From Oscillospiraceae bacterium (lineage in GTDB: Bacteria; Bacillota; Clostridia; Oscillospirales; Ruminococcaceae), in contig JAFXGY010000014.1 in assembly GCA_017536625.1 (NCBI GenBank), forward strand, positions 1 to 55,251: a stretch of DNA of 55,251 nt, given 5' to 3'. The notes under the pieces were generated by a model. That model saw nothing but the letters and a program-made list of their open reading frames with translations, was not told the DNA's origin and made no database searches. The position numbers and the translations under genes were made by a program. Below, piece after piece: positions 1-55,251 of this stretch. Numbering within the stretch: position 1 is the first letter of the stretch; each line of letters opens with the position of its first letter.

Positions 1-546
1 TTGGTGAGGATTTCACCGCTGGTTCTTGCGTAATAGTAATCTCCATCGATGAGCATAAGACCGCCGTAGGTCTTAACACCATCAACATACCACCAAAGTT
101 TTCCATCTTCAGATACGATTCCGTTCTTTACTTCAGGTTCCGGATCGGGCTGTTCAGGATCGGGATCGGGTTCGGGATCTACAGTAGGAGGATTAAGCAT
201 CTTGCCGTCTGCTCCGAAGGTATAGTTTGCTGCAGGAAGATAATCGTTGGTCTTGGTGATCCAATAAGTACGATTGGTGAGGATTTCACCGCTGGTTCTT
301 GCGTAATAGTAATCTCCATCGATGAGCATAAGACCGCCATAGGTCTTAACACCATCAACATACCACCAAAGTTTTCCATCTTCAGATACGATTCCGTTCT
401 TTACTTCAGGTTCCGGATCGGGCTGTTCAGGTTCTACTACAGGAGGATTGAGCATCTTACCGTCAACGTCGAAGGTATAATTTGCTGCGGGAAGAATGTC
501 ATTGGTCTTGGTGATCCAATAAGTTTTTCCGCAAACAAGTGTACCG
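1..546 (-). repeat. In-gene tandem repeats, 273-bp units
   Basis: The sequence starting at position 1 recurs from position 274 almost unchanged over more than 150 bp, giving a 273-bp (91-residue) period in frame with the surface protein. A third, diverged unit extends to about 546. Each unit encodes a segment with KLWWYVDGVK, GDYYYARTSGEIL and TYWITKTND motifs, joined by Pro/Glu/Asp-rich linkers (PDPEPE-type). The linker of the outer unit is longer than that of the inner unit, which fits slippage or unequal crossover in copy number. Confidence 0.5.
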
Positions 547-3500
547 CCGGTTCTTGCATAATAATAAGTATCCTCTTTGCCGTCGCCGTCGGTATCAAGG
601 TGCATAAGACCGCGGTAAACAGACTGGCCGTTTTCTACATAGAAATAACCGTCAACACCCGCATTTACGATACCGCTTACGGTAAGCATATCATCAAGAA
701 GTTTGCCATCTTCGGCAAAAGTATATACTCTGTAACCTTCTTTGATATTGTTACGGTTTACAGGAATTGCGCGAACGCCGGTGTACATATAGTTATCTTC
801 ACCGAAATAGTACTGTTCGCCTGCAAGGGTTACCCAGCTGCGTTTGATGAAGGAACGTCCAACGCTGTATCTGGTGCCTTTGCTGTCGGTAGTGAATGCA
901 CCCATGGTGCAGCCGTCTTCATCAAAGTTATAGGTAATACCGTTAATGGTTTCGGTAGTGTTTACATAAAGTTTGTAATCGCTGCCGGCATAACCATACA
1001 TGGTGAAAGGTGCGCCGCCGTTGATATAGTCTTCACCTTCATAAGTACCCATATCCTGCCAGCCTTTTACGAGTTTGTCGTTGACAGAATAGTAGAGGTA
1101 TTCACCAACTTTAACGACGCCGGTTCCGGTTACAAGAACGTCTTCACAGACTTTGCAAACAAACTGAGCGTCAACGATTTCGTAATCATGTCCTTTTGCT
1201 TCGATAACGGTACCAAAATCAACTACGGATCTGCAGGTTTCGCAGTAAGTTCTGCCGGTATAACCGTTTTCAGTGCAGGTTGCTGCTTTATCTTCGAGAG
1301 CAGTAAGTTCCGCATCATGTTCATGATAAGGAGAAGAAATGGTGGTAAGTTCGGTTGCAACACTGATTGCGCCACCGAAGGAATTACCGTCAACAACACC
1401 GTAAACAACTTCGCAGTCAACGTTTACAACGGGTTTGTTGCCCATATCTGCAGGAGCATAATAGGTGTTGTTTACATAGTTGTATCTGTCAAAAGTCCAG
1501 ACACGAACAGGAATACTTACGAGGGTGTTATTAAGAGCTCTGCCGGAAACGCCGGTTTTCTCAACAGTTACAGTGAGAAGTTCAGAAATCTCATTGTATT
1601 CAAAGGTTGCTTCGAAGCCGGAAGCAACGATTGCGCCATCGGTTTCCCAAGTGTTTGCGTTGTTGAGCTTGAGCTGTGCAACAAGTTTATTTACGTTTGC
1701 AAGGTCTGCTACGTTGATATCAACATAGTAGATGGACTGTGCTTTCGGAGTTTCGCCGGAATCGTTATGACCGCCAAGTTCAATAGCAGCTTCGCCTGCA
1801 ACAGTGAAGGTTCTGGTAAGTCTTGCGGGGTTGCCGAGTTCGTCTTTAACTTCGAATGCAACAGTGTGTGCACCTGCTCCAAGAGCAACATCGCCTTTGG
1901 TGGAAAGTGCGTTGCCTGCAACAGCAGATTCTACTTTAACACCGTCAACATATATCTTGCCCGAAGAAAGATCAAGTGCTGCGTTATCAGCAACGGTTGC
2001 GGAGAATGCAACATTGTTTCCATTTACTTCAGTGCCGTTATCAAGAGCAACTGCAGTATCGGCAGTGGAATAAGTAGGTGCAGTAATGGTAGGAAGAACT
2101 CTGTCGTCAACAGCGGAGCTGTAGTCGAGAGTGATATCATCGATATAGAAAGTTACTACGTCTGCAGTATCCGGTTTTACATAAGTACGAACGAAGGAAG
2201 GAGAACGACTGTTACTCTCGTCCATCGCAGGCATAGTAGACAAATAGTCATATTTACTGATATCAATGGTAGCATAAACCCATCTGGATTCAGGAATATC
2301 CGCATTGGTTGCGGAGTTAAGGTTGGTCTGTTTTCCGGTTGCAGCGGAAGTGAACATAAAGTGATCCTGCACGCAAGATGCCTGTCCATCAGCTTCCCAG
2401 TTTGCATAGGAGTTCAGCTGAGACTGGAATGCAAGACCTTTTCCTGCTGCAGGGAACGCGTTTTCAGGAATATAGATCCACATACCGAGGGTGGTTGCTT
2501 TCATTCCGTTTGCAACGTCACGAAGAACAACAACATCATCGGTATTGAAAAGAACGTTATAGCTCCAGCTTGCGAAAGCAGCATCGGTATTATCGAGTCT
2601 CCATGCAAGAGCACTGCTACCGTTTCTTACCTGACCGCCATTAGTGGTGGTTGCAATGAAAGTTTCACTGCTGAGATATTCGTTGAACTGACCTGCAAGA
2701 GGATCGGAGCCGACAAGGGTGTTGTTTACGCCGTTATCCTGGCTCCATTTTTTAGCTTCTTCGAAGCCCATGAAGCCTGCTTTGTCGCCATTTTCAAGAT
2801 TTTCAAAGTCCCAGATAATTTCGGAACCTTTACCGAATTCAATTGCATAAGTAAGAGCGATTTCACCATAAGTAACGGTTACGTCAACACCTGCAATAGA
2901 AGTATCCTCGGTTGCGGTGAAATTGAAGCCGTCAAGAGTACCTGCTGCATTGTCGGAAAGAGTAACGGAAACAGCATTGGTATCAACATATACGTTTGCT
3001 TCACCGGTCATTGCAACGATAGGAAGGGAAATGGTGCGGATTTTTTCTGCAGTGGAATAAGGAACTACAGTAGAAGTTGCGGAAAGTTTGAAAACTTCGG
3101 GGTCTGCAACGGTGATGGTTTTAGTACCGACTACTTTGCCGCCGGAAAGAACCTGAACGTCAACAGTACCAGTTTTGCCGTTGGATTCGAATTTTCCATT
3201 TTCAATGGTACCGAAGGAATCATCGGAAAGTGCCCAGGTTGCGTCTGCGGGCATTGCCATTGCGTATCCGTGGGTATCGATTGCTTCTGCACCGAAGGTA
3301 TAAACGGTTTTGGGAGCAAAGATATCATACTCGGATTCTACGTTTACAACGTCAAGTATACCGGTAGGTGCAACGTTGGAAGCAACGAAAACACCGTGTG
3401 CGGTGGGGCGCTGTGCACCGTCGCAGGGAACGGAACGCATGGTGAAGGTTTCTTCACCAACACGTTTGGTAAGGAAGGTGGAGGAACCGCCGCCGTCGCA

Positions 3501-4448
3501 GTTTGCTGCCCATTTGCAGCCGAGAGCGAGCATTGCTTCGCCTTCTTCATAGTTACAGAAACCAACGGAGTTGTTTGCGCCGCGTCCGTCGTTCATGCAG
3601 ATAACGAGAGTACCGTCTTCTTTAACGCCGACCATGGAACGTGCCGCTGCCGCAGAAGTTCTTTCTTCGGTTTTAGAGACGAGTTCTCCATCTTTAACAA
3701 CCATACCGAAGGAAACACCTACCGCATGGAGAAGAGTTCCATTTGCAAGGTAGCCGTTGAATTCGGTTCTGTCAAATGCTTTTACATCACAGGATACATT
3801 ACCTTCTGCATCCTGGAAAACATAAAGGATGGAGGAAGAAGGAGCATATTCACCTTTGATACCGATATTTTTGCCGTTATAGACAAGAACGCGGGGAGCA
3901 TAAGTGTCATAATAAAGGTCGGTGTTCATACCGCCGACAATGTTATATCCGAGGGTATCCTCATAATATTTCGCCATATCGGTAAGTTCCTTATGGGACC
4001 AGTTAGCCTCATTGGTAAGGTCTTTATCAATCTGGTAATATCCGGGAATGATGGATACGTCAGGGTTGGAAGGGTCAACTTCAATGACATGAATAACCTG
4101 TCTGCGGTTACCTGCTGCGTTGTTGAGAACGATTTCGGACTCAACTGCTGCACCAGGAACAAGAACATAATCTTTTTTGGAAATAACATTATAGTAACCG
4201 TTGGTACCAAATGTTTTTCCATCATAAACTACGTTGTTTTCTTCCCAGTTAGGAATGGAAAGGGTTTCGATGGGTGCACCGCTTTCGACAGTAAACTCAT
4301 CGATTTTTTCAGCAACGACTTCTTCCAAAATCGTTTCGCTTGCGCCTGCTTCTTCAAGTTCAATTGCGAATGCGGCCGGTGCTGCACCGAAAACCATCAT
4401 TACTGCAAGAACCATTGAAAGCAGACGCTTTACAAATGAATCTCTCAT
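1..4448 (-). CDS. Secreted phosphodiester glycosidase (NAGPA-type) surface protein, 3' end cut by window
   Basis: Large exported protein whose C-terminus lies left of position 1; about 1482 codons are visible. It begins with a signal peptide (MRDSFVKR, hydrophobic core, AAPAAFA cleavage-like site). Residues about 110-360 resemble the phosphodiester glycosidase domain (PF09992, COG4632 EpsL-like), with a DGR motif and LGCKWAANCDGGGSST. The family hydrolyses sugar-1-phosphodiester caps and is often tied to exopolysaccharide. Residues about 545-775 look like a carbohydrate-binding jelly roll and about 890-1035 cohesin-like. A His/Cys-rich stretch (HEHD, CTENGYTGRTYCETC) follows, then from about 1115 aromatic glucan/choline-binding-like repeats ending in near-identical 91-residue units. 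The ATG at 4448 follows AGAGGAGG. It lies 75 bp downstream of the polysaccharide cluster on the same strand, so it may trim or bind that polymer (inference). The domain calls outside PF09992 are tentative. Confidence 0.5.
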   Translation of the reverse strand, partial: MRDSFVKRLLSMVLAVMMVFGAAPAAFAIELEEAGASETILEEVVAEKIDEFTVESGAPIETLSIPNWEENNVVYDGKTFGTNGYYNVISKKDYVLVPGAAVESEIVLNNAAGNRRQVIHVIEVDPSNPDVSIIPGYYQIDKDLTNEANWSHKELTDMAKYYEDTLGYNIVGGMNTDLYYDTYAPRVLVYNGKNIGIKGEYAPSSSILYVFQDAEGNVSCDVKAFDRTEFNGYLANGTLLHAVGVSFGMVVKDGELVSKTEERTSAAAARSMVGVKEDGTLVICMNDGRGANNSVGFCNYEEGEAMLALGCKWAANCDGGGSSTFLTKRVGEETFTMRSVPCDGAQRPTAHGVFVASNVAPTGILDVVNVESEYDIFAPKTVYTFGAEAIDTHGYAMAMPADATWALSDDSFGTIENGKFESNGKTGTVDVQVLSGGKVVGTKTITVADPEVFKLSATSTVVPYSTAEKIRTISLPIVAMTGEANVYVDTNAVSVTLSDNAAGTLDGFNFTATEDTSIAGVDVTVTYGEIALTYAIEFGKGSEIIWDFENLENGDKAGFMGFEEAKKWSQDNGVNNTLVGSDPLAGQFNEYLSSETFIATTTNGGQVRNGSSALAWRLDNTDAAFASWSYNVLFNTDDVVVLRDVANGMKATTLGMWIYIPENAFPAAGKGLAFQSQLNSYANWEADGQASCVQDHFMFTSAATGKQTNLNSATNADIPESRWVYATIDISKYDYLSTMPAMDESNSRSPSFVRTYVKPDTADVVTFYIDDITLDYSSAVDDRVLPTITAPTYSTADTAVALDNGTEVNGNNVAFSATVADNAALDLSSGKIYVDGVKVESAVAGNALSTKGDVALGAGAHTVAFEVKDELGNPARLTRTFTVAGEAAIELGGHNDSGETPKAQSIYYVDINVADLANVNKLVAQLKLNNANTWETDGAIVASGFEATFEYNEISELLTVTVEKTGVSGRALNNTLVSIPVRVWTFDRYNYVNNTYYAPADMGNKPVVNVDCEVVYGVVDGNSFGGAISVATELTTISSPYHEHDAELTALEDKAATCTENGYTGRTYCETCRSVVDFGTVIEAKGHDYEIVDAQFVCKVCEDVLVTGTGVVKVGEYLYYSVNDKLVKGWQDMGTYEGEDYINGGAPFTMYGYAGSDYKLYVNTTETINGITYNFDEDGCTMGAFTTDSKGTRYSVGRSFIKRSWVTLAGEQYYFGEDNYMYTGVRAIPVNRNNIKEGYRVYTFAEDGKLLDDMLTVSGIVNAGVDGYFYVENGQSVYRGLMHLDTDGDGKEDTYYYARTGGTLVCGKTYWITKTNDILPAANYTFDVDGKMLNPPVVEPEQPDPEPEVKNGIVSEDGKLWWYVDGVKTYGGLMLIDGDYYYARTSGEILTNRTYWITKTNDYLPAANYTFGADGKMLNPPTVDPEPDPDPEQPDPEPEVKNGIVSEDGKLWWYVDGVKTYGGLMLIDGDYYYARTSGEILT

Positions 4449-4491
4449 TTTTGTTTCCTCCTCTTTCAAGAGATTTTTTATCTATCGCTAT

Positions 4492-4509
4492 CATGGGGGA
4501 TTCCCCATG
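4492..4509. other. Inverted repeat between polymerase gene and surface protein
   Basis: CATGGGG and CCCCATG face each other around a 4-base loop in the 75-bp gap between the two minus-strand genes. No T-run follows on the minus strand, so it is at best a weak terminator or an mRNA-stabilising hairpin. I see no clear promoter in this gap, so the surface protein may be read from the polysaccharide operon. Confidence 0.5.
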
Positions 4510-4523
4510 TGAGCAACCTTTAA

Positions 4524-5858
4524 TTATTTATCTGGTATTCCGATTTTTGCATCATTTTCATCCGGATAAAAATCGTGGCAAAGGCTCAGATAACAATATG
4601 CCAAAGTGAGCAGTGTATATCCGGAAGTAATAATCTGCCCTGCCTGTATTTTTGCGAATATCAGAATGAATGGAATGAAATTCAGAAGTTTTTGGTGCCT
4701 GTTGACCTTTCTCGAACTTGCGATAAGGTCGAATATAAACATCATGAAGAATATAAATCCAGGAATGCCCCAGGCAACGATTATCTCCTGAATTCCGTTG
4801 TGGGGAGCATTCCCTGCAACTCTGTTCTGAACCATTAATTTATAGCTAAAATCTTGAAGGCCAACGCCGAACCACATATTTTTTATATCGGATAAGAGAA
4901 ACTCATTATACGCAACCAAAAGTTCATCTCTTCCGCTCACTATATTATCCAAAGAAAAACGGTATACAAACATTTTCAGAACATTAGGAAAAACAAAAGA
5001 TAGAAGAAAAAGCGTAATGATAATTATTATTGCTATTCCCAATATTATTTTTATCTTGCTTTTTAAGCTTCTTTTTTGTGCCATGATAAACAGTACTGCC
5101 ATTATGGCAACAAGAACAAGATATGTTCTGGATATCGTAAGGGCACCAATAATAAGAAGTGTGATTATTAAAACCACATCTGAAATTCGCTTCTTTTTGG
5201 CGATGAATATCTGAAGTAATCCGCTAACAGCCAGAACACAAATAATTCCTAGTGTATTCGGGTTAATGATACCTCTGACACTTTCTACATCTTTTTCTCC
5301 AATTCCAAGCCTTTGCATATTCAGCATAATTGCCTCGAGGCTGAATCCCGAAGCAAAACCTATTTTGCCCAAAAGCATTATACCAACAGCAAGAGTCGAT
5401 ATCGCAAAACATCTTGTGATAAATTCATAATCATACTTTTGGGACTCAGTCCACATAAGAATTCCCAAAAGCAGATACGGAGCAAAGTTTCCCGCAAATG
5501 TAACTAATGAAAATTCGCCTGAAAAACAATGTAAAAGTTCCCATATTACCATCAGTGCAATGGATATTATTCTGTGATTAATTTTTATTGTACTGCTGAA
5601 TTTGAACACATAAACCGCCACAAGAATTATCGTGGCAATATGTATATGAAAAGCGGTCTGCAGCGGAATCAGACTTATGCCCATTGCGATAATTTCATCT
5701 CTGGTTCCAAGACATGCCGCTGCAGCAATCAAAACCAAGAATCCTGTTTCCGGAAAACCTATCTGCAATGCATATTTTACGAATACAAGTACCAAAATCA
5801 GCCCGAACAGGCTGTAAAATATAATTCTTCTATTCAGTTTTACAGTCTGTTTTTTCAT
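4524..5858 (-). CDS. O-antigen ligase/polymerase-type membrane protein (Wzy-like)
   Basis: A 444-residue protein made almost entirely of membrane segments (roughly 10-12), with a basic N-terminus (MKKQTVKLNRR) and a larger loop around residues 290-345 containing NVLKMFVYRFSLDNIVSGRDELL and PHNGIQEIIVAWGIPG. That layout, with an H-N pair and a G-R-D segment in the long external loop, is typical of the O-antigen ligase/Wzy_C superfamily, which joins lipid-linked oligosaccharide repeats into a polymer outside the membrane. It is the last gene of the minus-strand polysaccharide cluster, 25 bp after the ATP-grasp gene. Sequence identity within this superfamily is low, so polymerase versus ligase cannot be decided; polymerase is more likely in a Gram-positive capsule cluster. 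Confidence 0.5.
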   Translation of the reverse strand: MKKQTVKLNRRIIFYSLFGLILVLVFVKYALQIGFPETGFLVLIAAAACLGTRDEIIAMGISLIPLQTAFHIHIATIILVAVYVFKFSSTIKINHRIISIALMVIWELLHCFSGEFSLVTFAGNFAPYLLLGILMWTESQKYDYEFITRCFAISTLAVGIMLLGKIGFASGFSLEAIMLNMQRLGIGEKDVESVRGIINPNTLGIICVLAVSGLLQIFIAKKKRISDVVLIITLLIIGALTISRTYLVLVAIMAVLFIMAQKRSLKSKIKIILGIAIIIIITLFLLSFVFPNVLKMFVYRFSLDNIVSGRDELLVAYNEFLLSDIKNMWFGVGLQDFSYKLMVQNRVAGNAPHNGIQEIIVAWGIPGFIFFMMFIFDLIASSRKVNRHQKLLNFIPFILIFAKIQAGQIITSGYTLLTLAYCYLSLCHDFYPDENDAKIGIPDK

Positions 5859-5883
5859 CTTAAAATTTCCTTTGCTTTAAAAA

Positions 5884-6810
5884 TCAAATTCTTTTTTCCG
5901 GCAGAACCACCCAGTCGCCGAATTTTTTATCCCACGCTTCCGGACGGAACGGAGCCAGCCCGCTGCAGTGGAAGAAAGTCATTTCCCCAAAATAAACTTT
6001 TCCATCAACCTCATAAAAGTCGACTCGAAGCTGGGGCGTTCCTGCGCTGAGTTTTGCCGCAAGTTCCTTCATTTCTTCAAAACACTGCGGTTTTTCCGGA
6101 GGAACCGGAGCCATATCATGATCTATGGTGAAAGGAAGATGGTTATAATCCATATCAAAGAAATCCGCAACAGTCGGCTCTCCCTTACCTCTGCCCTGAG
6201 CAATATAAAGAACTTTTGGTTCACCCCCGAAAGTAAAGAACTTGTAATCGCGAAGTTCTCCCTGACGGCTGTCTTCCATATATTCTTCCGCAATAATGCG
6301 ATGCTTTACGTTTTTATAAGGCCATTCGCGGTTGCAGTCGTAATAATTGCGTTTCATGAAATAACTAAGTTTTCTTTTCGCCGCATGGATATCAAGTTTG
6401 CTTTTATCCTTGCAAATCACTATGCCGCCGCTGTCATGGGTGGTTTTGAGCACAAATCTTTCCGGAAGAGAATTAAAATCAATATCATCCACTTTTTCCC
6501 AAACGCCGAGAAGCGGTATCACATACTTTTCTCCAATTTTCTTCGAAACATACTCTTTGACTCCGTATTTATCCACCATGGTGGTATATTCCGGACGGTG
6601 GTCGTAAAGTTTGAGCCACTGGAGTTTTTCTGTATATGTAACAGGGTTTTCGAGATCAAGTTCTTTTCCCATATCAATGCGGTATCTTATTTTTACAAAT
6701 TCTTCGGCAGGAACATCTTTTTTTCGCCCGCGATTTGCCAAAAAACGATATCTTGCATTTTTATCAAAAATGACGCCTATAAGCGTATTCACTTTTGATT
6801 TAATTCCCAT
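5884..6810 (-). CDS. TupA-like ATP-grasp protein, polysaccharide cluster
   Basis: 308 residues matching the TupA-like ATPgrasp family (PF14305), often mislabelled as glycosyltransferase. Visible hallmarks are NPVTYTEKLQWLKLYDHRPEYTTMVDKYGVKEYV in the first third (the conserved Y-T-E-K-L-Q-W-L-K signature), RFVLKTTHDSGG as the nucleotide-binding Lys/Gly segment near residue 120, EEYMED, and LRVDFYEVDGKVYFGEMTFFHCSG near the C-terminus, with acidic metal-binding residues. The family is thought to ligate an amino acid or similar group to a polymer such as teichuronopeptide; here it probably decorates the polysaccharide (inference). It lies 20 bp downstream of a GT4 gene and upstream of the polymerase gene. 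Confidence 0.5.
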   Translation of the reverse strand: MGIKSKVNTLIGVIFDKNARYRFLANRGRKKDVPAEEFVKIRYRIDMGKELDLENPVTYTEKLQWLKLYDHRPEYTTMVDKYGVKEYVSKKIGEKYVIPLLGVWEKVDDIDFNSLPERFVLKTTHDSGGIVICKDKSKLDIHAAKRKLSYFMKRNYYDCNREWPYKNVKHRIIAEEYMEDSRQGELRDYKFFTFGGEPKVLYIAQGRGKGEPTVADFFDMDYNHLPFTIDHDMAPVPPEKPQCFEEMKELAAKLSAGTPQLRVDFYEVDGKVYFGEMTFFHCSGLAPFRPEAWDKKFGDWVVLPEKRI

Positions 6811-6830
6811 TTTTCTACCTCTTAATATTT

Positions 6831-7901
6831 TTACAATAGTTCAAGCGCAAATTTCATCCACTGTTCCGCAATGAACTCTGCTTCTATCTCTTTTCTAAGC
6901 TTTTCTCCCTCTTTTGAGAGATTTTCTGCGGTGTTTTTATCTCCGAGAACACAGCGTATTGCATCTGCCATACATTCTCTGTTCCCTACGGAAACAAGTA
7001 TCCCGTTGACTTTATTTTCTATTGTTTCTCTTGCTCCTCCGGCAGGGCAGTCGGTACACACACAAGGTATTCCCATAGCCATTGCCTCAAGCATGGAATT
7101 GGATATCCCCTCAAAATCCGAAGACGAAACAAACAATGCTGCTTTATACACTTTTTCGTGAACTTTATCGGAATGTCCGCAAAGAAAAACTTTTTTATCA
7201 AGCCCAAGTTTTTTTATTTTATCTGCAAGTCTTTCTCTTTCCGGACCTTCTCCATAAATTTCAAGGGTGTATTCCGGAAATTCTTTTTCAACATCCGAGA
7301 AGGCTTCGATAAGCAGATCCAGATTTTTTTGTTCGTTCAATCTGCACCAATTTACAATTTTATGTTCTCTTTCTCCTTCAAATCTGTTCGGGAGTTCGCA
7401 GAGAACCGGGTTTTTTATAACACAGCTTTTTCTTTTAATTCTTTTTGAGAAGAAATTTTTTGCCTCTTTTGTCTGGAAAACAACGCCATCGCACAATTCA
7501 TAAGCAATTCTGCGCAGCACCCTCAAAAATTTTTCTTTCGGAAAATTCTTCGGATCGTTTCTTTCGGAAAGAATAAGTTTTGTTTTCATCCCAACCATTA
7601 AAACCGCGAGAAGCACCGCAGCACCCGGTCCTGCTAGCGAAATAACACAAACCGGATCAGTATTTTTTATTATCCTTTTCAGCGCCTTCATTTTTGCAAA
7701 AACGTCATGTCCGGATCCGGTCAGCTGCGATTCCATATCATATATTTTTATTCTTTCATCTATGGAATAATCGTTATTACCGCGCTTATATACCACTATG
7801 GAAACTTCATTGTTTTTACACAGCTCATTGGCAAGAACTGCTGTAACTCTTTCGGCTCCTCCGCCAAAAAGCTGTGGTATCATAAACATTATTTTTTGCA
7901 A
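6831..7901 (-). CDS. Glycosyltransferase, GT4 family
   Basis: 356 residues with the two-domain GT-B layout. The N-terminal half opens with IMFMIPQLFGGGAERVTAVLANEL, the glycine-rich acceptor-side signature of GT4 enzymes. The C-terminal half has IVNWCRLNEQKNLDLLIEAF, YGEGPERERL and the E-x7-E donor-binding signature FEGISNSMLEAMAMGIPCV, followed by DCPAGGARE. It should transfer a sugar from a nucleotide sugar to a lipid-linked oligosaccharide on the cytoplasmic side of the membrane; the sugar cannot be told. It is read in the polysaccharide cluster, 21 bp after the preceding gene. Confidence 0.5.
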   Translation of the reverse strand: MQKIMFMIPQLFGGGAERVTAVLANELCKNNEVSIVVYKRGNNDYSIDERIKIYDMESQLTGSGHDVFAKMKALKRIIKNTDPVCVISLAGPGAAVLLAVLMVGMKTKLILSERNDPKNFPKEKFLRVLRRIAYELCDGVVFQTKEAKNFFSKRIKRKSCVIKNPVLCELPNRFEGEREHKIVNWCRLNEQKNLDLLIEAFSDVEKEFPEYTLEIYGEGPERERLADKIKKLGLDKKVFLCGHSDKVHEKVYKAALFVSSSDFEGISNSMLEAMAMGIPCVCTDCPAGGARETIENKVNGILVSVGNRECMADAIRCVLGDKNTAENLSKEGEKLRKEIEAEFIAEQWMKFALELL

Positions 7902-7922
7902 AACAACTTCTCCTTTGCGGTT

Positions 7923-8963
7923 TTAGTTTATTTTTGAAATTATCCGGCTGATTACGTTTTTGGGGGTGTATTTCTCAGCTTCTTGCAAACAATTTATTCG
8001 CATTTTTTCCCGAACATCAGTATTTTTATATAAATAATTAAGTTTTTCAAATAAACCGTCATCTTCTTCAAGATTATATAATGTTCCGGTTGTTCCTTCC
8101 TTTACGATTTCTGAATTATATTTCCAGTTACTTGCAATTACGGGCAACCCGGAAGCAAACGCATCCAAAAGTGTTCCTGCAAAACCTTCACTTTCGTAAT
8201 ACGTAGGAAAAAGCAGAGCAAAATAATTTTTTAATATTTCAACGCTTTTATCGAACGGAGCGCAGCCTTTATACTGTATGTATTCCGGAAAGTTCTTTTT
8301 CAGCTCTTCAAACCACTCCGTTTGTTCCGGATCCACCTGACCGTAAATATCAAGAGTATATATGATTTTCCCATATTTTTCGTTTATTTTTGTTACAGCT
8401 TTCGCTGCATCTTCTATTCCTTTTTCTCGCATTACCCTCGAAAAAGTGCAAAGTCTGAAAGGTTCACACTCATTGTAAACAAGTTCTTGCCTTTCCAGTA
8501 TATCGAGTTCCTTGCAGTTCGGTACAATGTAAACATTTCCAAAGCCCTGTTCGTCAAGGGATTTTTTCATCGTAGATGTTTCAACATAAATATAATCAAG
8601 TTTTTTTGTAAAAAATCTCAATATCCCGTGCTTCTTCATAAACTCCGGAAGCCAGCCGCCGATTACCACATAATGTATTTTGCATTTTCCAAAAATATTT
8701 GAAATGGTCAAAAGCCAAGGGAAAACTTTTATGCCGCCTTGATCAGTGAAAAAAAGAACATTTTTGCAATTAAGCACTGCAAGGATGGACTTCAAAAAAA
8801 GTTTAAAAGGATTCTTTTTCCAGCAAAATGTATTTATTCTTTCAACGTTATCTTTTCCAAAAAAACGTTCTAACTCTTCCGTAAAAATAATGGTTTTTAT
8901 GGTTTGGCCATCTAAAAAATTTTGTTTTTTCGCAAAATGACCAATGATTACAACTTTTTTCAC
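7923..8963 (-). CDS. Glycosyltransferase, GT4 family
   Basis: 346 residues, GT-B type. The N-terminal part (VVIIGHFAKKQNFLDGQTIKT) has the short glycine/His segment of an acceptor domain. The C-terminal part carries CTFSRVMREKGIEDAAKAV, YGQVDPEQ and the E-x7-E region LFPTYYESEGFAGTLLDAFASGLPVIASNW, which binds the nucleotide-sugar donor in the GT1/GT4 superfamily. It probably adds one residue to the polysaccharide repeat unit. Codon use is rich in A/T-ending codons, and the 163-bp upstream gap (8964-9126) is very AT-rich with no gene visible. This fits a horizontally shuffled cluster. Confidence 0.5.
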   Translation of the reverse strand: MKKVVIIGHFAKKQNFLDGQTIKTIIFTEELERFFGKDNVERINTFCWKKNPFKLFLKSILAVLNCKNVLFFTDQGGIKVFPWLLTISNIFGKCKIHYVVIGGWLPEFMKKHGILRFFTKKLDYIYVETSTMKKSLDEQGFGNVYIVPNCKELDILERQELVYNECEPFRLCTFSRVMREKGIEDAAKAVTKINEKYGKIIYTLDIYGQVDPEQTEWFEELKKNFPEYIQYKGCAPFDKSVEILKNYFALLFPTYYESEGFAGTLLDAFASGLPVIASNWKYNSEIVKEGTTGTLYNLEEDDGLFEKLNYLYKNTDVREKMRINCLQEAEKYTPKNVISRIISKIN

Positions 8964-9126
8964 TTTATCCCTCTTTTTTATATCAATTTATAAATTTCAG
9001 GAGTTTTTATCGAATTTTTTAGCAAATTACCGCTGTCCCATATACCTACAATTTATAAATGATTAAAAAGTTCCTTTATTATGTTTCGTGATATTTTAAT
9101 AATTAAAAATATTTAACATATGTTTT

Positions 9127-9882
9127 TCATTTTTTATCACATTTTTTGTATTTTTGGAACCCACAATATGCATATTTCACCATAGTAATTGCACTCTCGA
9201 AAAGCGATAATCCAAGATAATCACGGTAAATTATCCAACGCCTTGCTGCGCTTTTTATCTTATTATTATTTCTGGTATTATTACTTTGCCTATAGAAAGC
9301 TAATACTTCCGTTATCCCATAAGCTGCTGCACCTTTTTTTAACATCTTAAGCCACAGCGCCAAATCTTCATGATAAACATCAACAGGGAATCTTGCTTCT
9401 CTCACCATTTTTTTACTAAATAAAACTGTCGAGCATGAAATCACACTTTTAACCAGAAAATCTTCAAAACAAGTCCTCTTCGGAACTATAAAATCGTTGC
9501 ATATCTTTCCACCTTGTTCATTCACAATCCCATATGAACAATAAACAAAATCAGCATTCGTTTTATTTTCTAATTCAACAGATTTCTCAAGGAATTTCGG
9601 ATCCCAATAATCATCACTATCCAAAAGAGCTGCCAAATCTCCTTTACAAGAATCCAGTCCCCTATTTCTAGTATAGGCAACCCCCATATTTTTTTCATTT
9701 TTCAAAACATAAATGCGATTATCTTCCTTTGCAATTTCTTCTGCTATTTTAACAGTATCATCTATGGATCCATCATCAATGATCAAAAGTTCCCAATCTT
9801 CATATGTCTGTGCTATAACAGAACGAACAGCTTCCTCAATATATTTTTCCATATTGTAAGCAGGCATAATCACGCTGACCAT
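9127..9882 (-). CDS. Glycosyltransferase, GT2 family
   Basis: 251 residues with a classic GT-A/GT2 start: VSVIMPAYNMEKYIEEAVRSVIAQTYEDWELLIIDDGSIDDT, then LDSDDYWDPKFLEK, where the DSDD motif would hold the divalent metal and nucleotide sugar. A later YHEDLALWLKML segment corresponds to the catalytic ED motif. There is no C-terminal membrane segment, so it is a soluble or peripherally bound enzyme that adds a sugar to the lipid-linked repeat unit; donor and acceptor are unknown. It follows the epimerase gene by 17 bp in the same transcript. Confidence 0.5.
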   Translation of the reverse strand: MVSVIMPAYNMEKYIEEAVRSVIAQTYEDWELLIIDDGSIDDTVKIAEEIAKEDNRIYVLKNEKNMGVAYTRNRGLDSCKGDLAALLDSDDYWDPKFLEKSVELENKTNADFVYCSYGIVNEQGGKICNDFIVPKRTCFEDFLVKSVISCSTVLFSKKMVREARFPVDVYHEDLALWLKMLKKGAAAYGITEVLAFYRQSNNTRNNNKIKSAARRWIIYRDYLGLSLFESAITMVKYAYCGFQKYKKCDKK

Positions 9883-9899
9883 ACGTTTTCTCCTCTCAG

Positions 9900-10745
9900 C
9901 TAAACACTTTGAATTAAACTTTGCTCATTTTCAACTATAATGTAAGAAAAATCAAAATCACTGATGTCTTTGTAAATTAAGGAACCAAAAGCCTTTTTTA
10001 TTAGCGGAGAAAATAATCTCAACAACCACACTGCCAACCCTGTTAGATAATCAAAATATATTTTTTTATTCATCGCTAACGCAATGTTTTTTGCAATATC
10101 CATGGTTGATATATAAAATCTATTCTGTGGAAAATATAGTCCCCAAACATTTTTATCTATGCACATTTTAATAAATGAAGATAGATTATCAACATAAATC
10201 ATACTTCTCTCATTTTTAATGTATGGAAAAAATGGGAGTTTTTTTACCATCTCCTTAATTTTATTAAAATTTCCTTTGCATCCTTTTCCATAAACCATCG
10301 GAGGCCTTAAAATACAGACTTTGAATTCTGTATTTTCAAGTTTTTTTATTTCCTTTTCAGCTTGGAGTTTTGATTTTCCGTAGTTGCTTTTGGGTTCAGG
10401 AATCGTTTCTTTTGTGATCACGCCCGCATTCATACCATAAACGCTCATCGAACTAATAAAAACAAATTGTTTTACCCCGTCCATTTTTGCTTTCTTTGCA
10501 ATTTCAACCGCCAAATCACGATTAATTTCATAGTAAAGCTTGACATTATCTTTAGTTTCTTTTTGATGAGCAATTCCAGCAACATGTAAAATGCTGTCAT
10601 ATCCTATAAAGCTTTTTTCTCTCCAGCTTTTTTCTGTCACATCCGTTATATCTATTGAATAGTCATTTGGGAAATATTCTTTTATGTATCGTTCAAACGA
10701 GGTTCCTATATAACTATTTGCACCAGTTATCATAATTTTTTTCAT
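9900..10745 (-). CDS. NAD-dependent epimerase/dehydratase (extended SDR)
   Basis: 281 residues of the extended short-chain dehydrogenase type. The Rossmann motif is TGANSYIGTSF at the N-terminus; SSMSVYG and the YxxxK catalytic pair in KSNYGKSKLQAEK follow, with RPPMVYGKG beyond. Such enzymes next to an initiating sugar transferase often make the nucleotide sugar it uses, for example a UDP-N-acetyl-quinovosamine or -fucosamine type sugar (family knowledge; the product here is inference). Its start overlaps the stop of the upstream sugar transferase by 4 bp (ATGA), so the two are translationally coupled. The gene is clearly more AT-rich than neighbouring housekeeping genes. Confidence 0.5.
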   Translation of the reverse strand: MKKIMITGANSYIGTSFERYIKEYFPNDYSIDITDVTEKSWREKSFIGYDSILHVAGIAHQKETKDNVKLYYEINRDLAVEIAKKAKMDGVKQFVFISSMSVYGMNAGVITKETIPEPKSNYGKSKLQAEKEIKKLENTEFKVCILRPPMVYGKGCKGNFNKIKEMVKKLPFFPYIKNERSMIYVDNLSSFIKMCIDKNVWGLYFPQNRFYISTMDIAKNIALAMNKKIYFDYLTGLAVWLLRLFSPLIKKAFGSLIYKDISDFDFSYIIVENEQSLIQSV

Positions 10746-11362
10746 TTATGCAAAAGATCCTTTTTATTTTCGATTTTTCCTGTTCCGCCTTCAACAACGC
10801 CTTCTGAAGAAAGGACGCTTTTTATTGTTCCAAAAAAGCACTTGCAATCAAAAGCAAAACTTATATTTTTAACATATTCCCCATCAAGTTTCGCTTTTAC
10901 CGGAATCTCAAGTTCATCTCTTCCGTTTATTTGTGCCCAACCGGTAAGACCCGGACGTATATCATTTGCTCTGTATTTATCCCTTTCCTCAATAAGATCA
11001 TATTGATTCCAAAGGGCTGGACGAGGACCAATTATACTCATATCACCTCTCAATATATTGAACAGTTGAGGTAATTCATCAATTGAAGATTTTCTGATAA
11101 ACTTCTGCCATTTACTAAGCATATCTTCTGCTTTGAATTGATGGGTTGGTGTATCTTTCGGAACCGTGACCGGCATTGAACGAAATTTATATATTTCAAA
11201 ATGCGTTTTATTTATACCGACCCTCTTCTGCTTGAAAAGAACGGGACCGGGTGAATCCATCTTTATGATCACTGCCACAACCAGCATCGGAATGGCAAGA
11301 AATATAAGACCCATAATAGAGAGGAGTATATCAATTAACCTTTTGAAAAATCGTTTATACAT
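10742..11362 (-). CDS. Undecaprenyl-phosphate sugar-1-phosphate transferase (initiating)
   Basis: 206 residues of the bacterial sugar transferase family (PF02397), short form with one N-terminal membrane segment (RLIDILLSIMGLIFLAIPMLVVAVII). Hallmarks are PGPVLFKQKRVGINKTHFEIYKFRSM and RKSSIDELPQLFNILRGDMSIIGPRP, the catalytic and phosphate-binding segments. It moves a sugar-1-phosphate from UDP-sugar onto undecaprenyl phosphate, the first step of polysaccharide repeat synthesis at the inner face of the membrane. It is the first gene of the cluster, behind a promoter at 11468-11496, and overlaps the epimerase gene by 4 bp. Confidence 0.5.
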   Translation of the reverse strand: MYKRFFKRLIDILLSIMGLIFLAIPMLVVAVIIKMDSPGPVLFKQKRVGINKTHFEIYKFRSMPVTVPKDTPTHQFKAEDMLSKWQKFIRKSSIDELPQLFNILRGDMSIIGPRPALWNQYDLIEERDKYRANDIRPGLTGWAQINGRDELEIPVKAKLDGEYVKNISFAFDCKCFFGTIKSVLSSEGVVEGGTGKIENKKDLLHK

Positions 11363-11413
11363 TTTCTACCTCTTAATAAATACTATTTCCGTTTTTTAGC
11401 GCACTTTTCCAAA

Positions 11414-11437
11414 TCAGCCTTATGATTAAAAGGCTGA
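11414..11437. other. Leader hairpin of polysaccharide operon
   Basis: TCAGCCTT and AAGGCTGA form an 8-bp stem with an 8-base loop between the promoter at 11468-11496 and the first gene. No T-run follows on the minus strand. It is a possible 5' UTR structure of unknown role. Confidence 0.5.
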
Positions 11438-11467
11438 CCGGGAAACAGACATACCTATACATATTTT

Positions 11468-11496
11468 ATTATAAAGGGAATCACATTAAATTACAA
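11468..11496 (-). promoter_or_regulatory. Promoter of polysaccharide cluster
   Basis: On the minus strand TTGTAA (11491-11496) is separated by 17 bp from TATAAT (11468-11473), about 100 bp before the initiating sugar transferase gene. The -10 is a perfect match to the sigma-A consensus and the -35 is 4 of 6. The leader contains the hairpin at 11414-11437. Confidence 0.5.
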
Positions 11497-11592
11497 GTAT
11501 GCAATTTGCATATCACGCCTTTTTTCCGTCTTTTGGCGAAAAATCAACAATTTTTTCTCAAAATATCCCAAAAGTGTCCGTGCTCAAAAAAA

Positions 11593-11629
11593 GGAAAAGC
11601 CCGTGCTCAAAATGAGCACGGGCTTTTCC
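11593..11629. terminator. Bidirectional terminator between oppF and polysaccharide cluster
   Basis: A perfect 17-bp stem (GGAAAAGCCCGTGCTCA and its complement) with a 3-base AAA loop. On the minus strand it ends the opp operon just after oppF. T-rich sequence on that side (TTTTTTTGAGC) supports termination. Confidence 0.5.
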
Positions 11630-11647
11630 CTTTGGATTATGGTGAAA

Positions 11648-12592
11648 TCAACGGTAGTTTTTCTCTGCTTTGGTCCAGATTTCAAACTCCTCTTCCGTTG
11701 CAAGAACCTTGTGGGTTCCCTCAACGGTGCGAAGTTCGCCGGCCATATAATCGATTCCGCTGGTGAAATAATCATAGTGCATGGATTTGCGCGCTCTTTC
11801 AACCGCGGGGTTCGGATGTGGGATTGCGGAAATAAGGCTTCTTGTATAAGGATGGACCGGGTTTTTGAAGATTTCTTCGGTGGTTCCGGTTTCAACAAGA
11901 TGTCCAAGATGAAGAACGCCGATTCTGTCGGAGATATATTTTACCATGGAAAGGTCGTGGGCGATGAAAAGATATGCCGCACCGGTTTCCTTCTGGATAT
12001 CGCGCATAAGGTTTACCACCTGCGCCTGAATGGAAACGTCCAGAGCGGAAATACATTCATCGGCGATGATGAGCTTCGGGTTCATAATAAGCGCCCTTGC
12101 AATTCCGACCCTTTGGCGCTGACCGCCGGAAAACTGATGAGGATAACGCTCTGCGTGTTCCGGGGCAAGACCAACTTTCGCAAGGATCCTTGCGATTTTT
12201 GCGTCCCTGTCGGCCTTATCAGTATAAAGATGGTGGATATCAAGTCCCTGGCCGATGATATCTGCAACCTTCTGTCGGGGGTTAAGGCAGGCCATGGGGT
12301 CCTGGAAAATCATCTGCATCTCGGTGCGGAGCTTCTTTTCGTCCGCGGCGCTCATTTTTCCGGTAATATCCACTCCGTCGAAAATGATTTTTCCGGCGGT
12401 GGGGTCATAAAGACGGATTATGGAACGGCCGATGGTGGTTTTTCCGGAACCGGATTCGCCAACCAGACCATAGGTTTCTCCGGGATAAATCTCGAAGGAA
12501 ACGTCATCAACCGCCTTTACGGTGAATCTTTTGCTGATGGGGAAATATTGCTTGAGGTTTTCTACTTTAAGAAGCGGAACTCTTTCTTCCAT
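11648..12592 (-). CDS. oppF: Peptide ABC transporter ATPase, OppF type
   Basis: 314-residue ATPase that powers oligopeptide/dipeptide uptake with OppBCD. Visible motifs are Walker A GESGSGKTT near residue 44, Q-loop MIFQDPMACLNPRQ, signature FSGGQRQRVGIARAL and the Walker B region LIIADECISALDVSIQ. The usual DEP is DEC here, a mild departure. The C-terminal HPYTRSLISAIPHPNP segment is typical of Opp/Dpp ATPases. It directly abuts oppD (no gap) and is the last gene of the operon, before the terminator at 11593-11629. Peptide preference cannot be read from the sequence. Confidence 0.5.
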   Translation of the reverse strand: MEERVPLLKVENLKQYFPISKRFTVKAVDDVSFEIYPGETYGLVGESGSGKTTIGRSIIRLYDPTAGKIIFDGVDITGKMSAADEKKLRTEMQMIFQDPMACLNPRQKVADIIGQGLDIHHLYTDKADRDAKIARILAKVGLAPEHAERYPHQFSGGQRQRVGIARALIMNPKLIIADECISALDVSIQAQVVNLMRDIQKETGAAYLFIAHDLSMVKYISDRIGVLHLGHLVETGTTEEIFKNPVHPYTRSLISAIPHPNPAVERARKSMHYDYFTSGIDYMAGELRTVEGTHKVLATEEEFEIWTKAEKNYR

Positions 12593-13669
12593 TTATTTCG
12601 CCTCCTTCAGCATGCGGTCGATTCTGACCCGAAGTTCCTTCGGCATTTCGACTTTCGGTGCGTTGTCGTCCAAAAGCCATGTTGCCGCGCAGTGAGTTTC
12701 GGAAACCCAGAACATCGGGGGCTCCGCAATTTCGTCGATTTTAAGCGCAAATTCGTTTCTCGGCGCAAAAGCATCGCCTTTGATGGTATGAAGAAGGTTC
12801 GGCGGGCTTCCCGGAATGGTATAAAGTCTTTCGTCGTGGGTTTCAAGATCCGGCAGGGCGGAAAGAAGTCCCCAGGTATAGGGGTGTTTCGGGTCGTAAT
12901 AAACCTCGTCAACTCTTCCCTTTTCAACAATTTTTCCCGCATACATGATATTTACAAAATCCGCAACCTTTGCAACAACGCCAAGGTCATGGGTGATGTA
13001 AATTACGGAAATGCCGAGCTTTTGCTGAACTTCCTTGATGAGTTCAAGGATTTTTGCCTGGATTGTAACGTCAAGGGCTGTGGTGGGTTCGTCACAGATC
13101 AGAAGATCCGGGTTGCAGGAAAGGGCAATTGCTATTACAACACGCTGGCGCATACCGCCGGAAAGCTGGTGCGGATAGTTCTTCATGCGTTTTTCCGGGT
13201 CGGTGATTCCGACCATGTCAAGAAGCTCCACAGCGCGCTTCCAGGCTTCCTTCTTCGGGGTTTTGAAATGCCAGATCATACCTTCCATAATCTGGTCACC
13301 AATGGTCATGGTGGGGTTAAGGGAGGTCATGGGGTCCTGGAAAACCATTGCAATGCGTTTGCCGTTTATGGTGCGGCGCATCTGTTTTTTGGAAAGGGTA
13401 AGAAGATCGATGGTTTCTTCCTCACCTTTATCGTTTTTGAAAGTGAAGAGAGCTTTGCCTGCTTCGACTTTGCCGTTGGTATCAAGAATACCGATGGCGG
13501 TTTTTACGGTTACGGATTTTCCGGAACCGGATTCGCCGACTATGGCTACTGTTTCGCCTCTTCTTACGGCGAAATCGACATTGCGCAGAGCATGAACTTT
13601 GCCTGCGGTGGTTGCGAAGGAAACGGACAGACCTTCGACTTTAAGGATAAAATCGCCTTTTTCGTTCAT
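12593..13669 (-). CDS. oppD: Peptide ABC transporter ATPase, OppD type
   Basis: 358-residue partner ATPase of OppF. It has Walker [13 protein letters not shown] near residue 45, [18 protein letters not shown], signature [15 protein letters not shown], Walker [14 protein letters not shown] and the D-loop/H-loop segment [10 protein letters not shown]. The oligopeptide-transporter C-terminal domain is present ([15 protein letters not shown], then IPGSPPNLL). Its Cys-poor C-terminus (CAATWLLDD) keeps only part of the iron-sulfur-type cysteines seen in some OppD proteins. It starts 15 bp after oppC on the same transcript. The opp gene order A-B-C-D-F is complete. Confidence 0.5.
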
Positions 13670-13684
13670 GAATCTGTCCCTCCT

Positions 13685-14731
13685 TTACATATCTTTCTGC
13701 TTCGGGTCAAGGGCATCGCGAAGACCGTCCGCAACAAGGTTGAAGCTGAGCATAAGGAACGCAAGAACAATCAGCGGAGAAAGAATCATATAAGGATGAG
13801 TGGTGAAGTTCTTGTACGCGTCGGAAATAAGGGTTCCGAGGGATGCCATCGGTGCCGGAATACCAAGTCCGACGAAGGCAAGGAATGCCTCGGTAAAAAT
13901 CGCATGAGGAATGGAGAACATGGTCTGGGTGATAATCTGGCCCACTATGTTCGGCATGATTTCCTTGAAGATAATGCGCAGAGGGCTCGCGCCAAGGGTC
14001 TTTGACGCAAGAACAAATTCCTGTTCCTTAAGTTTGAGCATCTGAGCACGGGCAATACGGCTCATGGGAATCCAGCCGGTGATCATAAGAGCAACGATAA
14101 TTGCACCAAGACCGGGGCTGAGCACAAGAATCATAAGGGTTACGATAACAAGGTTAGGAATACTGTTGAGAATTTCGGCGCAGCGCTGCATGATTGAATC
14201 AAGTCTTCCGCCGAAATAGCCGGAAATAAGTCCATAGGAAAGTCCGAAGAGAATGTCGATTATAACCGCGACAATGGCGATATAAAGGCTGATTCTTGTT
14301 CCTTCCCAAACACGGGTGAAGATATCTCTTCCGAGGGTATCGGAACCGAACCAGTAATAAACGTCATCAAGTCCTTTGGATTCATAGCCGTTCACTTCAA
14401 GTTCCACTTCGCCAAGGCGCATAGTCTCGCTTCCGTCAAAAATTCCAAGGTTTTCAAGTCTGGGAATCCTCGGAGCAAGGTTCTGCTGTTCGATAATCTG
14501 GCTTTCATAAGTATAAGGGGTCATTGCCGGACCGAACGCAGCGAAGAAAATGATTATCGCAATCATAATAAGGCCGAAAATCGCACCTTTATTGCGGAGG
14601 AATCGAACAAGCGCATCTTTCCAATAGTTCTGGGAAGCGAAGTTGCGGTCAACATGGGCGCTTGTATCGTTATGGGTAAGCTCGAAGGCATCTGCCGGAA
14701 GAGCGGAATAATCAAAATTTTCAGCTTTCAT
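13685..14731 (-). CDS. oppC: Peptide ABC transporter permease, OppC type
   Basis: 348-residue permease with an N-terminal cytoplasmic tail, a first membrane segment (GAIFGLIMIAIIIFFAAFGP), a roughly 100-residue extracytoplasmic stretch containing WFGSDTLGRDIFTRVWEGTRISL (conserved in OppC/DppC), then five more membrane segments. The EAA loop is KTLGASPLRIIFKEIMPN, which contacts the ATPases. The C-terminus LVADGLRDALDPKQK is typical of OppC. It overlaps the end of oppB by 11 bp, indicating coupled translation. Confidence 0.5.
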   Translation of the reverse strand: MKAENFDYSALPADAFELTHNDTSAHVDRNFASQNYWKDALVRFLRNKGAIFGLIMIAIIIFFAAFGPAMTPYTYESQIIEQQNLAPRIPRLENLGIFDGSETMRLGEVELEVNGYESKGLDDVYYWFGSDTLGRDIFTRVWEGTRISLYIAIVAVIIDILFGLSYGLISGYFGGRLDSIMQRCAEILNSIPNLVIVTLMILVLSPGLGAIIVALMITGWIPMSRIARAQMLKLKEQEFVLASKTLGASPLRIIFKEIMPNIVGQIITQTMFSIPHAIFTEAFLAFVGLGIPAPMASLGTLISDAYKNFTTHPYMILSPLIVLAFLMLSFNLVADGLRDALDPKQKDM

Positions 14732-15665
14732 GATTATCCTCCTTCGACAGACGAATTCTCGGGTCGATGATACCGTAAAGGATATCGACCACCAGCATTA
14801 TGCCGATATACATAAGGCTGTAAATGAAAGAAAGTGCAATGGTTACGTTATAGTCGTTCTGCTGAATGGAACGGACCATCAGTTCGCCGATACCGGGAAT
14901 GGAGAAAATCTTTTCGATAACGAGGGAACCGGTCATGGTGTTTACAATCAGCGGACCGAGAACGGTGATGATCGGAATAAGCGCATTTCTTAAGGCATGG
15001 CGGATGATAAGCTTCGGACCGCTGATGCCCTTGCTTTCCGCAAGAAGCATATAATCGCTGCGGAGAACTTCGAGCATTTCGGTTCGGGTAAATCTTGCGA
15101 TATTCGCCATGGAGAACATTGAAAGCGCAACGGTGGGAAGAACCGAGGAAATGAACGGGTTTTCGCCGTCATAAAGCAGCGGGAACCAGCCCATCTGATA
15201 ACCGAAAACATAAGAAAGAGCCAGCGCGAAAACATAGGAAGGAAGCGATACGCCGAGAACCGAGATGATGGTCGCGATGGTATCAAAAATCGTGTTATGC
15301 TTTAGCGCCGCAATAAGACCGAGAATAAGACCGATGGAAGCGCCGAGCAGAACTGCCTGTCCGCCAAGGCGTATCGATGTCGGAAGCCTTGTTTCCAAAA
15401 GCTGCGTTATGGGAACGTTCGACGCAATGTTATAAGAAACGCCGAAATCGCCCTTGATTATGCTGAAAATATATCTGAAATAGCGTACTAAAAACGGGTC
15501 ATCAAGGCCATATTTCTGTTCAAGAACCAGAATCTGCTCCTCAGAAAGCTTATCGTCGTTAAAAGGCGAACCGGGCATCAGATCGAGCATGAGGAACAGA
15601 AGAAACAACAGCACAAGAATTGCCACTACGGAGTACAGAACTCGCTTGAATATGTATTTCTTCAC
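14721..15665 (-). CDS. oppB: Peptide ABC transporter permease, OppB type
   Basis: 314-residue permease with six predicted membrane segments. The family start is visible as YIFKRVLYSVVAILVLLFLLFLMLDLMPGSPF, followed by LEQKYGLDDPFLVRYFRYI. The EAA loop is ESKGISGPKLIIRHALRNALIP, the ATPase-coupling helix. The C-terminus DILYGIIDPRIRLS is the standard OppB ending. It is separated from oppA by 100 bp that hold a hairpin (15697-15725), which likely lowers permease expression relative to the binding protein. Confidence 0.5.
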   Translation of the reverse strand: MKKYIFKRVLYSVVAILVLLFLLFLMLDLMPGSPFNDDKLSEEQILVLEQKYGLDDPFLVRYFRYIFSIIKGDFGVSYNIASNVPITQLLETRLPTSIRLGGQAVLLGASIGLILGLIAALKHNTIFDTIATIISVLGVSLPSYVFALALSYVFGYQMGWFPLLYDGENPFISSVLPTVALSMFSMANIARFTRTEMLEVLRSDYMLLAESKGISGPKLIIRHALRNALIPIITVLGPLIVNTMTGSLVIEKIFSIPGIGELMVRSIQQNDYNVTIALSFIYSLMYIGIMLVVDILYGIIDPRIRLSKEDNHES

Positions 15666-15696
15666 TGAGGATTACCCCTCCCTAATATAAAAGCAT

Positions 15697-15725
15697 ACAG
15701 TGGCCCGTTATTGACGGGCCACTGT
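15697..15725. terminator. Intercistronic hairpin between oppA and oppB
   Basis: A perfect 12-bp stem (ACAGTGGCCCGT and its complement) with a 5-base loop. On the minus strand it is followed by ATGCTTTTATATT, a weak T-tract, so it should be a leaky terminator or 3' stabiliser for oppA mRNA. This is a common way to make more binding protein than permease. Confidence 0.5.
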
Positions 15726-15765
15726 AAGGCCTTAAATCTTAAAGTTATTAAGCTTCGTTAAAATA

Positions 15766-17424
15766 TCAGCCGAAAGTTACGTTGTTATATACACGGTTAA
15801 GGCCGACTGCGTGGAATTCGATGCCGCTGACATCGGATTTTACGAGAGATGCGTTTGCATTCTGATATACAGGAAGGATAACTGCTTCATCAGCAATAAT
15901 CTGTTCTGCCTGTTTGATAAGATCCCAACGTCCTTCTGCATCAAGTGCATATTCAACGGTTTTGATCTTATTGAGGATTTCCATATATTCATCGGAATGC
16001 CAGTTGCCGTAGTTATGAGTATAACCGTCGGTCCAGAGATCCATATAGGTAAGCGGGTCAGCATAGTCAGGTCCCCATCTGCAAAGGCCGATGTCATAAT
16101 CGTGTGCTTTCATAAGGTCGGAACGCTGTTTTTTCGGATAAGGCTGAAGGGTAATGGTAAGGCCGGGAAGATTTTCCTGAACCTGCTGCTGGATGAATTC
16201 AGCAACGAGTTTGATGGATTCTTCATCATCGAAGATAAGGGTAAGTTCAACGGAATCTTCACCGATTTCAGCAAGGCCTTTTTCCCAAAGGGCTTTTGCT
16301 TCTTCAACATTATATTCGTTATAGGTGATGCCGGAGGATTCACGGTAATCAAGGCCATCGGGGCCGGTTGCAAGACCTACGGGAACACAGAAATCAGCGG
16401 GAATGGAGCCGTTTCTGAGGATGTTGTTGCAGATTGCTTCTTTATCGAAAGCCATACCGATTGCTTTGCGGATATTTACGTTTGCCATTGCGCCGCCTTT
16501 GGATACGTTAGGAGACATATACCAGAGGTAACCGGATTCGGTTGCAAGGAATTCGGAATCTGCCTTGAGGATATCTGCGAGTTCGGAAGAAAGAACGCAA
16601 ACGTCAAGTTCGTTGTTCTGATATGCGAGATATGCCTGCTGGGAATCAAGGATTACTTTATAAGTAAGGCCGGGAACTTCAATGTTTTCTGCGTTATAAT
16701 AATTTTCGTTCTTGACCATTTTGAATTCGGTTGCTGCGGGGGTATATTCGGTAAGAACGAAGGGACCGTTGGAAAGATAATATTCCGGAGCGGAACCATA
16801 GAGGTCGCCGCATTCTTCAACGAATGCTCTGTTCATGGGATAGAATACCGGGAAGAACATCAGGGTATCGAAGAATGCGCAGGGAACATCAAACTCAACT
16901 ACAAGGGTTTTGTCATCCTGTGCATAAACGCCGAGTTCAGATGCATCCATTTCGCCGGCATAAATTGCGGAAGCGTTTTTAATACCTGCGGTTTCGAAAA
17001 GGGAGGCATATTCTGCCGGAAGAGCCATTGCTCTCTGCCATGCATATACGAAGTCATCTGCGGTTACGGGGTCGCCGTTGGACCATTTTGCATCGCGGAG
17101 ATGGAAGGTCCAGGTCGTATCGGATTTTTCAAAGCTTTCTGCCATGCCGGGAATTGCTGCACCGGAAGCATCGCAAAGGAAAAGACCTTCGACCATGGTG
17201 CCGATTACTTCGAAGTCATCGCCTGCGGAAGTGAGATGCGGGTCGATGGAATCGATTGCTGCGGTTACGTGGACGTTGAGGATTCTTGCTGCAGCTTCCT
17301 CATCACCGCTTACGGGTGCATCGGGATTTTCAGGATCTTTTGCGGGTTCGTCATTTCCGCATGCTGCGAAACTGAAGACCATAACAAATGCAAGGATCAG
17401 AGCAAGGATTTTGTTGAGTTTCAT
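15766..17424 (-). CDS. oppA: Peptide-binding lipoprotein, OppA type
   Basis: 552-residue solute-binding protein (SBP_bac_5 family). The signal peptide ends in a lipobox: MKLNKILALILAFVMVFSFAAC, with Cys as the lipidated residue near position 22, so it is anchored on the outer face of the membrane. The mature start is an acidic linker. Family features are IDSIDPHLTS, WTFHLRDAKWSNGDPVTADDFVYAWQRA, NIRKAIGMAFDKE and a C-terminal RWGPDYADPLTYMDLW segment. It binds oligopeptides and passes them to OppBC. First gene of the operon; a consensus promoter lies at 17501-17529. Confidence 0.5.
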   Translation of the reverse strand: MKLNKILALILAFVMVFSFAACGNDEPAKDPENPDAPVSGDEEAAARILNVHVTAAIDSIDPHLTSAGDDFEVIGTMVEGLFLCDASGAAIPGMAESFEKSDTTWTFHLRDAKWSNGDPVTADDFVYAWQRAMALPAEYASLFETAGIKNASAIYAGEMDASELGVYAQDDKTLVVEFDVPCAFFDTLMFFPVFYPMNRAFVEECGDLYGSAPEYYLSNGPFVLTEYTPAATEFKMVKNENYYNAENIEVPGLTYKVILDSQQAYLAYQNNELDVCVLSSELADILKADSEFLATESGYLWYMSPNVSKGGAMANVNIRKAIGMAFDKEAICNNILRNGSIPADFCVPVGLATGPDGLDYRESSGITYNEYNVEEAKALWEKGLAEIGEDSVELTLIFDDEESIKLVAEFIQQQVQENLPGLTITLQPYPKKQRSDLMKAHDYDIGLCRWGPDYADPLTYMDLWTDGYTHNYGNWHSDEYMEILNKIKTVEYALDAEGRWDLIKQAEQIIADEAVILPVYQNANASLVKSDVSGIEFHAVGLNRVYNNVTFG

Positions 17425-17500
17425 GATTTCACCTCATTTAATAGTTGATTTCACCTTCAATGAAATTCTTTCAAATCAAAGTTTCATTGTGATAATCCGT

Positions 17501-17529
17501 ATATTACACCCATTTTATGCGGTTGTCAA
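17501..17529 (-). promoter_or_regulatory. Promoter of opp operon
   Basis: On the minus strand a perfect TTGACA (17524-17529), a 17-bp spacer and TAATAT (17501-17506) sit about 75 bp before the oppA start codon. The rest of the 496-bp gap (17425-17920) holds the murT-gatD terminator and AT-rich sequence in which I see no gene. Confidence 0.5.
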
Positions 17530-17847
17530 GTATAAAATACAAATTTTTATAAATTTTTTCATTTTTATCTGTTTTTCCAGTAAAAACAGATGTGCATTTA
17601 CGGTGTAATTTTACTTTATCATGCTAAAACATTTTGATTAAGTCAGCGTAAATTTTCAAAACCAGGCTCCTTTTTCGGTCAATTCTCCGTTTTTGCTTTT
17701 TTAATTTAATTTGTTAAATCAAATGTATAAAAATACCGCGTTATTGTATATTTATACAAACGCTGAAAATCGCCGCACCATTTTACAGCGCAAAAGTGAT
17801 TTTGCAGGAAATAATTTATTAACTTGCATATTTCGGTCATTTTGTTA

Positions 17848-17885
17848 AAAAAATACACCGCCTTTTGTGGAAAAAGACGGTGTTT
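17848..17885 (-). terminator. Terminator of murT-gatD transcript
   Basis: On the minus strand AACACCGTCTTTTT pairs with AAAAGGCGGTGT across a short loop and is followed by ATTTTTTT, a standard intrinsic terminator 35 bp after the gatD stop codon. Confidence 0.5.
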
Positions 17886-17920
17886 AAGAATTTTATTATG
17901 CTTTTTTGCCCAAAAAATCC

Positions 17921-18637
17921 TCAGGAAAGTTCTTCGATTATCATTTTTACGGCTTTTTCTTCAAGAGAAAAGTCCGTTTCGCGGTAATCTTCGCCCAAAA
18001 CGCAATGCAAAACTTCTCTCATCATAAGGGGATTGCGCACCAGCACCGGACCAAGGCACCAGGTTGCGAAAAGGTTTTTGTAATGGCAGCCTTCCCCTTC
18101 CCCAATGGAGCCTTTGCCTTCGTCCGCTTTGAGGACTTTGAAAAGGCGGTTTTTGTTCGGGGTATTGAATTTTACGCTTTCGCAGCGGTAATAGGTTCCG
18201 AACATTTTTTCCTCCGGGGCAAAATCCGGGGCAAGAACCGCATCGCTTACATAAAGGCTGTCAAATTCCTCCGCGGTGCAGTCAAAAAGGCCTATGCCCT
18301 CATAAGTTTTTCCGTCCAGCATGGAAAAGCTTTTTCCGAAAAGCATATTGGTGCTTCCTGTAACGACGAAGACCTTTCCGTTTTCTATGTTATTAATAAT
18401 ATTATCCTTATATTTAATAAAATGTTCGCTGAGGGCAGAAACGTTATGGGGCTTTCCGTGGGTCATAAAAACGATATCGTAACCGGAAACGTCGATATCG
18501 TCACCGACTCCGAGTTCGGTCGTTTCATATTCATATCCCATTTCGGCAATGCGTTTTTCGAAGGCGGTCACGTTTTTTCCGTCGCCGTTAAGGTCAAGAG
18601 CCTCACCATAGAGGTTGAGTATTTTTATCTTTCTCAT
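17921..18637 (-). CDS. gatD: GatD-like glutamine amidotransferase lacking catalytic Cys and His
   Basis: 238 residues, partner of MurT in lipid II isoglutaminyl synthase, which amidates D-Glu of the peptidoglycan stem. It aligns by eye with GatD along its length (NLYGEALDLNGD at the start, EGIGLFD in the middle, HYKNLFATW near the end). The active site is not conserved. The nucleophile loop, ICGGYQ in active GatD (Cys94 in S. aureus), reads VVTGSTNM here with Thr93 at the Cys site. The catalytic His of the LHGP motif (His189) is Leu195 (CLGP), and the NHGGRT segment is replaced. A glutaminase is therefore not expected. It overlaps murT by 4 bp. It may be a structural or ammonia-channel partner (inference). 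Confidence 0.5.
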   Translation of the reverse strand: MRKIKILNLYGEALDLNGDGKNVTAFEKRIAEMGYEYETTELGVGDDIDVSGYDIVFMTHGKPHNVSALSEHFIKYKDNIINNIENGKVFVVTGSTNMLFGKSFSMLDGKTYEGIGLFDCTAEEFDSLYVSDAVLAPDFAPEEKMFGTYYRCESVKFNTPNKNRLFKVLKADEGKGSIGEGEGCHYKNLFATWCLGPVLVRNPLMMREVLHCVLGEDYRETDFSLEEKAVKMIIEELS

Positions 18638-19956
18638 AATTTTTTCAGCTCCTCCAAAACTTTATCCTCGTTCGAGAAAACGGAAGAGGTCATAACATAG
18701 ATATTTCCTTCGGTTTTTTCAAGGCAGGAACGAAGATCCTCTTCCCTGTCGCAGATCTGAACCCTTTCCATATCGATATCCGCAAGTTTAAGGCGAACAG
18801 CCATATCATAGCGGCGCTTGCCGAAGATTACGATATGTTCGACCTCTTTAAGATTTTCGTAAGCGACGTCGTACATAAAAAGAACGTCCTTGCGTTCGGT
18901 GTGGAACATATTATTTGAAATGATGATAAGGGTTCTGGGGGCTTCCTTATCCGCGACAAAGTCAACGCTCTGGTCAATGGAAGCGGGGTTCTGCTTTGTA
19001 AGGATGAGCTGGCATTTTCTGCCAAGGACTTCGATTTCCTCATAACGCTTGATTACGCCGATATCGAAAGTTTCCGCCGCCGCAAGGGCTTTTTCGGTGC
19101 TGATTCCGGAAGCGCTGCAGCAAAGAGCGGTTGCCGCCACAGCATTGAACATGAAATAAGTGGCGTCGAAGGTAAGCTTCACGGGCTTGCCGTTGATATT
19201 GAGGCTTGCTTCCTCAAAATTCATGTCTGTACCGATATAATCCGCCTTGGGGCATTCAAAACCGCAGTTTTCGCAACGGAAATCTCCGACGTGATTATAA
19301 TGGTAATAATTATAGGAAAGGTTGTGCATACATTTGGGGCAAACCTTTGCGTCGTTGGTGCCGCTTCTGCATTCCCTGGTGGAACGTTCGTTTTCGCCGA
19401 GGGCGAACCATACGACGGGGTTATCAATTCCCCAGCTAACCTGCTGGGAAACCGGGTCGTTGGCATTGAGGATATAGGTTGTGCCGGGGGTCACGCCGAG
19501 TTTTATTTTTTCAAGAACGATTTCCGGGCAGCAGTTGCGCACTATCTGGTCACGAAGAAGGTTCGTGAGAAGAACGTAATCCGGGGTGACTTCCTTCACG
19601 AAGAAGCGAAGCCAGCGTTCGTCAATTTCGAGCACGGAAAAATCCGCCTTCACTTCGCCGCCGAAGGTGCAGTTGGTAAGAAGCGAGGTGGTGATTCCGC
19701 CGAGCATATTGGAACCGAAACTGTTGTTGATTACGGAAAAACCGTTTTCCCTCAAAACATGGGTGACCATATTTGAAGTGGTGGTTTTTCCGTTGGTGCC
19801 GGTGATGCAGATGACCTTGCCGCTGAATTTAAGGCGGTTTAACACCTTCGGGCAGATTATTCTTGCAATATCGCCGGGCTTCGAAGTACCTTTTCCGATA
19901 AGGCGTCCGATAAAATAGAGCACTCTGCAAACGCAGATGGCAATAAATAATCTCAT
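18634..19956 (-). CDS. murT: Lipid II isoglutaminyl synthase, MurT ligase subunit
   Basis: 440 residues of the Mur ligase fold with a C-terminal DUF1727 domain. An N-terminal hydrophobic stretch comes first (LFIAICVCRVLYFIGRLI). The ATP-binding loop is ITGTNGKTTTSNM (residues 51-63). A four-Cys zinc ribbon (C206, C209, C228, C231) marks MurT. C-terminal NPASIDQSVDF and RKDVLFMYDV match the conserved NPAG and DVSWxWD segments, the latter carrying the Asp proposed to act with GatD. It activates the gamma-carboxyl of D-Glu in lipid II with ATP. The ligase looks intact even though its GatD partner does not. Confidence 0.5.
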   Translation of the reverse strand: MRLFIAICVCRVLYFIGRLIGKGTSKPGDIARIICPKVLNRLKFSGKVICITGTNGKTTTSNMVTHVLRENGFSVINNSFGSNMLGGITTSLLTNCTFGGEVKADFSVLEIDERWLRFFVKEVTPDYVLLTNLLRDQIVRNCCPEIVLEKIKLGVTPGTTYILNANDPVSQQVSWGIDNPVVWFALGENERSTRECRSGTNDAKVCPKCMHNLSYNYYHYNHVGDFRCENCGFECPKADYIGTDMNFEEASLNINGKPVKLTFDATYFMFNAVAATALCCSASGISTEKALAAAETFDIGVIKRYEEIEVLGRKCQLILTKQNPASIDQSVDFVADKEAPRTLIIISNNMFHTERKDVLFMYDVAYENLKEVEHIVIFGKRRYDMAVRLKLADIDMERVQICDREEDLRSCLEKTEGNIYVMTSSVFSNEDKVLEELKKL

Positions 19957-19980
19957 TTGATAACTTCCTTTTGTTAAATT

Positions 19981-20120
19981 GCCTCCCTTGTTAAAGGGAG
20001 GGGGACCGTTGCGGTACGCACGGTGGAGGGATTCTTTTTGCTTTCAGCGTTTTCCAAGATGAATCCCCCCGCCTTTTTTGAGTTTCCTCAAAAAAGCCAC
20101 CCCCCTTTGACAAGGGGGGC
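19981..20120. repeat. Inverted pair of CCTCCC/GGGAGG repeat halves, 140 bp
   Basis: Left half 19981-20034 (GCCTCCCTTGTTAAAGGGAGG ... GGAGGGATTC) and right half 20061-20120 (GAATCCCCCC ... CTTTGACAAGGGGGGC) are inverted relative to each other around a 26-bp spacer. Each half contains an outer hairpin and an inner hairpin. It lies between the peptidase gene and murT. Confidence 0.5.
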
Positions 20121-20130
20121 TTTTAAATGA

Positions 20131-21195
20131 TTAAAGGGTGATAAGTTTCTTTTCGCTCTTGGTGATGACGTCGCAGCCTTCTTCGGTTACCATAACGATA
20201 TCCTCGATGCGAACGCCGAACTGACCGTCAAGATAAATACCGGGTTCAACGCTCATAACAATGCCCGCTTCGGTAAGTTCGGAACAAAGAGGAGAAAAAC
20301 GGGGATTTTCGTGAATTTCAAGACCGAGGCTGTGGCCAAGACCATGGCCGAATTTACCTTCGTAACCCGCTCCGTAAATCATATCTCTTGCGACTGCATC
20401 GATGGAATTGCAGGGAACGCCGGCTTTTACAGCATCAATGGCAGCAAGCTGGGCGGAAAGAACAAGGTTATAAACCTTTTCCTGCTCTTCGGAAATTTTG
20501 CCCACAGCAACGGTTCTGGTCATATCGGAGCAATAGCCGTTATGCGCAGCGCCGAAGTCCATAGTGACAAAATCGCCTTCTTTGATTACGTTCATGCTGG
20601 GAACCGCATGGGGCATGGAACCGTTTGCGCCGGCGGCAAGAATTGTTTCGAATGCAAGGCCGGTTGCGCCGTTGCGGAGCATGAAATAATCAAGTTCGAG
20701 CTGAAGATCTTTTTCGCAAAGGCCGGGTTTGATCATATCAAGCATATGGATAAATGCTTTATCGGTGATAGCCTGGGCTGCGCGGATCTCCTTCATTTCC
20801 TCTTCGGATTTGATTTTTCTCTGCTGAAGAATAACGGAGTTGATTCTCGGGTCATCAAGGATTTCCGCATTAAGAACTTTGCGGAGGCTGAAAAGGCTTT
20901 CGACGGTCATATAGCCGGATTCGATTCCGACGGTTTTTACACGAAGTTCTTCGAAAAGTTCGTTGAGCTGTTTTGCCATATCGGTCATAAGAACAACTTC
21001 TGCGTCGGTTACCTTTTTGGTGCCTGCTTCAATATAGCGGCTGTCGAGAAGAAGCACGGCTTTTTCTCTTGTTACAAGAAGGGCACCTGCACTTGAAACA
21101 AAGCCGGTGTAATACTGTCTGTTTACGTCGGAAGTGATGAGGGCGGCATCAATATCTTCCGGGAGCATCTGGGAAAGTCTTTTGATTCTGTCCAT
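20131..21195 (-). CDS. Xaa-Pro aminopeptidase/dipeptidase, M24 family
   Basis: 354 residues with a creatinase-like N-terminal domain (about 1-125) and a pita-bread metallopeptidase domain. Metal ligands and motifs are visible: MDFGAAHNGYCSDMTRTV (two Asp), GHGLGHSLGLEIHENP (His), SVEPGIYLDGQFGVRIEDIVMV (two Glu). It cleaves N-terminal residues before proline in cytoplasmic peptides. The ATG at 21195 has AAGGAGG upstream. It sits 20 bp after yqeG on the same strand. Aminopeptidase versus Xaa-Pro dipeptidase cannot be fixed from the sequence. Confidence 0.5.
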   Translation of the reverse strand: MDRIKRLSQMLPEDIDAALITSDVNRQYYTGFVSSAGALLVTREKAVLLLDSRYIEAGTKKVTDAEVVLMTDMAKQLNELFEELRVKTVGIESGYMTVESLFSLRKVLNAEILDDPRINSVILQQRKIKSEEEMKEIRAAQAITDKAFIHMLDMIKPGLCEKDLQLELDYFMLRNGATGLAFETILAAGANGSMPHAVPSMNVIKEGDFVTMDFGAAHNGYCSDMTRTVAVGKISEEQEKVYNLVLSAQLAAIDAVKAGVPCNSIDAVARDMIYGAGYEGKFGHGLGHSLGLEIHENPRFSPLCSELTEAGIVMSVEPGIYLDGQFGVRIEDIVMVTEEGCDVITKSEKKLITL

Positions 21196-21215
21196 TATGA
21201 TTTCCTCCTTTGTTA

Positions 21216-21689
21216 TTATCTGAAAGGTTTTTCAAATATGCGTTTTATTTTGATGAAATAATTGGTTTCCGGCCCAAGGGGTTCCGTAAGAAAAACCTTT
21301 GAACCGAAAATCCTTCCGCCAAGCACATCGGTGAAAAGCTGATCGCCGATAACGGCGGTTTCGCAAGGCTTTGCGCCAAGCTTTCTGCAGGCAATTTTGA
21401 AGCCTTTTTTAAGGGGCTTTGCGCTTTTATATACAAAAGGGATTCCGAGCTTTTTTGCAAAAGGCTCTATCCTCTCTTTATCGTTGTTGGAAAGTATTAT
21501 GGGTTCTATGCCGTTTTTTCTGATATTTTCAATCCATTCCGAAACACCTTCAAGCGGTTTTTGGGAACCGTGAAGCGCAAGGGTGTTATCCGTATCAAGA
21601 AGAACGAATTTTGCGCCGGTTCTTTTGATATCTTCCGGAGTTATATCCAATATGCTGTCAAAGCGGTAGTCCGCTTTCAATAAAGACAA
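21216..21689 (-). CDS. yqeG: YqeG family HAD phosphatase
   Basis: HAD subclass IIIA phosphatase-like protein of unknown substrate, widespread in Firmicutes. The motif I region is KFVLLDTDNTLALHG, motif II ILSNND, motif III Lys in KPLKKGF, motif IV VIGDQLFTDVLGG. I chose the TTG at 21689 (157 residues). AGAAGG lies 6 bases upstream, and the predicted start KADYRFDSILDITPE matches the family's usual N-terminus. A longer frame open to 21773 would have to read through the rpsU terminator hairpin and overlap its stop codon, which is unlikely. Confidence 0.5.
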   Translation of the reverse strand: MSLLKADYRFDSILDITPEDIKRTGAKFVLLDTDNTLALHGSQKPLEGVSEWIENIRKNGIEPIILSNNDKERIEPFAKKLGIPFVYKSAKPLKKGFKIACRKLGAKPCETAVIGDQLFTDVLGGRIFGSKVFLTEPLGPETNYFIKIKRIFEKPFR

Positions 21690-21734
21690 AAGAACCCTTC
21701 TTTCTTTTTTGGAATAAAGAAAGCGGACAGCCAA

Positions 21735-21763
21735 AAGCCGTCCGCCATCCTCTTTTTTTCTGT
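21735..21763 (-). terminator. Hairpin after rpsU
   Basis: On the minus strand GCGGACGGC and GCTGTCCGC form a 9-bp stem (one G-U pair) around TTTTG, followed by TTTCTTT. It lies a few bases after the rpsU stop codon and should partly end that short transcript while letting some polymerase into yqeG. Confidence 0.5.
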
Positions 21764-21769
21764 TAGAAA

Positions 21770-21943
21770 TCAATACTTTCTCTTACGAGCTGCTTCGGAT
21801 TTCTTTTTACGTCTTACCGAAGGCTTCTCATAGCACTCATGCTTTCTGACTTCTGCAAGAACGCCGGAGCGAGCGCAGGAACGTTTGAAACGTCTGAGTG
21901 CGCTGTCAAGAGATTCATTTTCTTTTACATGAATTTCTGCCAT
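21770..21943 (-). CDS. rpsU: 30S ribosomal protein S21
   Basis: 57 residues, start [20 protein letters not shown], middle [22 protein letters not shown], basic tail [15 protein letters not shown]. This matches bacterial S21 in length and sequence throughout. S21 binds the 30S platform next to the anti-Shine-Dalgarno end of 16S rRNA and helps initiation. AAGGAGGG lies upstream of the ATG at 21943, and a perfect consensus promoter at 22019-22047 drives it. A hairpin follows the stop codon. Downstream yqeG is probably read at a lower level from the same promoter. Confidence 0.5.
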
Positions 21944-21978
21944 AATCTGTTTCCCTCCTTCGCCATTGGGCTGGAGCT

Positions 21979-21996
21979 AAGAACATTTCTGTTCTT
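21979..21996. other. Leader hairpin upstream of rpsU
   Basis: AAGAACA and TGTTCTT form a 7-bp stem with a GAAA loop on the minus strand, between the promoter and the rpsU ribosome binding site. GNRA-type loops are stable. It may be a protein-binding or autoregulatory site, but nothing proves this. Confidence 0.5.
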
Positions 21997-22018
21997 TGTA
22001 CATAAATGTAACAGTCTT

Positions 22019-22047
22019 ATTATATACTTGAACCCCACCTATGTCAA
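22019..22047 (-). promoter_or_regulatory. Consensus promoter of rpsU
   Basis: On the minus strand TTGACA (22042-22047), 17 bp, TATAAT (22019-22024): a perfect sigma-A consensus, as expected for a strongly expressed ribosomal protein gene. I see no gene in the AT-rich sequence from 22048 to 22212. Confidence 0.5.
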
Positions 22048-22212
22048 GTATAATTTTGCTTATAAATTCATTAAATTTATGTTAACAATTTTATTGCTTT
22101 TTTATGATAAAACCGCTTTTTTCCGCATTTTCCGGCGGTTTTTTGCGGTTTTCGGAACACCCGGCTTCGTTTGAGGAAAAATTCTCCTATTTTGTTTAAA
22201 AAGAAGATATCC

Positions 22213-22240
22213 ATAAAAAAGCACCCTTTCGGGTGCTTTC
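22213..22240 (-). terminator. Terminator of blaI-M56/M23 operon
   Basis: On the minus strand AAAGCACCC GAAA GGGTGCTTT followed by TTTTATGG, six bases after the stop codon of the M56/M23 gene. Confidence 0.5.
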
Positions 22241-22245
22241 AAAAT

Positions 22246-24189
22246 TTATTCCATATATGGCATCGGGTCGGTATATTGACCGTTTATGCGCAGTTCAAAA
22301 TGAAGATTGGGACCGGTGGAACTTCCGGTTGCTCCCATGGAAGCAACGACTTCGCCTGCTTTGACTTCCTGCCCGACTTTTACGAAAAATTCTTCGCAAT
22401 GGGCATAAAGGGTCTGGTATCCGTTTCCGTGGTCGATTATGATGTTGTTTCCGTAATGAAGATCCTCGCCGGTTCCGTCTTCCCTCACCCGAACCACCGT
22501 TCCGTCCGCGGCGGCATAGATCACACTTCCCATTTCTCCGGTAAAATCAACTCCAAGATGATTTCTTTCTCCGCCGAAGGCGGAAGTGATCTCGCCTTCA
22601 CATGGCTTTTTGAAACTGAAAATATATTCACCGTCTTCAAAATAAGAGGATAAAACCTTTTCCTGCTCCGGGGTGGGAATATGCTTTTGCGGGTCAAGCC
22701 AAATATCTTTGTAACGCAGTTCAAAATGAAGATGGGGCTTTTCGCAGTTCCCGCTGGAACCGGTAAGCCCGATAAGCTCGCCTTTTTCAACCTTCTGCCC
22801 TTCGTGAACATACATCTCGCTGCAGTGGGCATAAAGGGTGGAAACTTCGTTTCCGTGGTCGATTATCATATGCCAGCCATAAGCGCTTCCGACCCTTTGA
22901 ACTTTTATTACGGTGCCTGCGGCAGCGGCATAAATTTCGCAGATTCCGCCTTCGCCGATGTCGATTCCCGTATGACCTTTATATCCCCAAAGCCCGCAGT
23001 TTACATCGGTTCTTTCGCAGGGCCATGTAAAATCGACCCTGTATCCGCCGAAATCTCCGGGAACGGTATATTCATATCCTTCTTCGGCTTCCTGCCATTC
23101 TTCCGGGGAATTTTCTTCCGCTGCGGAAGAAATTCCGCCGTTTTCGATTTCAAGAAGCTCCTGCGGTTCTTTTTCCGCCGCATTCTGAATTGTTTCGGAA
23201 AGGTTTCCGGCTTTTATGGGTTCTTTTTCCGGTTCTCTCGGCGAAGTTCCGCAGGCTGTCATAACGATAATCAGCGCGGTAAAAACGCAGAGCACCGCCG
23301 GAAGACACTTCTTCCTTGTTTTGTTTTTCATAATGGAAATCACTCTTTCTCGCAATGACGCGGCGCTGAAAAAGCTGAGCGAAAGGCTTTCCTTTTCCGC
23401 AAAATCAAGGATAGCGTTGGCATAAAGAGGCGCTTTTTCGTCCCCAATCAGTGAAAGCACCTTTTCGTCGCAAAGTCTTTCCATATCCCTCACAAGATAT
23501 TTCACCATAATCCATGAAAAGGGATTGAACCAGTTCAGCAAAAGAGCTGCCAAAGCGGCGGTTTTAAGCGCCGCGTCGCGGTTTTTAATATGGGTCTGCT
23601 CATGCAAAAGAGCGAAAGGAAGCTGCTCCTTCGTAATCTGTTCCGGAATTACAACCGCCGGCCGCAAAAGCCCGAAGCTTAGGGGAGATTTCAGATTTTC
23701 GCTTTTATAAAAGCTTGTTCTTCCGGTTTCAAATCCCTCCGGCAGGTCATAAAAAGGAACAGCACATTCCATGATTTTTTGAACGTTTTTTATATGCGCC
23801 GCCGCAAAATAAATTCCGCAGATAACCGCCCCGGAAACATGGATGCAAAAAAGCATATCCCGGCCTGAGATTTTGACATTTTTATTATCGGGAGTATCTT
23901 CGGATATGCTTTCTTCATCGTAATAAACGAAAACGGGCGTTTTCGGAATTTCTTTCATTGCGGAAGGTTCCTCTTCCTGCTGGTAATAAATCGGTTCCTC
24001 TTCCTTTGCATTATAAATGCTCAGCGTGGAAGAAAAATTGAAAGGAAGCAGAAGCCTTGCAACCACGGCAAGCCAGAGCAAAACGAAAACAGCCGAAGAA
24101 AACTTATCCCGAAAGAACCTTCGGAGCAGAAGGATAATCAGAACAGCGGCTGAAGCCGCAATGTTCGCAAAAAGAATGCCCTCCATCAT
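22246..24189 (-). CDS. M56 sensor peptidase fused to two M23 (LytM) domains
   Basis: 647 residues. The N-terminal BlaR1/MecR1-type M56 domain has membrane segments near residues 4-22, 32-50, 112-130 and 209-227, and the zinc motif HEQTH (196-200). Another hydrophobic segment at 298-313 precedes an acidic linker and two M23 peptidase domains: the first with H406/D410, H455 and H486-L-H488, the second with H544/D548, H597 and N628-L-H630. M23 domains cut peptidoglycan peptides. In the second, the first His of the HxH pair is Asn, so it may bind rather than cut. The gene overlaps blaI by 4 bp. The fusion suggests a cell-wall sensor that replaces BlaR1's penicillin-binding domain with wall-peptide-binding domains (inference). 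Confidence 0.5.
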   Translation of the reverse strand: MMEGILFANIAASAAVLIILLLRRFFRDKFSSAVFVLLWLAVVARLLLPFNFSSTLSIYNAKEEEPIYYQQEEEPSAMKEIPKTPVFVYYDEESISEDTPDNKNVKISGRDMLFCIHVSGAVICGIYFAAAHIKNVQKIMECAVPFYDLPEGFETGRTSFYKSENLKSPLSFGLLRPAVVIPEQITKEQLPFALLHEQTHIKNRDAALKTAALAALLLNWFNPFSWIMVKYLVRDMERLCDEKVLSLIGDEKAPLYANAILDFAEKESLSLSFFSAASLRERVISIMKNKTRKKCLPAVLCVFTALIIVMTACGTSPREPEKEPIKAGNLSETIQNAAEKEPQELLEIENGGISSAAEENSPEEWQEAEEGYEYTVPGDFGGYRVDFTWPCERTDVNCGLWGYKGHTGIDIGEGGICEIYAAAAGTVIKVQRVGSAYGWHMIIDHGNEVSTLYAHCSEMYVHEGQKVEKGELIGLTGSSGNCEKPHLHFELRYKDIWLDPQKHIPTPEQEKVLSSYFEDGEYIFSFKKPCEGEITSAFGGERNHLGVDFTGEMGSVIYAAADGTVVRVREDGTGEDLHYGNNIIIDHGNGYQTLYAHCEEFFVKVGQEVKAGEVVASMGATGSSTGPNLHFELRINGQYTDPMPYME

Positions 24190-24551
24190 TCTTCCTCCAT
24201 TTTTCCGACAAGTTCGCGAAGGCTTCTGATCTGTTCGGCGCTTACCTTTCCGCTGCCGATAAGCGCGGAAACAAGAAGATCGGCACTTCCGTCAAAAAGA
24301 CGGTCCACAAGGTCGAAGGCTTCGCTCTGCTGAACTTCTTCTTTAGAAACGGCCGCTTTGCAGAAAAAGCCCGGTTCGCTTCGGATAACGGCGCCTTTTT
24401 CCACGCATTTTTTTATTACGGTATAGGTCGTTGTTTTGCTCCAGCCAATGGTTTCGGCAAGGGCAGACGCAATTTCCTTCGCGGTCATTCCGCCGTTTTT
24501 CCAAAGAAGTTCCATAACGCGGATTTCCGAGGAAAAGAGTTTTTCGGTCAT
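24186..24551 (-). CDS. BlaI/MecI family transcriptional repressor
   Basis: 121-residue winged-helix repressor. The first half has IRVMELLWKNGGMTAKEIASAL and WSKTTTYTVIKKCVEKGAV, matching the BlaI DNA-binding domain. The second half is the dimer domain, which also contains the proteolytic inactivation site in BlaI. It should repress its own operon until the M56 peptidase encoded next to it cleaves it. Two similar 16-bp inverted repeats overlap and follow the promoter. The ATG at 24551 is preceded by AGAGGTG. It forms a two-gene unit with the M56/M23 fusion. Confidence 0.5.
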   Translation of the reverse strand: MTEKLFSSEIRVMELLWKNGGMTAKEIASALAETIGWSKTTTYTVIKKCVEKGAVIRSEPGFFCKAAVSKEEVQQSEAFDLVDRLFDGSADLLVSALIGSGKVSAEQIRSLRELVGKMEEE

Positions 24552-24565
24552 ATTTTCACCTCTCG

Positions 24566-24610
24566 TTCTATTGCAGTAGAATTCTACAATTTCATTCTAT
24601 CCCAATAGAA
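24566..24610. promoter_or_regulatory. Two BlaI-type operators
   Basis: On the minus strand TTCTATTGGGATAGAA (24595-24610) and TTCTACTGCAATAGAA (24566-24581) are near-identical inverted repeats of the form TTCTA(T/C)-TGnn-ATAGAA. The first overlaps the spacer and -10 of the promoter, the second lies just after it. A further palindrome, GTAGAATTCTAC, spans 24576-24587. The arrangement fits cooperative repression by BlaI dimers, though the half sites differ from the TACA/TGTA core of staphylococcal bla operators. Confidence 0.5.
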
Positions 24611-24622
24611 CGCTTTTGTCAA
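24594..24622 (-). promoter_or_regulatory. Promoter of blaI-M56/M23 operon
   Basis: On the minus strand a perfect TTGACA (24617-24622), a 17-bp spacer and TAGAAT (24594-24599). The -10 lies almost entirely inside the upstream operator, so repressor binding would block polymerase. Confidence 0.5.
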
Positions 24623-24646
24623 TCCATTTAACGAAAAGTTCACAAA

Positions 24647-24680
24647 TAAAAAATCCCCTTTTCGGAAAAGGGGATTTTTC
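24647..24680. terminator. Terminator after M29 aminopeptidase gene
   Basis: AAAATCCCCTTTT and AAAAGGGGATTTT form a 13-bp stem with a 3-base loop and T-rich flanks on both strands. It closes the minus-strand leuS/aminopeptidase transcript and separates it from the blaI promoter. Confidence 0.5.
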
Positions 24681-24702
24681 TTTTCGGATTTATTGATTTT
24701 TA

Positions 24703-25938
24703 TCAGAATACGAAGTTTCCGTTTTCGAAGATGACCACTTCTTTTCCGTCGCGGGTTTTGCCGGTGATGGAAAGGTCGGCGGTTCCAACCATGAAGTCAA
24801 CATGAACTCCGGCGGTGGCGTTGATTCCGTGCTCGAAAAGTTCTTCTTCGGTCATATCATCGCCGCCTTCAATGCTGGAAGGATATGCTTCGCCGAAAGC
24901 AAAGTGGCAGGAAGCATTTTCATCGAAAAGGGTATTGAAGAAGGTTATTCCGCTGTTCGAAATGGGGGAATCATAGGGCACAAGGGCAATTTCGCCGAGG
25001 AAACGGCTGTTTTCGTCCGTATCAAGTGCTTTGTTGAGCACTTCCTCACCTTTTTCCGCGGTGGCCTTCACAATTTTGCCGTTTTCGAACTCGAAACGGA
25101 TTTTGTCAACTATGTTGCCGTTAAGAACAAGGGGCCTTGCGGAATAAAGCACACCGTTCACTCCGTCGCGCTTCGGTGCGGAGAAAATTTCCTCGGTGGG
25201 CATATTGGCAACAAATTTATGTCCGGCTTTGCTTTCTTCACCGCCGGCAAGCCAGCGGCAGTTTTCCGGAAGTTCAACAACAAGGTCGGTTCCGAGAGAG
25301 TTTTTATAATGCACGGATTCAAGATTCATTTCGGTAAGGATTTTCGCTCTGCGTTCAAGGTTTCCGCAATGCTCTTTCCAGGCTTCAACAGCGTCGCCGT
25401 CTTCGGTAATACGCACCATTTTAAAAATGGTTTCCCAGAGTTTTTCGATGGCCTCTTCGCCTTTAAGTTCCGGGAAGACTTTTTCTGCCCAGGCGGTTAT
25501 CGGAACAGAAGCAACACACCAGGGGAATCCGTTGGTCATTTCAAGGTTATAAAAATCCTTGAGGTCACGGTTGGAAGCGATGCTGTAACGGCGCTGGCGT
25601 TCCTGGTCAACGCCTTTAAGGTTTTCCGGGTCCGCGGCGGCGATGGAAATATAGCCTGCGCCCTCTTTTGCAAGAGTGTTGAGGCGGTCGGCGTCCCAGC
25701 TGTAAACGCCGTCAAAAAGGCTGTCGTCAGCGCGAAGCCAATGTTCACGGGTGCAGTAATCGTCACGCCAGAGCATGATAACGTCCTTTGCACCAAGATC
25801 ATAGGCGGCGGTGGTAAGAAGTCTTCCAAAATCCGCACGGTCAACGGGGCAGTTTATTACAAGGGTCTGGCCTTTTTGAAGGTTGATGCCGACCCCGACG
25901 ATTAATCTTGCGTATTGCCAGAGCATTTTCTGATTCAT
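24703..25938 (-). CDS. Aminopeptidase, M29 family (AmpS/PepS type)
   Basis: 411 residues, the usual length for M29 metalloaminopeptidases. The start RLIVGVGINLQKGQTLVINCPVDRADF is characteristic. Metal-site segments are visible: WLAGGEESKAGHKFVANMPTEEIFSAPKRDGVNG (Glu), HFAFGEAYPSSIEGG and the closing HVDFMVGTADLSITG (His, Asp). It removes N-terminal residues from peptides in the cytoplasm, which fits the peptide importer and Xaa-Pro peptidase nearby. It follows leuS after a hairpin and may be cotranscribed with it; no separate promoter is obvious. Confidence 0.5.
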   Translation of the reverse strand: MNQKMLWQYARLIVGVGINLQKGQTLVINCPVDRADFGRLLTTAAYDLGAKDVIMLWRDDYCTREHWLRADDSLFDGVYSWDADRLNTLAKEGAGYISIAAADPENLKGVDQERQRRYSIASNRDLKDFYNLEMTNGFPWCVASVPITAWAEKVFPELKGEEAIEKLWETIFKMVRITEDGDAVEAWKEHCGNLERRAKILTEMNLESVHYKNSLGTDLVVELPENCRWLAGGEESKAGHKFVANMPTEEIFSAPKRDGVNGVLYSARPLVLNGNIVDKIRFEFENGKIVKATAEKGEEVLNKALDTDENSRFLGEIALVPYDSPISNSGITFFNTLFDENASCHFAFGEAYPSSIEGGDDMTEEELFEHGINATAGVHVDFMVGTADLSITGKTRDGKEVVIFENGNFVF

Positions 25939-25951
25939 AGGGTATTCTCCT

Positions 25952-25981
25952 TTATAAAAGCGGCGGGAGCAAGCTCCCGCC
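25952..25981 (-). terminator. Hairpin between leuS and aminopeptidase gene
   Basis: GGCGGGAGC and GCTCCCGCC form a 9-bp stem with a 2-base loop (25962-25981), followed on the minus strand by GCTTTTAT. This is a weak intrinsic terminator or attenuator just before the aminopeptidase start codon. Confidence 0.5.
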
Positions 25982-26021
25982 CTGCTTTAGTTTTCTTAAA
26001 GACCGCTTTTGGCAGAAGAAT

Positions 26022-26075
26022 GAATCCCTCCACCGTGCCATACGGCAACGGTCCCCCTCCCTTCGACAAGGGAGG
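26022..26075. repeat. Single CCTCCC/GGGAGG repeat half
   Basis: GAATCCCTCCACCGTGCC ... CCCTCCCTTCGACAAGGGAGG, a half unit with an inner hairpin (ACCGT...ACGGT) and an outer hairpin (CTCCCTT...AAGGGAG). It lies directly after the leuS stop codon. Confidence 0.5.
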
Positions 26076-26080
26076 TAATT

Positions 26081-28480
26081 TTATTTCGCAACAAAGTTGA
26101 CAAGTTTTCCGGGAACGCAGATTTCCTTGAGAATGGTTTTGCCTTCAAGGTCTTTTGCGGCAGCTTCTTTTGCGGCGGCAATGCAGGCATCTTTATCCGC
26201 ATCGGCGGCAACGTTCATTCTTGCTTTGATTTTTCCGCAGATCTGAACGACCATTTCGATGGTTGCGTCAACGCATTTTGCTTCGTCGTATGCGGGCCAA
26301 TCCTGTTTGCAAAGGAGTTCATTGTGTCCGAGAACTTCCCAGAGTTCTTCGGTGATATGGGGAGCAAAGGGATTGAGAAGGGTGATGAAGAGTTCATATT
26401 CATCTCTGGTGATGCTTCCGGTGGCAGTGATATCATTGAGAAGGCTCATCATTGCGGCGATGGCGGTGTTCGCTTTAAGGTTATCGACGTCCTCGCCTAC
26501 TTTTTTAATGGTCTTGTGGAATCCGCTTTCAAGCTCCGGACGGATTCCTTCGCCCTGCATGATATCCTGAAGAGCCCATACCCTATCGAGGAAGCGTTTG
26601 CAGCCTTTGATGGAGTTGGTGTTCCATGGTGCGGCTTTTTCGAAGTCGCCGATGAACATTTCATAAAGGCGGAGAGTATCTGCGCCATAATCGCGGATAA
26701 CGTCATCCGGGTTTACTACGTTTCCGCGGGATTTGGACATTTTTTCGTTGTTTTCGCCAAGGATCATGCCGTGGCTGGTGCGTTTGGAATAGGGTTCCTT
26801 GGTGGAAACAGCACCGATATCATAAAGGAATTTGTGCCAGAAACGGCTATAGAGGAGGTGAAGGGTGGTGTGTTCCATACCGCCGTTATACCAGTCAACG
26901 GGCATCCAGTAATCGAGAGCTTCCTTGGAAGCGATGGCGTCTTCGCATTTAGGGTCGCAGTAACGGAGGAAATACCAGGAAGAACCTGCCCACTGGGGCA
27001 TGGTATCGGTTTCGCGGTGTGCGTGACCTCCGCAGCAGGGACAGGTGGTTTCCACCCAATCGGTCATGGTGGAAAGGGGGCTTTCGCCGTTATCTGTGGG
27101 CTCATAAGATTCCACTTCCGGAAGGAGAAGAGGAAGCTGATCTTCCGGAACGGGCTGCCAGCCGCATTTTTCGCAGTAAATCATCGGAATGGGTTCGCCC
27201 CAATATCTCTGACGGCTGAAAACCCAGTCGCGGAGCTTGAAGTTTACTTTTGCTTTGCCGATGCCCTCTTTTTCAAGGTATTCGATCATGGCTTTTTTCG
27301 CTTCCTCAACGGTCATGCCGTCTTCGAAGCCGGAGTTCACCATAATGCCTTCGTTGCAGTCGGTATATGCCGCTTCCTCAACATTGCCGCCTTTTACTAC
27401 TTTGATGATGGGAAGACCGAATTTTTTCGCAAATTCCCAGTCACGGGTATCGTGCGCAGGAACAGCCATGATTGCGCCGGTTCCATAGGTGGTGAGGACG
27501 TAGTCGGAGATGAAAATCGGAATTTCTTTTCCGGTAACGGGGTTGATGCCCTTTACACCTTTGAGCATTACGCCGGTTTTATCCTTTGCCATTTCGGTAC
27601 GCTCGAAGTCGGATTTTTTAGCGGCTGCTGCCTGATATTCGCGGATCTCTTCAATGTTTTCGAGTTTATCAGCCCATTTTTCGATGAGCTCGTGTTCAGG
27701 GCTCATTACCATATAGGTTGCACCGAAAAGGGTATCGCAGCGGGTGGTATAAACTTTAAGCTTATCGCCGAGGGTGGTGTTGAAATCAACTTCAGCACCG
27801 GTGGAACGGCCGATCCAGTTTTTCTGGGAAGTTTTTACGCGTTCAATATAATCCACTTCGTCAAGGTCATCAATAAGGCGCTGAGCATATTCGGTGATTT
27901 TGAGCATCCACTGGGATTTTACTTTGTGGATAACTTCGCTGCCGCAGCGTTCGCAAACTCCGTTTACAACTTCTTCGTTTGCAAGAACAACTTTGCAGCC
28001 GGTGCACCAGTTTACGTTTGCTTCTTTTTTATAAGCAAGTCCGCGTTTGAAAAGCTGGATGAAGATCCACTGGCTCCATTTATAATAGCTCGGGTCGGTG
28101 GTGTTGATTTCTCTGTCCCAGTCGAAGGAAAGTCCGAGGGATTTGAGCTGTGCTTTAAAATGTGCAACGTTGTTTGCGGTTACAATTTCGGGGTGGATAT
28201 GGTTTTTGATGGCGAAGTTTTCGGTAGGAAGGCCGAATGCATCCCAACCCATGGGATAAAGGACGTTATAGCCCTGCATTCTCTTTTTTCTCGAAACGAT
28301 ATCGAGAGCGGTATAGGAACGGGGATGTCCTACATGAAGTCCCTGTCCGGAAGGATAGGGGAATTCCACCAGACCGTAAAACTTCGGTTTGGTATAATCG
28401 GTGGTTGCGGCATAGGGTTTCTTTTCGTCCCAGATATCCTGCCACTTTTTCTCGATGGCGGCGTAATCATAGCCTTTCAT
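26081..28480 (-). CDS. leuS: Leucyl-tRNA synthetase
   Basis: 799-residue class I synthetase charging tRNA-Leu. Motifs are visible in order: the HIGH-equivalent [16 protein letters not shown] near residue 40, zinc-type cysteines in [24 protein letters not shown], the editing domain with [22 protein letters not shown], a second Cys cluster ([18 protein letters not shown]), [22 protein letters not shown], and the KMSKS loop as [11 protein letters not shown]. The C-terminal anticodon-binding and short CTD regions are present. Expression is controlled by a Leu T-box about 190 bp upstream; the gap holds a repeat pair. Confidence 0.5.
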
Positions 28481-28512
28481 TTTTCTGTTCCTCCAGTTTT
28501 ATCTTGAAATAC

Positions 28513-28655
28513 GCCCCCTATTAAAGGGGAAAGGGCCACTTGCCGTAAGGCGTGGCGAGGGGATTCATTTGTTCCCGATGGCTTTGGAGGTTATCTTTTA
28601 AAGAATCCCTCCACCGTGCGTACCGCAACGGTCACCCTCCCTTTAGCAAGGGAGG
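28513..28655. repeat. Inverted repeat pair between T-box and leuS
   Basis: Left half 28513-28566 (GCCCCCTATTAAAGGGG ... GAGGGGATTC) and right half 28603-28655 (GAATCCCTCC ... CCCTTTAGCAAGGGAGG) are inverted around a 36-bp spacer. The pair sits in the leuS 5' UTR, after the T-box terminator and before the start codon, so it is transcribed whenever leuS is induced. Confidence 0.5.
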
Positions 28656-28667
28656 TAAATAAAAAAA

Positions 28668-28932
28668 TCCCGTCTTTCGCAAAATACGAAAGACGGGAAT
28701 AAAAATGCCCGCGGTACCACTTTCTTTGGCGCAGAAACTGCGCCCGGCTCGATTCCGTATAACGGCGGTGCCGTCCGGTTTTACTTGCGCAAAGGCGCTT
28801 TCTTCCGGCTGCTCGAAAGTGAGTTCATCCGTTCCCCCATTGCCGCATTGCACCAAAAACTGCGGCTCTCTTTGAATGAAAAAATCGGACTACTTGTTCT
28901 TTGTCAAAGCATTTATGATATAAAACAACATT
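28668..28932 (-). ncRNA. T-box riboswitch, Leu specifier, upstream of leuS
   Basis: Read on the minus strand: a stem I region with AGAGAG and GGTGCAATGCGGC motifs, a specifier loop GATGAACTCACTTTCGAG with CTC (Leu) as the likely specifier codon, the conserved T-box AAAGTGGTACCGCGGGC (28708-28724), then a 12-bp terminator stem TCCCGTCTTTCG/CGAAAGACGGGA (28668-28698) followed by TTTTTTT. Uncharged tRNA-Leu should pair with the specifier and the T-box bulge, favour the antiterminator and switch leuS on. The promoter lies at 28939-28968. Confidence 0.5.
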
Positions 28933-28938
28933 AAATGT

Positions 28939-28968
28939 ATAATAACAATATTAAACGGGCTTTGTCAA
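28939..28968 (-). promoter_or_regulatory. Promoter of the leuS T-box transcript
   Basis: On the minus strand a perfect TTGACA (28963-28968), an 18-bp spacer and TATTAT (28939-28944), placing the start of transcription near 28932, just before the T-box stem I. Confidence 0.5.
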
Positions 28969-29003
28969 GGGATTTTCGGCTTTTTGCGAAGAATTTGCTA
29001 AAA

Positions 29004-29058
29004 GAATCCCTCCACCGTGCCTACGGCAACGGTCCCCCTCCCTTTAGGCAAGGGAGGC
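29004..29058. repeat. Single CCTCCC/GGGAGG repeat half
   Basis: GAATCCCTCCACCGTGCC ... CCCTTTAGGCAAGGGAGGC. It directly follows the rsfS stop codon on the minus strand, where its outer hairpin could act as a terminator. Confidence 0.5.
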
Positions 29059-29062
29059 AATA

Positions 29063-29425
29063 TTATTCTTCCTCGAAGTTGATCTCTTCGATTTTGGCGT
29101 CGGACCAAAGTCTTTCGAGGGAATAAAATTCGCGGACTTCATCGTTGAAGATATGGACGATTACGCTTGCGTAGTCCATAAGAATCCAGCTTGCGGAAGC
29201 ATAGCCTTCAACTCTCTGGGGAGCGATTCCGTCTTCGTGACCAAGAGCGAAATCCACGTCATCGGAAAGGGACTGAACGTGGCTTTTGTTGCTTGCGGAG
29301 CAGATTACGAAATAATCGCCGATGCTGCTGATTTCGCCGATTTTGAGCACGCGAAGTCCGGTTGCTTTTTTGCTGTCAAGAATTTTTGCGATTCGAAGTG
29401 CGAGTTCTCTGGATTCCATTATCAT
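29063..29425 (-). CDS. rsfS: Ribosomal silencing factor RsfS
   Basis: 120 residues of the RsfS/Iojap family, which binds ribosomal protein uL14 and blocks subunit joining in slow growth. Typical segments are visible: DYFVICSASNKSHVQSLSDDV, PQRVEGYASASWILMDYASVIVHIFNDEVREFYSLERLWSDA. An alternative start is the third codon (ATG at 29419), with better spacing from AAAGGAA. The yqeK-rsfS pair is conserved gene order in Firmicutes. Last gene of its cluster. Confidence 0.5.
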   Translation of the reverse strand: MIMESRELALRIAKILDSKKATGLRVLKIGEISSIGDYFVICSASNKSHVQSLSDDVDFALGHEDGIAPQRVEGYASASWILMDYASVIVHIFNDEVREFYSLERLWSDAKIEEINFEEE

Positions 29426-29432
29426 TTTCCTT

Positions 29433-30032
29433 TCATTCGGTTATTTTTACGTTTTCATATTCTTTCAAAAGCGCTTCGGTATCCTTACCTTTCGGAAGTC
29501 CTCTTCTTTCAAGGTCGCCGGCAATCCAGCGAACCCCATAGGCAATTCCTTCATCAAGGCTTTTATCCGTAAGATTGCGGGTATATTCCGCATCGGGATA
29601 GTTCCTTTCAGCGCTTGTAAGGTCGGCCATATAAATCACTTTTTCAAGGATGCTCATATTTCCTCTGCCGGAAGTATGATACCTTACGGCGTTGAGCACG
29701 TCTTCGTCGCTCACGCAAAGTTCGTGCTCAGCATAAATTGCTCCTGCGATTGAATGCCACAAAGCCGGGGATTTCAGGGTATCCTCATCCGGTTCGATTC
29801 CTTCGGCTTTTATCATGGCAAGCTGTTCCTCGCTCGGGATTCCTTTGCATATATCGTGGATAAGCCCCGCAAAATAAGCTTTTTCGGGGTCGGCGCCGTA
29901 TTTTTCGGCAAGAAAGACCGCTCTTTCTGCCACATTGAGGGAATGCTCAAAACGGTGCTCATTCATTCTTCCTCTGAGCACAGCTTTAAGTTCCTCTTCC
30001 GGAAGACTGCAGAATTTTTTCGTATCCATCAT
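29433..30032 (-). CDS. yqeK: HD-domain Ap4A hydrolase YqeK
   Basis: 199 residues. Metal ligands of the HD domain are visible: HRFEHSLNVAERAV (His), AGLIHDICKGIP (the His-Asp pair), WHSIAGAIYAEHELCV and AVRYHTSGRGNMS, then IYMADLTSAERNYP. YqeK proteins are symmetrical diadenosine tetraphosphate hydrolases that use an iron centre. The start overlaps the upstream lipoprotein stop by 4 bp, and rsfS follows 7 bp later. The usual nadD-yqeK adjacency is broken here by the lipoprotein gene. Confidence 0.5.
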   Translation of the reverse strand: MMDTKKFCSLPEEELKAVLRGRMNEHRFEHSLNVAERAVFLAEKYGADPEKAYFAGLIHDICKGIPSEEQLAMIKAEGIEPDEDTLKSPALWHSIAGAIYAEHELCVSDEDVLNAVRYHTSGRGNMSILEKVIYMADLTSAERNYPDAEYTRNLTDKSLDEGIAYGVRWIAGDLERRGLPKGKDTEALLKEYENVKITE

Positions 30033-31009
30033 TCTTCCTCTGCCGGATAGGTTGCAATTTCCTTCACCGCCGCCGGAAGATAGAATCCTCTGCCGCAGTC
30101 GATGATTTCGGAACTGTTTTCGCTTACCGCGAAGGTGATATAAAAGCAGTCTTCATAAGCGCCATAGAAGTTGAGGTTGAGAATTCCGTTTTCTCTGAGC
30201 ATGATGCTGTGGAAATATCCTGCTTCCTCCGCGATGAAACCGAGAGTTTCCTCATCCGCATCCGGATAGTATTTTTCGAGAAGTTCATCGGTAAGTCCCT
30301 GCTTATAGATTATATCGATAACTTCGGAACCGGCTTCATATTCGCGCAGATCCGCACGGCGGAGAGAATCATCCGCACCGTATTCAAAGAATTCTCCGTT
30401 TTCAAGATAGAACCAGTATTTTTTGGTGGAAGGTTCCTCTTCCTTTGCCTTTTCCTCATCTTCGTAATAATCATAGGAAGTGAAATCCGCGGTAAAATCT
30501 CTTCCGCCCTGATATTCAAGGTTGGAAAAAGTTCCGGAAACGGCGGTTTCATAAACCTTGCTGTTTTCAATTCCGAAAACATAGGTAAGCCCGTCGTCAT
30601 AATTTTCCGCGAACATAAAGGTGGTTCCCTCGACCGTTACCATTTCGGGGTTGATCCATTTTCCCTTTTCGCCAAGTTCCGCGGCATAGTTTTCGTTGAC
30701 GAACCAAAGCATTCCTTCAAGATATTCCGCGCCGGCTTTTCCGCAGAACGCGAATGCTTCGGAAGTACCGTCACCGTCAAAATCGTCAAAATGGAACCAG
30801 ATGGTCTGGCCTTCGCTGTATTCTTCAAGCTTTTCGCGGATAAGTTCTTCCGTATCAATACTTTCGAGGGTTTCGTTTACGTCCACCTTGCCCACAAGGT
30901 CATCAAGAAAGCTTTCATAGCTTTCCTTCCAGCCTCCGGAGCAGGAAGAAAGCATCATTGCAAGAATAAGCATCATAACAATGACTGCCGTTACTGTTTT
31001 TTTAAGCAT
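30029..31009 (-). CDS. Lipoprotein of unknown function
   Basis: 326 residues; I do not recognise the family. The signal peptide MLKKTVTAVIVMMLILAMMLSSC ends in a lipobox with Cys23, so it should be anchored outside the membrane. The mature part is acidic and aromatic-rich with FDDFDGDGTSEAFAFCG, a calcium-loop-like D-x-D-x-D-G segment near residue 75, suggesting a VCBS/FG-GAP-like or EF-hand-like site. It lies between nadD and yqeK, overlapping yqeK by 4 bp. That is an unusual insertion into an otherwise conserved gene set. Confidence 0.5.
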   Translation of the reverse strand: MLKKTVTAVIVMMLILAMMLSSCSGGWKESYESFLDDLVGKVDVNETLESIDTEELIREKLEEYSEGQTIWFHFDDFDGDGTSEAFAFCGKAGAEYLEGMLWFVNENYAAELGEKGKWINPEMVTVEGTTFMFAENYDDGLTYVFGIENSKVYETAVSGTFSNLEYQGGRDFTADFTSYDYYEDEEKAKEEEPSTKKYWFYLENGEFFEYGADDSLRRADLREYEAGSEVIDIIYKQGLTDELLEKYYPDADEETLGFIAEEAGYFHSIMLRENGILNLNFYGAYEDCFYITFAVSENSSEIIDCGRGFYLPAAVKEIATYPAEEE

Positions 31010-31029
31010 TTTTGCCTCCTGATTTTCGG

Positions 31030-31629
31030 TCAGTTATAATAAAGATAGTGATCCCAGATATATTCTTCAACGCCCTTCGGCACCATGGAGGATATGTCAT
31101 CGGCTCTGCGCACCGTTTCGCGCACCGAAGTGGAGGAAATTTCCTTCACGTCGATGGGAACGATCTTCACCTCTGCGCCTTCGCTGCGGAGGATTGCCGC
31201 TTCCGCTTCGATGGCGGAAGAATCTTCCCAATTGCGTTCCGCCACAGCAAGAACCGCTTCATCGGTTATTTTGCTCCATGCATACCATTTCCGGAACGAA
31301 AGAAGCATATCACCGCCGATGAGAAGATAAAATTCATCATCGGGATAAATTTCCCGAAGCTGTGCAACGGTATCCGCCATATAACCTTCGTCCGCCCTTT
31401 TTATCTCGATATCCGAAACTTCGAATTTTTCGAGGGAGCCGAATGCAAGATTGCACATATTCATTCTGTGTTCCGAAGGGGTAAGGGCAAGGCCTTTTTT
31501 ATGTGGCGGCTGATAGGCAGGTATCACGATTATCTTATCGAGGGAAAGCTCTTCCATAAATGTGAGCGCCGCGTTCACATGGCCGATATGCACCGGGTCA
31601 AAGCTCCCTCCGTAAATGCCGATTTTCAT
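31030..31629 (-). CDS. nadD: Nicotinate-nucleotide adenylyltransferase
   Basis: 199 residues of the nucleotidyltransferase alpha/beta phosphodiesterase superfamily. The first motif is GIYGGSFDPVHIGH (with the HxGH catalytic pair); a second is ISSTSVRETVRR near the C-terminus. LLIGGDMLLSFRKWYAW is typical of NadD. It joins nicotinate mononucleotide and ATP to make deamido-NAD in NAD synthesis. Starts at ATG 31629 after AAAGGAG; yhbY lies 17 bp upstream, as in other Firmicutes. Confidence 0.5.
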   Translation of the reverse strand: MKIGIYGGSFDPVHIGHVNAALTFMEELSLDKIIVIPAYQPPHKKGLALTPSEHRMNMCNLAFGSLEKFEVSDIEIKRADEGYMADTVAQLREIYPDDEFYLLIGGDMLLSFRKWYAWSKITDEAVLAVAERNWEDSSAIEAEAAILRSEGAEVKIVPIDVKEISSTSVRETVRRADDISSMVPKGVEEYIWDHYLYYN

Positions 31630-31646
31630 TTTTTCTCCTTTTGGAT

Positions 31647-31940
31647 TCAGGGAAGAATGATTTTGGGGTCTTTAAGGTTGCGTTTATAAACCACAAATTT
31701 TCTTCCGATAACCTGGACTGCTTCGCAGCCGTGGATTGCGTTCAAAACTTCCTCGATGGCTTCTTTTGAGGAAACAGGGGAAGTTTCGAGAACGGAAACT
31801 TTGACTATTTCTCTTGCGTCAAGGGCTTCGTTAAGGTTGCCGATGACGGATTCGGTAACGCCCTCTTTACCGACGGTTACAACTGCGGGAATTCCGTTTG
31901 CAAGAGAGCGAAGATATGCGCGCTGTTTGGTAGTGATCAT
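31647..31940 (-). CDS. yhbY: YhbY-family RNA-binding protein (CRM domain)
   Basis: 97 residues forming one CRM domain: TTKQRAYLRSLANGIPAVVTVGKEGVTESVIGNLNEALDAREIVKVSVLE, where the GKEG loop is the RNA-binding GxxG. The C-terminal half is CEAVQVIGRKFVVYKRN. The family associates with ribosome assembly intermediates. The conserved yhbY-nadD-yqeK order supports the call. Confidence 0.5.
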   Translation of the reverse strand: MITTKQRAYLRSLANGIPAVVTVGKEGVTESVIGNLNEALDAREIVKVSVLETSPVSSKEAIEEVLNAIHGCEAVQVIGRKFVVYKRNLKDPKIILP

Positions 31941-31985
31941 TAAATTTTCTCCTTATTTTATATTAACTTTTTGTTTGTTTCGTGA

Positions 31986-32888
31986 TCAATCAAAAATTGC
32001 CTTTGCAAAAGCTTCCGGGTCAAAAGGCTGAAGATCTTCCGCCTTTTCGCCAACTCCGATGAATTTTATCGGAATATCAAGTTCTTTTCTGATTCCGATA
32101 ACAACGCCGCCTCTGGCGGTACCGTCGAGCTTTGTAAGGACGATTCCGGTTATGGGGCAGGCGTTGCCGAATTCCCTTGCCTGGTTAAGAGCGTTCTGAC
32201 CGGTGGTGCCGTCAAGGACGAGAAGGGTTTCGACGGAAGATTCCGGTGCTTCCCTTTCAATAACTCTGCCGATTTTGGCAAGTTCGTCCATAAGTCCTTT
32301 TTTGTTCTGGAGCCTTCCGGCGGTATCGCAGATTATAACATCGGCTTTTCTTGCCTTGCCGGCGGCAATGGCATCAAAAACAACCGCAGCCGGGTCGGAA
32401 CCTTCGGAATGTTTGATAAGTTCCGCACCGCATCTTTCGGTCCAGACTTCCAGCTGGTCAATGGCTGCGGCACGGAAGGTATCCGCCGCGGCAACAACTA
32501 CCTTTTTGCCTTCATCGATGAAGTTTTTCGCAAGTTTTCCGATGGTGGTGGTTTTTCCTGCTCCGTTGACGCCTATCATCATGATGATTGCAGGCTTGTT
32601 TTCGATATTAAGTTCCTGGCCGCCCCGAAGCATTTCCGCAACAACTTCGTACATCATTTCGCGGACTTTTTCCGAATCGGTGACGCCTTCTTTTTTTACT
32701 CTTTTGCGAAGTTCTTCGCAGATTGCGCCTGCGGTAACGGCGCCGGTATCCGCAAGGACGAGAGCTTCTTCGAGTTCATCGAAAAGGTCATCGTCAACAT
32801 GACCGCCGGAAAAAACGTCGTCGAAGCGTTCCCGAAGCGATTCCCTTGTTTTTTTAAGTCCTTCGCTTATTTTACTGAAAAATCCCAA
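31986..32888 (-). CDS. ftsY: Signal recognition particle receptor FtsY
   Basis: 300 residues, a short FtsY with the N and G domains but almost no acidic A domain, as is usual in Firmicutes. GTPase motifs are visible: G1 GVNGAGKTTTIGKLA (near residue 108), DTFRAAAIDQLEVW, G3 DTAGRLQNKKGLM, G4 TKLDGTARGG and the closing GVGEKAEDLQPFDPEAF. With Ffh it delivers ribosomes making membrane proteins to SecYEG. It starts at 32888; a DUF559 cassette lies immediately upstream. Confidence 0.5.
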   Translation of the reverse strand: MGFFSKISEGLKKTRESLRERFDDVFSGGHVDDDLFDELEEALVLADTGAVTAGAICEELRKRVKKEGVTDSEKVREMMYEVVAEMLRGGQELNIENKPAIIMMIGVNGAGKTTTIGKLAKNFIDEGKKVVVAAADTFRAAAIDQLEVWTERCGAELIKHSEGSDPAAVVFDAIAAGKARKADVIICDTAGRLQNKKGLMDELAKIGRVIEREAPESSVETLLVLDGTTGQNALNQAREFGNACPITGIVLTKLDGTARGGVVIGIRKELDIPIKFIGVGEKAEDLQPFDPEAFAKAIFD

Positions 32889-32909
32889 AGTTTGTTCCTC
32901 CTTCCATGA

Positions 32910-32958
32910 GCCTCCCTTGTCAAAGGGAGGTGTCAGCCGAAGGCTGACGGAGGGATTC
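32910..32958. repeat. Repeat half, left end of DUF559 cassette
   Basis: GCCTCCCTTGTCAAAGGGAGG, then an inner hairpin TGTCAGCC GAA GGCTGACGG and GGAGGGATTC. In minus-strand reading it encodes the last 12 residues and the stop codon of the DUF559 gene. It is inverted relative to the copy at 33308-33356. Confidence 0.5.
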
Positions 32959-33303
32959 CTTTACAAATTCGTCAATGAATCTGCAAACACCCTCAAAATT
33001 ATGATTTATTTCGCCGTTCGGTATCCTCATAACGGTCAAATCACGTTTTTCAATGCGTTCTGTTCGGATTTTATCTTTCAATAAACCGATTTTTGTATAA
33101 TGCTGACTTCCGTCAAGCTCTATCACAAGTTTTGCGGAATGGCAATAAAAATCCGCAATATAATCATCAATTACTTTTTGCCGGAGAAAACGAACCCGAT
33201 AATTTTTCAGAAAGTCATACCAAAGGTGTTTTTCTTCTTTGGTCATGTTCTCTCTGAGTTTTCTTGCGTTTTCAGTCAATTTCGGATTGTGACGGTAATC
33301 CAT
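32920..33303 (-). CDS. DUF559 (Vsr-like) endonuclease domain protein
   Basis: 127 residues of the DUF559 family, related to Vsr and other PD-(D/E)xK nucleases. Typical segments are visible: LRENMTKEEKHLWYDFL, VRFLRQKVIDDYIADFYC, AKLVIELDGSQHY and VMRIPNGEI. Asp51, Glu62 and Asp64 are candidate metal-site residues. Its ribosome binding site (GGAGGG, 8 bases before ATG 33303) lies in the upstream repeat, and residues 116-127 plus the stop codon lie in the downstream repeat, so the ORF matches the repeat-bounded unit exactly. The function of the family is not established. A role in moving the repeats, comparable to REP-associated transposases, is a hypothesis. Confidence 0.5.
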   Translation of the reverse strand: MDYRHNPKLTENARKLRENMTKEEKHLWYDFLKNYRVRFLRQKVIDDYIADFYCHSAKLVIELDGSQHYTKIGLLKDKIRTERIEKRDLTVMRIPNGEINHNFEGVCRFIDEFVKESLRQPSADTSL

Positions 33304-33307
33304 TTAT

Positions 33308-33356
33308 GAATCCCTCCACCATCTTCGATGGTCCCCCTCCCTTTGACAAGGGAGGC
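33308..33356. repeat. Repeat half, right end of DUF559 cassette
   Basis: GAATCCCTCCACCATC TTC GATGGTCCCCCTCCC TTTGACAAGGGAGGC. On the minus strand it precedes the DUF559 start codon and provides its GGAGGG ribosome binding site. It also directly follows the ftsK stop codon. Confidence 0.5.
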
Positions 33357-33358
33357 TT

Positions 33359-35971
33359 TTATTCATCGCTCTGGAGCTGTTTTTCGAGCCACTGCTCCTT
33401 GCTGATGAGAACCTGGCGGGGTTTGCTGCCTTCAAAAGGTCCGACTATTCCTCTTTCTTCCATCTGGTCGATGATTCTTGCGGCCCTTGCATAACCGAGC
33501 TTCAGCTTGCGCTGAAGAAGCGAAGTGGAAGCCTGTCCCATTTCGATTACGCAGTCGATGGCGGCATCGAGCATATCGTCGCCGTCGTCGAATCCGCCGC
33601 CGTCGCCAACGGGTTCATCGGAGGATTTTTTTCCTTTTTCCTTCGCCGCAAGTTTTTCGATATCGTCCATAATGCCCTCGTCATAAGAAGCGGTTCCGCC
33701 GTTTTTGACGAAGCGCACCACTTCCTCAACTTCGCTGTCGCTTACGAAGCACCCCTGAACACGGCGCATTTCCGTCTGGGGATAGAAAAGCATATCGCCT
33801 TTTCCAAGGAGTTTTTCGGCGCTGCCATCGGAAATGATGGTGCGGCTGTCCACCTGGGAAGAGGTTTTGAATGCGATTCTGCTTCCGATATTGGATTTGA
33901 TAGTTCCGGTGATTACGTCAACGGAAGGACGCTGAGTTGCAACGACAAGATGCATTCCCGCCGCTCTTGCAAGAGCGGCAAGGCGGTTGATGGAATCTTC
34001 GACTTCGCTCGATGCCACAAGCATAAGGTCAGCAAGCTCATCAATGATGATCACGACTTTCGGCATTCTCTGCATATCGTCCCTGGAATCCGCAAGTCTG
34101 TTATATCCTTCAATATCGCGGACCGAATTATCCGCAAAAATCTGGTAACGCTTGAGCATTTCGGAAACAGCCCAGTTGAGGGCCCCAGCGGCTTTTCTCG
34201 GGTCGGTGACTACCGGAATGAGAAGATGGGGGATTCCGTTATATACGTTGAGTTCCACGACCTTCGGGTCGATGAGAAGAAGCTTAACTTCGTCCGGATT
34301 TGCCTTATACATAAGCGAAATTATCATTGCGTTTATGCAGACGGATTTTCCCGAACCGGTTGAACCCGCAACAAGAAGATGGGGCATTTCCTTAAGGTCC
34401 GCAAGAACCACGTTGCCGACTATATCTTTTCCGAGGGCAACGGTAAGCTTTGATTTTGCTTCCTGGAATTCCTTCGATTCAATAAGTTCGCGGATATTGA
34501 CAATATCGCGGTTTTTGTTCGGAACTTCGACACCCACAGCGGCTTTTCCGGGAATGGGAGCTTCGATTCGGACTCCCTTTGCCGCAAGGTTAAGGGCAAG
34601 GTCATCGGAAAGTCCCGCGATTTTGCTGACTTTTACTCCCGCTCCGGGCTGAAGTTCATATCTTGTAACCGCCGGACCGCGGTTTATATCAATTACCCTT
34701 GCGGTAACACCGAAGCTTTGGAGAGTGTTGGTAAGGATATCTGCGTTTCTGCGGAGTTCTTCGGTGATGTCCTCATCGTCGGCGTTATCCCGAAGTTTGA
34801 GAATATCCGTCGGCGGGAAAACATAGGGAACGGTTTCAAGATCTTCCATAATTTCGGTGATCTTCTTCTGCTGTTCATCCGCAAGAACCTTCATTTCCGC
34901 CTTTTCGATTTTTTTGGTGTTGGCCTGTTCGACCATTGCTTTGCTGATAAGCTCTTCGAGCTTCGGATCCTTCGCCGCCGCTTCAGCCATCTGTTCCCTT
35001 GCGGGAGTAAAATCTTCGAGTTCCTTTTCTTCCGGAACTTCCACTTCCATGTGGGCTTTAAAGCCGTTTATGGGTTCTTCCTTTTTGGCGGTGGGGTTCG
35101 GTCTTTCGTTCTTAACTGTAGTTATGGGAACGGAAGGCGCTTCCTTTTCCGGCTTCGTGGAAGGTTCGTCATCAAGGGGAATATCAATCATTCTTTCCCC
35201 GGGGTTTGCCGTTTTCGGAACGGCAGCTGTGCCGAGGAGTTTTTCCTTCGAGCGTTTTACGGAATCCTCCGTATCTTTGGAATTATATTTTATCGGTTCA
35301 TCAAGGGGAATATCTATCTGGACGTTTCTGCGGGTTTCCGCGGCGATTTTATGCTGTTCCACCTGTTCGGTATAAACGGTCTTCACCTTTTCGCCGACTT
35401 TTTTTGTATTTCTGGCAATGCCGATAAGGGTCGTTCCGGTAAGAAGCATAATATCCGCAACAATAAGAACAAGCCCGACGATTATTGCCCCGAGCCTTCC
35501 CATAAGAGCCATTGCGGTGAGACCATAGAAGGTCGAAAGCACTCCTCCGCCGATAAGTTCTTTTCCGTATGTATAAAGCTGGCCTATCTTTTGAAAAACG
35601 CTTCCTTCAAGAAGCATATTTTCGCTGAAAACCGTGGTTATTCCCGAAAGAAGAATCATAAGAACAAGGCTTTCCCACCCTTGGGCAGAGGTGGAAAAAG
35701 TCGGTTTTTCAAGGGTGTTCATCACCGCAAGATAAATAAGCACCGGGCCGATGAGATATGCGCACCAGCCGAAAAGTCCGAAAAGCGCATAGTGCATATC
35801 CTGCCAAAGGCTTTCGCCCTTGAATAAAGTTATGGCGAGGAAAATTACGCCCGCGGCAAAAAATCCGATGGCATAAAGCTGGCGGCGGGAAGAAATTTCT
35901 GCCGCGGTCTGCTTTTTAGCGGGAGCTTTTTTTGTTCCTTTTTTCGTAGTAGTCTTTTTTGTTTCAGCCAT
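33359..35971 (-). CDS. ftsK: DNA translocase FtsK/SpoIIIE
   Basis: 870-residue DNA pump for chromosome segregation at the septum or into the forespore. A Lys/Thr/Ala-rich start is followed by four membrane segments in residues about 25-190, an acidic Pro-rich linker, then the motor: [21 protein letters not shown] (Walker A), [13 protein letters not shown] (Walker B), [14 protein letters not shown]-type segment and a C-terminal gamma winged helix ([30 protein letters not shown]) that reads KOPS/SRS DNA sites. Located after uppP (14 bp gap). In Bacillus spoIIIE follows tepA-ylzJ directly; here uppP lies between. FtsK versus SpoIIIE role cannot be told. Confidence 0.5.
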
Positions 35972-35985
35972 TAAGAAAGCCTTCC

Positions 35986-36849
35986 TTAAAATGTTATAAC
36001 TGTTCCGGTGATACGTTCAAAAATTCCGGCGGCAATAATGATAATGCCGAGGGGAATGAGATACCACGCGAATTTTGTGAATTTATCGTTTTTGACAAGA
36101 AGTTTTACGGTTTTTATTGCCGCAAGCCCTACAACAAGAGAAACTGCCATTCCGATTAATGCGGCGAGCCAGTTGATTTCCACTTCGCCGGTGATTGCCG
36201 CGGGAACTTCGAGGATATTCGCCGCAAGAACCGCGGGAACACCCATTATAAACGAAAAGGCAACTGCCTGTTCCCTTGAAACTCCAAGGATTAATCCGGT
36301 GGAAATGGTTGAACCGGAACGGGAAAGTCCCGGAAGAGGTGCTATTCCCTGGGCAATACCCATTCCCAAAGCCTGCTTCCAGCTCATGTTTTCGGCGGTG
36401 GTGCCGCCGGTTTTCACGCATTTTCCGGAAACGATGAGAAGCACCGCCGTGAGAAGGAAGCAGAGTCCTTCAACGATTATATCATTATCGGTGGAAAGAG
36501 AATTGTAAAAATCGGAAATGAAATAGAAAAAGCAAAGTGGCAGAAGTCCGATTATCAGAAGAAAAATCATTCTTCTGGAACCGCTCATATTCTCTTTATC
36601 GAATTTTCCGGTAAAAATCTCCTTCGCCATGGCGAAGAATTCCTTTATCATATCAAGAATTTCGCCCCAAAAGGCAATCATAACCGCAAGAAGGGTTCCG
36701 AGATGGAGCAGAATGGAATAAATTCCGGCGGCTTCGCCGCTGTTTCCGGTAAAATGCTGATAAATCGAAAGATGTCCGCTGGAAGATACGGGAAGGAATT
36801 CCGTAAGTCCCTGGATGATTCCCTGAATTACTGCGTCAAAAATGCTCAT
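35986..36849 (-). CDS. uppP: Undecaprenyl-diphosphatase UppP (BacA)
   Basis: 287-residue polytopic membrane enzyme that recycles undecaprenyl diphosphate to the monophosphate carrier used for peptidoglycan and the polysaccharide cluster. Signatures are [21 protein letters not shown] (catalytic Glu and Ser-rich loop) and the second motif [19 protein letters not shown] with the catalytic Arg. I start at ATG 36849 ([10 protein letters not shown]) because AAAGGAG lies 7 bases upstream and the family starts there; the frame is open 9 codons further. It confers bacitracin tolerance in other species when abundant. Confidence 0.5.
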
Positions 36850-36885
36850 TGTTTTCTCCTTTATATGTAGCCGCAAAGCGGCGGT

Positions 36886-37083
36886 TCAGTTTTTTCTGAT
36901 ATAACCGGGGGAGTATTCGGATTTAAGATATTTTTTAAGATCTGTCGAAACCAAACGGGAAACGGTAAACCCCGAGGGAGTCATTCTTCCCTCAAGGTAT
37001 CCTCCGCCGATATCCCTTGTTATGGTTTCGGGGATATCCGCCGGAAAAATTCTGTCGAAAGGTTCGGGAGTCCAGAGAATCAT
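36886..37083 (-). CDS. ylzJ: YlzJ-like small protein
   Basis: 65 residues starting MILWTPEPFDRIFPADIPE, with ending LVSTDLKKYLKSEYSPGY. Length, N-terminus and position fit the YlzJ family (PF14035) of unknown function that lies between tepA and spoIIIE in Bacillus. The start codon overlaps the stop of tepA (ATGA), so translation is coupled. A longer frame to 37119 would run further into tepA and is less likely. Confidence 0.5.
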   Translation of the reverse strand: MILWTPEPFDRIFPADIPETITRDIGGGYLEGRMTPSGFTVSRLVSTDLKKYLKSEYSPGYIRKN

Positions 37084-37790
37084 TCTGCCTTTCCCCCTTC
37101 GATCATGGAATAAAGGCATCTGATCGCTTCGGAAAGCCCGCCGAGATTATCGATAAGCCCTTCCGAAACAGCCGCTTCGCCGTCGAGCACCGTTCCGACG
37201 TCGGTTATAAGTTCGCCGGTGTTGAACATCAGTTCCCTAAAGCGGTCTGCTTTTATATTGGAATTTTCCGTCACGAATTTTGTAATTCGTTCCTGCATTT
37301 TATCAAAATATGAAAGGGTTTGGGGAACGCCGAGAACAAGCCCGTTCATCCTTACCGGGTGAATGGTCATTGTTGCGGAAGGAACGATGAAAGATTCCTT
37401 CGCGGAACAGGCCAGCGGAACGCCGATGGAATGTCCGCCCCCAAGAACCAGGGAAACAGTCGGTTTGCTCATGCCGGAAATAAGTTCCGCAATGGCAAGC
37501 CCCGCTTCAACATCTCCGCCGACGGTATTGAGCATCACGATAAGCCCTTCAATTTCCGGGTCTTCTTCGATAGCCACAAGCTGGGGGATAACGTGTTCAT
37601 ATTTTGTGCTTTTATTTTGGGGCGGAAGGATATAATGCCCTTCCACCTGCCCCACTATGGTAAGGCAATGGATGCAGTGTTTGCCCTTCGTTTTTATGAC
37701 GGAGCCGGTTTCGATTATCTGTTCGGTCTGGGTTTCAATATCGTTCTGTTCGTTTTCTTCGTCCGAACAATTCCTGATTTCCTCTGACAT
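37080..37790 (-). CDS. tepA: ClpP-fold protease TepA/YmfB type
   Basis: 236-residue ClpP-related protease. The region about 45-230 has the crotonase/ClpP fold: LNTVGGDVEAGLAIAELI, then VLGGGHSIGVPLACSA with the likely nucleophile Ser, and ATMTIHPVRMNG with the likely catalytic His. An acidic N-terminal tail of about 40 residues precedes it. In Bacillus the homologue sits upstream of ylzJ and spoIIIE and has been linked to translocation or signal peptide degradation. It is the first gene of the tepA-ylzJ-uppP-ftsK unit, behind a promoter at 37872-37900. Confidence 0.5.
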   Translation of the reverse strand: MSEEIRNCSDEENEQNDIETQTEQIIETGSVIKTKGKHCIHCLTIVGQVEGHYILPPQNKSTKYEHVIPQLVAIEEDPEIEGLIVMLNTVGGDVEAGLAIAELISGMSKPTVSLVLGGGHSIGVPLACSAKESFIVPSATMTIHPVRMNGLVLGVPQTLSYFDKMQERITKFVTENSNIKADRFRELMFNTGELITDVGTVLDGEAAVSEGLIDNLGGLSEAIRCLYSMIEGGKAE

Positions 37791-37871
37791 TTTTATAAGA
37801 CCTCCGGATTTTTTTAATATTATGCTCCGAAAAAAGCCTTATATGCGTCAGCGCAAACTTTCGTAAATTAC

Positions 37872-37900
37872 ATTATAACAAAATAATATTAAATATACAA
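37872..37900 (-). promoter_or_regulatory. Promoter of tepA-ylzJ-uppP-ftsK
   Basis: On the minus strand TTGTAT (37895-37900), 17 bp, TATAAT (37872-37877), with an AT-rich spacer and upstream region. It is about 80 bp before the tepA start codon. Confidence 0.5.
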
Positions 37901-37924
37901 GTAAAAATATTTAATATAGAAAAT

Positions 37925-37949
37925 CGTCCTTTCCGGACGGCTTTTTATT
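37925..37949 (+). terminator. Small plus-strand terminator-like hairpin
   Basis: CGTCC TTTCC GGACG followed by GCTTTTTATT. No plus-strand gene lies to its left, so it may be a remnant or insulate the tepA promoter. Confidence 0.5.
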
Positions 37950-37976
37950 GCGCAACAATATCCTTGATGCTATACT
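37948..37976 (+). promoter_or_regulatory. Promoter of kinase-fold orphan gene
   Basis: TTGCGC (37948-37953), 17 bp, TATACT (37971-37976), about 35 bp before the GGAGG ribosome binding site of the gene at 38018. Confidence 0.5.
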
Positions 37977-38017
37977 ATGAACAAACTGATAAACTTGAAT
38001 TTGACGGAGGCAAACTG

Positions 38018-38551
38018 ATGCAGGAAACATTTGTTGTTAATCATAAGCCATATACGGTTATTCGGTTATTAGGACACGGGAAAGGTGGATATTCCTATCT
38101 GGTAGAAAGGAATGGAGGCCAATATGTGTTGAAACAGATTCACCACGAGCCATGTGATTATTATTCCTTTGGAAACAAAATTGAAGCAGAAATCAACGAT
38201 TATAACAGACTGTTGCATACTGGAATCAGATTGCCTCAAATGTTGGATGTTGATATTGAGAACGAAAGAATTGTTAAAGAATATATCGACGGGCCAACTA
38301 TATACGAATTAGTGAAAGATGATGTTATGGATGATTCGTACATCGTACAAGTGCGGGAAATGGCACAGATGGTTTATTCTGCTGGACTAAATATAGATTT
38401 CTTTCCGACGAATTTCGTGGTTACGAATGGGGCTATTTTTTATATCGATTATGAATGCAATCCATACATGGATGAATGGAATTTTGAAAATTGGGGTGTT
38501 AAATATTGGTCTAAAACAAAAGATTTCATTGAATATATGCAAAAGCATTAA
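38018..38551 (+). CDS. Small protein-kinase-fold protein
   Basis: 177 residues with a reduced kinase-like fold (RIO/aminoglycoside kinase-like). Visible are a glycine-rich loop LGHGKGGYSYLVE (18-30), the ATP lysine VLKQ (Lys39), an acidic helix (EAE 56-58), hinge KEYIDGPTIYELV, catalytic loop NIDFFPTNFVV (Asp127, Asn132) and the metal Asp of YIDYECN (Asp144). All key residues are present, so it may be active; the substrate is unknown. I start at ATG 38018 after GACGGAGG rather than at 37964. It stands alone on the plus strand with its own promoter and terminator, and its codons are richer in A/T than the neighbours, which suggests acquisition. Confidence 0.5.
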   Translation: MQETFVVNHKPYTVIRLLGHGKGGYSYLVERNGGQYVLKQIHHEPCDYYSFGNKIEAEINDYNRLLHTGIRLPQMLDVDIENERIVKEYIDGPTIYELVKDDVMDDSYIVQVREMAQMVYSAGLNIDFFPTNFVVTNGAIFYIDYECNPYMDEWNFENWGVKYWSKTKDFIEYMQKH

Positions 38552-38581
38552 ACCAACAAATTCCAATTTATCGAACAGATT

Positions 38582-38610
38582 AAAGAGGCTCAAAAAGCCT
38601 CTTTTTTGTT
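38582..38610 (+). terminator. Terminator of kinase-fold gene
   Basis: AGAGGCT CAAAA AGCCTCT followed by TTTTTG, 30 bp after the stop codon. Confidence 0.5.
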
Positions 38611-38615
38611 TGCAC

Positions 38616-38709
38616 ATCGGAACGCAGTGACGGCCCTTGCAATCGCCTGCTTATAAATGCATCCCTCCGTCAGTCTCCGGCTGCCTCCTTCCTTAGAATA
38701 AGGAAGGCT
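38616..38709. repeat. Degenerate CCTCCC/GGGAGG repeat remnants
   Basis: A clear right half at 38659-38709 (GCATCCCTCCGTCAGTCT ... CTTCCTTAGAATAAGGAAGGC). To its left, ACATCGGAACGCAGTGACGG resembles the inner part of the left half at 43460-43517, so this may be a decayed inverted pair. Confidence 0.5.
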
Positions 38710-38713
38710 TAAA

Positions 38714-38745
38714 AGGAAAAAGCGGGAGCTTTTTCAGCTCCCGCT
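38714..38745 (-). terminator. Terminator of Sel1 protein gene
   Basis: AGCGGGAGCT TTTTC AGCTCCCGCT (38721-38745) begins at the stop codon itself and is followed on the minus strand by TTTTTCC, an intrinsic terminator touching the coding end. Confidence 0.5.
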
Positions 38746-41009
38746 CAGTCAAACAATCCTTTTTCTATGTTTTTAATCATGCCGGCGGCATCCTCGTTTC
38801 CGTTTTCATCCGCTCTTTCAAGCCAGTATTTTGCTTTTTCGAGGTCTTTTTTGTTATATTGCCCGTCCTCGCAGAACATTTCGCCGAGGTAATACTGCGC
38901 AAGGGGCTCATCAAATTCCGCGGCGATGGAAAGATTCATATATCCTCTGAACCAGTCTTCAAAGCCGAGGCCAACTTCATAAAACATCTCGCCCTCTGCG
39001 GAGCAGTCTTCGATAAATTCAGCCAAAGCTTCTGGGTCCGGAATACCCTCGATTTCACCTTCCGCAAGGCGTCCTCCCAAAAGTTCGCAATCGTTTTTTG
39101 CGGCGCAGCTTTTTTCGTACCATTCAAGGGCTTTGAAATTATTTACCGGAACGCCGATTCCGAACTGGAACAGTCTTCCAAGGTTCGCCCTGCCGATATC
39201 ATCGCCCTCTCTTGCGGCTTCAAGATACCAGAAAAGCGCTTCCGTTTTCGTGCCTTCAAGCCCTCTTTCGCATCTGTATGCGCATTTGCGCATTGCAGCG
39301 GTATCTCCCGCAAGGGCTTTTTTTACAAGCTCGGGATAGGTTTCTTCATGTTTTCTTGCGGGTTTCGGGCGGTTTTTTTCTTCTTTATAGGTGCGAAGGC
39401 TTTCTTTTTCGTATCGGAGAAGCGAGAGCATATCGTCGCCTTTTGAAATTCCGTTTTCCTTCGCTTTTTCAAGCCAGAAAATCGCTTCGTCAATATCCCT
39501 TCTGCCTGCACGGCCGGATTCCAGCAGAGCACCGTATTCATACATCGCTTCCGCATGGCCTGCTTCCGCAGCTTTTTTGAATCCGTCCGCAGCTTTGAAG
39601 CACCGGTCATTTTTCAAATCGAATTTCGCCGCTTCAAAGATTTTTTCACTTTCTTTTTTTCTTCTTATTTCCGCAATGATATCTTTGAATTTATATTCCA
39701 GATTATCCGCCGGTTTCTCTCCGCGGGATTTTGCTTTATCCAGCAAATCGAGCGCTTCCTCTTCCCTGCCTTTTCCCATTTCGCCGCCAAAAAGCATTTC
39801 CGCCGCCGCGCACATTGCGTAAGAATCGCCCTTTTCCGCGGCTTTGATATAGCAGTCGAAAGCGTCTTCCTTTTTGCCTTCGTTATAAAGACTGTTGCCG
39901 TAATAGAAGAGTTTTTCTCCATCCATGGAAGAGAAAAAATTTTCATCCTCTTTACTTGCTTTTTCCTCTTCCGCTTTTCTTTTTTCTTCTTCGGCAAGGG
40001 CGGCTTTAAGCTGTCTTAAAAGTTTCGATGCCTTTTCATTGCCCTGATTTGCCGCTTTTTCGAGCCAGAAAACCGCTTTATCATAATTCTGTTCGGTTCC
40101 TTCGCCGTAAACATAGGCTTTTCCGACAACATACTGGGCGGGAGCATATCCTTTTCCGGCGGATTTTTCGAACCAGAAAAAGGCTTTCTTTTTATCTTTT
40201 CCTACTATTTCCCCTACGTTATAAAAAATCGCAAGGTCATAAGCGCCTTTTTCATCGCCGCCTTCCGCCGCTTTTTCAAACCAATAAAAAGCCTTTTCCG
40301 GGTTCTTTTCCGTTCCGGTACCAAAATAATACATCTCCGCACAGTATTGCTGTGCTTTGGTCATTCCTTTTCCCGCAAGTTTTTCGTAAATCGGGAAGGC
40401 CTCCGCATAATTTTTGGAATTATAAAGGCGGTTTGCCCTTGCAAAAAGTTCTTCGTCGGTTTCTTCCGGTTTTTTCGGCGGTTCTTCAATTTTTACTGCC
40501 GGTTTGGCTTCCGGGGCCGGTTTTGCTTTTGCTTTTTCTGCTTCCTTCTGTTTCAAAAGTTCGGCTTCTTTTTCGGTTTCCGCCGCTTCTGCTTCAAGGG
40601 CGGCTTTTTCCGCAAGGAGTTTTTCCTTTGCAATGGCGTTAAGGAGTGAGGTAACTTCTCTTCCGTAAATTTTGACTTTTATTTTTCTGTAAGAACTTCC
40701 GGAAAGTAAAACTTTAACTTCGTCTCCGAGCCATTCCGCACCTGAAAGGTTATCAAGATATGCAACGCTTGTTACCGAATCGGAACATGCGATTTTTTCC
40801 GTGGTAAGAAGGATTCCTCCTTTTCCGCTGCCGAAAAGAGTGTTATCAAGGAACGCCACAACGTCTTTTGGTTTTATATATTTATCAATATGTTTTATCG
40901 CGTTGGAAATCTGCTTTTCGCTGAGCTGTGAAGCCAGAACGAAATTTCTGTTGGTAAGTTTTTTATATGATTTCACCGCTTTTTCAAGCATTTCACGGCT
41001 GGGCTTCAT
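38745..41009 (-). CDS. Sel1-repeat protein with N-terminal PH-like domain
   Basis: 754 residues. The first ~130 residues form a non-repeat domain: helical start, then DNTLFGSGKGGILLTTEKIACS and KVLLSGSSYRKIKVKIYGREV, reminiscent of a PH-like or SHOCT-associated domain. A long Lys/Glu/Ala helix (about 130-185) leads into Sel1 (TPR-like) repeats in three blocks (about 190-340, 365-560, 590-750), each unit with motifs such as YYFGTGTEKNPEKAFYWFEKAAEGG. There is no signal peptide. Sel1 proteins are scaffolds for protein complexes; the N-terminal domain may tie this one to membranes or stress (inference). Single gene with its own promoter (41046-41074) and terminator. Confidence 0.5.
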   Translation of the reverse strand: MKPSREMLEKAVKSYKKLTNRNFVLASQLSEKQISNAIKHIDKYIKPKDVVAFLDNTLFGSGKGGILLTTEKIACSDSVTSVAYLDNLSGAEWLGDEVKVLLSGSSYRKIKVKIYGREVTSLLNAIAKEKLLAEKAALEAEAAETEKEAELLKQKEAEKAKAKPAPEAKPAVKIEEPPKKPEETDEELFARANRLYNSKNYAEAFPIYEKLAGKGMTKAQQYCAEMYYFGTGTEKNPEKAFYWFEKAAEGGDEKGAYDLAIFYNVGEIVGKDKKKAFFWFEKSAGKGYAPAQYVVGKAYVYGEGTEQNYDKAVFWLEKAANQGNEKASKLLRQLKAALAEEEKRKAEEEKASKEDENFFSSMDGEKLFYYGNSLYNEGKKEDAFDCYIKAAEKGDSYAMCAAAEMLFGGEMGKGREEEALDLLDKAKSRGEKPADNLEYKFKDIIAEIRRKKESEKIFEAAKFDLKNDRCFKAADGFKKAAEAGHAEAMYEYGALLESGRAGRRDIDEAIFWLEKAKENGISKGDDMLSLLRYEKESLRTYKEEKNRPKPARKHEETYPELVKKALAGDTAAMRKCAYRCERGLEGTKTEALFWYLEAAREGDDIGRANLGRLFQFGIGVPVNNFKALEWYEKSCAAKNDCELLGGRLAEGEIEGIPDPEALAEFIEDCSAEGEMFYEVGLGFEDWFRGYMNLSIAAEFDEPLAQYYLGEMFCEDGQYNKKDLEKAKYWLERADENGNEDAAGMIKNIEKGLFD

Positions 41010-41045
41010 AAAAAATCGCGCTCCTTTTTCGGAGATATTTTTTCT

Positions 41046-41074
41046 ATTTTATCACAAAAAACAGTGATTGTAAA
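41046..41074 (-). promoter_or_regulatory. Promoter of Sel1 protein gene
   Basis: On the minus strand TTTACA (41069-41074), 17 bp, TAAAAT (41046-41051), followed by the AAAGGAG ribosome binding site. Confidence 0.5.
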
Positions 41075-41092
41075 ACGGGATTAAAAAGTTTA

Positions 41093-41152
41093 AAACCCTT
41101 CCTTCTTTTCGGTCTGCGACCGAAAATCGACCTACCCTTTGACAAGGGGCGC
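41093..41152. repeat. Degenerate repeat half
   Basis: AAACCCTTCC, an inner hairpin TTTTCGGTC TGC GACCGAAAA, then ACCCTTTGACAAGGGGCGC. It has the order of a right half with a diverged core. Confidence 0.5.
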
Positions 41153-41157
41153 AAAAG

Positions 41158-41188
41158 AAAAATCCCTCCCGCAGAGGAAGGGATTTTT
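41158..41188 (-). terminator. Terminator of DUF4430 lipoprotein gene
   Basis: AAAAATCCCT and AGGGATTTTT form the stem, with T-rich sequence on the minus strand, 17 bp after the stop codon. Confidence 0.5.
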
Positions 41189-41204
41189 GTTCGGTTATTG
41201 AAAA

Positions 41205-41582
41205 TTACCAGGTGGATTCTTCGAATTTTACTTCGATAAGATCGCCTTCCGCGGGAACATATCCCCAAAGACCGACGGTTGCGTATTCGCTGTTATAATA
41301 GCAAGCCCAATAAACGCTCCAGTTTTCGGCATCCTGTTCAAGTTCGCCGATGCTGCCGATCATATCGCCGTCATAAATGGTATAATCCACTTCGTTTGCG
41401 GTAAGGTATTCTTCGATCATTGCGCCGGCGGTTTTGCCTTCTTCAATCTCTGCTTCGAATTCATAAAGAACGGCGTCATTGACCGCATCGCTGATAACAA
41501 ATTTTGCGGTGGGTTTTGCGCCGCAGGCCGCAAAGCTCAGCACCATAACAAGGGCAAGGATAACTGCAAGGATCTTTTTCAT
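41205..41582 (-). CDS. DUF4430 lipoprotein
   Basis: 125 residues. Lipoprotein signal MKKILAVILALVMVLSFAAC with Cys20. The mature part matches DUF4430 (transcobalamin-like C-terminal domain): KTAGAMIEEYLTANEVDYTIYDGDMIGSIGELEQDAENWSVYWACYYN and a final GDLIEVKFE. Related domains occur in cobalamin-binding and surface proteins, but a ligand cannot be assigned. It stands as a single-gene unit with its own promoter (41639-41667) and terminator. No cobalamin genes are nearby. Confidence 0.5.
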   Translation of the reverse strand: MKKILAVILALVMVLSFAACGAKPTAKFVISDAVNDAVLYEFEAEIEEGKTAGAMIEEYLTANEVDYTIYDGDMIGSIGELEQDAENWSVYWACYYNSEYATVGLWGYVPAEGDLIEVKFEESTW

Positions 41583-41638
41583 TTTTCTTTCCTCCTTATT
41601 GTGTTCCGCCTTTTCCGGCGGAAATTTTCCACAACTGA

Positions 41639-41667
41639 ATTATACTCCCATTCCCGGGCTTTGGCAA
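41639..41667 (-). promoter_or_regulatory. Promoter of DUF4430 lipoprotein gene
   Basis: On the minus strand TTGCCA (41662-41667), 17 bp, TATAAT (41639-41644). Confidence 0.5.
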
Positions 41668-41701
41668 GTTTCAATACTGTTCCAAACTTGCTTTCTTTCG
41701 G

Positions 41702-42550
41702 TCAGATGATTTTTGAGAGGGCCGCAAAATCTTCGAGAGAAAGTTCTTCTGCCCTTGCATTTGCGCCAAGCCCGCAGGATTCCAGCGCAGAAAGAACCTC
41801 TTCCTTCGTAATTCCCATTCCGGAAGAAAGAGAATTCGTAAGGGTTTTTCTTCTTTGGCTGAAGGCAGCCTTCACCACCCGGAAAAAGTGCTTTTCGTCG
41901 CTGATCTCAACCGGAGGTTCCTTCCGGAGAGTGAGCCTGAGCACCGCGGAAGTTACGTTCGGCGGCGGAACAAAATTCCCTTTGGAAACGTCAAAAAGTT
42001 TTTCCGGTTCGCTGTAATAATTGATTGCGGCGGAAATTGCTCCGCAATCCCTCGTTCCGGGTTTTGCGGCAATGCGCACCGCAGCTTCCTTCTGAACCAT
42101 TACGGTGAGGTTTTGAGCACCGATATTTTCCTCGAGCAGCTTCATAATTATGGGTGAAGTGATGTAATAAGGCAGATTTGCGCATACAACAAAGGGCATA
42201 TTGCCGAAATGTTCCTTTATTACCGCTTTAAGGTCAAGTTCGAGCACGTCCGCATTGAGGATGGTTACGTTATCGAACTCCGCGAGAGTTTCTTTGAGCA
42301 CCGGCAGAAGAGCTTTATCTATTTCGATGCTCAAAACTTTTTCTGCCCGAAGAGCAAGTTCTTTTGTGAGCACGCCGATTCCCGGACCGATTTCGAGAGC
42401 GCAGATTCCTTTGCGAACCCCGCTTTCTTCCGCAATACGAGGACAAAGGTCCGGATTCACTATAAAGTTCTGTCCAAGGCTTTTTGAAAATTTAAATCCG
42501 TGGCGGCCGAGAATTTCTTTCACCACGTTTATGTTCGAAAGTTCGGGCAT
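41702..42550 (-). CDS. rsmA: 16S rRNA dimethyladenosine transferase RsmA (KsgA)
   Basis: 282-residue SAM-dependent enzyme that dimethylates two adjacent adenines near the 3' end of 16S rRNA, a late check in 30S assembly. Visible motifs are FSKSLGQNFIVNP at the start, the SAM loop LEIGPGIGVLTKEL, SIEIDKALLPVL, NADVLELD and the catalytic NLPYYITSPII. The C-terminal domain has VPPPNVTSAVLRL and AFSQRRKTLTNSL. ATG 42550 follows AGGAGGA. Single gene; a hairpin fragment of the repeat family lies just upstream. Confidence 0.5.
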   Translation of the reverse strand: MPELSNINVVKEILGRHGFKFSKSLGQNFIVNPDLCPRIAEESGVRKGICALEIGPGIGVLTKELALRAEKVLSIEIDKALLPVLKETLAEFDNVTILNADVLELDLKAVIKEHFGNMPFVVCANLPYYITSPIIMKLLEENIGAQNLTVMVQKEAAVRIAAKPGTRDCGAISAAINYYSEPEKLFDVSKGNFVPPPNVTSAVLRLTLRKEPPVEISDEKHFFRVVKAAFSQRRKTLTNSLSSGMGITKEEVLSALESCGLGANARAEELSLEDFAALSKII

Positions 42551-42570
42551 TTCAATCCTCCTAAACTCAT

Positions 42571-42596
42571 TTTCTCTCCCCTTTCAGGGGAGCCTT
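42571..42596. repeat. Fragment of repeat outer hairpin
   Basis: TCTCCCCTTTCAGGGGAGCC, a lone outer hairpin like those ending the longer repeat halves, just upstream of rsmA. Confidence 0.5.
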
Positions 42597-42663
42597 TAAG
42601 CTGTTTCTATTATACAATTTTGTTGCGAATCTGTAAAGTTTTTCGGAGTTTCCTTTTTTCGCC

Positions 42664-42692
42664 TTGACGGATTCGATGTTTTACTATAAAAT
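42664..42692 (+). promoter_or_regulatory. Promoter of amino acid ABC operon
   Basis: TTGACG (42664-42669), 17 bp, TAAAAT (42687-42692), about 38 bp before the TTG start of the ATPase gene. Confidence 0.5.
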
Positions 42693-42729
42693 ATATTAGT
42701 TAAATTATGTTTATCGGGAGGCGAAAATA

Positions 42730-43455
42730 TTGATAAAGCTCGTAAACGTAAATAAATATTTCGGAAACCTCCACGTTCTCAAAGACGTAAACCTTGAGGT
42801 AAAAGAGGGCGAAAAGCTCGTAATCATCGGACCTTCCGGCAGCGGAAAATCCACCACCGTTCGCTGCATGAACTTCCTTGAAGAACCTTCTTCCGGCGAA
42901 GTTTATATCGACGGAGAGCTTCTTACCCACAAAAATAAAACCGAACTTGTACGCAGAACTTCCGCAATGGTTTTTCAGCAGTTCAATCTTTATCCCCACA
43001 TGGACGTTCTCAGGAATCTCACCCTCGCTCCCATAAAGCTCCAAAAAAAGAGCAAAGCGGAAGCGGAAGAACTCGCCATGAAATATCTCAGGCTCGTCGG
43101 GCTTGAAGATAAGGCCCATGTTTATCCGGGAACTCTTTCCGGCGGACAGCAGCAAAGGGTTGCCATTGCAAGGGCGCTTACCACCCAGCAGAAAATCATC
43201 ATTTTCGATGAACCCACTTCCGCCCTCGATCCGGAAACGGTTCAGGAAGTGCTCGATGTTATGATCCGTCTTTCGGAAGAAAACATCACCATGGTGGTTG
43301 TTACGCACGAAATGGGCTTTGCCCGCGAAGTGGCGGACAGAATAGTTTTTATGGACGAAGGAAGAATTATTGAAGAAGGCACCCCGGAACATTTTTTCAC
43401 CAATCCGGAAAACGAAAGAACAAAAGCCTTCCTCGGAAAAATCTTAAGACAATAA
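42730..43455 (+). CDS. glnQ: Polar amino acid ABC transporter ATPase (GlnQ type)
   Basis: 241-residue ATPase of the polar amino acid uptake family. Walker [14 protein letters not shown]-loop [17 protein letters not shown], signature [15 protein letters not shown], Walker [17 protein letters not shown] and H-loop [12 protein letters not shown] are intact. Translation starts at TTG 42730, with GGGAGG 8 bases upstream. First gene of a plus-strand operon in the order ATPase, binding protein, two permeases; a repeat pair lies between this gene and the next. The substrate is likely glutamate, glutamine or aspartate by family (inference). Confidence 0.5.
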
Positions 43456-43459
43456 GAAA

Positions 43460-43598
43460 GCCTCCCTTGCCTAAAGGGAGGTGGCATCGGAACACAGCGA
43501 CGATGACGGAGGGATTCTTTTCTGCGTTTTCGAAGCTTTTATGAATCCCCTCGCCACCGCTTACGCGATGTGGCCCTCTCCCCTTTGACAAGGGGCGC
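43460..43598. repeat. Inverted pair of repeat halves inside ABC operon
   Basis: Left half 43460-43517 (GCCTCCCTTGCCTAAAGGGAGG ... GGAGGGATTC) and right half 43543-43598 (GAATCCCCTCGCCACCGC ... CCTTTGACAAGGGGCGC) around a 25-bp spacer. It sits between the ATPase and binding-protein genes of one operon, so it is transcribed and its hairpins could alter downstream expression. Confidence 0.5.
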
Positions 43599-43617
43599 AA
43601 AATGAAAGGAGTATTTT

Positions 43618-44400
43618 ATGAAAAGAATTATCGCAATTGTCCTTGTTTTTGTTATGATGTTCAGCTTTTCCGCCTGCGGCGGCAATGCTGAAGTTACCGT
43701 CGAATCCATCCAGGAACGTGGCGTTCTCCGGGTCGGCGTAAAAGATTCCCTCATCGGAATGGGCTATCTCAACCCCGAAACCGGCGAATATGAAGGCCTT
43801 GAAATCGACATTGCAAGAAAAATCGCCGAAGAAATGGGCGTTGAAGTGGAATTCCTTGTTGTAACCCCCACCACCCGCCTTCAGATGATCGATTCCGGCG
43901 ATATCGACATCAGCCTTTCCAACTTTACCATCACCGAAGAACGCAAAATGAGCTATCATTTTTCCGCACCTTATTATACCGATGCCGTGGGTGTTATGGT
44001 TCTTAAAGATTCCGGAATTTCTTCCCTTGAAGACCTTGACGGAAAAACCATCGGCGTCACCATGAGCTCCACCTCCGCCGCTTCCCTTAAAGAATATCTT
44101 GGCGAAGGATATGAACTTTCCTTTGATGAATTCGACGACCATGCGGGAATCAAGCTTGCTCTTTCCGCAGGCGCAATTGACGCTCACTGTGTCGATACCG
44201 TCGTTCTTACCACCTATATGGACGATACCACCGTTATTCTTGAAGACAGATTTGCCGCACAGCCCTTCGGCGTTGTTTCCAAACTTTCCAACACCCAGCT
44301 CAACGCTTATGTTGACGGACTTATCGACGAATGGCTTTCCGACGGAACCATTGATTCCATGCGCGAAGCAAACGGACTTCTTCCCAGCTTCGAAGGATAA
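43618..44400 (+). CDS. Polar amino acid-binding lipoprotein
   Basis: 260-residue periplasmic-binding-like lipoprotein (SBP_bac_3). The signal MKRIIAIVLVFVMMFSFSAC ends in a lipobox with Cys20. Family segments are visible: RGVLRVGVKDSLIGMGYLN, YEGLEIDIARKIAEEMGVEVEF, MIDSGDIDISLSNFTITEERK and SLEDLDGKTIGVTMSSTS. This matches glutamate/aspartate-type binders more than lysine/arginine types. It would capture the amino acid at the outer membrane face and hand it to the two permeases encoded next. Confidence 0.5.
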   Translation: MKRIIAIVLVFVMMFSFSACGGNAEVTVESIQERGVLRVGVKDSLIGMGYLNPETGEYEGLEIDIARKIAEEMGVEVEFLVVTPTTRLQMIDSGDIDISLSNFTITEERKMSYHFSAPYYTDAVGVMVLKDSGISSLEDLDGKTIGVTMSSTSAASLKEYLGEGYELSFDEFDDHAGIKLALSAGAIDAHCVDTVVLTTYMDDTTVILEDRFAAQPFGVVSKLSNTQLNAYVDGLIDEWLSDGTIDSMREANGLLPSFEG

Positions 44401-44455
44401 ACAAAGGCTCCTTGAAAGGGTAGAAAAGAAAAAGATTTGAAAGGAGATGAAAAGC

Positions 44456-45163
44456 ATGAACAGCGGAGTTTTTGCCCCGTGGCGCTGGGAAGCGCTCTGG
44501 AATTCCCGGCAGGAATTCATAGACGCGTTCTTCGTGACTGTTGAAGTTTCGGTTTTTGCGCTTATTCTCGCGCTCATACTCGGAATAACGTTCGGGCTTT
44601 TCTCCTCCGGAAACAATAAAATACTCAAAGGCATCGCAAGGGTTTATGTTGAATTTTTCCAGAACACTCCCCTTGTTCTTCAGGTGCTTTTCATGTATTA
44701 CGGCCTTCTTTATGCCGGGGTCGATCTTTCCAAAGAGCAGATCGGCATAATCGGTCTTGGGGTTTATACCGGCGCATATATTTCCGAAGTTGTGCGCACC
44801 GGAATAACTTCCATTCCCTATGGTCAGACGGAAGCAGCCCTTTCCCAGGGGTTCACACATCTCCAGGCTATGACTTATATTATTCTTCCCCAATCGGTAA
44901 AAATCGCTCTTCCGCCGCTTGTGAACCAGATGGTCGCACTCATCAAGAACACTTCCGTCCTTGCGATGATTGCCGGCGGCGACCTTATGTATCGTTCGAA
45001 CGCATGGGCTTCCAACGGAACGCTGAGCTACGGCCCGGCATATCTCACCTGCGGAATCCTTTTCTTCTGCCTTTGCTTCCCGCTTACATATTTTGCAAAG
45101 CGTTATGAGCAGAAGCTTAAAAACCGCGCAGCTGCTTCCAATAAGGAGGTGAGCGCCGAATGA
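44456..45163 (+). CDS. Polar amino acid ABC permease 1
   Basis: 235-residue His/Glu/Gln/Arg-type permease (HEQRo family). Membrane segments flank the conserved YVEFFQNTPLVLQVLFMYYGL, and the EAA loop reads ALSQGFTHLQAMTYIILPQSVKIALPPLVNQ. I start at ATG 44456 because the AAGGAG site has proper spacing to it and none to the in-frame ATG at 44447. Its stop overlaps the start of the second permease by 4 bp. Together they form the heterodimeric channel. Confidence 0.5.
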   Translation: MNSGVFAPWRWEALWNSRQEFIDAFFVTVEVSVFALILALILGITFGLFSSGNNKILKGIARVYVEFFQNTPLVLQVLFMYYGLLYAGVDLSKEQIGIIGLGVYTGAYISEVVRTGITSIPYGQTEAALSQGFTHLQAMTYIILPQSVKIALPPLVNQMVALIKNTSVLAMIAGGDLMYRSNAWASNGTLSYGPAYLTCGILFFCLCFPLTYFAKRYEQKLKNRAAASNKEVSAE

Positions 45164-45840
45164 TGGAGGAAATCGCCCTTATCTTCACAAGCTATAATAT
45201 CTCCTATATCATCGCCGGTCTTGGAATGACCCTTCTCATTGCGGTAATTACCCTTTTCGGCGGAACTCTCCTCGGAACGGTTCTTGCACTTTTCAATACC
45301 TATGGCAAATGGAGCGGAAAAATCGCTTCCGTAATAGTGGAAATCTTCCGGAACACGCCCCTTCTTCTTTGGGTTTTCGTCGCCATTGCGGCGGTGCCGC
45401 TGCCTTCACTTCTTTCAAGGGCGCTGGTCGCAACGGTAATTTTCAACGCGGCGATAATATCCGAAATAATCCGCGGCGGATTAAACTCCATTCCGAAAGG
45501 GCAGATTGAAGCCGGCAGAAGCCAGGGCTTCAGCTTTTTGCAGATTATGATTTATATAATTCTGCCCCAGACTTTCAGAAGAATTATTCCCACCCTCACA
45601 AGCCAGAGCATCACCATCATAAAAGATACTTCCTATCTTGCGCAAATCGGAGTTGCGGAGCTTATGTTCGTGGTGAAAAAGCTTATGTCCACTGCCAACA
45701 CCTTCACCGGGCACCCCATCACCGCCCAGGACGTTTTCATCCTTTTCGGAACGGCGGCGCTGATTTATTTTGTAATCAACTTCAGCCTTTCCGTTGCGGT
45801 AAGAAAAATGCAGAAAAAAATCGATATAACGGTTAAATAA
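45160..45840 (+). CDS. Polar amino acid ABC permease 2
   Basis: 226-residue partner permease of the same family, with about five membrane segments, VEIFRNTPLLLWVFVAIAAV, and EAA loop AGRSQGFSFLQIMIYIILPQTFRRIIPTLTSQ. Coupled to the previous gene by an ATGA overlap and an AAGGAGGT site inside the upstream gene's end. It is the last gene of the operon before the terminator at 45838-45871. Confidence 0.5.
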   Translation: MMEEIALIFTSYNISYIIAGLGMTLLIAVITLFGGTLLGTVLALFNTYGKWSGKIASVIVEIFRNTPLLLWVFVAIAAVPLPSLLSRALVATVIFNAAIISEIIRGGLNSIPKGQIEAGRSQGFSFLQIMIYIILPQTFRRIIPTLTSQSITIIKDTSYLAQIGVAELMFVVKKLMSTANTFTGHPITAQDVFILFGTAALIYFVINFSLSVAVRKMQKKIDITVK

Positions 45841-45871
45841 AAAAACTCCCTTTCATAAAGGGAGTTTTTTT
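45838..45871. terminator. Terminator of amino acid ABC operon
   Basis: AAAAACTCCCTTT CATA AAGGGAGTTTTTTT: an intrinsic terminator that begins at the stop codon of the second permease. Confidence 0.5.
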
Positions 45872-45888
45872 GTTATGCTTGGAAAATA

Positions 45889-45917
45889 AAACGGGCGGAT
45901 AATATCCGCCCCTACGG
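45889..45917. repeat. Second repeat family, copy 1
   Basis: ACGGGCGGATAATATCCGCC followed by CCTACGG, a palindromic element (GGCGGATAATATCCGCC). A reverse-complement relative lies at 46750-46778 beyond the EutP-like gene. Confidence 0.5.
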
Positions 45918-45948
45918 TTGATTTTATGGAAATCTGCAAATGGGCCGG

Positions 45949-46067
45949 GGATTCCACCCTTCCGTCTGCTTTGCAGAACCCCCTATCAGGGGAGGTTTTT
46001 GTTTTATAAACAAATCCCTCCACCATCGCCGTCGGCGATGATCCCCCTCCCTTTAGGCAAGGGAGGC
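45949..46067. repeat. Two tandem repeat halves
   Basis: 45949-45995 (GGATTCCACCCTTCCGTC ... CCCCTATCAGGGGAGG) and 46012-46067 (AATCCCTCCACCATCGCC ... CTTTAGGCAAGGGAGGC) have the same orientation, unlike the inverted pairs elsewhere. Confidence 0.5.
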
Positions 46068-46073
46068 TTTAAA

Positions 46074-46613
46074 TCAATAATCGTTCAGATCAATGGTATT
46101 GATAAGATCGATAAGTTCTTCGATGCCTCTTCCGGTAAGGGAGCTTGTGATTACGATATGCCTTGCGCCGGCGTTATGGAGGAAAAGTTCCGCCTGCTCG
46201 GTGGAAACATCTTCGGAATCCGCCTTTGTCACAATGCCGATTACCGGTTTTGCAAAGCTCATGGAAAACATCTGGGGCAAACGGCAGATATCGTTTCCGC
46301 AGTCGTGGCAGAAGCAGACTATATCCGCATCATAAGCAGGAGTGATTGCGGCTCCGCGGCTGAAAAACGGAGTATCGGTATATTCCCCGGGGGTATCGAT
46401 GGCATCGGACCATGCTTCGATGGACTGGGTTTTGTGATAGGTCATATCAAGGTTATGAAGGCGGCGGATAAGAGTGGTTTTTCCACAGCGGGAACGCCCC
46501 ACAAGGATTATCTTGCGGGATTCTATCTTCTTCGTAAGGCCGAGGGAACGGTGATATTCTTCCCTGTCCTCCGGGTTCACAAGAGCGGCATTTACGGAAT
46601 CTTTTTCGGACAT
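46074..46613 (-). CDS. EutP/PduV-like small GTPase, orphan
   Basis: 179 residues. After an N-terminal extension of about 30 residues comes a P-loop GTPase of the EutP/PduV type: KIILVGRSRCGKTTLIRRL (G1), YHKTQSIEAWSDAIDTPGEY (DxPG, the EutP signature), FAKPVIGIVTKAD (G4 TKxD) and a closing SSLTGRGIEELI. EutP is normally part of ethanolamine or propanediol microcompartment operons, but no such genes are in this window. It has a good promoter (46650-46678) and CGGAGGTG site. Its role here is unknown; a metabolic regulation or transport role is speculative. Confidence 0.5.
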   Translation of the reverse strand: MSEKDSVNAALVNPEDREEYHRSLGLTKKIESRKIILVGRSRCGKTTLIRRLHNLDMTYHKTQSIEAWSDAIDTPGEYTDTPFFSRGAAITPAYDADIVCFCHDCGNDICRLPQMFSMSFAKPVIGIVTKADSEDVSTEQAELFLHNAGARHIVITSSLTGRGIEELIDLINTIDLNDY

Positions 46614-46649
46614 AGCGCACCTCCGAAAGATGTGAATTTATATGATATT

Positions 46650-46678
46650 ATCATATCCGTTTTTGCGGATTTTTTCAA
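46650..46678 (-). promoter_or_regulatory. Promoter of EutP-like gene
   Basis: On the minus strand TTGAAA (46673-46678), 17 bp, TATGAT (46650-46655), about 37 bp before the start codon. Confidence 0.5.
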
Positions 46679-46749
46679 TAGATTTTATCAAAAAGGGTTT
46701 ATCTGTGTTCCCCTTTATGGTATAAATAAGTTATAATGCACCGCAAAAT

Positions 46750-46778
46750 CCGTAGGGGCAGATATCATCCGCCCGAAA
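46750..46778. repeat. Second repeat family, copy 2
   Basis: CCGTAGGGGCAGATATCATC then CGCCCGAAA, close to the reverse complement of the element at 45889-45917. The two copies are in inverted orientation on either side of the EutP-like gene. This one lies directly upstream of the pseudouridine synthase gene. Confidence 0.5.
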
Positions 46779-46799
46779 CATATTTTTCAGGAGAATTCT

Positions 46800-47462
46800 A
46801 TGAAAGTCCTTTTTGAAGATAAATTCATCATAATCTGCGAAAAACCCGCAAATATCCTTTCTGAACCTGGCGATGGCGGCGAAGATATTGTCACCATGGC
46901 TTCGGAACATGTTTGCAAACCCTGCTATCTTGTTCACCGGCTGGACAGAAACACCGGCGGCGCCATGGTGCTTTCAAAAATGCAGAAGGCCACCGGAAAA
47001 CTTTCCGAAGCTATTCAGAAGCGGGAATTTGAAAAAGAATACCTTGCGGTAATAAAGGGCGCTCCGGAAGAAGATGAGGGCATCTTCAAGGACCTGCTTT
47101 TCAAGGATTCGCAAAAGAACAAAACTTTTGTTGTAAAGCGCGAACGCAGGGGAGTTAAGGAAGCAAGCCTTGAATATAAGGTTCTTGCGAAAACCGAACA
47201 CCCAAGCCACGGGGTTATCTCCCTTGTTCGGGTAAAACTCCACACAGGGCGCACCCACCAGATCCGCGTTCAGTTCGCAAGCAGAAAAATGCCCCTTCTT
47301 GGCGACGGAAAATACGGCAGCCGCGATAACCATTGCGAAACCGCCCTTTGGAGTTTCCGTCTTGCTTTCAGCCACCCCATAACCGGCGAAAACATCGAAG
47401 CAAAATCCATGCCGCCGAAAGAATATCCCTGGAATCTGTTTAAACTGGAGGAGCTTTTATAA
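46800..47462 (+). CDS. RNA pseudouridine synthase, RluA family
   Basis: 220 residues, a short RluA-type enzyme without an S4 domain. The catalytic motif is CYLVHRLDRNTGGAMVLSK (the HRLD Asp is the nucleophile). VKLHTGRTHQIRVQFASRKMPLLGDGKYG is the second family signature. It isomerises uridine to pseudouridine in rRNA or tRNA; the target site cannot be assigned. Starts at ATG 46800 after AGGAG. Single plus-strand gene with no clear terminator. Confidence 0.5.
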   Translation: MKVLFEDKFIIICEKPANILSEPGDGGEDIVTMASEHVCKPCYLVHRLDRNTGGAMVLSKMQKATGKLSEAIQKREFEKEYLAVIKGAPEEDEGIFKDLLFKDSQKNKTFVVKRERRGVKEASLEYKVLAKTEHPSHGVISLVRVKLHTGRTHQIRVQFASRKMPLLGDGKYGSRDNHCETALWSFRLAFSHPITGENIEAKSMPPKEYPWNLFKLEELL

Positions 47463-47504
47463 ACGGTTTTTCCTCGCAATAAATATGTTATTGTGAATGA
47501 AGAG

Positions 47505-47605
47505 TTTAAACCCTCCGTCATTCGCTTTTAATGTCCCCTATTCGGGTAGTTTTTTATGAATCTCTCCACCATTTTCGATGGTCCCCCTCCCTTTGACAAG
47601 GGAGG
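47505..47605. repeat. Repeat half with degenerate companion
   Basis: 47558-47605 (GAATCTCTCCACCATTTTCG ... CCCTTTGACAAGGGAGG) is a clear right half. 47509-47549 (ACCCTCCGTCATTCGC ... CCCCTATTCGGGTAG) is a decayed half in the same orientation. Confidence 0.5.
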
Positions 47606-47609
47606 TAAA

Positions 47610-47645
47610 AAAATGAGCACCGTGCAAATGCACGGTGCTCATTTT
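47610..47645. terminator. Terminator of MFS/small-protein operon
   Basis: AAAATGAGCACCGTGC AAAT GCACGGTGCTCATTTT, a 16-bp stem with T-rich flank on the minus strand, directly after the last gene of the operon. Confidence 0.5.
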
Positions 47646-47648
47646 GGT

Positions 47649-47993
47649 TTATGCAATTAATAATCCGAAGGAATAGCTTGCGGCGTTCAGGAGCAGAGAG
47701 GCCAAAAATGCCTTTTTAATGCCGAAATCGCCCATTTTATAATAAAGCAGCCATTCCGTTATTACCGCCGCAATTTCAAGGAATGCGGTGGCTATGTAAT
47801 AATACGGAACCGCAGGAACCGTCACAAAAGAAGCCCATAAAATCAGGGCAAGGTTCACCAGCGGATTCGTGAGCATGTTGACGAGCACGCTGTGATAAAG
47901 GACCTTGCGGCTTTTTACAAATATGAGCACCGCCGTGCCCTCTATGAGCACCGTCAGAAGAAGGTTGCGAAAAAGAACAAAAAGCGGGTTCAT
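47649..47993 (-). CDS. Small integral membrane protein, unrecognised
   Basis: 114 residues with three or four membrane segments (FVLFRNLLLTVLIEGTAVLIF, PLVNLALILWASFVTVPAVPYYYIATAFLEIAAVI, FLASLLLNAASYSFGLLIA). The N-P pair in LVNMLTNPLVNLAL and the E in ATAFLEIAAVITEW recall small transporter-like modules, but I do not recognise the family. It overlaps the upstream small gene by 4 bp and is the last gene before the terminator, so it belongs to the MFS/small-protein operon. Confidence 0.5.
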   Translation of the reverse strand: MNPLFVLFRNLLLTVLIEGTAVLIFVKSRKVLYHSVLVNMLTNPLVNLALILWASFVTVPAVPYYYIATAFLEIAAVITEWLLYYKMGDFGIKKAFLASLLLNAASYSFGLLIA

Positions 47994-48301
47994 TTCTTTT
48001 TGTTTTTCTTTTTATATTTTCCGCTGCGTTTTCCATTGGGAACTTTTTCGCCTTCGTTTTTCTTTTCGCCGCGCATATATGCGTTGACTTTTTCCTTGGT
48101 CTGGCGCTGAAGCTTTTCGCGTTCTCTTCTCTGGCGGTTGGTTTCCTTGATATCCTCTTTGGTGGGGTTCTTTCTGTTGTGGTTCCATCTTAAGAAGAAG
48201 AAAACGCCGGTTATAAGCGCGAAGGAAAACATTGTTGTAACAATAAGCACCAGCGCCGGGGTTGCGCCGCCGGCAGCCATAAGAACAGGGGTTGCAGTCA
48301 T
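47990..48301 (-). CDS. Single-pass membrane protein with long basic tail
   Basis: 103 residues: short Ala/Gly-rich N-terminus (MTATPVLMAAGGATP), one membrane segment (ALVLIVTTMFSFALITGVFFFLRW) and a highly charged tail of about 60 residues rich in Lys/Arg/Glu, probably a coiled coil in the cytoplasm. It is preceded by a TAAGGAGATAAC ribosome binding site nearly identical to that of a sister gene. I do not recognise the family. Part of the operon 47649-50101. Confidence 0.5.
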   Translation of the reverse strand: MTATPVLMAAGGATPALVLIVTTMFSFALITGVFFFLRWNHNRKNPTKEDIKETNRQRREREKLQRQTKEKVNAYMRGEKKNEGEKVPNGKRSGKYKKKNKKK

Positions 48302-48313
48302 TTTGTTATCTCC

Positions 48314-48466
48314 TTATTTTTTGTTTTTTCTGATAACTAATATTATAGCGCAAACCGCGGGAATTGCAAGTGCCGCAAAAAGAAGCGCGGCAAAACCGGC
48401 TTTTGAACCGAGAATCACGAAATCCTTCGTTTTTGTCGCTTTTGGAAGATAGTGATATTTTTCCAT
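48314..48466 (-). CDS. Small single-pass membrane protein, 50 residues
   Basis: Reads MEKYHYLPKATKTKDFVILG, then a membrane segment (AGFAALLFAALAIPAVCAIILVI) and basic tail RKNKK. Too short for usual ORF calling, but it is tightly packed between its sisters (1-2 bp from the upstream stop, 12 bp before the next start). No known family. A positively charged C-terminus after the membrane segment suggests an N-out, C-in topology. Confidence 0.5.
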   Translation of the reverse strand: MEKYHYLPKATKTKDFVILGSKAGFAALLFAALAIPAVCAIILVIRKNKK

Positions 48467-48467
48467 T

Positions 48468-48641
48468 TTATTTTTTGTTTTTCTTTATTATATAGCTGAT
48501 AAGGGCCACCGCAAGAAAACCTATTCCCGCGGCAATAAGCGCTGTGGAAAGTTCAACGGGAAAAATTGTTTTTTCCACTATCTCCGCTTCGGTGATGGGT
48601 TCCACCGGAATAAGGTCCATAAGAACGGTATAAAACTTCAT
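48468..48641 (-). CDS. Small single-pass membrane protein, 57 residues
   Basis: Starts MKFYTVLMDLIPVEPITEAE, then EIVEKTIFPVELSTALIAAG, a membrane segment and tail YIIKKNKK. I start at ATG 48641 because AAGGAGATAACGAA precedes it; the frame is open to 48683. It is a paralogue of the next gene upstream: both have a D-L-x-P-x-P/V-x-E block followed by E-K, a membrane segment and a Lys-rich end. Function unknown. Confidence 0.5.
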   Translation of the reverse strand: MKFYTVLMDLIPVEPITEAEIVEKTIFPVELSTALIAAGIGFLAVALISYIIKKNKK

Positions 48642-48654
48642 TTTCGTTATCTCC

Positions 48655-48804
48655 TTATTTTCTCTTTTTTCTGATTGCGGCACAAACCGCCGTCAAAGCA
48701 AGAATTACCACCGCAAGAACGATGATTATCACCGCCGCGCCGGAAGCTTTTTCCAGTATTTCAACTTCCTGCGGAAGAGGCGCAAGATCAAGAAGAATAT
48801 TCAT
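48655..48804 (-). CDS. Small single-pass membrane protein, 49 residues
   Basis: Starts MNILLDLAPLPQEVEILEKA, membrane segment AAVIIIVLAVVILALTAVCAA, tail IRKKRK. I prefer ATG 48804 by comparison with its paralogue at 48468-48641; the ribosome binding site there (AAGGG) is weak, and a start at 48870 giving 71 residues is possible. Acidic N-terminal part outside, basic end inside is the likely topology. Function unknown. Confidence 0.5.
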   Translation of the reverse strand: MNILLDLAPLPQEVEILEKASGAAVIIIVLAVVILALTAVCAAIRKKRK

Positions 48805-48880
48805 TTTTCCAACCCTTTTCTTTTTTATATTCCCCGGTACGGCAGCAGCCTTTTCCTGAGGAATCATCATATTTTCCGAA

Positions 48881-49024
48881 TCATTCGCCTTTGTTTTTCT
48901 TTATCGCTTTTTTGATAAGCCATACCGCAAGGAACACCACCGCTGCAATAACAGCGGCAATGAGAAGGAAGGTTCCGCCGATTACGGCATACATAGGGCC
49001 AGCTGCAACGTCGAGAAGATACAT
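48881..49024 (-). CDS. Small single-pass membrane protein, 47 residues
   Basis: Starts MYLLDVAAGPMYAVIGGTFL, membrane segment LIAAVIAAVVFLAVWLI, tail KKAIKKNKGE. A strong GGAGGTG site lies before ATG 49024, inside the end of the MFS gene, whose stop is 3 bp away, so the two are coupled. The LLDVAAGP start resembles LLDLAPLP in the sister gene, suggesting a common origin. Function unknown. Confidence 0.5.
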   Translation of the reverse strand: MYLLDVAAGPMYAVIGGTFLLIAAVIAAVVFLAVWLIKKAIKKNKGE

Positions 49025-49027
49025 GAT

Positions 49028-50101
49028 TTACACCTCCGTAATGGATTTTTTGTTATCTGCTGAAAAATATATGCAAACCGCGGAAACAAGCACCGCGGGT
49101 ACGAGCAAAAGAAGGCCTCCGCCCAGAGGAACAAAAAAGCTTGGCACCGCGCCCAAAAGCAAAGCCGCAGTGGTAAGCCCAAAGGCTATTCCCGGGTTCT
49201 TCGGGAATTTTTCCGCAAGAATTCCAAGGGTTATGGGCATGGTCATATTGAAAAGGATTATCCCGATGACGGAAACGAAAATTATATCTTTCCCGAAAGC
49301 GAGAAAAGGAACGGAAAGAAGAAGGCTTGAAATTCCGGTTCTTTTCGCCCCGAATTTATCCGCCGCAAAGCCGCCGATGAATTTTCCGCCAAAGGCCGCC
49401 GCACCGGAAACAAGTCCCAGTTCCGCAGTGTTTTTCCATTCCATGGGAATCACCGTTCCGCCGAAGGAACGGATAAGAACGGAAAAAAGCGCAAGAGAAA
49501 CCACAAGCCAAAGGGCGTTTTTTTCGCTTGCGGTTCCTTTGATTTCGCATTCGCCTTCGGAAGGATTTTTTCTTTGTGCCGCAAGGCAAAGCACCATGCA
49601 GAAAATCATCAGAAAAGTAATAACGCCGATTCCACCGGTGGTTCTTCCGGCGTTATAAATTCCAAGCGCAACGCCAAGGGCACCCGAAGAAACGAAAATT
49701 CCGCTTCGGCGAAGTTTTCCGCCGGAATGCACAAGGCTTTCAATTCCGCCGCCCACATGGAAAAAGGCGTTGCCGATTCCGACAAGGATTACCGATGCCC
49801 AAAGGTTAAAGGTATATTCCGGATATGATTCAGGAATGAATGCAACGCAAAGCGCACCTAAAAGAACAAGAAAACATCCGAACGCCCCCGCCGGGAATTT
49901 TCTGTGTTCGTCGCAAAAAGCACCGAAAACCATTTGCAGCCCGAATGCGAGGAAGTTATATGTAATTACAAAAAGCGCGTAATTTTGCACCCCGCCGAGG
50001 ATTTCCGTTCTATATCCCCATGGATCAAGAACGGTGAGAAGGCAAACGTAATCCACCGCAAAATGGGAAAAGGTATATGCAAAAAGTGAAAAGTTTTTCA
50101 A
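49028..50101 (-). CDS. Major facilitator superfamily transporter
   Basis: 357 residues, about 10-12 membrane segments. Segments such as FSHFAVDYVCLLTVLDPW, VFGAFCDEHRKFP (the loop 2-3 charged motif, D-x-x-x-R-K) and GGKFIGGFAADKFGAKRTGISSLLL (second-half repeat of the motif) are typical. It is somewhat short for the family. Overall it recalls Fsr/fosmidomycin-resistance-like exporters, but the substrate cannot be assigned. It is the first gene of an operon with six small membrane proteins. The promoter is at 50326-50354, with a repeat in the leader. Confidence 0.5.
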   Translation of the reverse strand: MKNFSLFAYTFSHFAVDYVCLLTVLDPWGYRTEILGGVQNYALFVITYNFLAFGLQMVFGAFCDEHRKFPAGAFGCFLVLLGALCVAFIPESYPEYTFNLWASVILVGIGNAFFHVGGGIESLVHSGGKLRRSGIFVSSGALGVALGIYNAGRTTGGIGVITFLMIFCMVLCLAAQRKNPSEGECEIKGTASEKNALWLVVSLALFSVLIRSFGGTVIPMEWKNTAELGLVSGAAAFGGKFIGGFAADKFGAKRTGISSLLLSVPFLAFGKDIIFVSVIGIILFNMTMPITLGILAEKFPKNPGIAFGLTTAALLLGAVPSFFVPLGGGLLLLVPAVLVSAVCIYFSADNKKSITEV

Positions 50102-50161
50102 ACGAAAAACCTCCTTTCAACATAAAAGACGCAAAACAAAGCAATTCGTTGCAAATTATTC

Positions 50162-50258
50162 AGCTCCCTTGTGTAAAGAAGATTCCCCTACCAGGGGAAA
50201 TGTCGTCGAAGACGACAAAAGGGTAGCTAAGCTGTCACCGAAGGTGACTGAGGGATTG
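50162..50258. repeat. Nested repeat copy in MFS operon leader
   Basis: AGCTCCCTTGTGTAAAG and AGCTGTCACCGAAGGTGACT followed by GAGGGATT look like the two parts of one repeat half, separated by an insert of about 50 bp (AGATTCCCCTACCAGGGGAA, TGTCGTCGAAGACGACA, AAAGGGTAGCT) that itself has the two-hairpin form of a second repeat half. Confidence 0.5.
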
Positions 50259-50325
50259 TAATTCCATTAAGTTTTTTCGAAAAAATAATATCCATTTTGG
50301 GAAAATTAATTGCTTTTATAAAAAA

Positions 50326-50354
50326 ATTATACTCTTTTTCTATGGTAAAGTAAA
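50326..50354 (-). promoter_or_regulatory. Promoter of MFS/small-protein operon
   Basis: On the minus strand TTTACT (50349-50354), 17 bp, TATAAT (50326-50331). The leader of more than 200 bp includes the nested repeat at 50162-50258. I see no other gene in 50102-50406. Confidence 0.5.
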
Positions 50355-50406
50355 TGCAATATATGTTAAGATATTCTTAAGATTGCGGCGGAAGGAGGAT
50401 TTTTCT

Positions 50407-51306
50407 GTGATATACCGTTCGCTCAATACCGAACTTCGGGAAAAATTCGGTGAAAAAGTATATAAGCTCGCCCTCGAAGGCGGTTTTTCCTGCCCGAACA
50501 GGGACGGCACCCTCGGTAAAAAAGGCTGCATCTTCTGCCTTGGCGGTTCCGGGGATTTTGCCGAAAAACCCTGTGACTGCGTTTTTGAGCAAATCGAAAA
50601 GGCAAAAGCAAAAGTTGCCCACAAAAACCCTTCCGGAAAATATATTGCATATTTTCAAAGCTACACCAATACCTATGGCCCTTTGGAAAAGCTTGAAAAG
50701 CTTTTTTCCGAAGCCATAAGCCACCCGGATATCTGTTCCCTTTCCATCGGAACAAGGCCGGATTGCCTTCCGGATGAGGTTATCGAACTTCTTTCAAGGC
50801 TCAACAAAACAAAGCCGGTCTGGGTGGAACTTGGGCTTCAGACCATCCACCCGAAAACCGCGGAATATATCCGCCGGGGATATCCTCTTTCTGTTTTTGA
50901 TTCCGCCGTAAAACGGCTGAAAGCCGCCGGAATTTATGTTATAGTTCACATGATAATCGGTCTTCCCGGCGAAAGCCCGGAAATGATTGCCGAAACGGCG
51001 GAATATATCGGGAAAAGCGGTGCCGACGGAATCAAGCTCCAGCTTCTTCATGTTCTCCGCGGAACCGACCTTGCGGCGGATTATGAAAAAGGGCTTTTCA
51101 AAACCCTTGAACCGGACGAATATATAAAAATCCTCGAAGAATGCATCCGGCGCATTCCGCCAGAAATGACCGTTCACCGCCTTACCGGCGACGGCAGCAA
51201 AAAACACCTTATTGCGCCGCTTTGGTCAGCGGATAAAAAAAGAGTGCTTAACGCGGTGAACGCCGCCTTCACGAAAGATAACCTTATTCAGGGGGAACGT
51301 TTATGA
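50407..51306 (+). CDS. Radical SAM protein, TIGR01212/YtqA family
   Basis: 299 residues. The iron-sulfur cysteines lie in GGFSCPNRDGTLGKKGCIFC (CxxxxxxxxxxCxxC-type spacing with CIFC), followed by LGGSGDFAEKPCDCV. Further segments are YIAYFQSYTNTYGPLEKL, SIGTRPDCLPDEVI, WVELGLQTIHPKTAEYIRRGY and HMIIGLPGES, all standard for this family of unknown reaction (homologues have been linked to tRNA modification). I start at GTG 50407, 8 bases after GGAGG, rather than at the upstream TTG, which precedes the ribosome binding site. It overlaps sfsA by 4 bp. Confidence 0.5.
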   Translation: MIYRSLNTELREKFGEKVYKLALEGGFSCPNRDGTLGKKGCIFCLGGSGDFAEKPCDCVFEQIEKAKAKVAHKNPSGKYIAYFQSYTNTYGPLEKLEKLFSEAISHPDICSLSIGTRPDCLPDEVIELLSRLNKTKPVWVELGLQTIHPKTAEYIRRGYPLSVFDSAVKRLKAAGIYVIVHMIIGLPGESPEMIAETAEYIGKSGADGIKLQLLHVLRGTDLAADYEKGLFKTLEPDEYIKILEECIRRIPPEMTVHRLTGDGSKKHLIAPLWSADKKRVLNAVNAAFTKDNLIQGERL

Positions 51307-51986
51307 AATATGAAAACGTGATTTCCGGGCGTTTTCTCAGCCGTCCGAACCGCTTTATCGCCCATGTTGAAATCGAAGGCAAAGAAGAAATCTGTCACGT
51401 TATGAACACCGGCAGAATGAAGGAACTTCTTCTTCCCGGGGCGGAAGTCTTTCTTTGCGAAGGAAAGAACCCGAACCGCAAAACAAAATTTGACCTCATC
51501 GGCGTTCGCCGCTTTGACGGAGAAATCATCAATATAGATTCCATCGCCCCGAACAAGGTTGCGGGGGAATATATCAAAACGCTTTTTCCCAATGCAAAAA
51601 CCGTTAAACCCGAAACTTTTTTCGAAAAAAGCCGCTTTGATTTTTACATAGAGGATAATTCCGATAAAATATTCCTTGAAGTAAAGGGGGTTACCCTTGA
51701 TATTGAGGGTGAAGCGCGCTTTCCGGATGCGCCCACCGAGCGCGGCGCAAAACATCTTTATGAACTTATTGAAGCAAAAAAGAAAGGTTTTCGCGCCTGC
51801 GTTCTTTTTGTAATTGCCATGAAGGGCTGTTCTTCCTTTGCGGCAAATTCCGCCACCGACCCGAAATTTGCAAAAGCGCTTTTTGAAGCGCATAAAAACG
51901 GCGTTGAAGTTTTTGCGGTGGACTGCAAAGTTTTTGCAGACGAAATTTTTGCTGATAAACCGATTCCTGTGCGTTTTTCGGAATAA
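51303..51986 (+). CDS. sfsA: DNA/RNA nuclease SfsA
   Basis: 227 residues of the SfsA family: RFLSRPNRFIAHVEIEGKEEICHVMNTGRMKELLLPGAEVFL at the N-terminus (OB-like nucleic acid-binding domain), then FDFYIEDNSDKIFLEVKGVTLDIEGEARFPDAPTERGAKHL, which holds the PD-(D/E)xK-type acidic and Lys residues. First named for sugar fermentation stimulation in E. coli and later shown to have nuclease activity. Coupled to the radical SAM gene (ATGA). Confidence 0.5.
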   Translation: MKYENVISGRFLSRPNRFIAHVEIEGKEEICHVMNTGRMKELLLPGAEVFLCEGKNPNRKTKFDLIGVRRFDGEIINIDSIAPNKVAGEYIKTLFPNAKTVKPETFFEKSRFDFYIEDNSDKIFLEVKGVTLDIEGEARFPDAPTERGAKHLYELIEAKKKGFRACVLFVIAMKGCSSFAANSATDPKFAKALFEAHKNGVEVFAVDCKVFADEIFADKPIPVRFSE

Positions 51987-51991
51987 AATTC

Positions 51992-52019
51992 TTGCATTTG
52001 AATAAAAAAAGTGTATAAT
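51992..52019 (+). promoter_or_regulatory. Promoter of tRNA-Leu
   Basis: TTGCAT (51992-51997), 16 bp, TATAAT (52014-52019), 13 bp before the mature tRNA 5' end. Confidence 0.5.
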
Positions 52020-52032
52020 ATTATAGTAATAT

Positions 52033-52120
52033 GCCGGTGTGATGGAATTGGCAGACGTGACGGACTCAAAATCCGTTGGGCTAATCACCCGTGCGGGTTC
52101 GACCCCCGCCACCGGCACCA
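52033..52120 (+). tRNA. tRNA-Leu (anticodon CAA)
   Basis: 88 bases including an encoded CCA. Acceptor arms GCCGGTG and CACCGGC pair, the anticodon stem ACGGA/TCCGT encloses loop CTCAAAA with anticodon CAA at 52067-52069, the long variable arm (GGGCTAATCACCC) is typical of class II tRNA-Leu, and the T arm GCGGGTTCGACCCCCGC is standard. Decodes TTG. It has its own promoter and terminator, so it is a single-gene unit. Confidence 0.5.
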
Positions 52121-52155
52121 AAAAAATACCGTCCCTCTTGGGACGGTATTTTTTA
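52121..52155 (+). terminator. Terminator of tRNA-Leu
   Basis: AAAAAATACCGTCCC TCTT GGGACGGTATTTTTT, a perfect 15-bp stem directly after the CCA end. Confidence 0.5.
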
Positions 52156-52187
52156 TGTTCGGGAAATTCAGCCGGAAAGTTTAAAAA

Positions 52188-52214
52188 GAAAAGCACCCTT
52201 GCGGGTGCTTTTTA
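52188..52214 (-). terminator. Terminator of lysine ABC operon
   Basis: AAAGCACCC TTGC GGGTGCTTT with T-rich flank on the minus strand (CTTTTCTTTTT), directly after the ATPase stop codon. Confidence 0.5.
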
Positions 52215-52215
52215 A

Positions 52216-52953
52216 TCAGCTGATAAATCTTGCAAGGAATTCCTTCGTTTCTTCCTTTTTGGGGCTTCCGAATATATCTTCCGGGGTGCCTTCTTCACAG
52301 ATGACGCCGTCCTTCATGAAAACGACCCTGCTGGAAACGTCCCTTGCAAAGGCCATTTCGTGGGTTACCACTATCATGGTAAGTCCTTCATCCGCAAGCT
52401 GGCGCATAACAGCAAGAACCTCGCCGACCATCTGAGGGTCGAGTGCTGAAGTGGGTTCATCAAAAAGAAGAACCTCCGGTTCCATCGCAAGAGCCCTTGC
52501 AATTGCAACACGCTGCTTCTGTCCGCCGGAAAGCTGCTTCGGCTTTGCGTTGATATAGGGGAGCATTCCTACTTTTTCGAGGAAATATTTTGCTTTTTCT
52601 TCCGCTTCGGCCTTGTTTTTGCCAAGAACTTTTATCTGACCGACCATGCAGTTCTGAAGAACGGTCATGTTATTGAAAAGATTGAAGCTCTGGAAGACCA
52701 TTCCGACTTTTGCGCGGTAAGCGGGAACGGAAAAACCCTTTGCGTCAATATCTTCCCCGTGGAAAAGGATTTTTCCGCCGGAAGGGGTTTCGAGCACGTT
52801 TATGCAGCGCAGAAGGGTGGATTTTCCGGAACCGGAAACGCCGATTATGGTGGTTACGTCGCCTTTTTTTACAGAAAAATCAATATCGGAAAGAACTTTG
52901 TGGCTTCCGAAATTCTTTTCAAGATGCTGAATTTCAATGATATTTTCGCTCAT
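52216..52953 (-). CDS. Lysine/polar amino acid ABC transporter ATPase
   Basis: 245 residues, polar amino acid uptake family ATPase. Walker [30 protein letters not shown], signature [15 protein letters not shown], Walker [18 protein letters not shown]-loop [12 protein letters not shown]. Last gene of a three-gene operon behind a lysine riboswitch, so it most likely powers lysine uptake. It overlaps the permease gene by 4 bp. Compared with the plus-strand system at 42730 it is a distinct paralogue. Confidence 0.5.
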
Positions 52954-53747
52954 CTGAAGTCCTCCAAAGTTTTTTCTTTTGCGTGATAGGTGTACATTCC
53001 GCTGGTATGTGCAAGGGTATCGGTGGTTGCAAGGTCATAGTTATCGTCGCCGTCGAGCTTTTTCTCAAGAAGTCTGAGAAGGAAGGAAGCGGTTACGGTC
53101 ATAACAAGATAGATAACCATTACGATGCTTGCGGATTCGAAGAAGCGATAAAGTGCGCCGGCGGCACTTTTGTGCTGGAAGAAAAGATCCGCAAATCCAA
53201 TTACGGAAAGAACGGAAGTATCCTTGATATTGATAATGAAGTTGTTTCCGATCTGGGGAATGATGTTGCGGAAAGCCTGGGGAATAATTACGTTCAGCAT
53301 GGTCTGAACATGGTTCATGCCTATGGCTTTTGCGCCTTCGGTCTGGCCCGGATCGATTGAAAGAATACCGCCGCGGACTGTTTCGGCCATATATGCGCCG
53401 GTATTGATGGAAACGATGAGAAGCGCTGCAAAATAGATATCCATCTTGTAATCAAAAATCATGATTACGCCGTAATAGATGAAAACGGACTGGACAATCA
53501 TCGGGGTGCCGCGGAAAAGTTCCACATATCCTTTGAGAAGAAGGTTCACAATGGTAAGAATAATTCTTTTCCAAAGTGGGTCTTTCTTTTCAATCGGAAT
53601 GGTCTGGACTATGCCGACACCGAAACCGATTATGCAGCCGACCGCCGTGCCGATGAATGAAACGATGAGAGTGTTGAGCGCGCCATCAAGAAATGCGGAA
53701 CCGTATCCGTTCCATACCTTGATAACGCCTTCGATAAATTCAGCCAA
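52950..53747 (-). CDS. Lysine/polar amino acid ABC permease
   Basis: 265 residues, HEQRo-type permease with about five membrane segments. Signatures are [21 protein letters not shown] and the EAA loop [32 protein letters not shown]. There is only one permease gene, so it should form a homodimer, unlike the two-permease system at 44456-45840. The C-terminal tail is longer than usual (about 35 residues after the last segment). A hairpin (53809-53833) precedes it and probably reduces its expression relative to the binding protein. Confidence 0.5.
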
Positions 53748-53808
53748 GGTTATTCTCCTTTTTTATATATTGGCTTCCTTTGTCAGTGAAGCCTTTTTTA
53801 CATTACAA

Positions 53809-53833
53809 ACCGCCCGGCAATTAACCGGGCGGT
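53809..53833. terminator. Intercistronic hairpin after lysine-binding protein gene
   Basis: ACCGCCCGG CAATTAA CCGGGCGGT, a 9-bp GC-rich stem. On the minus strand it is followed only by TTTGTAATG, so it should be a leaky terminator or mRNA stabiliser between binding-protein and permease genes. Confidence 0.5.
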
Positions 53834-53852
53834 GTTTTTTTAATTTTGCGGA

Positions 53853-54680
53853 TTATTCGCTGAGGGGCTGTACTGCAATAGCATCAGCCATCATTGCTTC
53901 GTAATCTTCAACAGTAAGGGTTGCAAGAACAGCGTTTACTGCATCAAGAAGTTCGGTGTTGCCCTTCTGGATGGAGATACCGAGGTTAATTTCTTCTTCG
54001 GAAACTTCAAATTCGCCATCGGTGCCGGTGAAATCGAGAAGAGTCATATCATCATAAACTGCAACTGCAGCCATTGCGGTGGGCATATCGGTTACAACAA
54101 GGTCAACTGCGCCGGAATCAAGTGCAACAAGCATTGCGGGTGCGGTTTCCTGTGCGTTCTGGATATCTGCATCCGGAATCTGAGGAAGGCAGATATCATA
54201 CCAGATGGTGCCGAGCTGGGAAGTGCAGACAGCGCCTGCAAGATCTGCAACAGAAGCAGCGTTTGCGTATGCGGAATCATTTTTGGTAAGGGTTACGATG
54301 GAAGCATAGAAATAAGGGTCGGAAAAATCGACCATTTCAAGTCTTTCGGAAGTGATGGACTGGCCGGCGATAACCATATCAACGTCACCGGACATAACTG
54401 CCGGAACAAGTGCGTCCCAGTCGAGCTTTACGATTTCGAGTTCTTTGCCCATGGATTCGGCAATAAGTTTTGCCATCATTACGTCATAGCCGTAAGCATA
54501 GTTATTGGTTCCTGCGATCGGAACAGCGCCGTTGGAATCGTCAGCCTGGCTCCAGTTATAGGGAGCGTATGCACATTCCATTGCAACGCGAAGTACGTTG
54601 CTGTTTTCTTCTGCGCCGCAGCCTGCGAAGCCAAGGCACATTGCCATTGCGATTACGATTGCGATAATTCTTCTTGTCAT
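53853..54680 (-). CDS. Lysine/polar amino acid-binding lipoprotein
   Basis: 275 residues, SBP_bac_3 type. Signal MTRRIIAIVIAMAMCLGFAGC with a lipobox Cys21. Segments: LRVAMECAYAPYNWSQ, YAYGYDVMMAKLIAESMGKELEIVKLDWDALVPAVMSGDVDMVIAGQSITSERLEMVDFSDPYF and DLVVTDMPTAMAAV. The ligand-site Arg of SER-type loops (ITSERL) is kept. The riboswitch upstream points to lysine as substrate. First gene of the operon. Confidence 0.5.
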   Translation of the reverse strand: MTRRIIAIVIAMAMCLGFAGCGAEENSNVLRVAMECAYAPYNWSQADDSNGAVPIAGTNNYAYGYDVMMAKLIAESMGKELEIVKLDWDALVPAVMSGDVDMVIAGQSITSERLEMVDFSDPYFYASIVTLTKNDSAYANAASVADLAGAVCTSQLGTIWYDICLPQIPDADIQNAQETAPAMLVALDSGAVDLVVTDMPTAMAAVAVYDDMTLLDFTGTDGEFEVSEEEINLGISIQKGNTELLDAVNAVLATLTVEDYEAMMADAIAVQPLSE

Positions 54681-54733
54681 TTTGATTTCCTTCTTTCCTA
54701 AGAATTCATTTTTTTGCGGCTTTTTTTGAAAAT

Positions 54734-54770
54734 AAAAAAGCCATGAATACTTTCGGATGAAGATTCATGG
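54734..54770 (-). terminator. Riboswitch-controlled terminator
   Basis: On the minus strand CCATGAAT ... ATTCATGG followed by CTTTTTTATTTT. It is the expression platform of the lysine riboswitch: lysine binding should favour it and stop transcription before the binding-protein gene. Confidence 0.5.
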
Positions 54771-54824
54771 TACATTCTTACAAAAATGCTTCACAGGCAA
54801 AAACCATGCCTGCTTAAAACCAAT

Positions 54825-54995
54825 GATAGCTCTCCACCGAAGTGACAGTCCAAAGGATATTTTCCTCTGGCCCAGCAGACGGAAAACGGCATTTTTCCGA
54901 AAGCTTCGGCGAAAGTTCCTTTCCTGCAAAACCGGGAAGCCTGCCCTTAGAATGTCTTGCGTTACTGATAACTTTCGCGCCTCTACCATTGTTTT
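54825..54995 (-). ncRNA. Lysine riboswitch (L box)
   Basis: On the minus strand the conserved blocks appear in order: GGTAGAGGCGCGAAAGTTATC, AGTAACGCAAGACATTC, AAGGGCAGGC, AGGAAAGGAACTTTCGCCGAAGC, GCTGGGCCAG, GACTGTCACTTCGGTGGAGAGCTATC. These match the lysine riboswitch aptamer, including the AGAGG ... GCCGAAG ... GCTGGG ... GACTGTCAC ... GGTGGAGAGCTATC core around the ligand pocket. It controls the amino acid ABC operon at 52216-54680 by terminator choice, giving direct support for lysine as the transported ligand. Confidence 0.5.
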
Positions 54996-55054
54996 TGGCA
55001 AAGCCAGAAACAATATGTATTCTGTTTTCATAGTTTTTTAAAACTATGTGAAAC

Positions 55055-55083
55055 AGTATAGCAAAGTAAAGCGATAAAGTCAA
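55055..55083 (-). promoter_or_regulatory. Promoter of lysine ABC operon
   Basis: On the minus strand TTGACT (55078-55083), 17 bp, TATACT (55055-55060), about 60 bp before the riboswitch core. A short hairpin (ATAGTTTT/AAAACTAT) lies between. Confidence 0.5.
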
Positions 55084-55131
55084 CAGGTTTTTTGAAAAAA
55101 TTTTTCGGTGAATTATTGTTTATCCTATTAA

Positions 55132-55251
55132 GCCTCCCTTGTGTAAAGGGAGGTGGCACGGCAAAGCCGTGACGGAGGGATTGTCTATACATCATGATTT
55201 GATAGGATTACAATCCCCCAGTCATCTTCGATGACAGCCCCCTTTGCACAA
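55132..55251. repeat. Inverted repeat pair at window edge
   Basis: Left half 55132-55182 (GCCTCCCTTGTGTAAAGGGAGG, inner hairpin CACGGC AAA GCCGTG, GGAGGGATT), a spacer of about 28 bp, then an inverted right half from 55211 (CAATCCCCCAGTCATC ... GCCCCCTTTGCACAA) cut by the window end. Confidence 0.5.

Follow-up and report, generated by a model that had tools for sequence, protein, structure and literature searches.

A DUF559 nuclease gene enclosed by inverted double-hairpin repeats forms a probable mobile element whose ends also occur as dispersed repeats

The ends of IS200/IS605 elements are hairpins, and target duplication is absent from their insertions. In REPtrons, which combine REP sequences with a RAYT (TnpA_REP) gene, a small nuclease gene of the HUH/Y1 type is bordered by inverted hairpin repeats, and the same hairpins are dispersed as singles and pairs; evidence that tnpAREP is mobile is described as lacking (PMC8266576). 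The CGTC-tagged REPs are dispersed palindromes, often paired, without a dedicated transposase, and the enzyme responsible for them is treated as an open question (PMC3733652).

The window, by which we mean the whole stretch of 55,251 nucleotides analyzed here from the genome of an Oscillospiraceae bacterium, contains at its ftsK-ftsY junction an ORF for a 127-amino acid DUF559 nuclease that is exactly enclosed by two inverted 50-nt double-hairpin repeats (Table 1). The initial annotation had placed the ORF exactly between inverted repeat halves, had assigned its ribosome binding site to one copy and its last 12 codons plus stop to the other, and had located the unit between ftsK and ftsY, all of which holds, with halves of 50 nt each. 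By coordinates, the GGAGGG sequence lies inside one repeat copy, and the last 12 codons (ESLRQPSADTSL) and the stop codon lie inside the other. Pfam identifies the neighbors as FtsK_SpoIIIE (2.6e-68) and an SRP54-type GTPase (1.5e-77), taken as FtsY, and the ORF itself matches DUF559 (PF04480) with an E value of 4.5e-27 and 94.5 bits, above the gathering cut-off of 20.6.

Table 1. Positions of the DUF559 unit, its parts and related repeats in the window
Feature	Position	Strand	Evidence or remarks
Whole mobile unit (putative), hairpin to hairpin, 449 bp	32909..33357	-	Sharp limits of copies elsewhere
DUF559 (Vsr/EDxHD-type) nuclease ORF, 127 aa	32920..33303	-	Pfam; PDB relatives by sequence and predicted fold; invariant residues
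End at 3' side of gene, 50 nt	32909..32958	+	Outer hairpin 32910-32931, second hairpin 32932-32948, inner motif GGAGGGATTC 32949-32958
End at 5' side of gene, 50 nt	33308..33357	-	Outer hairpin 33336-33355, second hairpin 33318-33332, inner motif GGAGGGATTC 33308-33317
GGAGGG, likely ribosome binding site, repeat-supplied	33312..33317	-	8 nt ahead of ATG
Gene-less inward pair, MITE-like	19979..20121		Related pair in G154; absent in G203, G204
Gene-less inward pair	28512..28657		Present in 6/7 compared species; absent in G204
Gene-less inward pair	43459..43600		Site without pair in G202, G203, G204, the three species aligning there
Single copy of end	26022..26076	-	No repeat in G208, G204; other repeat families in G200, G198
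Single copy of end	29003..29058	-	No repeat in G204; another repeat family in G200, G154

The two window ends share an outer arm that is perfect over 22 nt and are identical in their last 10 nt (GGAGGGATTC), whereas the middle hairpin differs; the outer hairpin is of the CCTCCCTT-tgac-AAGGGAGG type. Folded as single strands, the ends are predicted to reach -15.7 and -12.4 kcal/mol (z of -5.4 and -4.0), values attained by 0 of 200 shuffles in each case. Allowing at most 2 mismatches, the 20-nt outer hairpin occurs 71 times in the 1.90-Mb genome, compared with 0 for a reversed control. Among these 71 places, from a list inspected by eye, the DUF559 unit is the only neighboring inward-facing pair 200 to 1000 bp apart. 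Elsewhere in the window, a 161-nt direct repeat at its start (1-161 and 274-434) is 99% identical between copies, and Rfam matches comprise a T-box leader (28686-28916, minus strand), a lysine riboswitch (54819-54993, minus strand) and a tRNA gene (52033-52117, plus strand).

The PDB relatives of the window protein are 3hrl and 3r3p, both by sequence and by predicted fold, and the fold prediction agrees with the structures of the homing endonuclease I-Bth0305I (3r3p) and of Vsr. Residues E24, D51, E62, D64, H68, and D77 are invariant across 46 sequences, and the window protein has the (predicted) nuclease fold and conserved acidic/His active site that characterize EDxHD/Vsr-like enzymes. A shared fold alone shows no function, and cutting of the repeat ends by DUF559 is a proposal. 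Unlike the EDxHD homing endonuclease I-Bth0305I, the window protein is single-domain, with no intron or intein seen, and the unit differs from those of EDxHD homing endonucleases by its inverted hairpin ends and many dispersed derivatives. Unlike the gene for the Vsr mismatch endonuclease (PDB 1cw0, 1vsr), the DUF559 gene sits in a repeat-bounded unit that appears to be mobile.

Both features of REPtrons, a small nuclease gene with inverted hairpin repeats on either side and dispersal of the same hairpins as singles and pairs, are found in the window genome, but the enzyme is Vsr/EDxHD-type rather than HUH/Y1: the Pfam match of the window ORF is DUF559, with no Y1_Tnp listed. The GTAG tag is absent from both window ends, and the unit is further unlike REPtrons in having a second, variable hairpin and in being multi-copy and apparently mobile as a unit. 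The resemblance to REP elements and RAYTs that had been drawn at the outset is therefore one of logic and not of homology, since nuclease fold and tag motif differ. Dispersal as palindromes, often in pairs, is shared with CGTC-tagged REPs, but a pattern search for their unpaired CGTC tag, 8-9 bp stem, and CCA-like tail gave no match in the nine loci scanned, and the folded window ends depart from that layout; the letters CGTC are present in one window end, mostly paired in the second hairpin. The unit has hairpin ends and no target duplication in common with IS200/IS605, and differs in lacking an HUH transposase and in having ends inverted relative to each other. As in DDE insertion sequences there are terminal inverted repeats, but no DDE family appears among the Pfam matches and no duplication was found in 78 elements. 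Gene-less inverted pairs are shared with MITEs and RIME-like rhizobial repeats, although here the enclosed nuclease gene offers a candidate enzyme.

A DUF559 gene was counted as enclosed when its flanks reached an inverted-repeat score of at least 18, with 25 as a stricter level. The source genome has only two DUF559 genes, both enclosed by inverted pairs; the second (contig C45) has another version of the repeat, with outer hairpin CCTCCCCTgaaAGGGGAGG and inner motif GAAAGGGTTTT or GGAAGGGTTTT. At the family level, 21 of 31 strong DUF559 matches pass score 18 (19/24 plus 2/7); one of the latter two is bounded by an unlike GTAATAGG repeat, and the five of the 24 that fall under the threshold include one contig edge and two visible partial pairs. 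In 79 named relatives, 54 of the 76 scorable DUF559 genes are bounded. The corresponding counts are 4 of 331 for control genes that do not neighbor DUF559 and 11 of 433 for controls overall, which bears out the expectation that DUF559 genes of relatives would be enriched between such repeats. At score 25, the counts are 37/76 for DUF559 and 0/331 for controls, and in windows of the same geometry they are 54/75 and 12/1937. The remaining 22 of the 76 loci are under threshold, some with one end visible. A further set from the genus has 18 of 22 DUF559 genes enclosed, the other four with weaker pairs and five more lying at contig edges. Among the loci compiled for this comparison, 97 of 149 small non-edge DUF559 genes pass, whereas none of 14 large multidomain DUF559 proteins does. 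For 64 of the 84 enclosed genes, the stop codon is inside the downstream repeat or touches it; the repeat thus encodes the protein tails, a point that annotators of enclosed DUF559 proteins should heed.

The ends were compared with the proteins that they enclose. Similarity of the ends tracks protein identity, with a Mantel r of 0.73 (0 of 2000 permutations) over 84 elements from 65 hosts; this set includes two elements on viral contigs and omits 11 of 95 elements as being from other phyla or odd, among them L171, a normal Clostridia element that was left out in error. End similarity is 0.62 for the same subfamily in different hosts (1423 pairs) and 0.34 for different subfamilies in one host (33 pairs). 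G154, with 12 DUF559 matches, has subfamilies ending in GGAGGGATTC, GAGGGATTGT, GAGGGAGAGA, GATGAGGTG, and others, and for 9 of 11 of its upstream ends the best match is the downstream end of the same element, a count that is biased because the ends had been chosen by mutual match. The second hairpin varies freely in sequence while the hairpin is kept: 96 distinct segments were obtained from the 143 of 168 ends that could be parsed. By these measures, the ends follow the protein subfamily, not the host. One DUF559 subfamily (L160-L197) has about 130 conserved bp past the right hairpin, with a sharp stop near CTTTAGAGT..CTAT and differing flanks beyond, so boundaries vary.

Copies of the window unit were sought among the collected loci using the unit plus 400 bp on each side as query, and matching stretches of at least 330 nt were retained. 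None of the 36 stretches away from the junction extends more than 20 nt past the left or more than 8 nt past the right end of the 449-bp unit. Twelve of them span the unit, from -20..+3 to 450..456, three of the twelve being one locus in three species. At that locus, away from ftsK-ftsY, G154 is filled and G200 is empty; these species are near-identical, with flanks 97-98% identical. About 12 nt of the empty site is replaced in the filled locus, and no target duplication was found there or in any of the 78 elements tested. The same locus has no repeat in G202, G198, and G206, is filled in G208 and G199, and carries other repeats or remnants in G000, G205, and G203.

The ftsK-ftsY junction itself was compared in 15 species of the genus. 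The window subfamily is present in three (G000, G154, G200), a different DUF559 subfamily with other ends in two (G198, G205), an inverted pair without a gene, about 105 bp long, in two (G206, G207), and a decayed, internally deleted copy in one (G197); G203 and G204 have hairpin remnants at most, G208, G199, G201, and G202 have a Y1-transposase gene (Pfam match), and the distant species G061 has unrelated sequence. These varied alleles thus reflect several insertions of different kinds into one small gap. The junction Y1 gene of those four species (L110-L113), of the RAYT type, holds GTAGGGGCGCACC-like palindromes and adjoins an apparent hairpin remnant. In G061 (L119), the one genus species that lacks the element, the space between ftsY and ftsK holds CRISPR-like repeats (ATTTCAATCCACGC...).

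DUF559 copy number ranges from 0 to 12 between species of the one genus. The empty-site comparison suggested by the initial annotation succeeded in part: the junction lacks the gene in some species and a filled/empty pair exists at another locus, but the hoped-for target duplication did not appear. Its view of the unit as a mobile element with terminal inverted repeats is supported by the enrichment, the variable junction, and the filled/empty pair. Judged from these comparisons, the gene and its ends travel as one unit, and both the unit and the gene-less pairs are polymorphic between close species. Mobility of the unit is well supported, and we infer that the nuclease is its driver.

Single copies and gene-less pairs of the ends are likewise variable between species (Table 1). 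At the window loci, sites just past stop codons have been used by more than one repeat family across species, and at the loci inspected the insertions occupy short gaps that adjoin stop codons and ribosome binding sites. Pairs occur in two arrangements: the copies face inward, like those of the window, or outward around a core of about 105 bp (G059, G153; L124-L128), and the outward pairs of G059 and G153 are REPIN-like with many copies. That short inverted pairs are derivatives of the unit, as had been supposed, is supported for G197, where the copy is internally deleted, and for the gene-less pairs of G206 and G207; for the rest we infer it. Of 197 family genomes, 16 have a strong DUF559 match (E under 1e-20), and the repeat pattern is found in 10 of these 16 and in 10 of the 181 others (Fisher 5.7e-8), genomes with weaker matches only (11/27) being counted as gene-less. 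Within the genus, the gene is found in 14 of 15 species and the repeat in 14 of 15, G061 being without both, and this co-occurrence is suggestive only (n = 15, p = 0.07). Repeat number does not scale with gene number: G000 has 106 repeats and two genes, and in the 87% complete genome of G059, with 145 repeat matches, a search for DUF559 found none.

Taken from sequence comparison and a predicted fold, these data point to a mobile element that has a Vsr/EDxHD-type nuclease gene as its only gene and hairpin ends able to spread also by themselves, as short non-autonomous repeats, and we consider this the probable explanation. Each end is built from an outer hairpin, a second hairpin of variable sequence, and an inner motif rich in G. 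The nuclease would recognize the ends of its own unit, probably where single-stranded or extruded DNA folds into hairpins, and cut them, the target, or both, whereupon repair would copy the element into the break, as in homing. Ends acting in trans would give rise to the scattered single copies and gene-less pairs. No target duplication was found and, at the only site resolved closely, about 12 nt of the target had been replaced; both observations fit repair-based insertion better than DDE transposition. We know of no transposon class in which a Vsr/PD-(D/E)XK-type nuclease is the sole enzyme, and the mechanism by which the nuclease may move the unit would therefore be new.

It could be that another enzyme, for example a RAYT/Y1 transposase, moves the repeats, and that DUF559 is cargo trapped between two copies. 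Y1 transposase genes are indeed present in 12 of 15 genus species, one type occupying ftsY-ftsK in four, and GTAG-type repeats coexist. However, of 29 Y1 genes of the genus that were scored (30 loci, one at a contig edge; Y1 was the only transposase family sampled), none has the CCTCCC-type hairpin on both sides and two have it on one side, and an inverted pair scoring at least 18 flanks two of the 29, one of which has GTAGGG ends. This result weighs little against cargo because few of the scored Y1 genes carry any flanking repeats, but a gene trapped at random would not belong to one family in every instance and have ends matched to its subfamily, and we regard this origin as quite unlikely. 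Somewhat less improbable, though still doubtful, is that DUF559 is a homing-type nuclease invading pre-existing repeat pairs, the repeats being its target and not its own ends. Its likeness to I-Bth0305I by sequence and fold, the failure to find target duplication, and the repeated striking of the same junctions, at times beside hairpin remnants, are consistent with such an invader, but copies of the unit at other loci stop at the hairpins, and the empty site of G200 shows no repeat, so gene and ends arrived together there.

We give very little credence to a housekeeping Vsr-like mismatch-repair gene that lies by chance in repeat-rich intergenic DNA. It would agree with the match of the predicted fold to Vsr, with the presence of E. 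coli ycjD at one locus in many strains, and with the proposal that a Caulobacter DUF559 protein is a mismatch-repair nuclease of very-short-patch repair (PMC12907096). The polymorphism of sites contradicts it, as do the copy number of 0 to 12 in one genus, the subfamily-matched ends, and an enrichment far above control genes.

Returning to the single-gene mobile element, it seems to us rather likely, if less so than the reading of the window unit itself, that it represents an element class spread over several phyla, with a Vsr/EDxHD-type nuclease as sole enzyme and with hairpin ends from which a large share of bacterial C-rich/G-rich palindromic repeats derives. It would be a second, independently evolved REP-RAYT-like system in which nuclease and hairpin co-evolve. 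DUF559, a family of unknown function, would gain a testable job, and another dispersed repeat class a candidate enzyme, based on co-variation beyond proximity alone; at just 449 bp, the unit should be easy to rebuild as a mini-element. Among the matches listed in the open-access literature, we found no report linking DUF559 to these repeats.

Outside Clostridia, 21 DUF559 loci from plasmid and phage records were scored with 300 control windows: 11/21 pass score 18 compared with 15/300 controls, and 8/21 compared with 2/300 pass score 25. Those passing are from Deinococcus (4/4), Pseudanabaena, Sinorhizobium (2/3), one of the Sphingomonas genes, Neisseria gonorrhoeae, weakly at 19.4, and two phage contigs, one scoring 33.0 and the other, of a different type, a marginal 18.7. 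The ten below threshold are E. coli ycjD, Synechocystis, Picosynechococcus, both Azospirillum genes, the second Sphingomonas and third Sinorhizobium genes, Photobacterium, Shinella, and Novosphingobium. Enclosure is therefore common, not universal, and the unenclosed DUF559 genes may be decayed, domesticated or functionally different. The score of one locus (L231) is 10.5 or 43.3, depending on the assumed gene start. G418, from the window's own phylum but distant, has an inverted pair at 29.4.

Matches that cover at least 80% of the E. coli ycjD query region are present in 3332 of 5426 genomes. In many strains ycjD lies between sapF and fabI (L237, L235, L236, L239), and the three strains inspected that lack ycjD have an efflux operon after sapF. 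On pSymB of S. meliloti Ak57 (L234), DUF559 lies between two near-identical inverted units of about 108 bp with CCCTCACCCTAACCCTCTCCCC motifs, which we take to resemble RIME repeats. Enclosed DUF559 genes are also found inside gene clusters, between sufB and sufC in Sphingomonas (L328) and within paa and hpa clusters in Deinococcus (L232, L227, L329, L330).
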